Shown here one piece after another: positions 1 to 33,657 of a DNA stretch of 33,657 bases. Source of the stretch: Planctomycetota bacterium (GTDB lineage Bacteria; Planctomycetota; Phycisphaerae; Tepidisphaerales; Tepidisphaeraceae); assembly GCA_039182125.1 (NCBI GenBank), contig JBCDCH010000045.1, positions 1 to 33,657 on the forward strand, written 5' to 3'. Each line of letters begins with the position of its first letter. The stretch's first letter is position 1. The position numbers and the translations under genes are program-made. The notes under the pieces were generated by a model. It was not told the origin of the DNA and made no database searches. It saw only the letters and a list, made by a program, of their open reading frames with translations.

Positions 1-80
1 CACTTTTTGGGGCTGCGGCGACGCCGCCCGTTGGGAGACAGGTCTCCCCGGGCGGCTTCGCCGCAGCCGCAAGCAAAGTG
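1..80. repeat. 80-base nested inverted repeat (REPIN-like)
   Basis: Bases 11-39 pair with 42-68: arm 11-30 matches the reverse complement of 49-68 with one mismatch, and GGGAGAC (33-39) pairs with GTCTCCC (42-48). The outermost CACTTT (1-6) pairs with AAAGTG (75-80). Each arm also folds on itself (GCGGCG-A-CGCCGC at 15-27; GCGGC-TTC-GCCGC on the right), the layout of two REP hairpins in opposite orientation. It starts ten bases after the stop of the pseudopilin gene at 90-563, so it may end or stabilise that transcript, but there is no T-tract to make it a classical intrinsic terminator. The left end is cut by the window edge. Confidence 0.7.
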
Positions 81-89
81 GACATGACG

Positions 90-563
90 TCAGTTGCTCA
101 CCTCGTCATAGCCGTAGAGATTGTCACCGCGCGTGGCATAGTTGCGGTCGGGGCCGGCGCTGATGAGGTACGGATCGCCGGTCGGCGGCAGGCCCAGGTC
201 ACGGTTCTCCGGGTCGGCGAGCACGATCGGCATGCCCCACGCGTCACGGATCGCGCCGGTGTTCAGCCCGAGCGTGGAAGCCAGCGCCGTCGCGTGGGCG
301 TCGGCGGCCCGACCGTCGAAACGCGGAAGCTCGTCCCGTGACGCCCGCGGCAACAACGCCTGCAACTGGGCGATCCGCTCGCGGGTGAGCTGCTCACGCT
401 TGTTGGTCTTCACGAACTCCGCCATCTCGGCGGCAACGGCAAGCAGCGCCACCAACAGCATCACCGTCGTCGCGAGTTCCAGCCAAGTGAAGCCCGCGCG
501 GGATCGGACCGGCACCCGTCGGGTGCCGGCTATTGCGGGAGAGTTTCGCGGCGTCCGCGGCAT
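90..563 (-). CDS. type II secretion-like pseudopilin (short, GspG-like)
   Basis: A 157-residue protein with a long basic leader ending in RAG, then FTWLEL and a hydrophobic stretch (roughly residues 24-46). This is the prepilin peptidase site with Glu at +5 of the mature form. The C-terminus carries the SAGPD-type sequence and an Asp-rich tail that in GspG forms the calcium-binding loop. It is the last gene of a gspF-pseudopilin operon and begins six bases after the preceding stop, with no strong ribosome site, so translation is probably coupled. It would be a minor or major pseudopilin of a periplasm-spanning secretion pseudopilus. The exact subunit (G, H or I) cannot be told from sequence alone. 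Confidence 0.75.
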   Translation of the reverse strand: MPRTPRNSPAIAGTRRVPVRSRAGFTWLELATTVMLLVALLAVAAEMAEFVKTNKREQLTRERIAQLQALLPRASRDELPRFDGRAADAHATALASTLGLNTGAIRDAWGMPIVLADPENRDLGLPPTGDPYLISAGPDRNYATRGDNLYGYDEVSN

Positions 564-569
564 GCCCGA

Positions 570-1478
570 TCAGCCGCCGACCACGACGTCGTCGGTTTCC
601 TCGAGGGCGGTGCGGTTGCCATTGAACTGTTCTTGGGCCGTTCCATCGGTCACGACGGTCAGATACCGCTGGTCGGAGCCTGGCGAGAGCAGGACATAAT
701 TGTTTTCGACCACCGCCGCCTCGCCCTGACCGATAGCACCGTCGCGGCTGAGGTCGCCAAGCAGGACGGCAAACTGGTCGCCACTGAGCAGGCCGATGTT
801 GTGGTTGGCGTTGAACAGACTCGTGTTGTCGAGTCCCACGAACGAGCCGGCCGTGTAGATGTTCGGCTTCTTGGCGCGGGCGGGGTAGTAGAGGATCGGC
901 TTGCCGGTGAGATCGAGGATGGCCGAGCCGTTGATCTTGAAGCTGTCGGGGGAAAGGTACGGGTCCTGGGTCAGACGACTATCGGCCCCTTTGGAGAAGC
1001 CGGCACCTTCGACGCCATCGACGAACTGGCCGAACTGTTGCCAGTTGGGCGTGTTGCCGAAATCGGCCGTCGATGCCTCATCGGTGACGGCCACGTAGAC
1101 GTCGTCGAACGTCGTCCCGTCGCGCCCGACCGTGCCGGGCGAGACGTCGGTCAGTGCGGTGTTCAGCGGCACCCCCAGCGAGTCCGGATCGCTGGCGGCG
1201 ACCAGCGCGGGCACCGGTCCGATGAGGGCTTGACCGAGCACGGCAAAACCGGTCCCCGCTGTATCGACACGCGGGTAACGGCCATAATCCTGGGCATAGG
1301 CATCAAGGGCCGTGCCGATCGTGACGAGGTCCGCCCGCATCCGCGCGGTCTCACCCGCACCGACGGCCCGGAGCGTGATCGGCAGCAACAGACCGACCAA
1401 AAGAACAACGATGCCGATGACGACCAGCAGTTCCAGGAGCGTGAAGGCGTGGGCGCGTCTGTTCGTCGGTCGATTCAT
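570..1478 (-). CDS. prepilin-type pseudopilin (GspG/H-like)
   Basis: 302 residues. The ATG at 1478 is preferred over an upstream in-frame TTG at 1493 because GAGGGA lies seven bases before it. The leader ends HA and the mature protein begins FTLLELLVVIGIV, a canonical class III signal except that the residue before the cleavage point is Ala rather than Gly. The C-terminal region has LLSPGSDQRY, the pseudopilin counterpart of the GspG Asp/Ser loop. A roughly 250-residue globular part makes it much larger than enterobacterial GspG (about 140 residues). Its start lies 11 bases downstream of the preceding pseudopilin stop, in one operon with gspF. Confidence 0.82.
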   Translation of the reverse strand: MNRPTNRRAHAFTLLELLVVIGIVVLLVGLLLPITLRAVGAGETARMRADLVTIGTALDAYAQDYGRYPRVDTAGTGFAVLGQALIGPVPALVAASDPDSLGVPLNTALTDVSPGTVGRDGTTFDDVYVAVTDEASTADFGNTPNWQQFGQFVDGVEGAGFSKGADSRLTQDPYLSPDSFKINGSAILDLTGKPILYYPARAKKPNIYTAGSFVGLDNTSLFNANHNIGLLSGDQFAVLLGDLSRDGAIGQGEAAVVENNYVLLSPGSDQRYLTVVTDGTAQEQFNGNRTALEETDDVVVGG

Positions 1479-1489
1479 CGATTCGTCCC

Positions 1490-2479
1490 TCAAATCCCGC
1501 CGAAGTTGGTGATGTCATCACGCGTGCCGTAGATCCGGTCCCGGCCGGCGGAGATCAGGATGAACCCGTCCTTCTGGCGTGGCTGGCCGGCGATTTCAGG
1601 GTTGCCGAAGTACGCGGTGAAACCGTAGGTCTTGTCATCGATGAGCAGGCTGTCGACCACACCGGCGCGATCGGCGGGATTCACCAGGGACCGGAGGCCG
1701 TGGGTCGTGTCGGCCGACTTGTCCGGCTTGTCACCGGCGGCCGTGATGGGCGAGCCAGTGTAGATGAACACCTGCGAAAGGTCGTACTGGCCCAGCGGGT
1801 CACTCGCATCGCCGTCGGCAAGCTCGGTGGCATCGGACACGGACACCGATGTACCACGATTCGCACGCAGATAAAGGATCGGGAGTGGATCAGCAAAACG
1901 ATCGACGAACTCGGGGATGATCGTGTCGTCGATCTTCTGGCCGGCGACATCGACGAACCGACCGTTAAGCCCACCACCCTCGTCGATCCAAGACAAGTCA
2001 TTCGGCTGCGGGTTGAAGTACGGGCTGAAACGCTTGTCGAGGCGCGTGCCGCGGAGTTCGATCGGGCCTTGGCCGACTGTATCAGGCTGATAAGTTCCGT
2101 CCGGCATCGCCCCACCGAGCAAGCCGAGGACGAGATTTTCGGTTCCGGTGATGCCGCGAGCACCAGTAGTCGGCGGAATGTCGCCCTCGTAAAGAAAAGT
2201 AGGATTGGTGGTCGCCGGCTGACCAAACACGGGGTTGGTCACTCCCGTGCCGATGAGTCTGTTCGGAATCGGCCCCGGATACCCCCCCAGATCAACGGCG
2301 TAGGCCTCCGCCGCACCGGATAGCTGCTGAATGAGCGACGCGGTCGCCGCCACTTGGGCCGACTCGCGGACTCGGCTCACCGTCGGCACGAGAATGCCAA
2401 CCAGCAAGGCGATGATCCCGATGACCACCATGAGTTCGACGAGCGTGAAGGCAGCCTGATTTTGACGGGAGCGTTGCAT
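1490..2479 (-). CDS. prepilin-type pseudopilin (GspG-like)
   Basis: 329 residues starting at an ATG with GAGGA eight bases upstream. Residues 11-31 contain the AFTLVELMVVIGIIALLVG prepilin signal and first helix, again with Ala at the -1 cleavage position. The C-terminus reads ILISAGRDRIYGTRDDITNF, a close match to the calcium-binding end of GspG, whose consensus ends in Asp-Ile-Xaa-Asn-aromatic. It lies 38 bases after gspF and is the best candidate for the major pseudopilin of this secretion cluster. Its size is about twice that of proteobacterial GspG because of an inserted domain between helix and C-terminal loop. The function of that insert is unknown. Confidence 0.83.
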   Translation of the reverse strand: MQRSRQNQAAFTLVELMVVIGIIALLVGILVPTVSRVRESAQVAATASLIQQLSGAAEAYAVDLGGYPGPIPNRLIGTGVTNPVFGQPATTNPTFLYEGDIPPTTGARGITGTENLVLGLLGGAMPDGTYQPDTVGQGPIELRGTRLDKRFSPYFNPQPNDLSWIDEGGGLNGRFVDVAGQKIDDTIIPEFVDRFADPLPILYLRANRGTSVSVSDATELADGDASDPLGQYDLSQVFIYTGSPITAAGDKPDKSADTTHGLRSLVNPADRAGVVDSLLIDDKTYGFTAYFGNPEIAGQPRQKDGFILISAGRDRIYGTRDDITNFGGI

Positions 2480-2517
2480 GTGGGATTTCCTCGGGGAACT
2501 GTTCGCGACGTCCGGTT

Positions 2518-3783
2518 TTAGCCCGACACCGTCTGGATCAGGGTCACCATCGGCGCGAACAGCGCGATCACGATGAAGCCGACGATCAGACCCAGCACCA
2601 CCACCATCACCGGTTCGAGGATCGAGATCAGCGACGACACCAGAACGTCGACATCGTTGTCATAGTTGTCGGCGACCTTCATGAGCATCTTGTCCAAATC
2701 ACCGGTTTCCTCACCGACGTCGACCATGTTCACCACAATCGCGTCGACGACCTTGGTCTGCCGCAGCGGGTCGGCCATCGACTCACCTTCACGGATGGCG
2801 TCGTGAACCTTGGTCAGAGCGCGGCTGTAAACCTCGTTGCCGCAGGTCTCGCGGGTGATGTTGATGGCGTCAAGGATCGGCACACCGGCGGAGATCAGCG
2901 TGCCCAGGGTTCGAGTGAAGCGGGCGATGGCCGACTTACCGATGATCGCACCGAGGATCGGTACCTTGAGCTTGAGCAGGTCGGTGAAGTACTTGCCGCC
3001 GTCGGAGATGCGGATGAGCTTCCAGACCAACACGATCGCGATCGGACTGAACAGCACATACGCCCAGCCGTACTGCGTCGCGAACCACCGTGAAATCGCC
3101 AGCAGCGCCTTGGTCACGCCGGGCAGTTCGACATCGAAGTCCTGGAAGATTTCCTCGAACTTCGGAATCACGAAGATCATGATCATCGTCACGATCGAGA
3201 CGGCGATGAAGATGACCACCGCCGGGTAGATCATCGCACCGATGACCTTCTTCTTCAGTCGGGCGGCCTTCTCCATGAAGTCGGCCAGACGGCTGAGGAT
3301 GATGTCGAGCACACCGCCGGCCTCACCGGCATTGATCATGTTGACGTACAGCTTGTCGAAGGCCTTGGGGAACTGGGCCATCGCTTCCGACAGCGAGCCG
3401 CCGGATTCGACCTCATCGGCCACGCCGCCGACGACTGCCTTGAGCAGACCGGGACGCTGTTGTTGTTCGAGAATCTGCAGCGACCGCAGTATCGGCAGAC
3501 CCGCGTCCTGCAGGGTCGAAAGCTGACGGGTGAAGTTCACCAACTGCTTCTGCGGCACCCCGCCGATCGCGAAGGGCATCTTGCGCTTGGTGCTGACCGG
3601 GGCGGCTTCCTTGTCCTTGCCCTTCTTCTTGGCCGCCCGCTTGGCCGACTTCTCACGGACCTTGGTGGGAAAGAAACCTTTGCCGCGGATCTTGGCAATG
3701 GCCTCTTCACTGCTACCGGCCTCGATCTCGTCCTTGACCTCCTGGCCGGACGAGTTCATCGCTTCGTACACATAAGTCGCCAT
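2518..3783 (-). CDS. gspF: type II secretion/type IV pilus inner-membrane platform protein GspF
   Basis: 421 residues. The ATG at 3783 is chosen over TTG 3795 because GGAG lies about seven bases upstream and because family members begin MxxYxYxAxxxxG. Two tandem T2SSF domains are visible: one around residues 95-220 (with the FTRQLSTLQDAGLPILRSL motif) ending in a membrane segment, and a second around 300-415 (FTRTLGTLISAGVPILDAI) with a final membrane helix. The protein is the inner-membrane platform that couples the GspE ATPase to pseudopilus assembly. The length is normal for the family. Three pseudopilin genes follow in the same direction, but GspE, D, C and L are not in the window. The 209 bases upstream hold no gene. 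Confidence 0.93.
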   Translation of the reverse strand: MATYVYEAMNSSGQEVKDEIEAGSSEEAIAKIRGKGFFPTKVREKSAKRAAKKKGKDKEAAPVSTKRKMPFAIGGVPQKQLVNFTRQLSTLQDAGLPILRSLQILEQQQRPGLLKAVVGGVADEVESGGSLSEAMAQFPKAFDKLYVNMINAGEAGGVLDIILSRLADFMEKAARLKKKVIGAMIYPAVVIFIAVSIVTMIMIFVIPKFEEIFQDFDVELPGVTKALLAISRWFATQYGWAYVLFSPIAIVLVWKLIRISDGGKYFTDLLKLKVPILGAIIGKSAIARFTRTLGTLISAGVPILDAINITRETCGNEVYSRALTKVHDAIREGESMADPLRQTKVVDAIVVNMVDVGEETGDLDKMLMKVADNYDNDVDVLVSSLISILEPVMVVVLGLIVGFIVIALFAPMVTLIQTVSG

Positions 3784-3992
3784 GCGGTGCTCCAACGTTG
3801 GCCCGCCCCGGTGGCCCGGAACGGTCGGCGGACCCCGTCGGCCATGGTCAAGCCGCGGGGCGTGGTCTTACGCCGCTATCGCCGGTTCGCCGGGACGGCA
3901 GACCGGGAGCGGCTTAGTTCGAGCATTCTAGGGTTTGTCCACCGGGTTGAAAGCCCCCGGGCGCCCGTCGCATCTCCAATCCGAACAGCGAC

Positions 3993-4787
3993 TTACAAAT
4001 TCCGGACAAACGCCGCCGCCGTTCGGATGTCTTCGACCCGTTTGACCCCAGCTTCGCGCTCGATGGGCAACGCACCCTGATAATCGCTCAGTTCGGCGAA
4101 GAAGGCCGCCCAATCGACTTTGCCCTCGCCGACGGGCACCTCGGTGCCCCACTCCCCGGTCGTTCCCGAGGGGATCGCGTCCTTGAGATGGACTTGGGCG
4201 ATGCGGGGCCGAAGTTGCTTGAGGGCGGCAATCGGGTCGCCCGAGCCATACAAGAGCATGTTCGCGGGGTCGAAGTTGACCCTCACGTCGGCGCCAAGTT
4301 TGTCGAGGAAGCCCATCAGCGTGTCGGCCGACTCCTGGCCGGTTTCGAGCGCGATCCGGCAGCCGTGCTCGCCGAACAGCTGGGTCACTTCGCCGATCCG
4401 ATCAAGGAGTTTGCCGAAGAGGGGCACGGCCGGGTCTTCCGGTATGAAGCCGGCGTGAAAGGTCACGAGTTCGATGCCGAGCTGCCCGGCGATCGGCGCA
4501 CAGGCCGCCATTCGCTCCCGCGTCGCCGGCCAAGTCTCGTCGGACACCACCCCGCCAGTGCGGTGGATCGCCGCGATCGTCGAATAGTCCTCCCCGACGC
4601 AAGTGACCATGCCGCTAACACACTCGATGCCGTCGAGCCCACCGACATCCCAGCCGTCCTCGGCGAACGGGTCGAGGTGCATTTGGACACGCCGGATGTC
4701 GACGGCATCAAGCTGACGGCGCAAGTCAGCCGCATCGCTCGGCTGTAGCGACCAGGAACAAACCGCGAGACGCTCGGCGAGATTCAT
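3993..4787 (-). CDS. sugar phosphate isomerase/epimerase-like TIM-barrel protein
   Basis: 264 residues, the usual length for the xylose isomerase-like/AP endonuclease 2 superfamily. Candidate metal ligands sit where the family has them: Glu in ALETGQE, Asp in NFDPANM, His in QVHLKD and Glu in IEREAG near the C-terminus. HAGF in the central strand is another family motif. Relatives include IolE, hydroxypyruvate isomerase and sugar 3-epimerases, and the substrate cannot be chosen from sequence. It is the last gene of the sugar-uptake locus, 29 bases after the dehydrogenase. A TAAACT hexamer ends six bases before the ATG and no ribosome site is seen, so an internal leaderless start is possible. 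Confidence 0.82.
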   Translation of the reverse strand: MNLAERLAVCSWSLQPSDAADLRRQLDAVDIRRVQMHLDPFAEDGWDVGGLDGIECVSGMVTCVGEDYSTIAAIHRTGGVVSDETWPATRERMAACAPIAGQLGIELVTFHAGFIPEDPAVPLFGKLLDRIGEVTQLFGEHGCRIALETGQESADTLMGFLDKLGADVRVNFDPANMLLYGSGDPIAALKQLRPRIAQVHLKDAIPSGTTGEWGTEVPVGEGKVDWAAFFAELSDYQGALPIEREAGVKRVEDIRTAAAFVRNL

Positions 4788-4816
4788 GGGCTGAGTTTAA
4801 CGGCGATAGCGGCCGA

Positions 4817-5785
4817 CTACACCCGCGCGGCAAGCACCCCACCGACATCAAGCATCGTCCGCAAGCCCGGCCCACTCCGCGGCAACACGCGGCAACCGTT
4901 GACCAGCGCGGCCACGGTCGCCGAGTCACCCGGCGTGCCCGTCTCGACCCGCACCTTCATCGGCACCGGCCCCTGCACGTCGACACTGTCGAAACTCTCC
5001 GGCTCGCCCACCGCCATGATCAGGTCGAGGAACAGCTTGAGCCCGTCGCCCTCCCAGCCGCCGGTGTTGTGCATGCCACGAACCTTGCCCGGCTCGATCA
5101 TGCCGAGGGCCGAGTCCAACGGCTTGTCCGTGGTGAGCGGTTCGAGCGTCTCAACCACCGCACCGGCCGGGATGGTCTTGCCCAGTGCTGCGGCGAGCAG
5201 ACAAACCGACTCGGCCATGCCCTTGTGACCGATCTTGCCCTGCGCCTTCAGGCCGTTGAACTCGCCCACCGTCATGGTCGCCCCGACCTTGCGTTGCAAC
5301 GGCTCGCGACGCGACTCGGCTTTGACCCGGCGCACCGCCGTGACCGCCGACACTTCGAGCACCATGCTGCTCACCACGGCCGGGAAGTAGTCCAACACGA
5401 AGCCGGGGTTCACGCCCGTACCAAGCAGCGAAACGCCGGCCGCTTCGGCTTCCTTGTCGATCTCGGCGGCCAGCTCGGCATGGCGGTACTTCGGCCAGAG
5501 CATTTCCTCGCAGCTGCTGATGACGTGCGTTTTCTGCTGAATGCATTTTCGCACTAATGGTGCGATCGCGTCGAAGTAGCTGGTCGTGCAAAGGATCGCG
5601 ACATCGGCATCGCCCGACAATTCCTCCACGACCACCGGCCCATCCTCGACCGGCAACGTGCCGACCACCGCCGGGGCAACGTCAACCAGTTCAACCAACT
5701 CCATGCCCGGATCGGCCACGACCGCTTTCGCGGCGGCAACGCCGATCGGACCCAAACCCACGACTGCAATCTTCAAGGTATTCAT
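4817..5785 (-). CDS. DapB-like NAD(P)-dependent dehydrogenase (2,4-diaminopentanoate dehydrogenase-type family)
   Basis: 322 residues. The N-terminus has a Rossmann dinucleotide motif, VVGLGPIG (residues 8-15), followed by an acidic strand end, and TTSYFDAI lies where DapB-type reductases bind cofactor. GTGVNPGFVLDYFP around residues 140-155 is characteristic of the family that includes 2,4-diaminopentanoate dehydrogenase. That family is related to dihydrodipicolinate reductase but the overall sequence is not DapB. It starts 11 bases after the permease stop, so it is operonic with the transporter. This suggests it oxidises or reduces a product of the imported compound. The true substrate is unknown and need not be an amino acid. 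Confidence 0.75.
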   Translation of the reverse strand: MNTLKIAVVGLGPIGVAAAKAVVADPGMELVELVDVAPAVVGTLPVEDGPVVVEELSGDADVAILCTTSYFDAIAPLVRKCIQQKTHVISSCEEMLWPKYRHAELAAEIDKEAEAAGVSLLGTGVNPGFVLDYFPAVVSSMVLEVSAVTAVRRVKAESRREPLQRKVGATMTVGEFNGLKAQGKIGHKGMAESVCLLAAALGKTIPAGAVVETLEPLTTDKPLDSALGMIEPGKVRGMHNTGGWEGDGLKLFLDLIMAVGEPESFDSVDVQGPVPMKVRVETGTPGDSATVAALVNGCRVLPRSGPGLRTMLDVGGVLAARV

Positions 5786-5795
5786 GTTCTGCCTG

Positions 5796-6623
5796 TCAAC
5801 CTTTCACCGCGCCGGCCATGATGCCTCGCGTCAGGAATCGCTGCGCTGCGAGGTAGACCACGACCATCGGCACCAACGCCAACACCGACGCCGCGTAAGC
5901 CAAGCGCAGGTTGCTCGCGAACACGCCCAGCAACTGATTGATCGCAACCGGCAACGTGAACTTGTCTTCGCTTTGCAACACCACCAACGGCCAGAGCAGG
6001 TTGGACCACGCCCCGATGATTGAGAAGATCGCCAGCGTCGCCAACGTCGGGCGAATCAGCGGGAGCATCACGTGCCACCAGACGCGCAGCGCGTTGGCCC
6101 CGTCCATGTGAGCCGCTTCCTCGAGTTCCTTCGGCACGCCGAGCATCGCCTGTCGGCACAGGTAAATCCCGAACGCCGTCACTGAGAACGGAAGAAACAC
6201 GGCGATCAGCGTGTCGAACAGACCCAGGTCCGCGATCGTCACGAACAACGGCACGACGATCACCTGCTCGGGCACCATCAGCGTCGCGAGAATCACCATG
6301 AACAGGAATGACTTGCCGCGAAACTCCATGCGGGCCAGCGGATACGCGGCCAGCGCGGCGAGGATGCAGTTGAGCGTGGCTTGGACGGTGGTGACCAGCA
6401 CGCTGTTGAGCAGCGCCCGCCAGATGCCGCCCTCGTCGAGGACGGTGCCGAAGTTGTCGAGCGTTACGTCGGCCGGAGCGACGATGTCGTTCATCGCGTA
6501 GTCCCCGCCAGCCGGTTGCAACGCGACGTTGAGCAACCAAAGCGCCGGACCGATCGCGAGAAGCACCAACACCGCGGCGGCGGTGTAGTACAGCGCTTTG
6601 AGAATGGGCGGGCGTTCGGTCAT
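5796..6623 (-). CDS. ABC sugar transporter permease, CUT1 family (MalG-like)
   Basis: 275 residues from the ATG at 6623; an in-frame GTG at 6635 is an alternative, and neither has a clear ribosome site. Six predicted membrane segments are visible. The cytoplasmic EAA loop reads EEAAHMDGANALRVWWHVML and then PLIRP, the site that docks the ATPase. It is the second permease of a carbohydrate importer and pairs with the gene at 6671-7531. A 26-base perfect palindrome fills most of the 35-47 bases between the two permeases and ends two bases before the GTG, so its translation may depend on RNA folding. No ATPase gene is nearby, so a shared MalK/MsmK-type ATPase encoded elsewhere is likely. Confidence 0.9.
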   Translation of the reverse strand: MTERPPILKALYYTAAAVLVLLAIGPALWLLNVALQPAGGDYAMNDIVAPADVTLDNFGTVLDEGGIWRALLNSVLVTTVQATLNCILAALAAYPLARMEFRGKSFLFMVILATLMVPEQVIVVPLFVTIADLGLFDTLIAVFLPFSVTAFGIYLCRQAMLGVPKELEEAAHMDGANALRVWWHVMLPLIRPTLATLAIFSIIGAWSNLLWPLVVLQSEDKFTLPVAINQLLGVFASNLRLAYAASVLALVPMVVVYLAAQRFLTRGIMAGAVKG

Positions 6624-6637
6624 CAAATCACACACGG

Positions 6638-6663
6638 GGCCTGGTCACTTAAGTGACCAGGCC
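6638..6663. repeat. 26-base perfect palindrome between the two permease genes
   Basis: The sequence GGCCTGGTCACTT is followed directly by its exact reverse complement, with no spacer (centre between 6650 and 6651). It lies wholly between the stop of the upstream permease (6671) and the start of the downstream one (6623 or 6635). As RNA it could form a hairpin that includes the region where a ribosome site would be expected. As DNA it could be an operator. There is no T-tract, so a simple terminator is unlikely. Confidence 0.8.
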
Positions 6664-6670
6664 GAGTCGG

Positions 6671-7531
6671 TCAGGTCTCACGGGTCAAACGTAGCTGCAC
6701 GAAACTGAATATCAGAATCACCAAGAACAGCGACACCCCCACCGCACAAGCGGCCCCGAACGAACCATCCTCGAACGCCGTCTCGTAGATCAACGGCACC
6801 GCCGTCTTGCTCGCCACGGGCGCACCGCGCACCGTCACGTACAGCTCGTCGAACACCTTGAGCGCACTGATCGAACTGATCAACGCCACCAATACGACGA
6901 CGGGTTTGATGCTCGGCAGCGTCACGTTCCAAAACACACTGACCCGCCCCGCCCCGTCGATGCTCGCGGCTTCCTCGAGTTCCTTCGGCACCGCCAGCAA
7001 CGCCGCAGCGAAGATCATCATGTAGTAGCCGAACCCCTTCCAGAGCGTGACGGTCGCCGCAGTGACGAGGACCCACGGATACTCGCTGAGCCACGGCACG
7101 TTTCCCGGCAACACGGAGTTGAGCATGCCGTTGTTTTCGTTGAACAACACCCGCCACGCGATCGCCGCGACGATCGTCGGCGTCACCACCGGCAGGAACA
7201 ACAACGCCCGCATCCACGGCCCCAAACCCCGCAACCCACTCGTCACCACCAACGCCGCCCCGAGCGACACCGCCATCAACACCGGCGTCACCAGTAGGTA
7301 TAGAAACGAGTTGCCCAGGCACCACCAGAACCGCTCACTGCTCAGCACCCGTCGAAAGTTCTCCAGCCCGACAAACTCCGCATCACCCCACAACCCGCCG
7401 GGCGCGAACAGGTCGACGCGGGTGAACGAAAGCGCGAACACCTGAATCGCCGTCCACACCACGAACACGCCGAGAATGACCACGGCGGGTGTAAGGAAGG
7501 CGTACGGGGTTGTGGACGCGTGGCGGTTCAT
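6671..7531 (-). CDS. ABC sugar transporter permease, CUT1 family (MalF-like)
   Basis: 286 residues with six predicted membrane segments. The first is at about 12-34 after a short polar N-terminus, typical of the MalF/UgpA side of CUT1 importers. The EAA motif is EEAASIDGAGRVSVFWNVTL and then PSIKP. The central FLPVVTPTIVAAIAWRVLF segment is a family hallmark. It follows the binding-protein gene after 128 bases that are mostly an inverted repeat, and no ribosome site is evident before its ATG. It forms the membrane channel together with the gene at 5796-6623. The substrate is probably a mono- or oligosaccharide, inferred only from the family. Confidence 0.91.
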   Translation of the reverse strand: MNRHASTTPYAFLTPAVVILGVFVVWTAIQVFALSFTRVDLFAPGGLWGDAEFVGLENFRRVLSSERFWWCLGNSFLYLLVTPVLMAVSLGAALVVTSGLRGLGPWMRALLFLPVVTPTIVAAIAWRVLFNENNGMLNSVLPGNVPWLSEYPWVLVTAATVTLWKGFGYYMMIFAAALLAVPKELEEAASIDGAGRVSVFWNVTLPSIKPVVVLVALISSISALKVFDELYVTVRGAPVASKTAVPLIYETAFEDGSFGAACAVGVSLFLVILIFSFVQLRLTRET

Positions 7532-7548
7532 CGAGGTGGTGGGAATGA

Positions 7549-7654
7549 CGAATGACGAGTTCCCGAATGACGAATGAAATCCGAAGGCTCAAGTGACGAA
7601 GGCTCCGGATTTCGGATTTGGACATTCATTCGCCATTCGGAAACTCGTCATTCG
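7549..7654. repeat. intercistronic inverted repeat between binding-protein and permease genes
   Basis: Bases 7549-7577 match the reverse complement of 7626-7654 at 27 of 29 positions. AATCCGAA (7578-7585) pairs with TTCGGATT (7611-7618) after a seven-base insertion on the right. The left side is itself built of GAATGAC units (7543-7556, and again near 7565). It fills nearly the whole gap between the solute-binding protein stop (7660) and the permease start (7531). Transcription of the operon would yield a long imperfect hairpin. It resembles dispersed intergenic repeats, but only one copy is present here. Confidence 0.75.
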
Positions 7655-7659
7655 GATTT

Positions 7660-8934
7660 TCACTTGTAGCTCATTCCTTCCGCGTCCGCCCGCAACATGC
7701 GGTTCCATTCGGCGTCAACCTCGGCGAGCACCGCCGCCAAATCCGTGTCTTCCAGCAGCACCCGCTTGATCCCGTCGTTGAACGCGCGGCGCATGTCGGG
7801 CCAAGGACCGACCGGTGGGTTGTAGCTGCGTGCGTTCATCAGGCCGGCGGCACTGAGCGCTGTCGCGGCGGTGATCTTGGTGCTCTGGTCGGTGAACGCC
7901 GGGTCGTCGAGCGAGGCAACGGTGCTCGGCAGCCGCGAAGCGCGAATGGCAAGCTCCGTTTGCCACTCCGGCGAGGCGACGTGCAACGCCAGTGCTTCGG
8001 CGAGCTCCGGGTGATCGCTCTGACGACCAACGGCGAGGTGCATGACCGCCAGCGGATCACCGCCGGCCTTCGAACGCAAGCCGGGCAGCACGACGGTGTT
8101 CTCAAAAAGCGCCGGGTCGGTCTGCTCAATCTTCCGCAGCGCGTTGGCGTTGAGCACGGCGACGGCTTGATCGGTGTATGCCTGGACGGTTTCGCCGTAC
8201 CCGCCGGTTGCCGCGGAGCGGGGCAAGGCACCTGCCTTGAACAGGTCGACCCAGCGTTGCGCGTACGCAACCACCGCCGGGTCGGTCAGGTTCGACCGCC
8301 AACCGCCCTCTTCGTGTGGCATGATCGGCGTCAATCCGTCGGCGATCATCAACGCCGGCAGTTCGCTGTCCTCGCCGAGCCGAAGCGTGAAGAGGAACTT
8401 ACCCGTCGCCGAGTGAAACGGCTCGGCCTGCTCCATCAACGTCGCCCAATCGTCGCCGACGGTCTCGACCGACAATCCGCCCCGCTCCAACAAGTCCGCG
8501 TTGACCACCCGCACCGGCGTCGATAGGTACCACGGCAAGCCCATCAGCCTACCGTCGATCACGCAGGCATCGAGCGCCCCCGGCACGAATCCGCCCGGCC
8601 GACCTTCCAGTTCATGCAACGCCCCGAGGTTTGCAAACACCGCGAAGTCCGCGTCCGACAGATTTACTACGTCCGGCAACGCTCCCGCTGCCCCGGCCGC
8701 GAACATCTTCCGCCGCATCAACCCCCACGGCACGTCCACCCACACCACCTCCACCCCCGGATGATCCGCCTCAAAGTCGGCGACAAGCTCGGCCATGTAA
8801 TCGTTGAACGTCGGCCGAAGCGCGTACGTCCAAAGCTCAAGCTCAACCGTATCATCCCGTTGCTCGCAACTGCCGAACAGCAACACGAGCAGCAACGCAA
8901 GACAGCGACCGAATCGGGCCTTTCGATGGTTCAT
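7660..8934 (-). CDS. ABC transporter extracellular solute-binding lipoprotein (family 1, carbohydrate)
   Basis: 424 residues. The signal peptide ends in the lipobox LFGSC with Cys23 as lipidation site, so the protein is membrane-anchored on the outer face. The mature part begins VELELWTYALRPTFNDYM, the usual first strand of family 1 sugar-binding proteins, followed by FEADHPGVEVVWVDVPW. The C-terminal MRRAFNDGIKRVLLEDTD matches the family's final helices. The ATG at 8934 has GGAGGGAG about nine bases upstream. It lies 51 bases downstream of the prepilin-like gene in the same direction, so both may share the promoter at 9892-9920. Two permease genes follow. Confidence 0.9.
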   Translation of the reverse strand: MNHRKARFGRCLALLLVLLFGSCEQRDDTVELELWTYALRPTFNDYMAELVADFEADHPGVEVVWVDVPWGLMRRKMFAAGAAGALPDVVNLSDADFAVFANLGALHELEGRPGGFVPGALDACVIDGRLMGLPWYLSTPVRVVNADLLERGGLSVETVGDDWATLMEQAEPFHSATGKFLFTLRLGEDSELPALMIADGLTPIMPHEEGGWRSNLTDPAVVAYAQRWVDLFKAGALPRSAATGGYGETVQAYTDQAVAVLNANALRKIEQTDPALFENTVVLPGLRSKAGGDPLAVMHLAVGRQSDHPELAEALALHVASPEWQTELAIRASRLPSTVASLDDPAFTDQSTKITAATALSAAGLMNARSYNPPVGPWPDMRRAFNDGIKRVLLEDTDLAAVLAEVDAEWNRMLRADAEGMSYK

Positions 8935-8985
8935 CAGAAGGGCTCCCTCCGGTCGCCGGCTAGCAGGTGAGGTTCTAATGACGAT

Positions 8986-9885
8986 TTAGTCGGTGTCGCC
9001 GAACGTCGGGATTTCGTAGCCGCTGACGATCTTGCGATCCAGCGGTGACCAGAGTGCTTCGAGGGTTGAAACCGTGGTGTCCACGTCGGCGAGTTCCGAA
9101 TGCCGCAGCATCTCAACGTGCCCGTCGGTGAAGGCAAAGTTGGCCCGACCACGAGCAGTAGGTCCGACAAAGCTGCTGTCGCGACGATGCCGGGTGAAAT
9201 CTAGTTCGGTGTCAGCTTCCGCGATGCCAGCAAGCCGGCCGCCCGGGTTGTACGGAGGGATGGTGATCCCGACAAACCTCTGCCCCGGTGACACACCTTG
9301 GTACCCGATGTCGGCCGAAGCAAAGTAGACTTCGCTTTCCAGAAATACGCTGTGCTTTTCGCCGAAGAGGATCGTGTCGGATGCGCTTGACACGTTGTTC
9401 TTGAAGAACTTGCCACGGTCGAAACCGGTCGTACTGCTGGCGAGTCCGATGAATGCGTCGACTTTACTAGATGCCCAGAAGTTCATCGCGTAGGACCTCG
9501 CCGCATTCTCAATATCCTCGGGGCAGATGAACAACTCACTTGCCACTGAACCAGATGCCGTCACGAGCTCGGCTGGTAGGTAAGGCGCGATGATGTGTTC
9601 TTGGTACCAAAAGGCTTTGTCCAGCGGGTCGCTGTTGTTACTGCTATCGAGAGGAGAGAGGTCGCTGACCCGTGGCGGATAAGCGCCGTTTTGCTCCGTG
9701 GCGTACATCGTCATCGTGATCGCGAGCTGGCGAAGATTGCTCGCGCATTTGATGTCGTTAGCACTACGCCGCGCTGATTGCAGGCTTGGCAGCAGAATGC
9801 TGATCAGGAGCGCGATGATGCCGATGACCACGAGCAGCTCGACCAAAGTAAACCCGACACGACAGGCATGCATCCTGGGAATCAT
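8986..9885 (-). CDS. prepilin-type protein with planctomycete DGH C-terminal motif, linked to ABC sugar genes
   Basis: 299 residues from the ATG at 9885. Residues 9-33 hold the class III signal and first helix: VG, then FTLVELLVVIGIIALLISIL. SARRSANDIKCASNLRQLA is the typical follow-on of DUF1559-like planctomycete pseudopilins, and NFAFTDGHVEML near the C-terminus is the H-X9-DG-type motif. The open frame extends 33 codons further upstream, but a consensus promoter (TTGACA, 17 bases, TATTAT) lies inside that extension with its -10 ending six bases before this ATG. There is no ribosome site, so a leaderless mRNA is inferred. Its position as first gene of the sugar-uptake locus suggests a surface role in substrate capture. 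Confidence 0.85.
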   Translation of the reverse strand: MIPRMHACRVGFTLVELLVVIGIIALLISILLPSLQSARRSANDIKCASNLRQLAITMTMYATEQNGAYPPRVSDLSPLDSSNNSDPLDKAFWYQEHIIAPYLPAELVTASGSVASELFICPEDIENAARSYAMNFWASSKVDAFIGLASSTTGFDRGKFFKNNVSSASDTILFGEKHSVFLESEVYFASADIGYQGVSPGQRFVGITIPPYNPGGRLAGIAEADTELDFTRHRRDSSFVGPTARGRANFAFTDGHVEMLRHSELADVDTTVSTLEALWSPLDRKIVSGYEIPTFGDTD

Positions 9886-9920
9886 TGTTATATAATAACA
9901 AAGTCCCTCGAATCTGTCAA
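9886..9920 (-). promoter_or_regulatory. sigma70-type promoter with overlapping operator-like palindrome
   Basis: On the minus strand TTGACA (9920-9915) is followed after 17 bases by TATTAT (9897-9892), a near-perfect sigma70 match in an AT-rich patch. The predicted transcript start falls at or within a base or two of the ATG at 9885. The -10 lies inside the inverted repeat TGTTAT-ATA-ATAACA (9886-9900), a plausible site for the GntR/LacI-type repressor encoded at 11927-13090. Confidence 0.75.
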
Positions 9921-9989
9921 CTCGCATGGAGCCATGTCGCCACCACCGCAACGAGAAATCTGGCCACGAAGCCCAAGCAGCCATGCCAT

Positions 9990-10715
9990 TTACGGCAAAA
10001 GCGCGTCGGGCGAGTCTTCGAGGTCAGATCCAGCGAACAGTGAGATCGAGGAAAAATATGGACCACGATGGCCCAGCTGAGGGATGTCGCGCAATCCGCG
10101 TCTCTGCTCGTCAAGCGTCTGAATATCAAGAAATTTCGGAATCCAATAGTCGGCCCAGACCCCGTCAAAATCATCGAATCCAATACCAACCACTTTGAGC
10201 CTAGCTGCGGCACCGAGGTCAGGCACTTCAAATTCAAATTGACCGATCCTACGAGTCATTTTCTGTCCAATAGCGACGTACTCATCAGGGACCAAGCTTA
10301 CTCCTAGAGCGAAGTACGGCTCGCCTATCACAGCACCGGGAAGCGACGAAACCATAATGGTATATCTTGTCGCATTCAGTGAAATCTCCCAGCCCTGCTC
10401 TGCAACTTCATCCACTGACACAACAACGGACACATTGGCAATTACCGCGTCATGATCACCCAAACCGCTTAAATTGACCTCTGCTTCGTGATTACCACGC
10501 GGAGAAATCATTTCCAGTGGAAGATTGTTGTCTGGGCTTGGTGTTTCCCACGCAGATTCGAATCCACCATCTGCAGTTGTCCCGGAAAGCTGACGTATGT
10601 ACGGGGCACCTGAATGACCACCTCCTTCAGTATACGGATCTCCATTCATCACATACTGCGAATCTATCGCAAACGTAGCGAGAAGACGACGTGGTTCAAG
10701 ACACTCGATAAACAC
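9990..10715 (-). CDS. LEPR-XLL motif protein of unknown function
   Basis: 241 residues if the GTG at 10715 is used, which places AAAGG eight bases upstream; an in-frame GTG at 10724 is less likely. The N-terminus reads FIECLEPRRLLA, the LEPR-XLL motif found at the start of many surface or secreted planctomycete proteins. The rest has no recognised domain. It looks beta-rich, with alternating hydrophobic residues (VIANVSVVVSVDEV) and no membrane helix or Cys-rich region. The gene and its flanks are visibly lower in G+C than the neighbours. It diverges from the PEP-CTERM gene and precedes the prepilin-linked sugar operon, with a separate promoter for each. Confidence 0.7.
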   Translation of the reverse strand: MFIECLEPRRLLATFAIDSQYVMNGDPYTEGGGHSGAPYIRQLSGTTADGGFESAWETPSPDNNLPLEMISPRGNHEAEVNLSGLGDHDAVIANVSVVVSVDEVAEQGWEISLNATRYTIMVSSLPGAVIGEPYFALGVSLVPDEYVAIGQKMTRRIGQFEFEVPDLGAAARLKVVGIGFDDFDGVWADYWIPKFLDIQTLDEQRRGLRDIPQLGHRGPYFSSISLFAGSDLEDSPDALLP

Positions 10716-10767
10716 AAATGACACCTTTCAAAGCGTGAACGACTTGGCGACAAGAACTTTGCTTCCG

Positions 10768-10796
10768 CTTTTACCGTTGCGAACAGCATCTGTCAA
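10768..10796 (-). promoter_or_regulatory. probable promoter of the LEPR-XLL gene
   Basis: The minus strand reads TTGACA (10796-10791), 17 bases, then TAAAAG (10773-10768), which has four of six -10 consensus bases. The predicted leader of about 46 bases contains the AAAGG site before the GTG at 10715. It shares GTTGACAGAT with the -35 region of the prepilin promoter near 9920. Confidence 0.5.
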
Positions 10797-10864
10797 CGGC
10801 AACCACTCTTGCGCCTGAAAGCAAAATACCAATCAAAGACCAAGCATTGCGTCGCACAAATGAG

Positions 10865-10892
10865 TTGACAAGACTGCCCATTTCGTTATTAT
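10865..10892 (+). promoter_or_regulatory. promoter of the PEP-CTERM gene
   Basis: TTGACA (10865-10870) is followed after 16 bases by TATTAT (10887-10892). The predicted start near 10899 leaves a leader of about 60 bases with AAGGAG (10946-10951) before the ATG at 10961. The -10 context GTTATTATA is shared with the minus-strand promoter near 9892. Confidence 0.65.
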
Positions 10893-10960
10893 AGAAGACC
10901 AACAAGGACTTCCCACTCAACCCGGCCGATCGACTCGGCCCTCCAAAGGAGAAAACGAAA

Positions 10961-11866
10961 ATGCGCAAGCACATGATTTTCGCCGCCGTCGCGGCCACCG
11001 CAATGACTGTCCCGGCCTTTGGCCAACTTATCGCCAACGACCCGTTCCTCAGCGGCGACAGCGCCGGTGCCGGCGAATACTCGGTCGGTGTGGACGTGCG
11101 TGGTGAAGGCGCGGCCGCCCTCGGCTGGGTCGGCCTTTCGGGTCAGCCCGATGGCTTTGGTGTGGCATACGCAACGCCGACCGGCAGCCTCGGCACGTCC
11201 AACTTCCAGGGCAACGCGCTGGGTGAGGACTCCGCCGCGGTCGACTACGAAACCGGTGGCCGCCTGCAGTGGATCGGCGTCGGCAACTTCCCCGGTGATC
11301 GCACGATCACGCGCCAGCTCAATCCGATTCCGTCGTCGCCGACCTACTTCATGAGCATCATGGTCAACCGCCTGAACTGGGCGGGCACGCCGGCGGACAA
11401 CACCTTCGTCGTGGGCGGCTTCACCGACGCGAACAACAACGGCCTGCTCGTCGGTTACGACGACGTCCTCAACGACGGCACGCCCGAGTTGGTGTTCCGC
11501 TCGACGAACGATCCGTCGGGGACCAGCACCATCCTGCTGCCCGACGCCCCTTCGAGCGACAACCAGCTCGTGATCGTCGGGCTGACAATCAACACCGCAG
11601 GCAATGATGAGTTGAGCATCTTCGTCGATCCGGCCGATATCTCCGCCGGGCCGTCGCTCACCGTCTCGTCGATCAACGTCACCGACTCGCTCACCCCCTT
11701 CACGCAGAGTCTGTTCTCCTCGCCCGGCCAGTCCGGCGTGGTGTTCTTCGACGAGCTACGTCTCGCGACCGACTTCGCCTCGGTCGCCGGCGTCATCCCC
11801 GAGCCGGCCAGCATCGGTCTGCTCGGCGTGGCGGGCCTAGGCCTGCTCCGTCGCCGCAAGGCATAA
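10961..11866 (+). CDS. PEP-CTERM sorting domain protein
   Basis: 301 residues. The ATG has AAGGAG nine bases upstream. A Sec signal peptide ends near residue 22 (AFGQ). The C-terminus is a textbook PEP-CTERM tail: IPEPASIGLL, a short glycine-rich hydrophobic helix, then RRRKA. Exosortase-type enzymes recognise and cleave this tail, so the protein should be exported and attached to or released from the cell surface. The body (about residues 25-270) is rich in Gly, Asn, Asp and Ser with almost no Cys, and resembles beta-sandwich surface proteins; no ligand can be named. A strong intrinsic terminator follows directly. It is transcribed divergently from the LEPR-XLL gene. Confidence 0.88.
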   Translation: MRKHMIFAAVAATAMTVPAFGQLIANDPFLSGDSAGAGEYSVGVDVRGEGAAALGWVGLSGQPDGFGVAYATPTGSLGTSNFQGNALGEDSAAVDYETGGRLQWIGVGNFPGDRTITRQLNPIPSSPTYFMSIMVNRLNWAGTPADNTFVVGGFTDANNNGLLVGYDDVLNDGTPELVFRSTNDPSGTSTILLPDAPSSDNQLVIVGLTINTAGNDELSIFVDPADISAGPSLTVSSINVTDSLTPFTQSLFSSPGQSGVVFFDELRLATDFASVAGVIPEPASIGLLGVAGLGLLRRRKA

Positions 11867-11891
11867 CCACGATCAGAGTTGATCTGAACCA

Positions 11892-11928
11892 GCGGCGTGT
11901 GTCCCATCGCGGACACACGCCGCTTTTT
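11892..11928 (+). terminator. intrinsic terminator after the PEP-CTERM gene
   Basis: GCGGCGTGTGTCC (11892-11904) pairs perfectly with GGACACACGCCGC (11911-11923) around a six-base loop, followed by TTTTT (11924-11928). The T-tract overlaps the stop codon of the convergent repressor gene, so the two genes share only these few bases. Confidence 0.95.
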
Positions 11929-13090
11929 ATTCCACGGCGGTGGTGCTGTTACGTTCGACGAAGTCCGCACGCATGGTCTCGCGAGCCTTGGTCTTCTTCC
12001 CGTTGATCCGGGCGACGAGGAGCTTGACCGACTCGTATCCGAGCTTGGTCAGTGGCTGCCGCAAGGTCGTGAGCGATGGGGAGAGAAACTCCGCGCTGGG
12101 CGGATCATCGACGCCGACGACGCTCAGGTCGTCGGGCACGGTCAACCCCGCCGCCTGGGCGGCGTTGTAAACGTCGAGCGCGAAGTAATAGCCGCATGCG
12201 AAAATCGCCGTCGGCCGACCGGGAGACGCGAGCCGCGCGCTGAGTTCGGCGATGCCCTCGGGTCCGAGCCGCCAACCGCTCGAAGCGAAGACGTGCCGAG
12301 CATCGACCTCGAGACCTGCCTGTTCGACGGCAGCCGCGAAACCTTCCCAGCGGTGTCGGCTATTGCTCGCTCCGCCCTTATCACCGACGAAGCCGATGCG
12401 TTTGTGACCGAGCTCGACGAAATGCTCGACGGCCCGGGCGGCCAGATCGCGGTTGTCGGTGTCCACCGTCGCCACGTCCGGCTCGTCGCAGTCGGCACCG
12501 ACCACCACCGTCGGCTTGCTCCGGTTCGCCCGCCCTGCTCCGCTCTCCAAGTCACCGGGCAGCAGGTTCACATATAGGAAGCCGGCACACTCGTTGCGGA
12601 CATCCTCCCCGTAGCGCAGGAGCATCACATCGACGTGGAGCTTGTGCGACGCCTGGCGAACGCCCTCGAGTAAGTGGCCGTGATAGTGATCGGCGAGCGA
12701 GGCCTCGGCGTGGAAGACCAAACCGATGCGGGTCTGCGCGAGGTTGCCGATCTTCTCGCGGTAGCGCTGATCGACGAACGTGCCCCGGCCCTGACTCCGA
12801 CGCAGCACGCCGGCCGCCACGAGTTCCTGAAGCGCGCGGTGGCCGGTGACGAGCGAGACATCGAGCTGCTTGCTCAACTCGGCGGTCGATGGGATCCGGC
12901 TGCCCAGCGCGTAGGTGCCGTCGTCGATCGCGGCGAGGATCGCGTCACGCGCAGCAACGTAGAGCGGCACTCCCGCCGCCGGCTTCAAGGCCTTGAGCGG
13001 TTTGGCCGTCCCGTCTCTTTTCCGGACAGCCGCAGCATCGTCCGACGCCGCACCCGCGGCGGTTTGCTTCTGCGATTTCTTTTTGGCCAT
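11927..13090 (-). CDS. GntR-type HTH / LacI-type sensor hybrid transcriptional regulator
   Basis: 387 residues from the ATG at 13090; the open frame continues upstream without a better start. A Lys/Ala-rich N-terminal tail (about 1-40) precedes a winged helix with GntR hallmarks: AILAAIDDGTYALGSRIPST, then GHRALQELVAAGVLRRSQGRG. From about residue 110 a periplasmic-binding-protein-like sensor follows (RIGLVFH at its start, HKRIGFVGD, DDLSVVGVDD, SLTTLRQP), as in LacI and AraR. Such hybrids usually repress sugar genes and are released by a sugar. No operator was proven, but the palindrome at 9886-9900 is a candidate. It is convergent with the PEP-CTERM gene. Confidence 0.88.
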   Translation of the reverse strand: MAKKKSQKQTAAGAASDDAAAVRKRDGTAKPLKALKPAAGVPLYVAARDAILAAIDDGTYALGSRIPSTAELSKQLDVSLVTGHRALQELVAAGVLRRSQGRGTFVDQRYREKIGNLAQTRIGLVFHAEASLADHYHGHLLEGVRQASHKLHVDVMLLRYGEDVRNECAGFLYVNLLPGDLESGAGRANRSKPTVVVGADCDEPDVATVDTDNRDLAARAVEHFVELGHKRIGFVGDKGGASNSRHRWEGFAAAVEQAGLEVDARHVFASSGWRLGPEGIAELSARLASPGRPTAIFACGYYFALDVYNAAQAAGLTVPDDLSVVGVDDPPSAEFLSPSLTTLRQPLTKLGYESVKLLVARINGKKTKARETMRADFVERNSTTAVE

Positions 13091-13198
13091 GGAAGGCTCA
13101 GCCCGTCGTGATGAGACAACGGTAACCCAACACCCCACAATCTCCAAAGACGCCGACGAAGCTTGCGGGATCGCGACCTGCTCGGGACAATGATTCTT

Positions 13199-14236
13199 AT
13201 GAAAGAATCGCGACGCGCTTGCATCGCACTTCTGCTCGGGTTCCTCGCCGGCTGCGGTGGTGGCGAAGCGGCGATCGCGACCAGGGCGGCCGCTTCTGAT
13301 ACACCGACGACCATGGCACCGTGGAACAACCTGCCGCCGGCAGACCGCCCGATCGAGCTCGTCAATCTTGACACGTCAGACGCGCTCGACGACGACCTCC
13401 AATTGCCGCCCGGGTCGACGCTCACAATCGCCAAGGTCGTCGAAGGCCATCTTCACACGCACCATTGGCAAGATACCGGCGAGCGCGGCTTTTATCCCGC
13501 ATCGACCGTCAAACTCATCACTGCAGTCGTCTTGCTCGACCAACTCGATGCACTGGGCGTGAGCGTCGATGGCGACATCCAACTCGGCGACGAGCCGCGC
13601 AAAAGCATCCGCGAGACGCTCGTCGTCATGATTCGTGACAGCGGCAACGACGAGTTCAACACGCTGCAGGAAAGTGTCGGCTTCGCCGAGACCGACGCGT
13701 GGCTCAAGTCCGTCGGCTGCGAGACCGGCGTGATCCGGCGCCACTTCACGCGGCCGCACTGGAACAGCAGCCGACCGGTGAAGGTCTGGAACGCCGATGG
13801 CCGGCTTGCCACCGAACTTCCCGAACGGCCGGGCGTGGACTTTCCGCTCAATGCCGCCGGTGGCGAGAGCAACTGGTTCACGACCGACGATCTCGTGCGC
13901 GTGATGGCCGCGACGATGCTGGGAGGGGTGCGGGAGAAGCCGGGGTTCGATGTGCTTGCCGAGTCGTTGCGAGTGAGTGGCGGAAAGTTTCTCGGGGCTC
14001 AGCTACCGCCGCGCTACTCGGTCTACAGCAAGGTCGGCTGGTGGCCGCCGGACGGGGCGTACTCCGATGTCGCCTACATCCACGACACGCGAACCGATTC
14101 GCACTACTTCATCGCCGCGTATTGCAACGGCCCCGAGCGTACGGTGGAGTACGAACCGGCGGAACCTCGCCAAGTGCTCGGCACCGCCGCTGTCCAACTC
14201 ATGGAGATGATCGATGCCGGCAAACTCACGTTCTGA
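13199..14236 (+). CDS. class A beta-lactamase-like serine hydrolase lipoprotein
   Basis: 345 residues from the ATG at 13199; an ATG three codons earlier (13190) is possible. A short signal peptide ends at lipobox LAGC (Cys19). Three catalytic motifs of the penicillin-binding/class A beta-lactamase fold are present: STVK (Ser102, Lys105), SGN (148-150) in place of SDN, and KVG near residue 280 in place of KTG. The omega-loop glutamate is not obvious. It may therefore be a cell-wall peptidase or esterase rather than a drug-inactivating lactamase. It overlaps the next gene by 23 bases, so the two are co-translated lipoproteins. Confidence 0.8.
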   Translation: MKESRRACIALLLGFLAGCGGGEAAIATRAAASDTPTTMAPWNNLPPADRPIELVNLDTSDALDDDLQLPPGSTLTIAKVVEGHLHTHHWQDTGERGFYPASTVKLITAVVLLDQLDALGVSVDGDIQLGDEPRKSIRETLVVMIRDSGNDEFNTLQESVGFAETDAWLKSVGCETGVIRRHFTRPHWNSSRPVKVWNADGRLATELPERPGVDFPLNAAGGESNWFTTDDLVRVMAATMLGGVREKPGFDVLAESLRVSGGKFLGAQLPPRYSVYSKVGWWPPDGAYSDVAYIHDTRTDSHYFIAAYCNGPERTVEYEPAEPRQVLGTAAVQLMEMIDAGKLTF

Positions 14237-15125
14237 CCTAGCTACCCGTTGGCTGTCGTTGTTGACGTTGGCGGTGCTGGTTGTCGGTTGTGCTCGGCCG
14301 GCGATCGACGTGCGACCGGTACACCTCGACACGCCGGACGGTCCGGCGCGCGGCCTGGTCGCCATCGTGGACCTTGCCCGCGTCGACATCGTCGTGAGTG
14401 CGGGCGACGAACAGACGGCCGAAGACGACCGCTTCCCGCTGCAAAACACCTTCGCCTTCGCGCACGAGACCGGCAGTGACTTGGCGTTCAACGCGAACTT
14501 CTACGGCGACCTTGCCGACGGTCGCGCGAACCCGGTCGGGCTGGTCATCAACGACGGCGAAGTGCGTAGCCCCGGTCGCCGCTATGGCAAAAGAGCCGAC
14601 GCGGCGATTTTCTTCCACGACGGCGAGGCACGCGTGGCCCGACCGGGGCCTGGACGCTATGAACCACCACCCACAACGCAGCGCTCGAACAGGCCGACGA
14701 TTCAACCCGTCACCGAGCTACTCGGACCGGAACCGAACGACGCGGTCGCAGGGGTCGGCGCGAGCGATTCGGCCCCGATGCTCGACACGGTTCTCGTGGA
14801 TGATGGCGTGAACCTTGGCAAAACGTCGCGCGTTGCACCACGGGTTCGTCACCCGCGCACGGCGGTCGGCGTCAGCCGAGACAATCGCACGCTCATTGTC
14901 ATGGTCATCGACGGCCGACAAGACGGGCACTCGGTCGGTGTCACGCTCCACGAACTCGCCGACCTGATGAGACGCCACGGGGCCGACGACGCGCTCAACC
15001 TCGATGGCGGCGGGAGTAGCTCATTCGTCTACCGCAACCCCGACGGCTCGTTGCTGACCAATCGCCCCAGCGATGGCGACTTCCGCGAAGTCGCGGTGTC
15101 GGTCGGCGTGCGGGTCAAAGATTGA
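14214..15125 (+). CDS. phosphodiester glycosidase family (NAGPA domain) lipoprotein
   Basis: 303 residues. The signal peptide ends LVVGC (Cys26). Family motifs in order are NANFYGD with NPVGLVINDGEV, then HPRTAVGVS, VIDGRQ and NLDGGGSSS close to the C-terminus, as in the uncovering enzyme NAGPA and bacterial DUF2233 proteins that cleave sugar-phosphodiester links. A low-complexity linker (about residues 145-175, rich in Pro, Thr and Arg) is inserted between the first two motifs. The start lies inside the preceding beta-lactamase-like gene. The 3' end overlaps the convergent oxidoreductase gene by 11 bases. Natural targets could be cell-surface or cell-wall phosphodiesters; this is inference. 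Confidence 0.87.
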   Translation: MPANSRSDLATRWLSLLTLAVLVVGCARPAIDVRPVHLDTPDGPARGLVAIVDLARVDIVVSAGDEQTAEDDRFPLQNTFAFAHETGSDLAFNANFYGDLADGRANPVGLVINDGEVRSPGRRYGKRADAAIFFHDGEARVARPGPGRYEPPPTTQRSNRPTIQPVTELLGPEPNDAVAGVGASDSAPMLDTVLVDDGVNLGKTSRVAPRVRHPRTAVGVSRDNRTLIVMVIDGRQDGHSVGVTLHELADLMRRHGADDALNLDGGGSSSFVYRNPDGSLLTNRPSDGDFREVAVSVGVRVKD

Positions 15126-16005
15126 CAGCCTCCCACGCCCCGCCGCTTTTCATGCTGCGGTTGCCGGCTTCCATGACGGCGACGTTCTCGATCAAACGAT
15201 CCAGCGTCACCGGTGCGGGTCCGCCTTCGAAGAATCGGCACATGCCCGCTACCAGCCGGGCGTACACCGGGCCGAAGTCGACGACGAAACTCTTGCAGCC
15301 CTCGGCCCCGTGCACGGTCGCGGCAAAGGCATAGCTGCCCTTTCGTTCGAGGCGGATGCTCGCGGCGCGGCCGTCTGTGTAGCGGAGTTGGACGAAATCG
15401 CGGTCGGTACCAGACGTGGCCGAGACGGCCTGGACGCCAGGGCCGAGCAGTGCATCGGCGAGTTCGATGGCGTGAACGCCGTAGAAGAAAAGGCCCTCCA
15501 TCGCATCGTTGAGCTCGCCCGGTCCGACGACATCCGCGGCAACGACCTCGCCCAAATCGCCCAGCGTTCCGAGTTCGGCGATGAACCGCAGCGACGATGC
15601 CGAGTAGCAACGCGCCCCGGACTTGATTGCGGCGGTGTGGATCTGCTTCGCTTGCGCGAGATCACACGTCAGCGGCTTGTCGATGTATGTCGGCAACCCA
15701 CGCTCGAGGGCCGGCAGTGCGTGGTCGAGGTGCTCGTGACCGTTGACGCTGAGTACCAGAACGCCGTCGACCTGTTCGAGCAGCGCGTCCATCGAGTCGG
15801 CTTCGGCAACGCCCATGTCCCGGGTCGCGGCGGTCCACTGGCGTACATCGTCCTCGGGCAAAAAGTGCGGACCGGCGTCAAGGTAGTGCGTGACGGTGCA
15901 GGCGGTCTCACCCGCGTCCCGCAGCGCATGGATTCGGCGGGTGAACTCGGGCAGGTGAGACGAGTCGACACCGACGCAGCCAAGACGGAAGGGAACGGCG
16001 CTCAT
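15115..16005 (-). CDS. Gfo/Idh/MocA family oxidoreductase with variant nucleotide motif
   Basis: 296 residues. The fold is recognised from VDGVLVLSVNGHEHLDHALPA (shown in two parts: VDGVLVLSVN and HLDHALPALERG), then YIDKPLTCD, which replaces the family's EKPL, and a mixed beta/alpha second domain. The N-terminal motif is GCVGVDSSHLPEF rather than the usual GxGxxG, with a Ser-Ser-His in the cofactor loop, so cofactor binding may differ. A subfamily with this type of start is common in bacteria that degrade polysaccharides. A TACACT hexamer ends eight bases before the ATG and there is no ribosome site, which suggests a leaderless transcript. The substrate is unknown. Confidence 0.82.
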   Translation of the reverse strand: MSAVPFRLGCVGVDSSHLPEFTRRIHALRDAGETACTVTHYLDAGPHFLPEDDVRQWTAATRDMGVAEADSMDALLEQVDGVLVLSVNGHEHLDHALPALERGLPTYIDKPLTCDLAQAKQIHTAAIKSGARCYSASSLRFIAELGTLGDLGEVVAADVVGPGELNDAMEGLFFYGVHAIELADALLGPGVQAVSATSGTDRDFVQLRYTDGRAASIRLERKGSYAFAATVHGAEGCKSFVVDFGPVYARLVAGMCRFFEGGPAPVTLDRLIENVAVMEAGNRSMKSGGAWEAVNL

Positions 16006-16363
16006 GGGCCGGCAGTGTAGTGGGCACGGCCGGCGGAGGAAGCCAAGTCTTCTACAAGATTCCGAAGTCGGTCAGCGACATCGAATGGCTCGCGGCCTCT
16101 CGGTGCCGGCGGTGCCCCGCACGCGGCGACGTGAGCAGGGGGTGAACTCACGTCATGGGGGACAGTGCGTGCGAGGCACCGCAACGGCACCAATCGAGTG
16201 GCAACGCTAGGGGCCACTGTCTAGCCCACCATATTACCTAAATCGGTACCCCGATCCACGCGATTTCACGTGCGAAACTGACGCACGCACACAAGTGGCC
16301 TCGGACGAAACAGTTACAAGCATCTCAAAAACCGAAGGAACATCGAAAAACCCGATGCGTTCC
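16006..16363. other. gene-poor interval with several hairpins
   Basis: No credible coding frame was found here; short frames of 60-71 codons lack ribosome sites and family features. The first half is G+C-rich and folded: GACGTGAG (16128-16135) pairs with CTCACGTC (16147-16154), and GACAGTG near 16161 pairs with CACTGTC near 16213. From about 16220 the composition turns AT-richer. A small RNA or a degraded gene is possible, but no known RNA family was recognised. Confidence 0.4.
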
Positions 16364-16519
16364 ATGCTGACTTTTAAAAGTAGCATTCTGTTAGGGTAGA
16401 ATCCTTTCGCGGTAGCCACAAACCGAGCCCTTCATTGTTTCCTAACAGTTACCGCTAAACGACCATCGGTTAGTACCTTCGCCACTGCGGGACATGGTCG
16501 CGTGGATCGTTTAGCGTAA
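16364..16519 (+). promoter_or_regulatory. plsY upstream region: possible promoter, palindrome and leader hairpin
   Basis: A candidate promoter TTAAAA (16374-16379), 17 bases, TAGAAT (16397-16402) overlaps the inverted repeat 16364-16386, whose arms ATGCT-ACTTTT and AAAAGT-AGCAT differ only by one bulged G. Downstream, TTACCGCTAAACGA (16449-16462) pairs with TCGTTTAGCGTAA (16507-16519) apart from one extra base, with GACCAT/ATGGTC nested inside. The right arm ends five bases before the plsY ATG. It also contains TAGCGT, a possible second -10 giving a leaderless mRNA. Confidence 0.5.
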
Positions 16520-16524
16520 CACGC

Positions 16525-17214
16525 ATGTCGGCAGACGTACTCGTTGGCCTGCTCATCCCGATCGCATATCTGCTCGGTTCCGTTCCGTTCGGCCTGATCA
16601 TCGGCAAACGGCGCGGCATCGATGTCCGCACCGCCGGCAGCGGAAACATCGGCGCGACCAATGTCGGCCGGCTTCTCGGCAGGCCATACTTTTACCTCAC
16701 CCTCGCGCTGGACGCATGCAAGGGACTCGTCCCGACGGCGATCGCAAGCGCGACGGTCCATACGACCACGCAACCGGACGAGCGCACGACGCTGATCTAC
16801 GGGCTATGGGTTCTCGTCGGACTGGCGGCCGCGCTTGGGCACATGTTTCCCGTTTTCCTCGGTTTTCGCGGGGGTAAGGGGGTGGCCGTCGGCCTCGGGC
16901 TGCTGCTGGGGATCTTTCCGTTCGCGACCTACCCCGGCCTGATCGGCGTCGGGGTGTTCGTCGGGCTCGTTGCCGTGACCAGGTACATCTCGGTGGGGAG
17001 CATGGTGGGCGCGGCCTCGGTGCCGTTGGCATACCTGGCGCTCGGCCGGTGGCTCGGATGGGACGTTTTCGGCCGACAATGGCCGATTCTCGCCCTGCTC
17101 TCGGTTTTGGCGGCCCTCGTGATCCTTCGGCATCGCGGGAACATCGCCCGGCTCCTGTCGGGCACGGAAAACAAAGTCGGCGTTTCCGCAACTTCACCCT
17201 CCTCTGGCTCGTAA
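16525..17214 (+). CDS. plsY: glycerol-3-phosphate acyltransferase PlsY
   Basis: 229 residues. PlsY transfers the acyl group of acyl phosphate to glycerol-3-phosphate in the inner membrane, the first step of phospholipid synthesis. The three conserved loops are intact: GSVPFGLIIGK (18-28) with RTAGSGNIGATNVGR (35-49); GHMFPVFLGFRGGKGVA in the centre; and SVGSM followed by the final membrane segment and RHRGNIARLL. At least five hydrophobic helices are visible. No ribosome site precedes the ATG; TAGCGT ends seven bases upstream. Its TAA stop overlaps the ATG of the thioredoxin gene (TAATG), which points to translational coupling. Confidence 0.96.
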   Translation: MSADVLVGLLIPIAYLLGSVPFGLIIGKRRGIDVRTAGSGNIGATNVGRLLGRPYFYLTLALDACKGLVPTAIASATVHTTTQPDERTTLIYGLWVLVGLAAALGHMFPVFLGFRGGKGVAVGLGLLLGIFPFATYPGLIGVGVFVGLVAVTRYISVGSMVGAASVPLAYLALGRWLGWDVFGRQWPILALLSVLAALVILRHRGNIARLLSGTENKVGVSATSPSSGS

Positions 17215-17654
17215 TGTTTCCTATGAGCAACACCCTTCGCCTTGCGTTAGTCGTTCTTGTTCCGGTCATGCTCCTTGCCGCCCTGGCCTATGCGGCGGAA
17301 GAGAAAGAGACCGAACAGAAAATCCCGTGGCAAACCGACATCGAAGCCGCCCTGGCAAACGGCGAGGAGTCAGGCACGCCGTCTCTGCTGTACTTCACGG
17401 CCGACTGGTGCCCGCCCTGTAAGCAGATGAAGAAAACCACGTGGGTGGACGATTCGGTCGTCGCCGCGTTGGAGGATTACACGCCGGTGTACATCGACGC
17501 GGACAGCCAGCCGCAGGTGCTGCAAAGCTACGGCGTCTCGGCCATTCCGACGATCGTTCTCGTCGATCCGGCTGGTGAGGAGCTCTTCCGCACCGTCGGT
17601 TACGTCGAAGCCAAAGCCCTGGTCGCGACGCTGGACAAACACGCCGGCGAGTAA
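17214..17654 (+). CDS. exported thioredoxin-fold protein
   Basis: 146 residues from the ATG at 17214, which overlaps the plsY stop; ATG 17223 is an alternative start. An N-terminal hydrophobic segment (about 7-27, ending AYAAEE) is a Sec signal. The thioredoxin motif is TADWCPPCKQM (active-site Cys66 and Cys69), followed by the conserved cis-Pro loop SAIPTIVLVD. The extra KKTTW after the active site is typical of the thioredoxin_7/DsbD C-terminal-like group. It probably acts as a periplasmic disulfide reductase or isomerase. The only visible link to plsY is the shared transcript. Confidence 0.88.
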   Translation: MFPMSNTLRLALVVLVPVMLLAALAYAAEEKETEQKIPWQTDIEAALANGEESGTPSLLYFTADWCPPCKQMKKTTWVDDSVVAALEDYTPVYIDADSQPQVLQSYGVSAIPTIVLVDPAGEELFRTVGYVEAKALVATLDKHAGE

Positions 17655-17675
17655 TGGCTTCCGTTCAAAACGACA

Positions 17676-17711
17676 CACCGCGGGCCGGGAATCACTTCCC
17701 GGCCCGCGGTG
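17676..17711. terminator. bidirectional hairpin between convergent genes
   Basis: CACCGCGGGCCGGGAA (17676-17691) pairs perfectly with TTCCCGGCCCGCGGTG (17696-17711) around TCAC. It lies between the thioredoxin stop (17654) and the porin stop (17739). The following T-tract is poor on the plus strand (CATTGTT) and somewhat better on the minus strand (GTCGTTTTG). Confidence 0.8.
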
Positions 17712-17738
17712 CATTGTTAAACGGTCATAACAGCGTGA

Positions 17739-19130
17739 TTAGATCAGCAGCTGGAACTGGCCGCGAACGATGATTTGATCGTCATCGTCACCGGAACGCA
17801 CGCCGATGCCAGAGGCGCTGTCAGGTGTGCCGTCGAAGAGATAGGTGACGTCGACGGTGACCTTGGCCGAGTGGTTGGCAAAGTAGTAGTTGCCACCCAC
17901 GGTCGCCTCGAAGAAGTCGTCGTCGCCGAGGAAGCCGTCGTCATCGGGATCGGTGAACGAACCACGGGCGAAGACATCCATCTTCTCGGTGACCGCGTAC
18001 GCCGCGAGACCTTCGAAGCCATAGGTGTAGCCGGTGTCCATACCGGTCTCGGTGTAGACGCCGTAGTACGCCGCGAACAGCGAGTAGCTGCCTTGACCTT
18101 CACCGCTCTTGTAGATCACGTCGGCGGTGTGGATCAGTGCTTCTTCGTCACCGAAGTCGGTGAAGTCGGCACCAACACCCACGGCGAGCGACGCCTCATC
18201 GACACCGTTGCCGGCAATCGTGGCGAAGTCTTTCTTCACGGCCGAGTCGCCGAAGACGAGATACTCGACGCGAGCCGCACCACCGAACTGCGGGGGATCA
18301 GGGCTGATCGACGGGGTGATGCCGTCGCCGGCTTCACGAGCGAACTCGGTGTTGTCGGTGTTGATACCGTCGTGGTACAGGAAGGTCGCCTTAAGCTTGT
18401 CCTGCTCATAGGTGAAGCCGGCACCCTGCACGCGGTCGGTCAGACCACCACCGATCAGCTCGTTGATGAGCGAACGATCGACGGCCATCTGCCGGCTGGA
18501 ACTGGTGATTTCTTCGAAGTGGACAGGATCCTTGAACTGGCCGGCGAAGAAGGTCCAGTTGTCAGCGAAGGCCCAGGCGATCTTGGCATCTTCGAGGATC
18601 AGCGCACCGCCGTCGTCGTTGGTGGCCCACTTGAAGTCATACTTCAGGTCTTTCGAGAAGGCATTACCTTTCACGCCGAACTTCATTCGACGAATCTCGA
18701 AACCCTCGTCCGATTCGAAGTCACTGCCGCCGCCGGCATCTTCGAGAATGTTCGAGACCCAGCGGAGCTGGAACTGGAAGTTGGGCACCAGCTTGAACGT
18801 GCCGTCTTCGTTCTGAAGGACGAACTCCTTGCCGTTGTGGCCGGCGGTGAAGCCCTGCATGCTGAGCATGTCGGAGCGGGCTTCGGCGTCGTCGAGGACG
18901 CGGGCAACCGCGGCGTCGATCTCGGCAGCGGTCAGTTGACGGGTGGTGGCTTCCTGGTTGGACTGGAGCGACTCGACCTGCTTTTGAAGCTCTTCGATCT
19001 TCTTGAGCAGTTCGGCACTGGACATCTCTTCCTCGGCCAAGGCCGGGGCAGCAAAGCCGAACGTCGCGACCGCCGCCGCGGAAGCGGCGGCAAACGCGAC
19101 ACGTTTGAGATTGGAGCGATTCGTGGTCAT
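17739..19130 (-). CDS. phosphate-selective porin O/P-type outer-membrane porin
   Basis: 463 residues from the ATG at 19130, which has AAGGAG about ten bases upstream; the frame continues upstream but without a ribosome site. A Sec signal ends near residue 32 (PALAEE). A coiled coil follows (about 33-65, SAELLKKIEELQKQVESLQS), as in trimeric porins. The barrel contains FEIRRMKFGVKGNAF, FAGQFKDPVHFEE and repeated alternating strands ending in an aromatic/hydrophobic C-terminal strand (RGQFQLLI), all hallmarks of the OprP/OprO family. Clusters of Asp in loops (FTDPDDDGF, GDDDDQ) would not favour anions, so phosphate selectivity is doubtful. Confidence 0.88.
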   Translation of the reverse strand: MTTNRSNLKRVAFAAASAAAVATFGFAAPALAEEEMSSAELLKKIEELQKQVESLQSNQEATTRQLTAAEIDAAVARVLDDAEARSDMLSMQGFTAGHNGKEFVLQNEDGTFKLVPNFQFQLRWVSNILEDAGGGSDFESDEGFEIRRMKFGVKGNAFSKDLKYDFKWATNDDGGALILEDAKIAWAFADNWTFFAGQFKDPVHFEEITSSSRQMAVDRSLINELIGGGLTDRVQGAGFTYEQDKLKATFLYHDGINTDNTEFAREAGDGITPSISPDPPQFGGAARVEYLVFGDSAVKKDFATIAGNGVDEASLAVGVGADFTDFGDEEALIHTADVIYKSGEGQGSYSLFAAYYGVYTETGMDTGYTYGFEGLAAYAVTEKMDVFARGSFTDPDDDGFLGDDDFFEATVGGNYYFANHSAKVTVDVTYLFDGTPDSASGIGVRSGDDDDQIIVRGQFQLLI

Positions 19131-19261
19131 CGTGGTAGGTTCTCCTTGTCGACCGGCGGGCGGTCGAGGTGGGTCTTTCGGCAACTCCGCTGCGACCAAA
19201 CAGGGGCACCGACGGGTATTCCGGACGCGGCCTTTGGCCGACAGGTTTCCGGGCACACTTC

Positions 19262-19561
19262 TCACCGGGAATCGACTTCCGCCGACAGCTTAACACCTAG
19301 CGGAAGATCGAGGACGGCCGGTTCCGCCTTCGAACAGGCGACCCAGTGGTCACCCGCGACACCGATCGGAAGACCGGCTGAAATTTCGTTCGGGCCACGT
19401 TCCTTGAAGATGCCAACGACGGTTGTCGCGGGACAACGCTCGGCAGCTCCGCCACCAGCGAGGATGAGATGGGCAAACGCCCATTGCCGCTTCTGCTCGG
19501 CGTCGTTCGTCGGCAAGCCCCCGGTCACCCATCCCGTGGCACCCGGGGTTCGAGTTGGCAC
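19262..19561 (-). CDS. possible small hypothetical protein
   Basis: A 99-codon frame starting at GTG 19561 with G+C-rich third positions and a protein-like composition (WVTGGLPTNDAEQKRQW, then LPIGVAGDHWVACS). The frame stays open for 11 codons upstream of the GTG until a TAA. The only ribosome site nearby, AAGGA before ATG 19585, is in another frame and encodes just 19 residues. This could be a real small gene, a gene broken by a frameshift, or noise. It lies upstream of the porin in the same direction. No family was recognised. Confidence 0.25.
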   Translation of the reverse strand: MPTRTPGATGWVTGGLPTNDAEQKRQWAFAHLILAGGGAAERCPATTVVGIFKERGPNEISAGLPIGVAGDHWVACSKAEPAVLDLPLGVKLSAEVDSR

Positions 19562-19940
19562 TTCGATTGCATCGGGAGTCGCATGCGGATTTCCTTAGCC
19601 CATTCCGTGCCCGACTCCCTTGTTTTCTCCCTTCACAGCCCTGTAAACGCACATCTCGTTATCGGGCTTGGACAAACACCCCATGGCCCTCAAGTCCGAC
19701 CGCCGCGTCCGAGTACCCACCCAGATCGAGCAACTGCGACCTCGCCCGTGATGTTGAGAGGAGACCTCGAACGCGGCATGGCCGGACCATACCGACCGAC
19801 CTCGCTGTCAGATGTGGATTGCATTTGCGCCTCGTAAAATCCGTGTCCGGATTGCGCAAACTCCGCCCGGAAGTCCGCAGTGCGTCCCATATGGAATCGC
19901 CGTTGTGACCGGGGCCGCGTTTTGCTACTCGTGGTGATCT
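19562..19940. other. non-coding interval upstream of the baeRF-type gene
   Basis: No convincing gene was seen. The clearest structure is a bulged hairpin at 19824-19860: TTTGCGC pairs with GCGCAAA, and nested inside AATCCG (19838-19843) pairs with CGGATT (19848-19853). It lies about 80 bases before the next start codon and could belong to its leader. Confidence 0.4.
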
Positions 19941-21116
19941 ATGACCGACCTCATGCCCAACGATTTCACGCCGTTATCCAACACGGTGTTCGAAGAACTG
20001 CTCAACGCCCCCGAAGACCGCTGCATCTCGATCATCATCCCGACCCAACGCGCCACCCGCGACACCGACCAAAACCGCATCGCCTTCAAAACCGCCCTGA
20101 AAAGCGCACGCGCGGAGCTCAACGGCGAGGCAGACAAGAACCTCTCCGAGGTCCTCGAACAGCTGGCCAAGCTCGATGGCGAAGCGGACCTCTGGTCCCA
20201 TCAACACGAGTCGCTTGCCGTGTACGCCTCGACCGAGCGGGTCCACTTCATCCGACTGCCACGCACCATGAACTCCTTCGCTGGCGTGGCCGACTCGTTC
20301 CACATCAAGCCGCTCATCCGCGTCATGCAAGCCAACGACCGCTTCCAACTGCTCGCGGTCACCCAGAAGTCCGTGCGTCTCTACGAGGGCGACGGCCTGA
20401 GCATGGTGCCGGTGTCACTCCACGAAGCCGTCCCCAAGGACCTAGTTGACGCACTCGGGGGCGAGCTTGATGACTTCCATCTGACCGTCGCCAGCTACAA
20501 AGGCCTGCGTGGCCCCGCCGCGGTCCACGGCCACCACGACAAGTCGGAGGAAATGGGCATCGACCTCGAGCGCTACTTCCGGACCATCGACAAGGCGATC
20601 TGGGAGCATCATAGCCGCGTAGCGGGCGTGCCGCTGATCCTCGCGGCCGTGGAAAAGTATCACGCCATCTTCCGCAGAGTCTCCAAGAACCAGCATCTGG
20701 CCGACCACGGCATCAAGCTCAATCCCGACGCGGCCGACATCGACGAGAAGCGCCTGCACGACGAGGTTCGCGAAGCTCAGCGCCCCCAGCGGCACCAGGC
20801 CGTCGAGGAACTGGTCGACAACTTCGGCACCGCCCGCGCCGCCGGCCAGGGCTCGGCCAACCTCGCCGACGTGGCTAAAGCCGCAGTCTTCGGCAAGGTC
20901 AACAAGCTCATCCTGGCCGCCGACAAACGCGTGGGCGGCTCCATCGACACTGCCACGGGCATCGTCACCGAGGGCGAACTCGATGACCCCGCCGTCGACG
21001 ACCTGCTCGACGACATCGCCGAGCACGTCTTACGCGCCGGCGGCAACGTCCACGTCATCCCGCAAGACATTCACCCCCACCCGGGTTCGGGCGTGGCGGC
21101 GATCTACCGATACTGA
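19941..21116 (+). CDS. bacterial archaeo-eukaryotic release factor family (baeRF) protein
   Basis: 391 residues. The start matches the baeRF3/baeRF7 type: FEELLNAPEDRCISIIIPTQ, then RIAFKTALKSARAEL, a domain related to the eRF1/Pelota core. The central part has LAVYAS...FIRLPR and the later EHHSRVAGVPLILAAVEKYH, features of bacterial proteins thought to act on ribosomes or in stress responses. The C-terminal third ends RAGGNVHVIPQDIHP, as in eRF1-like domain 3. Biochemical function is not established for most members. The GGQ motif of true release factors is absent. A REPIN-like element follows 20 bases after the stop. Confidence 0.78.
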   Translation: MTDLMPNDFTPLSNTVFEELLNAPEDRCISIIIPTQRATRDTDQNRIAFKTALKSARAELNGEADKNLSEVLEQLAKLDGEADLWSHQHESLAVYASTERVHFIRLPRTMNSFAGVADSFHIKPLIRVMQANDRFQLLAVTQKSVRLYEGDGLSMVPVSLHEAVPKDLVDALGGELDDFHLTVASYKGLRGPAAVHGHHDKSEEMGIDLERYFRTIDKAIWEHHSRVAGVPLILAAVEKYHAIFRRVSKNQHLADHGIKLNPDAADIDEKRLHDEVREAQRPQRHQAVEELVDNFGTARAAGQGSANLADVAKAAVFGKVNKLILAADKRVGGSIDTATGIVTEGELDDPAVDDLLDDIAEHVLRAGGNVHVIPQDIHPHPGSGVAAIYRY

Positions 21117-21135
21117 TCCAAGCCGATCAACCTCG

Positions 21136-21206
21136 AAAGCCCACGGCTTCAGCCGTGGGTCTGCCCGCGTGACCGATGGCAGACCCACGCCTGAAGGCGT
21201 GGGCTT
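21136..21206. repeat. REPIN-like pair of inverted hairpins
   Basis: The left unit (21136-21164) and the right unit (21178-21206) are inverted copies with two differences. Each unit also folds alone: CCCACGGCT-TC-AGCCGTGGG on the left and CCCACGCCT-GA-AGGCGTGGG on the right. The two differences are compensatory within each small hairpin (G-C swapped for C-G), so base pairing is preserved. The 3' end of each is extended by TCTGCC/GGCAGA. This is the architecture of REP doublets moved by RAYT transposases; no such gene is in the window. Confidence 0.85.
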
Positions 21207-21225
21207 TCTTCCATGAGCGCATGCG

Positions 21226-21270
21226 AAAGTGGGAAGCGACGCCGCTCTCGAGCGGCATCACTTCCCACTT
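21226..21270 (-). terminator. probable rpmB terminator
   Basis: On the minus strand, 21270-21250 pairs with 21247-21227 over 21 positions around a two-base apex, and TTTCG follows. Two positions are C/A mismatches when read as plus-strand RNA but G-U pairs on the minus strand, so the structure is fully paired only in the rpmB transcript. It begins about 15 bases after the rpmB stop. Confidence 0.75.
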
Positions 21271-21285
21271 CAGCATTCACACTTC

Positions 21286-21546
21286 TTACCCGTCGTCGCC
21301 GGGGCGCCAGGTGCGTTTCTGGGGCTTTACGACGAGGCCCATCTTGATCGCCTTGGCAGAGGCGTACACACGGCAAACCTTGCCGTCGACAACCGCGCGG
21401 ACCTTTTGCAGGTTCGGCTTGAACTTCCGCTTGGAGACGCCGGTGACCTTGGTGCCGACACCGCCGAGGTACTTGGCCTTACCACGCGTGGTCTGGCTGC
21501 GGCCCATCTTGGTCTTCTTACCGGTAAAGTGGCATACGCGTGGCAT
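21286..21546 (-). CDS. rpmB: 50S ribosomal protein L28
   Basis: 86 residues, the normal length. The protein begins MPRVCHFTGKKTKMG (the first Cys of the L28 type retained) and has the central FKPNLQKVRAVVDGK and VCRVYASAKAIKMG blocks that define L28. It belongs to the large ribosomal subunit. AGGAG lies six bases before the ATG. The only cysteines are Cys5 and one in VCRVYAS, so the zinc-binding CxxC form is not present. A hairpin with G-U pairs follows the stop. The upstream DoxX gene runs the same way but ends about 50 bases before it, so they may be co-transcribed. Confidence 0.97.
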   Translation of the reverse strand: MPRVCHFTGKKTKMGRSQTTRGKAKYLGGVGTKVTGVSKRKFKPNLQKVRAVVDGKVCRVYASAKAIKMGLVVKPQKRTWRPGDDG

Positions 21547-21597
21547 TGGTGGCTCCTAGTGGCGGGTCCGCAGGTTAGGCCGGGCGAAGCGGGGCTT

Positions 21598-22077
21598 CTA
21601 CTTGCCCTTGCGAATGAACATGTCGACGCCGGTCTTGCCCGCTCCGAGCAGCGCGAATGCCACAAACGGCAACAGGTACAGCAGCGCGAACTCCTTGCCG
21701 GCCGTGTAGTACCCGGCCCCGTCGATCCGCGTCGGTTTGAGTAGCAACGGATCGTCGGCATGGGCAAGGAACGCCGCGACGGCCATGTTGCCGACCAAGG
21801 CCAGCGCCACGGGCCGGGTCAGCAGGCCGAGTGCGAGCAGCACCCCGCCGACCAATTCCGTGATCCCCGCCCCCCAAGCCGCCAACGCCGGCGCGGGGAA
21901 GCCAAGGCCTTCGACCATGCCGATGAACCCTTCGCTCGGCGGAATCTTCGGTAAGCCGTGAGCCGCGATGAGCAACCCCGTGCCGACCCGGAGAATGGCC
22001 AGCCCCACGTCACCGAGCAGCGTCGATGCACCGGCCCCGCCGAACAAGATCGGGATGAGCTTTTTCATGCCGGACAT
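21598..22077 (-). CDS. DoxX family membrane protein
   Basis: 159 residues with four predicted membrane segments (about 20-40, 62-82, 88-106 and 128-148). ILRVGTGLLIAAHGLPKI and GFPAPALAAWGAGITELVGGVLLALGL, written here as consecutive parts GFPAPALAAWG and ITELVGGVLL, are DoxX/YphA signatures. Members sit in the cytoplasmic membrane; some are subunits of quinone-dependent oxidoreductases, others have unknown redox roles. AAGG lies nine bases before the ATG. No partner oxidoreductase is adjacent, so the specific job is open. Confidence 0.85.
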   Translation of the reverse strand: MSGMKKLIPILFGGAGASTLLGDVGLAILRVGTGLLIAAHGLPKIPPSEGFIGMVEGLGFPAPALAAWGAGITELVGGVLLALGLLTRPVALALVGNMAVAAFLAHADDPLLLKPTRIDGAGYYTAGKEFALLYLLPFVAFALLGAGKTGVDMFIRKGK

Positions 22078-22128
22078 AATCTTGAACCTTCACGATTTCG
22101 ACAATGCTCGAAATCGCCGGGTCTAACC

Positions 22129-22197
22129 GCGTTGCGGAGCAACGCAGCTGCTTGCAAACATGCTGCACGGAAGCGGAGCTGCGTTGCTCCGCAACGC
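22129..22197. repeat. REPIN-like perfect inverted repeat, 21-base arms
   Basis: Bases 22129-22149 are the exact reverse complement of 22177-22197. Each arm is itself a hairpin (GCGTTGC-GGA-GCAACGC). The pair lies between the stop of the M32 carboxypeptidase (22201) and the start of the DoxX gene (22077). The core sequence is unrelated to the repeats at 1-80 and 21136-21206, although the layout is the same. Confidence 0.85.
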
Positions 22198-22200
22198 AGT

Positions 22201-23712
22201 TCAGACGCCGTAGTACGATTTCGCCTTGCCGCGGAGGTAACGCAGCAACGGTTCGCTGCTGAGGGATTTGCCGGTGACGCGCTCGCAGAGCTGGCCTGCG
22301 GTGTAGCGGCGGCCGTGCTGGTGGATGTTCTCGCGGAGCCAGGTGAGCAGGGCCGCGAAGTGGCCGTGGGCGAACTGGTCGTCGAGGTCGCCGAGGTCTT
22401 CGCGGGCCTTTTCAAAGAGCTGGGCGGCGTACAGGTTGCCGAGGGTGTAGGTCGGGAAATAGCCGATGAGCCCCGCGGACCAGTGCACGTCCTGCAGGCA
22501 CCCGTCGGCATCGCTGGGGGCAACGACGCCAAGGTACTTGGTCATCTTCTCGGTCCAGGCACCGGGCAAATCCTTCGGGTCGAGATCGCCGGCAAGCAGC
22601 GCCCGCTCCAGTTCGAAGCGCAGCAGGATGTGCAGGTTGTAAGTCGTCTCGTCGGACTCGGTGCGGATGAGCGTCGGCCGGATGGCGTTGGCACCGCCGA
22701 CGAACTCGTCCTCGGTGATGTCCCAGAGCGCGTCCTTGAAACGCTTTTGGGCCAGCGGGTAAGCCCACTTCCAGAAGGCGGCACTACGCCCCACCGCGTT
22801 CTCCCACATGCGTGACTGCGACTCGTGGATACCGAGCGAAACGCTCTCGCCCATTGGCGTGCCGAAATGCTCGGCCTTGGGCAGACCTTGCTCATACATG
22901 CCGTGACCGGCCTCGTGGAGCGTGCCGAAAAACGCATCCCCGAAAAAGTTTTCGTCGTAGCGGGTGGTGATGCGCGTGTCGCCGGTGTTGAGCCCGGTGC
23001 AGAACGGGTGAGCGCTCACGTCGATTCTTCCAGCATCGAAGTCGAAGCCAACGGCCTGGGCGGCGAACCGTGCGAACTCGGCCTGATCTTTGCCGGGATA
23101 CTTTCGTTCCAGCATGTCGTGCCGCACGTCCTTGCCGCTGTCCTTCACCGCAGCGACGAGTTCGACGAGCGGGCCACGCAGACCTTCGAGTACCGACGCA
23201 ACCTCGACCGTCGTCGCGCCGGGTTCGTACTCCTCGAGCAGCGCGTCGTACCGCTCGCCGTCATGCCCGTAGGCGTCGGCGGCTTGCTGCTTCAAGCCCA
23301 CCATCGTCCGAAGGTGCGGCTCGAACTGGGAAAAATCATCCGCCTTCCGCGCCTGTTCCCATGCTTTCTGCCCGACCGATTCCTGCCGGGCGATGGCACC
23401 GACCAGGTCGCCCGGGAGTTTGCAGGCACGGGTGTAATCGCGTTGGGTCTCCCGGATGTTCGCCGCCTCGGGCGTATCGCCTTTGGCCAAGTCACTCGTC
23501 GTCAGGATCGCAAGGAGTTCGCCGATGGCCGGGTCGGTGAAGCGGGCGTGGCGCAACGTTGAAAGCAGTTCCAACTGCTCGCCGCGCACGCCGATGCCCT
23601 GCTCGGGCATTTGCGTTTGCATGTCCCATTCGAGCGTCGAGGCGGCGGACCCGATCAGGGCGACTTCGCGGAGTTTTCCGATCAGTGAGGCGTAAGCATC
23701 TTGGGGCGACAT
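22201..23712 (-). CDS. M32 family metallocarboxypeptidase (carboxypeptidase Taq-like)
   Basis: 503 residues, the usual length. Family motifs are complete: HPF (235-237), DTRIT (245-249), the zinc site HEAGH (266-270) and HESQSR (from His296), which carries the third zinc ligand. The enzyme removes C-terminal residues from peptides, probably in the cytoplasm since no signal peptide is present. TAGGAT ends six bases before the ATG without a ribosome site, so leaderless translation is likely. The gene diverges from rpsA across only 59 bases. Its stop is four bases from a REPIN-like hairpin. Confidence 0.95.
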   Translation of the reverse strand: MSPQDAYASLIGKLREVALIGSAASTLEWDMQTQMPEQGIGVRGEQLELLSTLRHARFTDPAIGELLAILTTSDLAKGDTPEAANIRETQRDYTRACKLPGDLVGAIARQESVGQKAWEQARKADDFSQFEPHLRTMVGLKQQAADAYGHDGERYDALLEEYEPGATTVEVASVLEGLRGPLVELVAAVKDSGKDVRHDMLERKYPGKDQAEFARFAAQAVGFDFDAGRIDVSAHPFCTGLNTGDTRITTRYDENFFGDAFFGTLHEAGHGMYEQGLPKAEHFGTPMGESVSLGIHESQSRMWENAVGRSAAFWKWAYPLAQKRFKDALWDITEDEFVGGANAIRPTLIRTESDETTYNLHILLRFELERALLAGDLDPKDLPGAWTEKMTKYLGVVAPSDADGCLQDVHWSAGLIGYFPTYTLGNLYAAQLFEKAREDLGDLDDQFAHGHFAALLTWLRENIHQHGRRYTAGQLCERVTGKSLSSEPLLRYLRGKAKSYYGV

Positions 23713-23771
23713 CGACGAATCCTACGACCGTTCCCATTTGCATTCGATCCCGGCTATCCTGCACGACCGCC

Positions 23772-25259
23772 ATGTCCGACGAAAACAAGACGTTCCGCCC
23801 TTCCGATGCCGCCGTGGATGCCGAGGTCGATGCCGCCCTGGGGGACATCGACATGGACGCGCTGTACGAAAGTAACGCCCCCGAGCAAACGGCCACCGAA
23901 CTCACCGGCGAACATCCGGGCAAGATCATGTCCATCGACGTGCCCAAGAACGAGGCGATGATCGATCTCGGCGGCAAGCACCAGGGCATCGTGCCGCTCG
24001 ATCAATGGGACGGCCGAATGCCGACCATCGGCGAGGACGAGGCGTTCGTCATCGAACGCCGCGACGCGGAGGACGAGCTCTACCGCCTCAACCGCAAGGG
24101 CAAAGCCTCCCGCAACGCCACCGTCGAAACCATCGAGATCGGGCAGGTCGTTGAGGCGACCGTCACGGGATTGAACAAGGGCGGACTCGAATGCCGCATC
24201 GGCCGGGCGCTGCGTGCGTTCATGCCCAGCGGCCAGGTCGACATCCACTTTCACGAAGACCTCTCGATCTTCCTCAACGAGAAGTTCGAGGCCAAGGTCC
24301 AGAAGATCGACAAGGCGACCAAGAACGTGATTCTCAGCCGCCGCATGGTCATCGAGGCCGAGCGGCGTGAGAAGAAGAAAGAGCTGATGGCCGAGATCCA
24401 GCCGGGCGATGTCCGCTCGGGCACGGTCTCGAACATCATGGACTTCGGCGCGTTCGTCGACCTCGGCGGGGCCGATGGTTTGCTGCACGTTTCGGAAATG
24501 ACCTACCGCCGCGGCGTCAAGCCGGAGGACATCGTCAAGAAAGGCGACCACGTCGAGGTCACCGTTCTGAGCGTCGATCACGACAAGAACAAGATCAGCT
24601 TGAGCCTGCGGGCGTCGATGCCCAACCCGTGGGACAACGCCACCGAGAAGTATCAGGTCGGCTCCACCGTCACAGGCCGCGTCGTGAAGACGACCAACTT
24701 CGGCGCATTCGTCGAGGTCGAGGAAGGCATCGAAGGGTTGCTGCCCATCAGCGAACTCTCCTACCAGCGTGTCAACCGCACGACCGATGTTGTCAAGGAA
24801 GGCGAGACCGTTCGGCTCGTGATCCTCTCGATGGACCCAAAGTCGAAGAAGATATCCTTCTCGCTCAAAGCCGCCGCGCCTGACCCGTGGGAAGGCGTCG
24901 AAGGCAAGTACGCCGCCGGCACCGAACACGTCGGCACCGTAACGCGCGTCGCCGACTTCGGCGCGTTCGTCCAACTCGAGCCGGCCGTCGAGGGCCTCGT
25001 TCACATCTCCGAGCTCTCCGACAAACGTGTCCGCCAGACCAGCGACGTTGTCAAGCAGGGCCAACAGGTCACGGCCCGCGTCCTGAGCCTCGACACCGAA
25101 CAGCGCCGCTTGCGCCTGAGCCTCCGCAGCGCCAAGGCGATCGAAGCCGACGCGAAGAAGAACGAGTTGCCCGTCACCCCCGACAAGACCCCGGCCGAGA
25201 AGAAAGCCCGCGAGAAGAAGCTCAAGAAAACCCCGCTCAAGGGCGGTCTGGATTTCTGA
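23772..25259 (+). CDS. rpsA: 30S ribosomal protein S1
   Basis: 495 residues from the ATG at 23772; the open frame extends 71 codons upstream into the divergent gene but that part is Arg-rich and not S1-like. Five S1 (OB-fold) repeats are seen, roughly 45-110 (the most divergent), 122-190, 208-280, 292-367 and 378-450. The last three carry the DFGAFV/NFGAFV and GLLHVSEM/GLLPISEL/GLVHISEL pattern. A Lys-rich tail ends the protein. S1 recruits mRNA to the small subunit. E. coli S1 has six repeats. No Shine-Dalgarno site precedes the ATG; TATCCT ends 11 bases upstream. Confidence 0.94.
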   Translation: MSDENKTFRPSDAAVDAEVDAALGDIDMDALYESNAPEQTATELTGEHPGKIMSIDVPKNEAMIDLGGKHQGIVPLDQWDGRMPTIGEDEAFVIERRDAEDELYRLNRKGKASRNATVETIEIGQVVEATVTGLNKGGLECRIGRALRAFMPSGQVDIHFHEDLSIFLNEKFEAKVQKIDKATKNVILSRRMVIEAERREKKKELMAEIQPGDVRSGTVSNIMDFGAFVDLGGADGLLHVSEMTYRRGVKPEDIVKKGDHVEVTVLSVDHDKNKISLSLRASMPNPWDNATEKYQVGSTVTGRVVKTTNFGAFVEVEEGIEGLLPISELSYQRVNRTTDVVKEGETVRLVILSMDPKSKKISFSLKAAAPDPWEGVEGKYAAGTEHVGTVTRVADFGAFVQLEPAVEGLVHISELSDKRVRQTSDVVKQGQQVTARVLSLDTEQRRLRLSLRSAKAIEADAKKNELPVTPDKTPAEKKAREKKLKKTPLKGGLDF

Positions 25260-25283
25260 GCCGATGCCGTAGCGCAGCCGGAT

Positions 25284-25559
25284 TTATCTCCCACACTCCG
25301 GGCACACGGCACTGTCCGTGCCGCGCCGGTTGTAACCGCAGTGCGGGCAGAAACCGGCGAGAAGCTTGTTCTTCCACGACAGGTCCGCGCGTAACCGACG
25401 CCACATCCACGAAGCGGCCACGATCGGTATCGCCACGGCGATGATCAACGCAACGAGCATGACCGCGTCGTTCCACCCGCCCGCGAGGTGACGGACCAAT
25501 GCGAAGACCGCCGCCCCCAGGAAGATCGCGCCGAACATCACCACCCGGTCACGCGACAT
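25284..25559 (-). CDS. small membrane protein with C-terminal zinc ribbon
   Basis: 91 residues. Two membrane helices (about 6-24 and 30-49) are followed by a basic segment and a zinc ribbon, CPHCGYNRRG...CPECGR, at the extreme C-terminus. Four Cys in two CxxC knuckles should bind one zinc. This ribbon type is frequent in planctomycete proteins of unknown role. It begins four bases after the stop of the lipoprotein gene and is the last member of the argD operon. It ends convergent with rpsA, 24 bases away. Confidence 0.75.
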   Translation of the reverse strand: MSRDRVVMFGAIFLGAAVFALVRHLAGGWNDAVMLVALIIAVAIPIVAASWMWRRLRADLSWKNKLLAGFCPHCGYNRRGTDSAVCPECGR

Positions 25560-25563
25560 CGCA

Positions 25564-26409
25564 TCAACCCCCGATGCGTTCCATGTTCATGTTGACCGTC
25601 TGCGGGACCACCACCATCACGCGCTCGACGCGTTCGGGCCCTTCGATGTCACGGAGGAACGCCGAACCGATGCTTCCGACGCGATCGCTGTCGGGGCCGG
25701 GCGCGATGACCAGGCACTGCCCGACCGCCACGTCGGTGCGCAGGTTCAGGTCGTAGAGCAGTTCGTTCGCCTGCCACTCGATGACTTCGCGATCGCCGCC
25801 TCGCCGCCAGCGCAGGTTTTGTCGGGTCTCCCGATAGCCCGGCGAAATGCTCACGGTGAGCAGGTCCGTCCGCCGCGGCGTTCGCCGAAAGCCGACCATC
25901 ATGTGGTAGTTCGCGTTCTCGACGGTCCGGCCGTTGACGCGATTCTGATCGTCGAACCAGAACAGGTCTTCGCGGATCACGTTGTCCTTGACCGGCAGTT
26001 CGATGAACTTGTCCTCGAGCTGCAATACGTCGGTGCGTCGCGCGCCGGGATCCTGGATCATGTCCTGAAGCTCGACGAGTTCGACCAGCGGTGCGACGCC
26101 GACGCGGATGCCGTTTTTCTGGAGCAAATCGCTGCTGGCGACATCGACGATCTGCTCGTCGAAACGCAGCCAGAACTCTTCGTTGCGGCTGATCTGACCG
26201 GCCGGCACGGTGACGTCGATCACGGTCAGGGCGAAAACGGTGACCTGCTGCGGCTGCGGATCGGCAGGCACGTACGGGGCCTGCACCTGGGCGGTCAACG
26301 GCTGTGCCACCTGAGCCTCGACCGGCGGCGCAACGACAGTCTCCGCTGCCTCGCAGCCCGCAAACAGCGCGAGGCACAACATGTAACGAGCATCGAACAA
26401 TCGCTTCAT
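25564..26409 (-). CDS. hypothetical lipoprotein in the argD operon
   Basis: 281 residues. A signal peptide with lipobox LFAGC (Cys19) is followed by a Pro/Gln-rich linker (about 20-60) and a globular part rich in beta-strand pattern, with VFALTVIDVTVPAG, EEFWLRFDEQ and RRTDLLTVSISPGYRE. No family was recognised. The ATG overlaps the argD stop (ATGA, 26406-26409), so translation is coupled. A zinc-ribbon membrane protein follows after four bases. The grouping of a surface lipoprotein with an aminotransferase may simply reflect operon packing. Confidence 0.72.
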   Translation of the reverse strand: MKRLFDARYMLCLALFAGCEAAETVVAPPVEAQVAQPLTAQVQAPYVPADPQPQQVTVFALTVIDVTVPAGQISRNEEFWLRFDEQIVDVASSDLLQKNGIRVGVAPLVELVELQDMIQDPGARRTDVLQLEDKFIELPVKDNVIREDLFWFDDQNRVNGRTVENANYHMMVGFRRTPRRTDLLTVSISPGYRETRQNLRWRRGGDREVIEWQANELLYDLNLRTDVAVGQCLVIAPGPDSDRVGSIGSAFLRDIEGPERVERVMVVVPQTVNMNMERIGG

Positions 26410-27596
26410 CGGTGCAGTCCTTCCAGCACACCCTTGAGACGATCGAGCCCCTGCTCAAGTTCATCGGTCTCGATGTTGATCGGCGGTGCGAGCCGGATGA
26501 CGCCGGTGCCCGTGCGGTTGGCGATGACGCCGGCGCGAACGCACTGAACGGCGAAGTCGGCCGGTGAGCTTTCGAGTTCGAGGCCGAGAAACAGGCCGTG
26601 GCCGCGAACTTCGGTGACGCCGGGAAACTCCGCAAGGCGCTGCTTGAGCTGATCGCCGAGCGTCCTGGCACGATCGACCAGCCCGTCGCGTTCGATGACC
26701 TTCATCACGGTCGCAGCGGCGGTGGCGCAGATCGGATTACCGCCGAGCGTTGAGCCATGCTTGCCGGGAACCATCAGCTCCGCGACGTGCGGCTTCGCCC
26801 AGCACACGCCCACCGGCAAACCACCGCCGATCGCCTTCCCGAGCGTGAGTAGGTCCGGCTCCACGCCATCGAACCGCTGGTGCCCGAACCACCAACCCGT
26901 GCGGAAGCAAACCCACACTTCGTCGCAGATCATCAGAATGCCGTGCTTGTCGCATAGCTCGCGAACGTGGCGTGCGTCCTCCGGCGAGATCGGCCAGACG
27001 CCACCCTCGCCCTGCGTCGGCTCGAACATGATCGCCGCCGTTTCGTCGTCGATGACGCTTTCGAGGCTGGCGAGGTCGTCGGGGTCATGGCGAACGAAGC
27101 CGGGGATGGTCGGCTCGAAGCCGGCGCGGGTCGCGTCGGAACTGTTGGCCGCGATCATCGCCAACGTCCGCCCGTGAAAAGCCCGGCTCAGCACGATCAC
27201 CTTCCAGCGTTTCCCCCCGTCGCGATGGCCGTACAAGCGGGCCGCCTTCACCGCGGTCTCGTTCGCGTCGGCTCCGCCGTGACAGAAAAACGCCCGCCCA
27301 TCGAAGGCGTGCTTCGCCAGCATCTCGCCGAGCTCGATCTGCGGGAGGGTGTGGAACGAGTTGCCGACATGCCAGAGCGTCGCGGCCTGCTGCTGGACGG
27401 CTTCGACGAGGTCCGACTGACAATGCCCGAGCACCGCGCCCCCGAAGCCGGCGAAGAGGTCGATGTACGTCTTGCCGGCCGCGTCGGTGAGCGTCGCGCC
27501 CTGTCCACGGACCATGACCGCGTCACGGTTGCGGGCGTAGTTGTCCATCAGCACGGCGTCGCCACGGGCCAGCAGTTCGGGAGTGGGGTCGGACAT
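26406..27596 (-). CDS. argD: acetylornithine aminotransferase-like class III PLP enzyme
   Basis: 396 residues from the ATG at 27596; an in-frame GTG at 27614 is less likely. Class III aminotransferase features are complete: HGGADANETAVKAAR (106-120), phosphate-site and ring contacts around AFHGRT (139-144), Asp225 in CDEVW, PLP-Lys254 in TLGKAIGGG, and GSTLGGNP. It most probably makes N-acetylornithine for arginine synthesis, but related enzymes act on other omega-amino acids and no other arginine gene is nearby. DEVW replaces the usual DEVQ. TAGACT ends eight bases before the ATG. It diverges from the oxidoreductase gene at 27651. Confidence 0.85.
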   Translation of the reverse strand: MSDPTPELLARGDAVLMDNYARNRDAVMVRGQGATLTDAAGKTYIDLFAGFGGAVLGHCQSDLVEAVQQQAATLWHVGNSFHTLPQIELGEMLAKHAFDGRAFFCHGGADANETAVKAARLYGHRDGGKRWKVIVLSRAFHGRTLAMIAANSSDATRAGFEPTIPGFVRHDPDDLASLESVIDDETAAIMFEPTQGEGGVWPISPEDARHVRELCDKHGILMICDEVWVCFRTGWWFGHQRFDGVEPDLLTLGKAIGGGLPVGVCWAKPHVAELMVPGKHGSTLGGNPICATAAATVMKVIERDGLVDRARTLGDQLKQRLAEFPGVTEVRGHGLFLGLELESSPADFAVQCVRAGVIANRTGTGVIRLAPPINIETDELEQGLDRLKGVLEGLHR

Positions 27597-27650
27597 GGGC
27601 GGATAGTCTAACACGCTTTTGACCGCCGGCCGATTCGGTAGGCTTGCGGC

Positions 27651-28655
27651 ATGACAACACTTCGATTCGGCATCCTCGGCACCGGCAACATCGCCAAGCA
27701 GTTCGCGGCCGACGTCCGCAAATCGGAGCGTTGCCGCATCACCGCCGTCGGCTCAAGGACGCAGGCCAGCGCCGACGGGTTCGCCGAGCAGTTCGGGCCA
27801 ATGAACCGCCACGGCAACTACGACGCCCTGCTCGCCGATGACGAGGTCGATACGATCTACGTCTCGACGCCCAACACGCTGCATAGGGAGTGGACCGAAA
27901 AGGCGCTCGCCGCGGGAAAACATGTGCTTTGCGAGAAGCCGCTCGCGACGAGCCGGGCGGATGCGGAAGCGATGTTCGCGGCAGCAGAAGCAGCGGATCG
28001 CGTGCTCGTCGAGGCGTTCATGTACCGCGCTCATCCCCAGACGTTGCAACTGCAACGAGCCCTCCGCGAAGGCGCGATCGGCAACGTCAAACTCGTCCGT
28101 GCCAGCTTCTGCTATCGCACCAGGAAGATCGACGGCAATGTCCGTTTCGACAGCAATCTTGCAGGCGGCGCGTTGATGGACGTCGGGTGCTACTGCATCA
28201 ACGCGGCGATGATGGTGGCTGGCACTGAACCCGAAAGCTGGCACGCGATCAGCCGAATGCACGAACGTGGCGTCGACGAGCAAACGACCGGCGTGCTGAA
28301 GTTCTCCAACGGGGTGGTCGCCGAGTTCAGTTGTGCGCTTACGACGCAGGCCAACAACACGTTGCACATTTGCGGCGACGAAGGTTGGATCGAAGTGCCG
28401 GTGCCGTGGAAGCCGCCGATCGGTGAGGCGGGTTTCACGATCCACCGCGGCACGCCACCAAAACAGGACGGACCCGTTACGCGGCAGACCGGGCCGGAGT
28501 GGGTCGACGTGCCAGATGATCGGCCGTTGTACGCAATCGAGGCCGACGCATTCGCGGCAACGGTGTTGGACGGAACGGAAGCGTTCATGCCCCAAGGTGC
28601 GAGTTTAGTGCTTGCGGGGATTCTCGAAGACATGCGCTCCGGCATGATCACTTAA
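27651..28655 (+). CDS. Gfo/Idh/MocA family oxidoreductase
   Basis: 334 residues. The canonical nucleotide motif GILGTGNIAKQF (8-19), the CEKPL motif near residue 95 and the second-domain lysine/aspartate/histidine area GGALMDVGCYCINAAMM are intact. The latter block and FRYR-like FMYRAHPQT near residue 125 resemble D-xylose dehydrogenase and dihydrodiol dehydrogenase types, so a sugar or sugar acid is the likely substrate. Cofactor is probably NADP or NAD. TAGGCT ends six bases before the ATG with no ribosome site. It is convergent with ruvA, 24 bases apart. Confidence 0.9.
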   Translation: MTTLRFGILGTGNIAKQFAADVRKSERCRITAVGSRTQASADGFAEQFGPMNRHGNYDALLADDEVDTIYVSTPNTLHREWTEKALAAGKHVLCEKPLATSRADAEAMFAAAEAADRVLVEAFMYRAHPQTLQLQRALREGAIGNVKLVRASFCYRTRKIDGNVRFDSNLAGGALMDVGCYCINAAMMVAGTEPESWHAISRMHERGVDEQTTGVLKFSNGVVAEFSCALTTQANNTLHICGDEGWIEVPVPWKPPIGEAGFTIHRGTPPKQDGPVTRQTGPEWVDVPDDRPLYAIEADAFAATVLDGTEAFMPQGASLVLAGILEDMRSGMIT

Positions 28656-28679
28656 GCGGCCATGCCGATCACCCGAACT

Positions 28680-29285
28680 TCACCGTTTGGCCAGCATCGC
28701 TCGCACCAACCCGTCGACCGTGTCCGCTTGATCACGCACCGCATCGAGCAACCGCTCGGCCTCGCTGCGGCGCTCGCCCAAGGCCATGAGTGCCGCGATC
28801 GCGTCTTCCTCGACCGCCCCGCGTTTGGGCGTGCTCGGCGTGCTTGGAACATCGGCGGTGGCGAACGCGGCGAGTTTGCCACTGAGCTCGGCGACGATCG
28901 TCTCGGCCAAACGCTTGCCCACCGCGGGGAGTTTTTGCAGTGCCCGCGCGTCCTTGCCCTCGATCGCGGCGGCGATCTCGCCGGCGGAGATGACCATCGC
29001 CTTGAGTGCCTTGCGCGGCCCGATGCCTTTCACCGTGACGAACTTCTCGAAGAACCGTTTGTCCGGCTCGTGGGCGAAACCGATCAGTCGCGGCGTGAGG
29101 TTGCTGCCGGCCGACTCGCCTTCCATGTACAGCACGGTGTGAAAAGTCCGCGCCGCGCCGCGAGCCGCTTCGAGCATCGGAACGTCGGCCGCTGGCACCA
29201 GCACGTCCAGCGTCATCGGCCCGACGGCGAGCGTCACACGGTCGTCGGTCACGGACTGGATCTCGCCGGTGATGGCCGAAAGCAT
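28680..29285 (-). CDS. ruvA: Holliday junction branch migration protein RuvA
   Basis: 201 residues from the ATG at 29285; the longer frame would overlap ruvC and adds an Arg/Ala-rich stretch foreign to RuvA. Domain I is an OB fold beginning MLSAITGEI. Domain II has two helix-hairpin-helix motifs, VKGIGPRKAL (85-94) and LPAVGKRLAE (119-128). Domain III (about 155-200) is the RuvB-binding helical bundle (AIAALMALGERRSEAERLL). It holds the four-way junction for RuvB. It follows ruvC by 20 bases. No ruvB lies in the window. TACCGT ends five bases before the ATG. Confidence 0.95.
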   Translation of the reverse strand: MLSAITGEIQSVTDDRVTLAVGPMTLDVLVPAADVPMLEAARGAARTFHTVLYMEGESAGSNLTPRLIGFAHEPDKRFFEKFVTVKGIGPRKALKAMVISAGEIAAAIEGKDARALQKLPAVGKRLAETIVAELSGKLAAFATADVPSTPSTPKRGAVEEDAIAALMALGERRSEAERLLDAVRDQADTVDGLVRAMLAKR

Positions 29286-29305
29286 GGGCCACGGTAGGGC
29301 CGGGT

Positions 29306-29782
29306 CTAACGTGCCGTATCGCGACCGCAGCAGAGCGCCACCGCCAGCGCGTCGGCGACATCGGCCGGCTCGGGCGGCTGCGGCAGGCCCCACTGGTGTT
29401 GCACCGCGGCCTGCATTTGTTCCTTGCTCGCGTGGCCATGACCGGTGAGCGATTGCTTGATCCGGTTGGCAGAGAGTTCGCGGACACGGACGTTTGCCCG
29501 GGCGGCGCAGAGCAGAATCACACCACGGGCGTGCCCCATGATGATGCTGGTGCGCGGGTGGTTGTAGTGGGCGTAGAGCTGTTCGACCGCGCAGACGTCG
29601 GGGCGATGCTCGGCGAGGATCTCGTCAAGCTCGGCTTCGAGTTCGACGAGCCGGTGCGGGATGTCGGCGTCGCCGTTGAGACGGATCACCCCGGCGTCGA
29701 TCAGGGCGGGCGTCGACGGGTGAAAGTCGATGACGCCGTAGCCGGTCAGACGCGTGCCGGGGTCGATGCCGAGAATTCGCAT
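29306..29782 (-). CDS. ruvC: crossover junction endodeoxyribonuclease RuvC
   Basis: 158 residues from the ATG at 29782, the normal start for the family (MRILGIDPG). Catalytic acids are Asp7, Glu67 (AVEQLY), Asp141 and Asp144 (PADVADALAVA), matching the RuvC set, with ANRIKQSLTG supplying the conserved lysine. The enzyme resolves Holliday junctions. The frame is open upstream but the added part is not RuvC-like and would overlap the divergent PPOX gene. The start has no ribosome site and no clear TANNNT hexamer. It is transcribed ahead of ruvA. Confidence 0.95.
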   Translation of the reverse strand: MRILGIDPGTRLTGYGVIDFHPSTPALIDAGVIRLNGDADIPHRLVELEAELDEILAEHRPDVCAVEQLYAHYNHPRTSIIMGHARGVILLCAARANVRVRELSANRIKQSLTGHGHASKEQMQAAVQHQWGLPQPPEPADVADALAVALCCGRDTAR

Positions 29783-29794
29783 AGGCTGTTGGGC

Positions 29795-30373
29795 GTGGAA
29801 GACTGTCCGAAGGATATCGACGGGATCATACGCCGGGCGTGGGCATTGCTGGGTCGAGGTTGTGCGGACCGGCGACACGCGTTTCACACGCCGGCCCTGG
29901 CGACGGTCGACGAAGCCGGCCTGCCGAACGTGCGGACGGTGGTGTTACGAATCGCCGACGCCGAGCAGCGGGTGTTGGCCTGCCACTGCGACCAGCGCAG
30001 CAACAAGGTCGAGGAGATCGCCATCACCGGCCACGCGACTTGGCATTTCTACGACGCCGGCCACAAAACACAGCTGGTCATCGCCACCGACGCGAGGGTC
30101 CACACCGACGACGAGGTTGCGGCGGAACGGTGGGCCGCGACGGGCCGGGGCAGCCGGGTGTGCTACGAACGCCCCTACGCGCCGGGCACCCGGGCGGAAG
30201 CCCCTTACGACGAACGCCCGCAGTCGGATGATCCCGAAGCGGGCCGTGCAAACTTCGCGGTGATCCGCGGCGTTGCAACCACGATCGACTATCTGCACCT
30301 GCACCACGCCGGTCATGTGCGTTGTCGGCTCGTGTGGAGTGAAGGCTGGCACGCGACCTGGCTCACGCCGTGA
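29795..30373 (+). CDS. pyridoxamine 5'-phosphate oxidase-fold flavoprotein
   Basis: 192 residues from GTG 29795, with TTG 29789 as an alternative; a much longer frame would cross ruvC. FHTPALATVDEAGLPNVRTV (29-48 approx.) is the FMN-binding start of the PPOX fold, followed by QRSNKVEEIAITGHATWHFYD, given here as QRSNKVEEIA and ATWHFYD. The C-terminus ends WHATWLTP. This group (Alr4036-type) often lacks the true PdxH signature, so vitamin B6 synthesis is not certain; a flavin reductase role is also possible. TAGGCT ends seven bases before the GTG, again with no ribosome site. Confidence 0.82.
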   Translation: MEDCPKDIDGIIRRAWALLGRGCADRRHAFHTPALATVDEAGLPNVRTVVLRIADAEQRVLACHCDQRSNKVEEIAITGHATWHFYDAGHKTQLVIATDARVHTDDEVAAERWAATGRGSRVCYERPYAPGTRAEAPYDERPQSDDPEAGRANFAVIRGVATTIDYLHLHHAGHVRCRLVWSEGWHATWLTP

Positions 30374-30376
30374 GCT

Positions 30377-30778
30377 TTACGGCAGCTTGATCTTCACACC
30401 GATGGGCAGCCGGTCGCTCGGGTACTGCGGGTTCAGGGCGGCGACTTCCTGCCAGCGCCGACCACTCCCGAGTTCGCGGGCGGCAATGCCGTAGTAGGTG
30501 TCGCCCTTACGCACCACGTAGGTTCGCGGCTCGGGCTGGTAGGTGACCGGTTCGTAGGCGACGGGTGCCTCGAGCAACGCCGGATCGTCGGTCTCGACGA
30601 ACAGCACGTCGGCGTTCACATCGGTTGGGCCACCGACCACGATCGGCTCGGCGGGGGTGACTGCTCCGCCGGTGACGGCCGGGTCGTACTCGTACTGGTT
30701 TGCCCCGGATTCGATCTGCCGGGTCTGACAACCCACCAGCAGTGCGATCAACGCCAATAAGAAGACAAGCTTGCTCAC
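30377..30778 (-). CDS. LysM domain lipoprotein
   Basis: 133 residues from GTG 30778, chosen because it begins a proper signal peptide (SKLVFLLALIALLVGC, lipid Cys17); earlier in-frame codons give an Arg/Ser-rich stretch. A Pro/Val-rich spacer (about 20-80) leads to one LysM domain at the C-terminus: YVVRKGDTYYGIAARELG, then VAALNPQYP and LPIGVKIKLP. LysM binds N-acetylglucosamine polymers, so the protein probably links membrane and peptidoglycan or another glycan. It diverges from the alpha/beta hydrolase gene and converges with the PPOX gene three bases away. Confidence 0.88.
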   Translation of the reverse strand: MSKLVFLLALIALLVGCQTRQIESGANQYEYDPAVTGGAVTPAEPIVVGGPTDVNADVLFVETDDPALLEAPVAYEPVTYQPEPRTYVVRKGDTYYGIAARELGSGRRWQEVAALNPQYPSDRLPIGVKIKLP

Positions 30779-30836
30779 GAAGTTCTTATCGGTCAACGAC
30801 CGGGAAACGCTGCAATCGGCGCTACCATGCCGGCCC

Positions 30837-31754
30837 GTGCCCGACCGGCTCCCCGAACTATCAACGCTCTGGACCCTCGGGCTGGTCATGGCCGCGACGC
30901 TCGCCGTGCTGTTGCTGACGCTGCTGTGGGCGAACCTGCGACTGCTGCTGCGACCGCCAAGGATGGATGACGCCCGGGCACTACGCCGACTCGGCAGGCT
31001 CACACCCAACGACGTCGGCCTCAACTGGGAGTCGATGGACTTCGTCGTGCGCGGCTTGAAGCTGCCCGGCTGGTGGATGCCTCACGAAGGCAGTACCAAG
31101 ACCGCCGTGCTCGTCCACGGCTGGGCCGGCGGAAAGGTCGACGTGATCGCGTGGGCACCGCTTTGGCACGCGTTGGGGTGGAACGTGCTCGCCTACGACC
31201 AACGTGCCCACGGCGACGCCGATGGCACACTCTGCACGCATGGCCATGAAGAACGCCACGACCTTGCCGCGGTGCTCGGAGAGTTGCGGAGTCAACGCCC
31301 GGAGCAATCCCGCGAAGTCGCACTCTTCGGAGTGAGCATGGGGACAGCCATCATTGCGGCCTACGCGGCCGAGCACAACGACGTCGACCACGTCGTCCTC
31401 GAAAGCCCGTACACGAGCTTCCCCGACGCGGCGTACCACCACGGCGACCACTTCGGCTTCCCGCTGCCGGGCTCGGCTCCGCTGGTCATGGACGTTGCCC
31501 AGTGGCGGACTGGCGCGGACTTCTCCGAGCTCGCGCCGCTCAACACGATCCCGAAAATCACGGTGCCACTGCTCGTGATGCACTCGACGCGTGACCCGTA
31601 CACCCCGGCGGACGATGCGGCGAAGCTGCGATCAGCGGTGGACGCGGTCGGCGGGACGTGGGCCGATTTCGACGCGCTGCACGTCGCCGGGTTCGCCGAA
31701 GAACCCGAACGCTACGGCGATGTGTTGGCGAACTTCCTGACCGCTAAGCGTTGA
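30837..31754 (+). CDS. membrane-anchored alpha/beta hydrolase
   Basis: 305 residues from GTG 30837; a TTG further upstream would overlap the LysM gene. A hydrophobic anchor (about 13-36) precedes the hydrolase domain. The oxyanion motif is HGWAGGK (94-100), the nucleophile elbow GVSMG (Ser167), the acid Asp253 in STRDPYTP and the base His282 in ALHVAG. The family includes many esterases and peptidases, and the substrate is not predictable. TACCAT ends eight bases before the GTG. The 3' end overlaps the STAS gene on the other strand by 11 bases. Confidence 0.85.
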   Translation: MPDRLPELSTLWTLGLVMAATLAVLLLTLLWANLRLLLRPPRMDDARALRRLGRLTPNDVGLNWESMDFVVRGLKLPGWWMPHEGSTKTAVLVHGWAGGKVDVIAWAPLWHALGWNVLAYDQRAHGDADGTLCTHGHEERHDLAAVLGELRSQRPEQSREVALFGVSMGTAIIAAYAAEHNDVDHVVLESPYTSFPDAAYHHGDHFGFPLPGSAPLVMDVAQWRTGADFSELAPLNTIPKITVPLLVMHSTRDPYTPADDAAKLRSAVDAVGGTWADFDALHVAGFAEEPERYGDVLANFLTAKR

Positions 31755-32106
31755 GTGCTTCGGCTTCGCTGTCGGCAAGATTGAGGATGCTGGTCAGCCG
31801 ACAGATCTCGATCATGCCACGCACCCGCTGGGCGGCCTCGGCGACCCACACGCCGCGCTTGCGGTAGGCCGGCGGCAGCTTGCTCAATGCTTCGACCAGC
31901 ACTGCCACCCCGCTCGAATCGCAGAAACTCGCTCGATTCAGATTGAACACGACACGGTTGGGCGTGTGCTCGGCGACGAGGGCAAGCACTTCCTGCCGGG
32001 TTTCGGGCGCGTTGGCCGCGGTGATGTCGCCCACCGGCACGATCACCAGCGACGTACCCTCCATCCGCGACTCCGCGATCACGTCACTGACAGGCTCGAA
32101 GTCCAT
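31744..32106 (-). CDS. STAS domain protein (anti-sigma factor antagonist-like)
   Basis: 120 residues from ATG 32106. A single STAS domain of SpoIIAA type: VIVPVGDITAANAPETRQEV as first strand and helix (written here as VIVPVGDITAANAPE), then RVVFNLNRASFCDSSGVAVL (51-70). The DSSG block (63-66) holds the serine that is phosphorylated in SpoIIAA, so partner switching is possible. No kinase, phosphatase or sigma factor gene is adjacent. TACCAT ends six bases before the ATG. Confidence 0.83.
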   Translation of the reverse strand: MDFEPVSDVIAESRMEGTSLVIVPVGDITAANAPETRQEVLALVAEHTPNRVVFNLNRASFCDSSGVAVLVEALSKLPPAYRKRGVWVAEAAQRVRGMIEICRLTSILNLADSEAEALNA

Positions 32107-32152
32107 GCCCCGATGGTATCGGGTCAACCGCCCGGTTCATTGACCCGAACGC

Positions 32153-33193
32153 CTAGAACTCGAAGCCGAGCGCGGCGAAGTACTTCAGGTCGTTGTTCTC
32201 GGTCATGCCTTCGGTGCTCGACTCGTATTCGTTGAGCACGCCGAAGGAGATCTGCATCCCGTCACCGCGGTCGAGGTCGATCGTGTAGGACAGCTCGGTC
32301 ACGTTGCGGTTTTCGAAGAAATCTTCGAGGCTCGGGAACAGCGTATTGGAAAAAGTGAACTTCTGATTCTCGGCCACCTGCCAGTGCCCTTCCACGCCGA
32401 TGAGGGCTTCGGGCGTCAGTTCGTTGACGTCGCCGAACTCGTACTGGACGCCGGCCCCAACCCGGCCGAGCAGACGAAACTTCGCGCTGTCGTAGAACGT
32501 GTAGCCCGGCCCGCCGAACGCGCCGACCCGGCTCTCCCACACTTCGAACTCGTCGTACTGGTAAAACGCGTTGCCGAAGGCGAACCATTTGGAGTCCTTC
32601 ATCAGCCAGTCACGGTCCACCTGACCACGGCCTTCGTTGCGCGTCCGGTCGCCCTCGTCCTGGGTAAGGAAGTAGTTGGCCTTGATACCAGTGCGAAACT
32701 TCTCGGATTCGCTGTTGGCGGTGAACTGGGTGACGAAAGCGAGCGTCTCGGTGTTGCCGTCGGTACCGGTCAGGCCCAGAGAGAATTCCTTGTCGTAGCC
32801 CCTAAGGAACGGACCGTCGAAGAAGCCGGGCTTTTGGTTGCGGTGGGCGAGTTGGGCGTCGCTCAGGTCTTCGGTGTCCACGGCGGCGGTGACAGCGTCG
32901 GCCGCCTCGGCTTCCTCCGCCGCCTCGAGCTCGTCCTCGCGTTGCAGTTGCGTGGCGTCCTTGGCCTCGACCCGCGCACCGACCTCGGGGCCCATCGCGT
33001 CGATGTTGGACATCGGCACCGTTACCTCGCCGAACACCGGGTGCATGAGCCGGACCTCCGTGTCGGTCTCGCTGAGCACCTCGCCGCTGACGATGTCGCC
33101 GTTGGTCAGACGGATCGTCGTCTCCTCGGCGAAGATCAAGCCGCTGATGCTAAGAACGGTGACGGCGGCAAAGGTGAGGACGCGTTTGTTCAT
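32153..33193 (-). CDS. DUF481 family outer-membrane protein
   Basis: 346 residues from ATG 33193; the frame continues 129 codons upstream across the divergent E2 gene but has no suitable start. Signal peptide ends near residue 24 (GLIFAEE). An LSm-like N-terminal part, RLTNGDIVSGEVLSETDTEV, precedes an acidic Ala/Glu stretch (about 75-105) and then a predicted barrel: FSLGLTGTDGNTET is the DUF481 start, with alternating aromatic strands and a C-terminal GFEF. The aromatic end is the usual outer-membrane insertion signal. Function is unknown; DUF481 proteins are sometimes porin-like. Confidence 0.86.
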   Translation of the reverse strand: MNKRVLTFAAVTVLSISGLIFAEETTIRLTNGDIVSGEVLSETDTEVRLMHPVFGEVTVPMSNIDAMGPEVGARVEAKDATQLQREDELEAAEEAEAADAVTAAVDTEDLSDAQLAHRNQKPGFFDGPFLRGYDKEFSLGLTGTDGNTETLAFVTQFTANSESEKFRTGIKANYFLTQDEGDRTRNEGRGQVDRDWLMKDSKWFAFGNAFYQYDEFEVWESRVGAFGGPGYTFYDSAKFRLLGRVGAGVQYEFGDVNELTPEALIGVEGHWQVAENQKFTFSNTLFPSLEDFFENRNVTELSYTIDLDRGDGMQISFGVLNEYESSTEGMTENNDLKYFAALGFEF

Positions 33194-33313
33194 CCCACGA
33201 GCATCGGCCGACCCATCGACATCGGTTGAGCGGCCACAAGATGCCACAACATCCGAACGGACGTGGGCCGCGCCCCTCGCGGACTGGATCCACGTCGCTA
33301 TGATCCGCGTTCC

Positions 33314-33657
33314 ATGGCAGCGATCGATCTTGAAGTGCCCTCGATGGGCGAAAGCGTGGCGGAAGCAACCCTTCTCAAATGGCTCAAGCCGGACGGTGCG
33401 GCCGTCGAAGTCGACGAGCCGGTCTGCGAGATGGAGACCGACAAGGCCAACACGGACATGCCCGCCACCGCCGCCGGAGTACTCAAGCACATCGCCAAGG
33501 AAGGTGACACCGTCGAGGTCGGCGACGTGATCGCGACGATCGATCCCGATGGCAAGGCCGAAGCCGCCCCCGTGAAGCAAGAGAAAGCCGACGCCCCCGC
33601 CGCCGCGTCCTCCGACGACGCCGACCCGATGGCCGATCTCGCACCGGCGGTCCGTCG
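33314..33657 (+). CDS. sucB: 2-oxoacid dehydrogenase E2 (succinyltransferase-like), 5' part
   Basis: 114 complete codons, open to the window edge. The lipoyl domain is intact: VPSMGESVAEATLLKW, then DEPVCEMETDKAN with lipoylated Lys44, at the same position as in E. coli SucB. A Pro/Ala-rich hinge follows (about 85-105), and LAPAVR marks the start of the peripheral subunit-binding domain. The GES and DEP motifs favour the 2-oxoglutarate enzyme over pyruvate E2, but the catalytic domain is missing, so the name is provisional. TATGAT ends nine bases before the ATG with no ribosome site. Confidence 0.85.
   Translation, partial: MAAIDLEVPSMGESVAEATLLKWLKPDGAAVEVDEPVCEMETDKANTDMPATAAGVLKHIAKEGDTVEVGDVIATIDPDGKAEAAPVKQEKADAPAAASSDDADPMADLAPAVR

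Follow-up and report, generated by a model that had tools for sequence, protein, structure and literature searches.

A tag of the LEPR-XLL type at the start of many proteins in one planctomycete family, and its probable role in export or sorting

Double-glycine leaders are short, hydrophilic and N-terminal and have small residues where cleavage is assumed, and in Caulobacter an RTX S-layer protein is secreted via a type I system. The signals known for type I secretion of RTX proteins are C-terminal and uncleaved, according to the accessible part of PMC3034196. The closest catalogued sequence is the LEPR-XLL domain (NF012209), and one giant LEPR-XLL protein, from Vibrio, is described in the accessible part of the literature as having RTX at its C-terminus. 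In the papers covered, with subscription papers mostly outside the search, LEPR-XLL is mentioned in passing and never as regards function, and the accessible parts of two papers on giant genes and proteins of planctomycetes (PMC11573180 and PMC5177795) leave the tag unmentioned, in line with the original prediction that the role of LEPR-XLL is not established.

The locus presented here lies in a stretch of 33,657 nucleotides, analysed as a whole and called the window, from a bacterium of the family Tepidisphaeraceae (Phycisphaerae, Planctomycetota) whose assembly is referred to as the source genome. The original prediction had singled out in it an AT-rich gene (the target) that encodes a 241-residue protein with an N-terminal LEPR-XLL motif and that diverges from a PEP-CTERM gene. 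The features of the locus, with positions in the window, are as follows.

9990–10715, minus strand: target gene, 241 aa, start GTG at 10715, 50.7% GC, body orphan
10724–10728, minus strand: AAAGG, ribosome-binding-like site of the 241-aa target start, read from the sequence
10674–10709, minus strand: N-terminal tag of the target, I-E-C-L-E-P-R-R-L-L-A-T, agreeing at 9/10 constrained consensus positions
9993–10052, minus strand: C-terminal tail of the target, SSISLFAGSDLEDSPDALLP, with SLFA at 10032–10043
10768–10796, minus strand: promoter-like site of the target (TTGACA, 17 nt, TAAAAG as a weak –10), read from the sequence and absent from the promoter scan list
10961–11866, plus strand: PEP-CTERM gene in divergent orientation, 301 aa, its product beginning with a Sec-like signal peptide; a neighbour outside the tag system
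10865–10892, plus strand: sigma-70-like promoter of the PEP-CTERM gene (TTGACA, 16 nt, TATTAT), 11/12 matches
8986–9885, minus strand: prepilin-like gene (DUF1559 / H-X9-DG), a neighbour, with ATG 9885 placed by eye and the mechanical ORF reaching 9984
9892–9920, minus strand: sigma-70-like promoter of the prepilin-like gene, 11/12 matches

The minus-strand open reading frame (ORF) of the target ends at 9990 and offers two starts, GTG 10724 (244 aa) and GTG 10715 (241 aa), the latter being the better one since AAAGG (10728–10724) ends 8 nt upstream of it. The protein begins with MFIECLEPRRLLAT, its N-terminal reading is MFIECLEPRRLLATF, and LEPRRLL occupies residues 6–12 of the 241-aa form, so that the ORF and a literal L-E-P-R-x-L-L near its N-terminus were found as predicted. 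In a wider sense, IECLEPRRLLA conforms to the N-terminal pattern [VILF]-E-x-L-E-x-R-x-L-[LFM]-[AS] and comes without a hydrophobic stretch. The consensus against which the tag was scored was built from the source genome and from G013, a genome on a single contig that represents another genus in the same family; the T at +8, the last constrained position (the L of LExR being numbered 0), recurs in 3/52 other tag copies. As had also been noted, the base composition of the target deviates from that of its neighbours: GC amounts to 51.2% in the bin 10001–10500 and to 49.6% in the bin 10501–11000, compared with 54.6–68.4% in the other bins of the window, and the gene (GC3 45%) has the third lowest GC among the 49 tagged ORFs measured (mean 63.1%).

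In NCBIfam and Pfam no family matches the target at E ≤ 1, in agreement with the claim that it has no known domain, and homologue searches with 240 residues (initiator left off) found no relatives of its body in PDB sequences, a plasmid collection, 100 related genomes or a collection of genome contigs. Neither a PEP-CTERM match at its C-terminus (NCBIfam, Pfam) nor RTX nonapeptide repeats (Pfam search) were detected. The hydrophobic core of about 8–15 residues by which Sec signal peptides are recognized is missing, the Kyte–Doolittle maximum of the N-terminus being 0.73, below all of four Sec-like or prepilin controls (1.88–3.37), which bears out the announced lack of a classical signal peptide. 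A Tat signal peptide was also discarded: RR is present, but no hydrophobic core follows it, and the second R differs in 14/54 tag copies. The structure prediction that had been proposed as a check was run on the single sequence and gave a model with a mean pLDDT of 35, which was set aside as useless. Most likely, the target is a genuine gene with an orphan product, one of about 50 very different proteins of the source genome that have a short front-end sequence in common, at the place where an ordinary secretion signal is found in other bacteria.

TTGACA is located at 10796–10791 (minus strand), 10865–10870 (plus strand) and 9920–9915 (minus strand), and GTTATTATA is common to the PEP-CTERM and prepilin promoters; the exact –35 elements expected at the target, PEP-CTERM and prepilin genes, and the –10 expected to be common to two of them, are thus in place. 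Within the window, TTGACA is counted 10 times for 10.6 expected, and because this is a chance frequency, the common hexamer looks like a generic sigma-70 element and provides no evidence of co-regulation. The source genome has 28 PEP-CTERM-like places. When these are compared with 58 tag places on the same contig, a distance of up to 10 kb is seen just once, for the place in the window; the assembly consists of 131 contigs, and pairs across gaps are invisible. Together with the lack of homologues of the target body in the 100 related genomes, these counts speak against any real association of the target with the PEP-CTERM and prepilin genes; the divergent arrangement is a local one and does not amount to a system. 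Absence of the gene beside PEP-CTERM or prepilin genes in relatives had been named as a result that would count against the original prediction; it was observed, and it disposes of the pairing but not of the tag. Positions 4817–13147 of the window resemble a sugar-uptake region, with a solute-binding protein, the prepilin-like and PEP-CTERM genes and a regulator of GntR-LacI type according to family search; inspection by eye adds genes for two ABC permeases and one that is dehydrogenase-like. The target, with its high AT content, looks inserted among these genes.

What the original prediction missed is that the motif recurs across the source proteome, where the signature [VILF]-E-x-L-E-x-R-[RKQ]-L-[LF]-[AS]-[AVG] forms the start of 53 mostly unrelated proteins. 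At the DNA level, E-x-[LF]-E-x-[RS]-x-[LF]-[LF]-[AS] has 40 matches in the source genome versus 1 when written backwards; the looser LE.R.LL is not enriched there (103 versus 137 backwards). In other words, the signal is made of the residues added to LE.R.LL and of the N-terminal position. From 100 listed places of LE.R.LL, 70 distinct amino-acid matches were derived, 54 of them with Glu at –2; when the motif was reversed and sought in the same DNA, this residue was present in 0/5. L039, one of the 54, looks spurious and was left out, so that 53 were studied further. At the positions left free by the search, +4 is R or K in 48 of the 54 copies, +7 is A or S in 43, +8 is A, G, V or S in 49 and –3 is V, L or I in 34. 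Since the codons vary between copies, selection acts on the protein.

Nearly all of the 53 tags open an ORF, at about 3 to 75 residues from a possible start codon (some begin as early as residue 3–5), and the sequence after them continues for 100 to >2,000 residues in ORFs of about 130 to 7,500 residues. The tag separates two regions of different charge: the 12 residues before it contain 14–15% K+R and 3–5% D+E, and the 30 residues after it 4–5% K+R and 10–16% D+E. The median Kyte–Doolittle maximum of the tagged N-termini is 0.95 (n = 53) versus 1.88–3.37 in the controls, with 4/53 at 1.63–1.88, equal to the weakest Sec-like control. An amphipathic targeting helix was rejected, the hydrophobic moments lying under those of shuffled sequences. 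Two further AT-rich ORFs of the source genome (L056 and L023) are tagged. Giant RTX ORFs of 5,165 and 7,534 residues (L003/L177 on contig C1 and L009 on contig C3) have the tag variants LEKRVLLEG and LEQRILLSG, which link the tag to giant LEPR-XLL proteins.

The core DNA pattern was found in 26/26 genomes of the family, at 5–73 matches each (785 matches versus 9 backwards); these were counted everywhere and read as proteins in the source genome (G000) and in G013. The tags of G013 are alike, Q being frequent at +4 and F or M at +6; in the alignment that includes this genome, the constancy of E at –2, E at +1, R at +3 and [AST] at +7 is no evidence because the search demanded these residues. 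Among 114 other genomes of the class, at least one match was found in 57 (153 in total, maximum 12 per genome), versus 52 matches in 35 of the same genomes with the pattern backwards; many of the genomes with multiple matches have the classic LEPR[LV]LLS form, and those with a single match are indistinguishable from chance. A stricter pattern was present in 50/392 genomes sampled from the phylum (27 backwards), 28 times in the source genome, which is the sole member of its family in this sample, and at most 7 times elsewhere.

The cargo of the tag is diverse. RTX repeats occur in 21/53 tagged bodies, and the other domains include PA14, subtilase, Calx-beta, lectin, PKD, fn3, dockerin, GH8, heparinase and CBM9. 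Conversely, when the RTX ORFs of the source genome are listed by a search independent of the tag, 27/29 have the tag (22 exactly) or something close to it (4 found by script and 1 by eye), and the untagged ones among those listed are an ORF on contig C22 with a Sec-like signal peptide and a 155-aa ORF on contig C6. Among the RTX ORFs listed in G013, 24/25 are tagged in frame, some by eye, and 1 is tagged in the neighbouring frame, so that in the two genomes together 51/54 RTX ORFs read carry the tag or a variant. The exception in G013 (L178), in which the tag lies just upstream in the neighbouring frame, is possibly a frameshifted copy. L172 (contig C22, 38065–39915), the only RTX protein in the source genome that clearly lacks the tag, sits 75 bases downstream of a PEP-CTERM gene (39991–40926) on the same strand.

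Cysteine accounts for 0.03% of the residues in tagged bodies versus 1.04% in 98 neighbouring ORFs; the tagged proteins of G013 are richer (0.12–0.23%). Depletion as a mark specific to the tag was ruled out, since the family's PEP-CTERM proteins contain as little cysteine (0.026% in 17 proteins, with 11 coming from a single genome), and it therefore argues for export rather than for a special route. Tagged subtilase homologues have 0 cysteines in 5,846 residues and Sec-like subtilase homologues from other families of the class 1.3%; perhaps disulphide formation differs.

In homologues of the tagged subtilase L082 from the source's family, the tag stands just before the catalytic domain in 11/11 loci read (14 were given, and 3 that matched the C-terminal part of L082 only were left out). 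Other families provided 16 loci in 16 genomes, of which 11 are readable: 10/11 begin with a Sec-like signal peptide and have no tag (Kyte–Doolittle maximum 1.71–2.58, judged by hydrophobicity and eye), and the remaining one (in G360) has a tag variant and no signal peptide. The plasmid collection contributed distant matches only, which were left unused. For heparinase homologues of the family, an LExR core was recognized in 11/11 loci read of 24 given (4 by script and 7 by eye), often without Glu at –2; here the exchange test gave no support for a swap, the 6 outside loci having 1 signal peptide and 5 neither, as if these 5 were intracellular enzymes. Among PEP-CTERM proteins read in relatives, 0/19 have the tag; 14 of these have a readable N-terminus, and all 14 show a hydrophobic stretch (maximum 1.69–2.71). 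Cysteine poverty, the mutual exclusion of tag and PEP-CTERM and the exchange in subtilases point to export. In one genome (G015), 11 long proteins (L221–L231) have a similar C-terminal tail, FSSQ-GP-PEP...LLRRRR, which looks like a PEP-CTERM cassette copied between them.

A second feature missed by the original prediction concerns the C-terminus of the target (SISLFAGSDLEDSPDALLP), which resembles the ends of other tagged proteins in the source genome. The expression [STAVMIP]LF[ASNTD], composed after inspecting the ends, matches within 50 residues of the end in 13/51 tagged ORFs (target included) versus 17/536 untagged ones (Fisher 1.4e-7). SLFA-like elements 17–35 residues from the end are also seen in L004, L019, L053, L056, L078, L086 and L093. 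No such tail was found by eye in the tagged proteins of G013, which places SLFA outside the general signal; it may be a second signal at the genus level.

The search for an export machine covered several candidates. C39 peptidase, the mark of double-glycine exporters, is absent from 22/26 family genomes, including the source genome and G013, and a double-glycine leader read by C39 transporters was ruled out on this basis. A PrtD-type transporter above the curated cut-off was found in 0/20 genomes and also in 0/14 controls, Caulobacter included; weaker ABC matches are many in every genome of this test, so that its outcome has little bearing on whether a type I exporter is present. Beside tagged genes, no gene family recurs in more than 2 of 97 neighbouring proteins.

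Sequence comparison establishes the signature, its N-terminal place and its spread in the family, as well as the extracellular type and cysteine poverty of the tagged bodies and, among homologous subtilases, the replacement of tag by Sec-like signal peptide. On this basis, LEPR-XLL in the wide sense would be, with a probability of about 0.6, an N-terminal export or sorting tag that takes the place of a Sec signal peptide in dozens of mutually unrelated extracellular proteins of this family. A membrane-bound receptor or translocase would recognize E-x-L-E-x-R-x-L-L, assisted by the basic stretch before the tag and the acidic stretch after it; the tagged protein would then exit the cytoplasm, and the tag would probably be cleaved past the small residues at +7/+8 ([AS]-[AVG]). 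The target might come to lie on the cell surface or outside it, its SLFA tail being a putative second element at the genus level. A bolder version, put forward tentatively, would make LEPR-XLL the address label of an undescribed export route that works without a Sec signal peptide or a C39-type transporter; in this proposed route, a hydrophilic tag of about 12 residues would serve dozens of unrelated calcium-binding or enzymatic cargoes of up to about 7,500 residues, and the system would be greatly expanded in one family, with few copies in others of its class and phylum.

Other explanations must be weighed against export or sorting by the tag. The tag could be a surface-retention or anchor signal, in which case a type I-like ABC exporter would read the C-terminal ends and the N-terminus, last to emerge, would be caught at the envelope. 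That many tagged bodies are RTX is consistent with this idea, proteobacterial RTX proteins being exported by type I systems through C-terminal signals (PMC3034196, accessible part), as are the pairing of LEPR-XLL with RTX in the giant Vibrio protein (in the accessible literature) and the SLFA element at the end of part of the tagged proteins of the source genome. The transporter searches cut both ways, with C39-type ABC proteins absent from the source genome and G013, but with weaker ABC matches in every genome and a PrtD cut-off missed by all controls too. The anchor is nevertheless unlikely, because the tag occupies the place of the signal peptide in subtilases and because the tagged proteins of G013 have no SLFA tail by eye. 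That place in homologues would also suit an atypical Sec signal peptide, handled by the ordinary Sec machinery, in which a basic n-region is followed by a minimal core, LL, and by a cleavage site at [AS]-[AVG]; the charge asymmetry and the small residues at +7/+8 are as in signal peptides, and 4/53 tagged N-termini are as hydrophobic as the weakest control. Most, however, lack a hydrophobic stretch (median 0.95 versus 1.88–3.37), conserved charged residues stand where the h-region is expected and some tags begin at residue 3–5, which makes this explanation decidedly improbable.

The doubt may also bear on the target alone, whose motif would then have arisen by chance, or be a relic, within an AT-rich ORF that is spurious or decaying. 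Agreement at 9/10 constrained positions at the very start of an ORF of 241 codons, a ribosome-binding-like site and the resemblance of the C-terminal tail to those of other tagged proteins make this very hard to believe, even if the body has no homologue in all collections searched, the composition is deviant and the structure model has a mean pLDDT of 35; deviant composition is, moreover, shared by the AT-rich tagged ORFs L056 and L023. The target gene is a small orphan cargo, and the discovery is its label. If LEPR-XLL is indeed an export or sorting tag, a domain so far known by little more than its name turns into a sorting signal that can be tested, the consensus allows a hidden exoproteome to be listed, including most RTX proteins, which a search for hydrophobic signal peptides would assign to the cytoplasm, and a concrete question is raised, namely which machine recognizes the tag.

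With regard to known systems, the tag has the N-terminal LEPRxLL core that NF012209 (LEPR-8K, LEPR-XLL domain) describes on giant extracellular proteins, and two long ORFs of the source genome (L001 and L097) have a literal LEPRMLLSS core. The tag core is wider here (LExR[RKQ]L[LF]), with conserved E at –2 and [AS] at +7: the target does not reach the curated 17-bit cut-off of NF012209 and has no match to it at E ≤ 1 or E ≤ 10, a search of the source genome with this model found one place, other than the target, and 4/53 tagged proteins are retrieved even at E ≤ 10. Double-glycine leaders of C39 exporters are likewise short, hydrophilic and N-terminal and have small residues at the presumed cleavage point, but the tag has no double glycine and C39 is missing in 22/26 family genomes. 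Type I RTX secretion shares the calcium-binding repeats, the cysteine-poor passengers and the absence of a Sec signal, but the tag is N-terminal and the source genome has no C39-type transporter. With a Sec signal peptide, the tag shares the N-terminal location, a basic side that comes first, small residues at its end and an interchangeable position in subtilases; it differs in being mostly devoid of a hydrophobic core and in having conserved charged residues in its middle. The PEP-CTERM/exosortase system, which co-occurs in the source genome, is similar in that a short sorting signature marks many unrelated exported proteins per genome; PEP-CTERM, however, is a C-terminal signature with a hydrophobic helix that goes with a Sec signal peptide, whereas the tag is N-terminal and hydrophilic.
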